From Thermoplasmata archaeon (lineage in GTDB: Archaea; Thermoplasmatota; Thermoplasmata; Thermoplasmatales; Aciduliprofundaceae), in the NCBI GenBank assembly GCA_021160945.1, contig JAGHBQ010000157.1:1-6982 (forward strand): a stretch of DNA of 6,982 nucleotides, in the 5' to 3' direction. Both the position numbers and the translations under genes were made by a program. The notes beneath the pieces were generated by a model. The model saw nothing but the letters and a program-made list of their open reading frames with translations. It was not told the DNA's origin and searched no databases. Shown one piece after another: positions 1-6,982 of this stretch (positions within the stretch are counted from its first letter, which is position 1; each line of letters begins with the position of its first letter).

Positions 1-359
1 CCTCCTCCACGATAATCATTGTATCCAAAATATCGAACTTTAGCTGTATAATCACTATGTCCCGGACGTGGTGTATATTTTATCTCCTCATAGTAGGAGG
101 ATTTCGCATCCCTGTTTTTCAGAATTATTGCTATGGGCGCTCCAGTAGTATGAGCTCTGAAGACTCCTGAAAGGATCTCAGGTATATCTTCCTCTCTTCT
201 TGAAGATGATGATTCTCTAACACCCCATCTTCTCTCAAGATCTTTTTTAATTTCTGTAGTATCCACTTCTATTCCTGGGGGCATACCCTCTATAAGACAA
301 CCAACCACCTTGCCATGACTCTCTCCAAATATGGAAAAGCGAAGAAGTTTACCCATCAT
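1..359 (-). CDS. aroC: Chorismate synthase, N-terminal part (runs off the window)
   Basis: Converts 5-enolpyruvylshikimate 3-phosphate (EPSP) to chorismate, the last common step, using reduced FMN; cytosolic. About 119 residues are visible. The N-terminus contains FGESHG (near residues 11-16), the first chorismate synthase signature with its catalytic His. It is followed by a GMPPGIEVD stretch, the RREED and LSGVFRAHTTGAPIA segments, RPGHSDYT, and a YNDYRGGG stretch where the window ends; the second signature (GRSSAR-type) lies outside. Two in-frame ATG codons adjoin, at 359 and 356. I chose 359 because GGAGG at 371-367 lies 7 bases upstream, the spacing used by most genes here; 356 is possible. 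The start overlaps the end of aroA by 11 bases, so it is the last visible gene of the operon. The family assignment is secure; completeness of the gene cannot be judged. Confidence 0.96.
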   Translation of the reverse strand, partial: MMGKLLRFSIFGESHGKVVGCLIEGMPPGIEVDTTEIKKDLERRWGVRESSSSRREEDIPEILSGVFRAHTTGAPIAIILKNRDAKSSYYEEIKYTPRPGHSDYTAKVRYFGYNDYRGG

Positions 360-1560
360 ATGCAATCCTCCTTAGATCTCTAAAAAATTGCGGATATGAT
401 TTCTCCACGCATCTTTCATCTATTATCATGCTTCTCCCTTTGGCCCCCAGTGCTGCAATGCTTAAAGCCATGGCAATCCGATGATCTCCATGGGAATCTA
501 AAATTCCTCCGCGGAGAGTTCTGCCACCCTGTATCAAAACCCCATCTCTTAACTCTTTAATATCTGCACCCATTTTTCTCAACTCAATAACCATACTTCT
601 TATTCTATCACTTTCTTTATATCTCAGATGAGGAGCCTTCAATACAGTTGTTCCCTTCGAGTAAGCACCAAGAACCGCAAGTATTGGAAATAGATCCGGA
701 TGATTTCTACAATCTACTTCCCCCCCATGCAGATCTCCTTGCATTACCTCTACAAAACTGGAATCTCTTCTAACCTTTGCACCAAACGCTTCAAGAATAT
801 CCACTATTCTTGCATCAGGTTGAAAATCTTTTCTTAGGTTCTCCACCTTCACCTTTCCAAATATTGCTCCTGCCACAAGGAAAAAAGATGCCGATGAGTA
901 ATCTCCAGGTATGTGAAATTTTCCGCCCTTCGGACCCTGCTCAACATATATTCTATCTTCCTCCATTGAAATCTTTGCACCAGCTTCTTTCAGAACTTCT
1001 ATGGTCATATCCACATATCCCTTAGAGACCAGATTTTTTACTTCAATAACAAATTCGCCCTTTTTTGCACCTAAGAATAGGAGTGAGGAAACAAACTGAG
1101 AAGATATAGAAGCATCAATCTTCACACTATTTTTCTTTATCTTCTTGCCCTTAACGATCACTGGGAGATATCCCTGAGAATCCCTTATCTCAACTCCGAG
1201 CTCTCTAAGTGCATTTAACAGCGCCCCCATAGGTCTTCTTCTCAGTTGTGAAGAGCCGTTTACGAGGGTAGTCCCCAAAATTTGAGATGAAACTCCAAGA
1301 GAGAATCTTGCAGTGGCCCCTGATTTGCGAGCACTAAGTCTTCCAGGATGAGGATTTACATATTCTATCCCACCCCATGATATCTTCGCCCCAAGCATCC
1401 GCAGAACCTCTATAGTTGCTTCTGTATCATCACATCTCAGGGGATTTTTAACCTCCATTTCCCCAGAGATAAATCCTGTGAAAAAGGCGCGATGTGTATA
1501 GCTTTTGGAAGGAGGGGCATCTATTCTACCCCTTACTTCTTCAACAGATTCAATGATCAT
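349..1560 (-). CDS. aroA: 3-phosphoshikimate 1-carboxyvinyltransferase (EPSP synthase)
   Basis: Transfers the enolpyruvyl group of PEP to shikimate 3-phosphate, giving EPSP, in the sixth step to chorismate; cytosolic. The 403 residues are slightly short for the family (about 420-430) but cover both inside-out alpha/beta domains. Visible motifs are PPSKSYTHRAF (16-26, with the substrate-binding Lys and Arg), SGATARF (80-86), NHPDLFPILAVLGAY (286-300, catalytic Asp at 289), RYKESDRI (313-320), SHGDHRIAMALS (356-367) and EKSYPQFF near the C-terminus. The PEP-binding loop is unusual: the usual GN(A/S)GT becomes RKSGAT, so Lys 79 and Ala 82 replace the common Asn and Thr. ATG at 1560 has GGAGG at 1572-1568, 7 bases upstream, and forms an ATGA overlap with the shikimate kinase stop, so translation is probably coupled. 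The aroC start lies in its last codons. Confidence 0.97.
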   Translation of the reverse strand: MIIESVEEVRGRIDAPPSKSYTHRAFFTGFISGEMEVKNPLRCDDTEATIEVLRMLGAKISWGGIEYVNPHPGRLSARKSGATARFSLGVSSQILGTTLVNGSSQLRRRPMGALLNALRELGVEIRDSQGYLPVIVKGKKIKKNSVKIDASISSQFVSSLLFLGAKKGEFVIEVKNLVSKGYVDMTIEVLKEAGAKISMEEDRIYVEQGPKGGKFHIPGDYSSASFFLVAGAIFGKVKVENLRKDFQPDARIVDILEAFGAKVRRDSSFVEVMQGDLHGGEVDCRNHPDLFPILAVLGAYSKGTTVLKAPHLRYKESDRIRSMVIELRKMGADIKELRDGVLIQGGRTLRGGILDSHGDHRIAMALSIAALGAKGRSMIIDERCVEKSYPQFFRDLRRIAYDG

Positions 1561-2375
1561 CCGAAGACCTCCGTTTTTATTATTTCACCCATTCCATTCC
1601 ATACATTCTGGATCATCTCTGGCTCTTCTGTTATGGCAAATAGAGCGGGACCTTTTCCGCATAATCCAACAGTGGCTCCAAGTGAATACGCCTCCAAAAT
1701 TGGCTCTATATCATATCCCAGAAGAGATGCATATGCCAGAGCATTCAGGAAGGATGCGTATCTCCATTCTCCGCGAAAAGCCATATGAAATATCCTTTCC
1801 ACAGAATCTTTTATTACACTGAAATCTATATGTCTTAGAGAGTATGTTTCCACTTTATGAGATGGAACAAGAAGAACCACTGGGAGAGAGGATATTCTCT
1901 CTCTTTTTAATAGAGACATCTTTCTGTTGTCAGTGAAGACCAGTCCTCCAAAATACGAGGCACAGGCATCGTCGTATGCTCCTGTTAGAGTAACTCTGGC
2001 CCTCTTTGCAGCTTCCACACCTATTTTCAAAATTTCTTCATCTCCCAAATGAATATCCAGAGCTTTTAATATTGCTACCGTGACAGCATTGGCTACTGCA
2101 GAACTGCTCTTTAGTCCCTTAGCAACTGGAATCTCTGAATCTATGTTTATTTTCACTCCAAAATTCATGCCTGTACGCTCTCTAATAACTTTCACAACTT
2201 CTTTTACAAGACTCACATCATGATAATCTTTTCCTCTGACTTTTATTTTTACATCTATATCCTCCTCTTTTATTTCTGCTTTCGCCTTAACTTTTAAATT
2301 TATCCCTAGAGCAGCACCCTTCCATGAGGCGAGAGCGTTAACCACCGTTACTGCGGAATGTGCCACAGCAATCAT
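1557..2375 (-). CDS. Archaeal (GHMP-superfamily) shikimate kinase
   Basis: Phosphorylates shikimate at the 3-hydroxyl with ATP. This is the archaeal enzyme, related to homoserine and mevalonate kinases and unrelated to bacterial AroK. The 272 residues show the GHMP ATP-binding loop PVAKGLKSSSAVANA (83-97), the archaeal shikimate kinase block TGAYDDACASYFGG (131-144) and the C-terminal GLCGKGPALF motif (237-246). The open frame extends upstream to 2435, but I chose ATG 2375. It gives the N-terminus typical of the family (MIAVAHSAVTVVNALASWKG), has GGAGG at 2387-2383 with a 7-base spacer, and makes a 4-base ATGA overlap with the aroE stop. The longer start would add 20 residues lying entirely within aroE. 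It sits between aroE (makes shikimate) and aroA (uses its product), in pathway order. Identification is firm. The bacterial name aroK is sometimes applied to this gene, but it is not homologous. Confidence 0.95.
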   Translation of the reverse strand: MIAVAHSAVTVVNALASWKGAALGINLKVKAKAEIKEEDIDVKIKVRGKDYHDVSLVKEVVKVIRERTGMNFGVKINIDSEIPVAKGLKSSSAVANAVTVAILKALDIHLGDEEILKIGVEAAKRARVTLTGAYDDACASYFGGLVFTDNRKMSLLKRERISSLPVVLLVPSHKVETYSLRHIDFSVIKDSVERIFHMAFRGEWRYASFLNALAYASLLGYDIEPILEAYSLGATVGLCGKGPALFAITEEPEMIQNVWNGMGEIIKTEVFG

Positions 2376-3175
2376 TTCAATGCCTCCATCGCTACTTTCC
2401 TCATAAATATCGGATCCCCCTCCATTCCTGTCCATATTCTGAAACTTTCAGCCGCCTGCTCCACAAGCATCCATAAACCATCCACCGTAATGCATCCCCT
2501 CTCTATAGAATCCTTCAAAAGCCTTGTTTGTAAGGGAGCATAGACAATATCCATAACCACCATATCTTCTCGTAAAAATTCCCCCGGAACAAGGCTTTCA
2601 TCACCCTTCATCCCCACAGGAGTGGCATTGATAAGTATATCCACTTCCTCAATCAAGTTTCTCAGATTTTCTCTGTTAAGAAGTCCACCTTTGACTCCTA
2701 TTTTTTCCACTTCCTTTATTCTGCTCTCTTTTCTATCCAGTACAGTTACCTCTGCTAATTTGGAGAGAGAATAAGCTATGGATTTTCCAGCCCCACCACC
2801 ACCGAGAATGAGTACCTTTTTCCCTATCAAATTTGTGAATCTTTTGAGAGCTTTGAGAGCACCTATACCATCGGTGTTGTATCCCACAAATCTTCCATCT
2901 TCATTTTTCACGGTGTTTACTACCCTGATTATCTCCGCATCTCCTCTCAACTCATCAAGATAGGAAATCACTTGCTCCTTGTAGGGCATGGTTATGTTAA
3001 TACCCTTAAAATCGAGTTCTTTCACTTTTTTCATTGCATTTCCTATACTATCAGAGGATATCTTTGTGTAAAATGCATCTATGCCATATCTTTTAAAAAG
3101 AGCGTTGTGTATCACTGGACTCAAAGAATTTTCCACATTTCTGCCAATGAGCCCGTACAATTTGCCACCACTCAT
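2372..3175 (-). CDS. aroE: Shikimate dehydrogenase
   Basis: Reduces 3-dehydroshikimate to shikimate, normally with NADPH; cytosolic. At 267 residues it is the usual length. The substrate domain has NSLSP (16-20), NITMPYKE (60-67, catalytic Lys 66), VVNTV (85-89) and YNTDGIG (99-105, catalytic Asp 102). The Rossmann part shows LGGGGAGKS (124-132) and INATPVGM (182-189), and the late helix has DGLWMLVEQAAESFRIWTG with the substrate-binding Gln 240. After the second strand the sequence reads LDRKESR, where NADP-dependent family members usually have N-R-T/S; the Arg that would hold the phosphate is kept. The frame is open to 3283, but the upstream 36 residues lie inside aroD and resemble nothing. 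ATG 3175 makes an ATGA overlap with the aroD stop and gives the family N-terminus. Its ribosome-binding site is the weakest of the operon (GAGGGTGG near 3190-3183), so coupling to aroD may matter most here. Confidence 0.96.
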   Translation of the reverse strand: MSGGKLYGLIGRNVENSLSPVIHNALFKRYGIDAFYTKISSDSIGNAMKKVKELDFKGINITMPYKEQVISYLDELRGDAEIIRVVNTVKNEDGRFVGYNTDGIGALKALKRFTNLIGKKVLILGGGGAGKSIAYSLSKLAEVTVLDRKESRIKEVEKIGVKGGLLNRENLRNLIEEVDILINATPVGMKGDESLVPGEFLREDMVVMDIVYAPLQTRLLKDSIERGCITVDGLWMLVEQAAESFRIWTGMEGDPIFMRKVAMEALK

Positions 3176-3807
3176 TTTTCCACCACCCTCAGCGCCATTA
3201 AAAATTCTTGTAAGGAAATCTGACCCGGAGCAATAGAATCTCCGAGAGGAACATAAGTAAACGGTGCCAGAAAATAGCTGCAAAGGCGAGAGAGCTTACC
3301 TCTGGATCCCATACAAAAGGCCACTGCGTTTTTATCCACCTCGTATATTCTCAGAAGCTTGACGTTATCCTCAAAATCTCTTGCCATAGTAACAATTTTT
3401 TTCACATCACCTTCCTTCATTTTATCCACGATTCTTCTTAAAATATCAAAAGAGGGAGTCTCCTGAAAATTGTGATAGGACAAAATTATTTCCGCATCTC
3501 TCTTCTTTGCCACTCTCATAACCTCTTCCTTTATGGATGAGCGGTGTTCTATGTCCACATATCTAGGCGATATCTCCAATATCCTCTCGAATATTTCTTT
3601 CCTCTTCCTTTCAGTGAGTTTTCGAAATCCTCCTTCTTCAATTCTTCTCACAGTCAAAATCAACCTATTTTTATGCTTTTCCAGAAGCTCAAAATTTTCT
3701 AAAGTGTGCATCGCATCAACCCTTATCTCATACAGCTCCATAGGATTTTTTTCAATTTTTTTCAAAGCCTCCACGGGATCTCCTGCCACCACTATACCTG
3801 CGAGCAT
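3172..3807 (-). CDS. aroD: 3-dehydroquinate dehydratase, type I
   Basis: Dehydrates 3-dehydroquinate to 3-dehydroshikimate through a Schiff base on a lysine. The 211-residue protein is a compact archaeal type I enzyme (bacterial ones are about 225-250). Active-site signatures in order: ELYEIRVD (24-31, Glu 27 and Arg 29), LTVRRIEEGG (51-60, Arg 54), YVDIE (83-87), IILSYHNF (107-114, catalytic His 112), VKKIVTMA (135-142, Schiff-base Lys 137), FCMGSRGKLSR (164-174, Arg 174) and APGQISL (193-199). All expected catalytic residues are present. ATG 3807 is preceded by GGAGG at 3819-3815 with a 7-base spacer and lies 16 bases inside the end of aroB; the stop overlaps the aroE start as ATGA. Its position between aroB and aroE matches pathway order. 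Confidence 0.97.
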   Translation of the reverse strand: MLAGIVVAGDPVEALKKIEKNPMELYEIRVDAMHTLENFELLEKHKNRLILTVRRIEEGGFRKLTERKRKEIFERILEISPRYVDIEHRSSIKEEVMRVAKKRDAEIILSYHNFQETPSFDILRRIVDKMKEGDVKKIVTMARDFEDNVKLLRIYEVDKNAVAFCMGSRGKLSRLCSYFLAPFTYVPLGDSIAPGQISLQEFLMALRVVEK

Positions 3808-4781
3808 AGCATATCCTCCAACGTTTCAAGAATAAGATTCTCTTGAACCTCTTCTATAATCACCCTTCCAATATCCATCGGAAGAACGAAAACCATTTTT
3901 CCATACCAGAATTTTTTATCATTTTTCATTGCACTCAGGATTTCTCTGGGTTTAAAAGAGAGGGAGAGGCTAATATCAAAAGCATCTAGCAGAGAGTTCA
4001 GAGGTGCTGGATCAAATCCATAAAGCTTGCGAGATAATATTCCAGCGAATCTTAGTCCCTGAGCCACTGCAATACCATGTTTTATTGTGTATCCCGATAA
4101 CTTTTCCAGGGCATGGGCAAAAGTATGCCCAAGATTCAGAATTCTTCTTTTTCCTTGCTCTCTCATGTCTTCTTTCACCACGCCAATTTTGTAATTCACA
4201 CACAACCTTATGACTTCCTCATCCACGTCCTTCTTTTTCCATAGCATTTCATAGATTTCTCTACTGAGAATTGCGTATTTCACCAGCTCACCATATCCAT
4301 TTTTCCATTCTTCTGGAGGCAATGTCTTTAAAAAATCTGGATCGATTAATATACGTTCGGGAGAATAGAATGTCCCTATTATATTCTTCCCCTCAAAGTT
4401 GATACCTGTTTTACCCCCAATGGCGGCATCTATCTGTGCAATAAGCGTGGTTGGCAGAAGAATAAGCGGTAGACCCCTCATGAAAGTGGACGCAACGAAT
4501 CCTGCAAGATCTGTTATCACTCCTCCACCAAAACCTATCACAAGGGATTTTCTTGTGAACTCTTCACTTATCATCTTTTTCCAGATATGTATGGCTGCTT
4601 CAATGCTCTTTGCTCTCTCACCCGGAGGGAGAATTATGTGAACTGCTTTCAGATCTCCAAGAGCCTCCATGTGCAATCTTGCCACATTACTATCAGTGAT
4701 CACTGCAACCTTGTATGGTCGCATTTCATCCACGATATCTCTGAGATTTGAAACTGTACCCCTTCCTATCTTGATATCCAT
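3792..4781 (-). CDS. aroB: 3-dehydroquinate synthase
   Basis: Cyclises DAHP to 3-dehydroquinate, using NAD and a divalent metal. The 329 residues are a little short for the family (about 350). The NAD-binding [16 protein letters not shown] (83-98) is followed by [20 protein letters not shown] (109-128) and [11 protein letters not shown] (131-141). Metal ligands are Glu 165 in GYGELVKY, His 219 in [12 protein letters not shown] and His 235 in KHGIAVA. NDKK (287-290) and the preceding basic residues complete the substrate site. The motif usually read as VV..DE.E here is [10 protein letters not shown], with Met for the common Glu. ATG 4781 lies 16 bases inside the end of the DAHP synthase gene, with GGAGG at 4796-4792 (10-base spacer, longer than for its neighbours). 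Finding aroB beside a DAHP synthase shows that this organism uses the classical entry to the pathway. Many methanogens instead make dehydroquinate from aspartate semialdehyde and a ketohexose phosphate. Confidence 0.97.
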
Positions 4782-5572
4782 CTTTTCATTTCCTCCATGA
4801 GTTCGTGAAACTCCTGGAAATTAAGGCTCTGCTTTCCGTCAGATAACGCCTTTTCTGGCTGTGGATGAACTTCAACCATTATGCCATCAGCCCCTACCGC
4901 AAGAGCCGCCCTGCTGAGTGGTATTATAAGATTCCTTTTTCCGGCAGCGTGTGAGGGATCCACAATCACCGGAAGATGGCTGAGTTCCTTTATTACCGGT
5001 ATTGCAGAGATATCAAGAGTGAACCTTGTTGCCCTCTCGAATGTTCTTATCCCTCTTTCGCATAGAATCACATTCTCGTTTCCTCCATATAGTATGTATT
5101 CCGCTGCATAAAGCCACTCCTCTATGGTATTTCCAAATCCTCTTTTCAGCAACACAGGTTTATCACTTTTTCCTACTTCTCTGAGCAGTTCATAGTTCTG
5201 GCAGTTGCGTGAGCCAACCTGTATTATGTCCACATACTTCTCCACCAGAGACACTTTCCTTGTGTCCATAACCTCGCTAACAACAAGCATATCATATTCA
5301 TCGGCAGCTTTTCTCATCCATCTTAAAGCTTCTTCTCCAAATCCCTGAAACGAGTACGGAGAAGTCCTTGGCTTATACGCTCCTCCTCTCAGCACTTTTA
5401 TACCCATCTCACTGAGAAATTTCGCTGTTCTCTCTATGTGTCCCGGGCTTTCAACAGAACATGGGCCGGCGATGATCACAAAATCTTCTCCAAATCTCAC
5501 ACCCTGAATATCAATTACACTTTTGCTCTTGTAATCTTTGGAAATCTTGAGCAAGACAATTTCTTGGGTCAT
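4766..5572 (-). CDS. 3-deoxy-7-phosphoheptulonate (DAHP) synthase, type I-beta
   Basis: Condenses phosphoenolpyruvate with erythrose 4-phosphate to DAHP, the first committed step. The 268 residues form one KDO8P-synthase-like TIM barrel. Motifs are IAGPCSVES (34-42, metal ligand Cys 38), [16 protein letters not shown] (62-77), [13 protein letters not shown] (118-130), [13 protein letters not shown] (141-153), [11 protein letters not shown] (169-179), [10 protein letters not shown] (204-213, His 208) and [18 protein letters not shown] (233-250, Glu 234 and Asp 245). No ferredoxin-like regulatory domain and no fused chorismate mutase is present, the two usual sites of feedback control in this subfamily. 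By analogy with the compact archaeal enzymes, it is likely not inhibited by aromatic amino acids, so control should lie in expression. ATG 5572 has the best ribosome-binding site of the operon (GGAGGTGAT from 5584, 7 bases after GGAGG) and an ATGA overlap with the regulator gene. It could be called aroF or aroG; I leave the symbol blank. Confidence 0.96.
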
Positions 5573-5925
5573 TCAATCACCTCCAGAAGCTCCAGAATAG
5601 CCATCCCCATATCAGTCAATCTCACAGGCTTTCTCTGATGCTTTTCACCATACTCAATCAATCCGAGTTCCTTGAGAATTTTGGCGTTCATCTTCAGTGT
5701 TGAAAGAGATTTTCTGTGTCTTCTCCCAATGTCCTCTAGAATTGCGTTAAGAGACTTTCCATTTTCATCACTATTGATTCTCTCTTTTACATATTCCATC
5801 TGCAGTTTTCTGAGAATTAAAATCTGCGTATTATTGAGGGCACGAAGGGTCAATGTACGTAGAATCCTTAAAAATTCTGCTCTCATCTCAGCAGATTCGA
5901 GAATATCCTGTATGCTTATGCCCAT
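5569..5925 (-). CDS. Small winged-helix protein, probable regulator of the aro operon
   Basis: I do not recognise a named family. The 118-residue protein reads as a winged helix-turn-helix. After an N-terminal amphipathic helix (about 13-30), [16 protein letters not shown] (31-46) fits helix 1 and [11 protein letters not shown] (57-67) helix 2. [20 protein letters not shown] (73-92) has the recognition-helix form ending in the GLI turn, and [20 protein letters not shown] (95-114) fits the wing and last helix (LT..G pattern). No ligand domain, membrane segment or Cys-metal site is visible. It is the first full-length gene after the leader peptide and directly precedes DAHP synthase (ATGA overlap), so a role in controlling the operon is likely but inferred. 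ATG 5925 overlaps the leader's Trp codon and has no GGAGG or GGTGAT at the usual distance, unlike its neighbours; a later start at Met 14 (5886) is possible. It seems made for coupled translation with the leader. Confidence 0.8.
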
Positions 5926-5999
5926 TGGCTGGGCATCACATCCATGGTACGCTTTCCATATTGGGAGGGCATCCCCTCCTTCATAAATTGGCTGGGCAT
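5916..5999 (-). CDS. Leader peptide with MPSQ-Phe, MPSQ-Tyr and MPSQ-Trp repeats
   Basis: A 27-codon ORF that reads as a regulatory leader. Residues 1-5 are MPSQF, 6-9 MKEG, 10-14 MPSQY, 15-21 GKRTMDV, 22-26 MPSQW and 27 Ala, then TAA at 5918-5916. One tetrapeptide is thus repeated three times in frame and followed once each by Phe (TTT), Tyr (TAT) and Trp (TGG), the three products of the pathway encoded downstream. Copies 1 and 3 are ATGCCCAGCCAA; copy 2 is ATGCCCTCCCAA, where both base changes leave Ser unchanged, evidence that the peptide is what is conserved. The start at 5999 follows a full GGTGAT ribosome-binding site (6009-6004) just downstream of a good promoter. In-frame ATG 6005 lies within that site and is less likely; an in-frame TAG at 6011-6009 closes the frame upstream. 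The end overlaps the winged-helix gene by 10 bases. That it senses charged tRNA or the amino acids is inference. Confidence 0.85.
   Translation of the reverse strand: MPSQFMKEGMPSQYGKRTMDVMPSQWA
5918..5936 (-). promoter_or_regulatory. Hairpin 2 over the Trp unit and regulator start codon
   Basis: ATGCCC (5936-5931), loop AGCCAAT (5930-5924), GGGCAT (5923-5918): a 6-bp inverted repeat covering the third MPSQ unit, most of the Trp codon and the last base of the winged-helix start codon (5925-5923). Folding would limit access to that start; a ribosome finishing the leader would melt it. The GGGCAT arm can in principle pair with ATGCCC of any of the three repeat copies, giving mutually exclusive structures. 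Confidence 0.5.
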
Positions 6000-6002
6000 C
6001 AC
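5924..6002 (-). repeat. Three direct repeats (GTGATGCCCAGCCAAT) inside the leader ORF
   Basis: The 16-base unit GTGATGCCCAGCCAAT occurs exactly at 6002-5987 and 5939-5924. A third copy at 5975-5960 reads GGGATGCCCTCCCAAT (three mismatches). Starting points are 27 and 36 bases apart, both multiples of three, so each copy is read in the same frame as (x)MPSQ plus the first base of an aromatic codon. The repeats could also be binding sites for the neighbouring winged-helix protein. The two exact copies are 63 bp apart, about six helical turns, but the middle copy is not in phase with them. Confidence 0.9.
5964..5979 (-). promoter_or_regulatory. Hairpin 1 over the second MPSQ unit
   Basis: GGAGGG (5979-5974), loop GATG (5973-5970), CCCTCC (5969-5964): a perfect 6-bp, GC-rich stem with a four-base loop in the leader RNA. 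It spans the MPSQ unit that precedes the Tyr codon. The AGC-to-TCC serine change peculiar to this copy is what allows the stem to form. The stem also hides an internal GGAGG. A ribosome paused on the Phe codon (5987-5985) would be expected to cover its 5' arm. Confidence 0.6.
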
Positions 6003-6003
6003 C

Positions 6004-6009
6004 ATCACC
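6004..6009 (-). promoter_or_regulatory. Ribosome-binding site of the leader peptide (GGTGAT)
   Basis: GGTGAT is an exact match to the 3' half of the archaeal Shine-Dalgarno consensus AGGAGGTGAT. Aligned on the shared GG, the distance to ATG 5999 is 8 bases, against 7 for most genes of the operon. This decides for the start at 5999 over the ATG at 6005, which is part of the site itself, and it argues that the short ORF is truly translated. Confidence 0.75.
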
Positions 6010-6032
6010 TAAGCTGGGTAGAGGGGTTGAAT

Positions 6033-6048
6033 TATTTAAAGGTTTAGC
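6033..6048 (-). promoter_or_regulatory. Archaeal promoter (BRE plus TATA box) of the aro operon
   Basis: On the minus strand TTTAAATA (6040-6033) matches the archaeal TATA box. GCTAAA (6048-6043) just upstream fits the purine-rich TFB recognition element. Archaeal initiation usually falls about 22-27 bases downstream of the TATA centre, so transcription should start near 6015-6010, leaving only 10-16 untranslated bases before the leader ATG. A second, weaker TATA-like stretch (TTTATA, 6055-6050) would start transcription some 15 bases earlier. The promoter separates the tyrA transcript from the aro operon. No terminator-like hairpin is visible after tyrA, so read-through from tyrA is possible. 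Confidence 0.7.
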
Positions 6049-6073
6049 CTATAAATAATGGCCATCTCTCAAC

Positions 6074-6838
6074 TTAAAGTATGCTGCAGAGCCTTTCATA
6101 TGCCTCCTTAATATCTTTAATACTTATTTTTTCACTTATTTTTTCAAATACGCTCGTTTCTTCTCTTTTTTGAAGGAATGAGATGAACTCATCTATTTCT
6201 TTTCTAGAGCGATAAAGAACTTCCCTTATGAATTCAGGAGAGTCGTTCAAAACAAATTTCCCATAGAGAGTTAAAAATTTATGAGAGGTCCCACCATACT
6301 TCCCAAGCGCCCTCTCTATAGAGAAGGAGAGATAAGATAGACCTATAAAGTAAGGAACTCCAACAGTAAACCCTATGAGCCTATCATGCTCAGCTGACTC
6401 GACGAATTGTATCTCTCCATCCAGTGCTTTTATAAAGTTCGCGGCACTTTCAGCTCCTCGCTCTCTGCCTTCGATGGGAACCACCAGAAATAGCTGTCCT
6501 TTGAGATCTCTCACACCCACACCAAACATGGGATGAATGCTTGCAACCTCCACCTCGTCGGGAAAGTGAGAATATATGGGGAAAAGATCGGACTTAAAAG
6601 TTGCAATATCCATCACCAGAACCTTTCTTGGCTCCATCATGGCTATTTTCAAAATCTCTTCCAGAGTATTCTTAATCTCCTTGAGGGAGGTGGCCAGAAT
6701 AATTATATCTGAAATCCTCCAAAGCTTCTGGAGCGAGGAGCGTTCTCCACTGCAAAGATATACCCTTAATCCTGCCTTTTCCAAAAATACTCTCAGCATC
6801 TTCCCCATTTTACCGCAGCCCACGATGCCCACTTGCAT
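6074..6838 (-). CDS. tyrA: Prephenate dehydrogenase
   Basis: Oxidatively decarboxylates prephenate to 4-hydroxyphenylpyruvate, the tyrosine branch. The 254-residue protein is a minimal monofunctional TyrA with neither chorismate mutase nor ACT domain. The N-terminal Rossmann domain begins GIVGCGKMGKML (4-15). SIHPMFG (100-106) carries the catalytic His of the HPMFG motif, and AEHDRLIGF (149-157) starts the helical dimerisation domain. Within it GVPYFIGLS has Tyr where many homologues have a His-Phe pair. ATG 6838 has GGAGG at 6850-6846, 7 bases upstream, and lies 29 bases inside the aminotransferase gene, so the two are co-transcribed. The gene ends 148 bases before the next large gene; the gap holds the promoter and leader of the aro operon. 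An arogenate dehydrogenase is possible, since the substrate cannot be told from sequence alone. Confidence 0.92.
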   Translation of the reverse strand: MQVGIVGCGKMGKMLRVFLEKAGLRVYLCSGERSSLQKLWRISDIIILATSLKEIKNTLEEILKIAMMEPRKVLVMDIATFKSDLFPIYSHFPDEVEVASIHPMFGVGVRDLKGQLFLVVPIEGRERGAESAANFIKALDGEIQFVESAEHDRLIGFTVGVPYFIGLSYLSFSIERALGKYGGTSHKFLTLYGKFVLNDSPEFIREVLYRSRKEIDEFISFLQKREETSVFEKISEKISIKDIKEAYERLCSIL

Positions 6839-6982
6839 CCATCTCCCTCCCTATGATCTCTAACCCTTCCTTCCATCTCTTCCCAGCCAGAGAGATCCTT
6901 ATGAAACTTGAATAGTCTCCGAAAGCAATGCCTGGAAACACTGCCACATTCTTTTTTAGCAATTTCTCAGCAAATACAATTC
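6810..6982 (-). CDS. Class I/II aminotransferase, C-terminal end (partial)
   Basis: Only the last 56 codons are in the window (frame starts at 6980, stop TAA 6812-6810). The segment NVAVFPGIAFGDYSSFIRIS is the C-terminal signature of PLP-dependent fold type I aminotransferases: V-PG-aFG followed by the Arg of FIRISLA, which in AspC-like enzymes binds the substrate carboxylate. It is then followed by the helix KRWKEGLEIIGREM. Overlap with tyrA (29 bases) and the aro setting suggest a transaminase for aromatic 2-oxo acids, the last step to Tyr and Phe, or an aspartate/prephenate aminotransferase. The family is clear; specificity is inferred from context. The final residues (ASGHRGLR) lie wholly in the overlap with tyrA and look like an incidental tail. 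Confidence 0.85.
   Translation of the reverse strand, partial: IVFAEKLLKKNVAVFPGIAFGDYSSFIRISLAGKRWKEGLEIIGREMDASGHRGLR

What the first reader, a model, noticed from the sequence alone, without database searches (positions are those of the whole stretch)
5916..5999. A leader peptide that spells MPSQ-Phe, MPSQ-Tyr, MPSQ-Trp in front of the aromatic amino acid operon
Directly seen: a 27-codon ORF with good promoter and GGTGAT ribosome-binding site, containing three in-frame copies of M-P-S-Q followed by F, Y and W in turn. These are exactly the three end products of the downstream pathway, each used once. Classical bacterial attenuator leaders (trp, phe, his) use runs of one cognate codon in front of a terminator. 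Here one peptide module is repeated with three different readouts and no terminator is visible. I know of no described archaeal leader of this kind. Inference: the ribosome samples charged tRNA-Phe, -Tyr and -Trp (or the nascent MPSQ module senses free aromatic amino acids) and relays this to the operon.
Basis: partly seen in the sequence, partly recalled or inferred. Interest (0 to 1): 0.97.

Follow-up and report, generated by a model that had tools for sequence, protein, structure and literature searches.

The report
Starvation frameshift switch makes archaeal activator
A tiny archaeal reading frame carries codons for phenylalanine, tyrosine and tryptophan exactly where a ribosome that runs out of one of them would likely slip back one base and go on to make the predicted activator of the genes that produce them, and relatives carry histidine, threonine, proline, glycine or serine codons there in front of genes for those amino acids.

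Summary
In detail: 5999-5916 (-) reads [27 protein letters not shown]. The element is conserved: 65 of 71 tabulated loci of the downstream HTH gene (Tar/TK0271 relatives, five archaeal lineages) carry CAA-[codon] modules in one fixed frame, mostly as GTGATG-N6-CAA. The codon is exchangeable: Y, W, F and H, rarely P, S, T, G. In Micrarchaeota it matched the next recognised gene in 17 of 17 cases where that gene is amino-acid specific (serS, trpB, hisS, hisG, thrS, glyS, proB, proS; 48 loci viewed). In Thermococcaceae, W and Y modules track TrpA and TyrA. The regulator's frame is always -1 to the leader and nearly always open through the modules (2 stops in 1747 codons; 122 in the third frame). 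In 15 of 65 loci it has no ATG, GTG or TTG before the conserved domain. Best reading: a 'hungry codon' -1 frameshift switch. A ribosome short of the cognate aminoacyl-tRNA slips back at CCAA into the activator frame; otherwise it ends on a short peptide. This would answer an open question of the T. kodakarensis Tar paper: how lack of any one of Trp, Tyr or Phe raises all three operons although none of them releases Tar from DNA. A 2016 review knows no starvation-specific frameshift product. The slip itself is inferred.

The parts
6045..6064 (-). Weak candidate Tar operator, TGGCCATTATTTATAGGCTA, 8 of 12 consensus bases
   Evidence: 32 of 70 loci score 10-12 of 12 upstream of the promoter against 0.3% of shuffles; this window and L005 score only 8, which about 22% of shuffles reach or pass. 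(up to 3 mismatches) did not list this site.
6033..6040 (-). TATA box TTTAAATA, 33 nt before the leader ATG
   Evidence: in the 48 loci with a TATA match of at least 7 of 8 bases the median distance from TATA end to first leader ATG is 33 nt, sd 7.5.
6004..6010 (-). Ribosome-binding site AGGTGAT of the leader
   Evidence: Sequence; GGDGRD is the T. kodakarensis RBS consensus in PMC4247193 (passages).
5916..5999 (-). Leader ORF, 27 codons and TAA
   Evidence: homologous leaders in L005, L006, L007, L008.
5985..6002 (-). Module 1 (Phe): GTGATG CCCAGC CAA TTT; predicted -1 slip at C-CAA when TTT is hungry
5958..5975 (-). Module 2 (Tyr): GGGATG CCCTCC CAA TAT
5922..5939 (-). Module 3 (Trp): GTGATG CCCAGC CAA TGG; CAA-TGG also makes the first ATG of the regulator frame (5925-5923)
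5569..5925 (-). HTH regulator of the Tar/TK0271 family; its frame is -1 to the leader and open back to 6048
   Evidence: NF053753 98.4 bits, curated cut-off 130; open frame.
4766..5572 (-). DAHP synthase, first enzyme gene of the likely regulated operon
   Evidence: NF006421 436 bits, TIGR01361 416 bits.
352..4781 (-). Rest of the operon: aroB, aroD, aroE, archaeal shikimate kinase, aroA

Best explanation
The element is most likely an amino-acid starvation switch in which a ribosome waiting at a Phe, Tyr or Trp codon of the leader is predicted to slip back one base and so translate the overlapping Tar-type regulator gene, which would then activate the aromatic operon. Transcription starts shortly before the leader (inferred from the TATA distance), and ribosomes begin at ATG 5999. 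If all three aminoacyl-tRNAs are plentiful, they would read to TAA 5918-5916 and release a 27-residue peptide. If one is scarce, the ribosome would pause with CAA in the P site and TTT, TAT or TGG in the A site. The SD-like GTGAT, which ends 7 nt before CAA and 10 nt before the hungry codon, and the C before CAA (tRNA-Gln can re-pair at two of three positions on CCA) would favour a -1 slip into the regulator frame. All modules share one phase, so a slip at any of them enters the same open frame: a logical OR of three amino acids feeding one activator. Shown here: module anatomy, fixed phase, open regulator frame, lack of start codons in many relatives, codon-to-gene match. Inferred: the slip, its dependence on starvation, the activation.
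For: Phase: CCAA with an SD-like element within 14 nt lies 87 times in the +1 frame relative to the regulator and 2 times in each other frame (65 loci). From first module into the domain: 2 stops in the regulator frame, 166 in the leader frame (which includes its own end), 122 in the third (1747 codons, 65 loci); one of the 2 lies before the true modules of L056, so only L007 is a real exception. No ATG, GTG or TTG between upstream stop and domain in 15 of 65 loci. Exchangeable codon: Y 36, W 29, H 13, F 12, P 2, S, T, G 1 each, 2 strays, of 97 modules. Match to the next gene in Micrarchaeota: 17 of 17 amino-acid-specific first recognised genes among 48 loci (permutation chance 1.4e-9). Thermococcaceae, 28 genomes: TrpA in 13 of 16 with W against 1 of 12 without; TyrA near Tar in 18 of 23 with Y against 0 of 5. 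Spacing GTGATG-N6-CAA in 77 of 97. Leader ATG at a fairly fixed TATA distance. Tar biology: absence of any one of Trp, Tyr, Phe raises all three operons; 10 mM of these amino acids does not release Tar from DNA (PMC6737238).
Against: No experiment shows the slip. In the window an ATG in the regulator frame (5925-5923) could be used directly, and so in every W-type leader; 50 of 65 loci have some ATG, GTG or TTG in that frame. L007, same genus, has a stop in the regulator frame after its first two modules, so only its Trp module could feed the regulator. Re-pairing of tRNA-Gln on CCA is imperfect, and PMC5009743 (passages) says a slow A site matters more for +1 than for -1 shifts. Selection in the start-less segment is not decisive (pN/pS 0.47 in the regulator frame, 0.50 and 0.71 in the others). 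A 3' stimulatory structure is not general (14 of 59 with z below -2). The leader RNA of the window folds better than shuffles (z -2.8) and a weak terminator-like hairpin follows, which leaves room for attenuation. T. kodakarensis Tar was released by erythrose 4-phosphate, a second input. Three of 16 W genomes lack TrpA and 5 of 23 Y genomes lack a detected TyrA. By the PF02153 cut-off alone, without the nearness rule, 3 of the 5 W-only genomes (G427, G429, G431) also score. Only 3 of 6 F genomes have a PF00800 dehydratase.
Confidence: 0.77

Rival explanations
1. Leader translation gates initiation at the regulator's own start codon: a stalled ribosome changes RNA structure or coupling and lets a second ribosome start on the regulator, as in classical translational attenuation, with no frameshift.
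For: In the window ATG 5925 overlaps the Trp codon; leader RNA folds with z -2.8; a weak terminator-like hairpin lies at 5895-5876.
Against: 15 of 65 loci have no ATG, GTG or TTG in the regulator frame before the domain; attenuation needs neither a fixed -1 phase nor an open -1 frame through the modules; the segment after the last module is not structured in same-genus L005-L007 (z 1.45, 1.05, 0.05).
Confidence: 0.13
2. The regulator starts at non-canonical codons (AUA, AUU, ACA and others) at the module, with GTGAT as an ordinary Shine-Dalgarno site; the leader reading is a by-product.
For: GTGAT sits upstream of the A-T-N that begins the regulator frame at F, Y and W modules.
Against: At H, T, G and P modules that codon is ACA, AAC, AGG or ACC; the codon matches the next gene's amino acid 17 of 17 times; the first leader ATG lies at a fairly fixed TATA distance.
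Confidence: 0.05
3. The nascent MPSQ-type peptide senses free amino acids in the exit tunnel and arrests the ribosome.
For: M-[PS]-x-Q is frequent in the leaders.
Against: The residue after M is P, S, A, Q, H, R, N, K or D and x is free, and M is absent in some modules (L007 second, L008 second); nucleotide spacing is mostly kept instead. One peptide frame would have to sense eight amino acids.
Confidence: 0.03
4. The repeats are DNA operators for the regulator itself.
For: Three near-identical DNA repeats beside a DNA-binding protein gene.
Against: A different palindrome, TGGACA-N8-TGTCCA, lies upstream of the promoter in many loci, 32 of 70 at 10-12 of 12, and is the site that Tar is known to bind (PMC6737238); DNA operators need no reading frame and no cognate codon.
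Confidence: 0.02

Closest known systems
Tar (TK0271), aromatic amino acid activator of Thermococcus kodakarensis (PMC6737238)
   Different: The paper's main text holds no mention of a leader or frameshift; it asks how lack of any one amino acid is recognised. The leader would be that sensor.
Bacterial release factor 2 autoregulatory frameshift (prfB)
   Same: Slow A-site decoding plus an upstream SD-like element lets the ribosome leave a short ORF and make the full protein (PMC5009743, passages).
   Different: prfB shifts +1 at a stop codon with the SD 3 nt away and senses a release factor; here -1, at exchangeable sense codons, sensing aminoacyl-tRNAs.
Bacterial attenuator leader peptides (trpL, pheL, hisL; recalled)
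   Same: Codons of the regulated amino acid in a short leader; the ribosome is the sensor.
   Different: One codon per module instead of runs, no conserved terminator seen, several amino acids combined, output is a trans-acting activator made by frameshift (inferred).
fucA1 of Saccharolobus solfataricus
   Same: A -1 programmed frameshift in archaea, the only one reported according to PMC8211752 (passages).
   Different: Enzyme gene with a heptameric slippery sequence; the review does not know why it is regulated by recoding.
TrpY of Methanothermobacter
   Same: Archaeal regulator of aromatic amino acid genes.
   Different: Acts in response to Trp as a repressor (PMC6737238); here sensing would lie in the leader.

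Membership tests
Tar / TK0271 family (NF053753) | Score above the curated cut-off | tested here: not met
   Window regulator 98.4 bits, cut-off 130. Same-genus paralogue L009 (= L008) 130.8 bits. The window gene is filed as a relative.
Tar / TK0271 family (NF053753) | Head of the aro operon | tested here: met
Tar / TK0271 family (NF053753) | Operator TGGACA-N8-TGTCCA upstream of the TATA box | tested here: inconclusive
   8 of 12 in the window; 10-12 of 12 in 32 of 70 related loci; not listed at up to 3 mismatches.
[quoted passage not shown]
   Shown for T. kodakarensis only (PMC6737238).
Programmed -1 frameshifting | Downstream frame reachable only through a -1 shift | tested here: inconclusive
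   Met in relatives: 15 of 65 loci lack ATG, GTG and TTG in that frame. Not met in the window itself, where an ATG exists.
Programmed -1 frameshifting | 5' SD stimulator at the -1 distance (9-14 nt) | tested here: inconclusive
   GTGAT ends 7 nt before CAA and 10 nt before the hungry codon; the range is from PMC5009743 and depends on the counting point.
Programmed -1 frameshifting | 3' stimulatory structure | tested here: inconclusive
   Mean z -1.0 against composition-preserving shuffles; 14 of 59 below -2.
Programmed -1 frameshifting | Trans-frame product observed | not testable with these tools
   Needs mass spectrometry or ribosome profiling.
Transcription attenuator leader peptide | Cognate codons in a short leader | tested here: met
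Transcription attenuator leader peptide | Terminator and antiterminator before the structural gene, conserved | tested here: not met
   One weak terminator-like site inside the regulator gene; the segment after the last module is not structured in same-genus L005-L007.

The most novel reading that the evidence does not exclude
Archaea own a general, re-programmable starvation sensor: a GTGATG-N6-CAA frameshift cassette whose A-site codon names the amino acid and whose -1 product is an activator of that amino acid's synthesis or tRNA charging. It occurs for at least eight amino acids (F, Y, W, H, T, P, G, S) in five archaeal lineages, cassettes are strung together to make OR gates, and it is the first natural use of hungry-codon frameshifting.
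Probability: 0.72. Interest if true: 0.97.

Novelty: categorically new. Interest (0 to 1): 0.95.

Why it matters
Hungry-codon frameshifting was studied by Gallant and others as an effect of starvation on translation; the 2016 review (PMC5009743, passage read) says that it could yield trans-frame proteins with functions specific for starvation but that no examples are known. Here evolution appears to have made a sensor of it, with a codon that can be exchanged to name another amino acid. It would explain how T. kodakarensis notices the lack of any one aromatic amino acid, which the Tar paper leaves open. It would add a sensing principle beside T-boxes and attenuators in a domain where such control is little known, and it makes the function of uncultured Micrarchaeota genes predictable from one codon. 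T. kodakarensis is genetically tractable, so the idea can be tested at once.

Tried and rejected
DNA-operator reading of the repeats: rejected (frame dependence; other operator). Nascent-peptide sensor: rejected as main reading. Non-AUG initiation at the module: rejected because of H, T, G, P modules. Selection test on the start-less Tar-frame segment of six Y-type Thermococcus loci (of nine extracted; L021, L022, L065 dropped for other length): not decisive. Downstream RNA structure: weak. The search for homologous proteins with the regulator gave one protein, 97% identical. NF053753 over the window's phylum: 6 of 389 genomes matched, four of them weakly, at 21-23 bits.

Rows left out of the 71-locus table: second copies of the same locus; L067, L068, L103 (broken, fragment, contig edge; the first two still show a Y module); and distant wHTH hits. 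Of the latter I viewed L011, L012, L043, L046 and L105, L106, L107, L109, L110, L111, L142: 11 viewed, no module seen, a small negative control; the other weak hits were not viewed. The Micrarchaeota loci are the stronger listed matches (about 46 bits and more), 48 with those found earlier. One search found no module automatically in L092, L093, L095, L097, L098 and L101; by eye five have a variant (QH, QW or RH) and L093 none. The 19 loci were read by eye only and are not in the 97 modules; in all 19 I read a Q-[aa] module in the leader frame, several with looser spacing. The module search fixed CAA, so CAA is not a result. Module presence in the Thermococcaceae test was coded by hand. The 28 genomes are the 26 over the NF053753 cut-off plus G452 and G508 (8 with weaker matches left out). 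TyrA was counted as a PF02153 match on Tar's strand within 20 kb of Tar, a rule fixed after seeing the hits; three of the 18 (G414, G449, G498) score below the Pfam cut-off. The genomes are related, so p-values are optimistic.

Full report
What is there. The minus strand of the window reads, from 6064 down: a degenerate operator-like palindrome, TATA box, ribosome-binding site, a 27-codon leader [27 protein letters not shown], an HTH regulator gene, DAHP synthase, aroB, aroD, aroE, archaeal shikimate kinase and aroA. A prephenate-dehydrogenase-like gene lies upstream, 6838-6074 on the same strand. ATGCCCWSCCAAT occurs only in these three places of the assembly. The regulator matches the NCBIfam model of TK0271 (98.4 bits, below its cut-off of 130).

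Relatives. Same-genus genomes have the leader in front of all regulator homologues found (five matches with the window's own): F, Y, W in L005; Y, W in L006; Y, Y, W in L007; and, in a paralogue (L008), the order F, W, Y. Genome records (15 loci: DHVE2 and Thermoplasmata MAGs, Thermococcus, a Thermoproteota MAG, Baldrarchaeum, Micrarchaeota) and searches of whole genomes extended this. In Thermococcaceae the set varies: FWY, WY, WWY, W only, Y only. In Micrarchaeota single modules prevail, with W, H, F, T, G, P and S. In the 29-genome phylum of the Thermoproteota MAG, L024 carries F and Y and the six other close homologues viewed carry Y; a seventh, weak one (L142) has none.

Anatomy of the module. 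Over 71 loci, 65 have at least one automatically recognised module, 97 in all: Y 36, W 29, H 13, F 12, P 2, S, T and G 1 each, and two stray codons. The search fixed CAA and required an SD-like element, so these two are not results. The base before CAA was allowed to be C or T and is C in 94 of 97. GTGATG lies exactly 6 nt before CAA in 77 and 5 nt in one; 19 have no exact GTGATG. Tyr is always TAT, Phe always TTT and His always CAC, while the coding regions of the same loci use both codons. The peptide is not what is kept: residues around Q vary, and in some modules the ATG is out of frame while SD-like bases stay (L007, L042).

Frame. With the regulator as reference, 87 CCAA modules lie in the +1 frame, 2 and 2 in the other frames (65 loci). 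From the first module into the domain the regulator frame has 2 stops in 1747 codons, the leader frame 166 (its own ends included), the third frame 122. One of the two lies before the true modules of L056; the other closes the frame of L007, same genus as the window, after its first two modules. In 15 of 65 loci, from Thermococcus, Micrarchaeota and the 29-genome phylum, no ATG, GTG or TTG exists between the upstream stop and the conserved domain (examples L063, L024, L030). In the Thermoproteota MAG (L024) the frame runs 331 codons through the regulator into a fused transketolase-like half, and its first possible start is near codon 95. These proteins need either a -1 shift from the leader or initiation at odd codons. 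The ATG at the head of the regulator frame in W-type leaders is an unavoidable by-product of CAA-TGG. The first leader ATG, in contrast, sits at a fairly fixed distance from the TATA box (median 33 nt, sd 7.5, the 48 loci with a clear TATA match), with an SD-like site before it in the loci that I read.

The codon names the gene. In Micrarchaeota I listed the genes after the regulator in 48 loci (27, 17, four). For the 27 loci, and for L045, L030, L042 and L028, the codon was read before the gene was looked at; for the 17 both came in one output. The first recognised gene (same strand, within about 410 nt; in L078 and L079 behind a small ORF without Pfam match) is amino-acid specific in 17: serS (S), trpB or trpB2 four times (W), hisS five times (H), hisG twice (H), thrS twice (T; L079 is cut off by the end of the stretch and scores below the cut-off), glyS (G), proB (P; 111 bits, below its cut-off of 186) and proS (P). 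All 17 match the codon. With these label counts a random assignment would match fully with probability 1.4e-9; some loci are close relatives, so this overstates independence. The other 31 show no amino-acid-specific first gene: 29 were scanned (GNAT, M20 peptidase, HAD hydrolase, nucleoside hydrolase, SDR, methyltransferase and others, many without any match), L151 shows the same letters as L150, and L099 ends at the contig edge. In L030 a gene that reads like leucyl-tRNA synthetase (my reading) follows as third gene behind an H module.

Gene content. In 28 Thermococcaceae with a Tar gene, TrpA is present in 13 of 16 genomes with a W module and in 1 of 12 without (p 3.4e-4). TyrA (PF02153 match on Tar's strand within 20 kb) is present in 18 of 23 with Y and 0 of 5 with W only (p 2.6e-3); by the Pfam cut-off alone, wherever in the genome, 3 of those 5 also score, with another type of match (other part of the profile, far from Tar or on the other strand). 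Prephenate dehydratase is present in 3 of 6 with F and 0 of 22 without (p 6e-3). The one exception without W (G509) has its TrpA, which looks broken, beside a broken second Tar that still shows W and Y modules (L161). In the three W-only genomes without TrpA a Bmp/PnrA-like substrate-binding lipoprotein gene follows Tar (Pfam run on L048 only), perhaps for tryptophan uptake (inference).

How it most likely works. Tar of T. [quoted passage not shown] removal of any one of Trp, Tyr or Phe raises all three; these amino acids do not release Tar from DNA; the authors call it interesting how the lack of any one is recognised (PMC6737238, parts 1-3 of 7 and section 27 read). L051, whose single 2.1-Mb contig and gene position fit T. 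kodakarensis (inference), carries F, W and Y modules. The leader supplies the missing sensor. A hungry codon would hold the ribosome on CAA; GTGAT, complementary to the archaeal anti-SD (recalled), and the C before CAA would favour a -1 slip; the product is the regulator. The review PMC5009743 (passages) gives 9-14 nt as the SD distance for -1 and 3 nt for +1 shifts; GTGAT ends 10 nt before the hungry codon, 7 before CAA. It also says that frameshifting of this type could yield proteins specific for starvation but that no examples are known. PMC8211752 (passages) knows one -1 case in archaea.

What speaks against it, and what is open. No data show the slip. In the window the regulator has an ATG of its own. 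L007 breaks the open frame for two of its modules. The selection test and the structure test were weak. The leader RNA of the window folds better than expected (z -2.8), so an attenuation-like part cannot be excluded. Erythrose 4-phosphate acts on Tar in vitro, so sensing may be double. The window's own operator candidate is weak.

Novelty. Searches in the open-access library showed, in their listings and the passages that I read, no description of this leader, of a frameshift in Tar, or of a natural hungry-codon sensor; most subscription journals and preprints are not held. Related kinds are attenuator leaders and the RF2 frameshift; neither joins exchangeable sense codons, a -1 shift and a transcription activator.

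Noticed in passing
L048, L057, L059: W-only Tar genes of three TrpA-less Thermococcaceae stand in front of a Bmp/PnrA-like substrate-binding lipoprotein gene (Pfam run on L048 only), a candidate tryptophan transporter.
   Followed up: partly
L160: A second Thermococcus Tar with one W module precedes a ferredoxin-like gene and an aldehyde ferredoxin oxidoreductase.
   Followed up: partly
L024, L027, L135, L136, L138, L139: The Tar domain continues in one long open frame; in L024 and L027 it reads into what looks like the N-terminal half of transketolase, an enzyme tied to erythrose 4-phosphate (recalled).
   Followed up: partly
L030, L090, L096, L097, L101, L154, L158: Many H modules precede a GNAT-like acetyltransferase of unknown role (L030 by eye, the others with a Pfam match, some weak); the codon suggests a link to histidine.
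   Followed up: partly
L008/L016: A paralogue in the window's genus has the Tar domain fused to an extra C-terminal part and F, W, Y modules in another order.
   Followed up: no
L007 (= L026): TAG in the regulator frame between modules 2 and 3; no aro genes are evident behind this Tar.
   Followed up: partly
all modules: Strict codon choice: TAT 36 of 36, TTT 12 of 12, CAC 13 of 13, unlike the coding regions of the same loci; unexplained.
   Followed up: partly
window 5876-5895: Weak terminator-like hairpin inside the regulator gene.
   Followed up: yes
L161, L067: Broken Tar copies that still show modules.
   Followed up: no
L137, L028: Perfect TGGACA-N8-TGTCCA palindromes upstream of Tar genes outside Thermococcales: operator specificity seems conserved between phyla.
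   Followed up: yes
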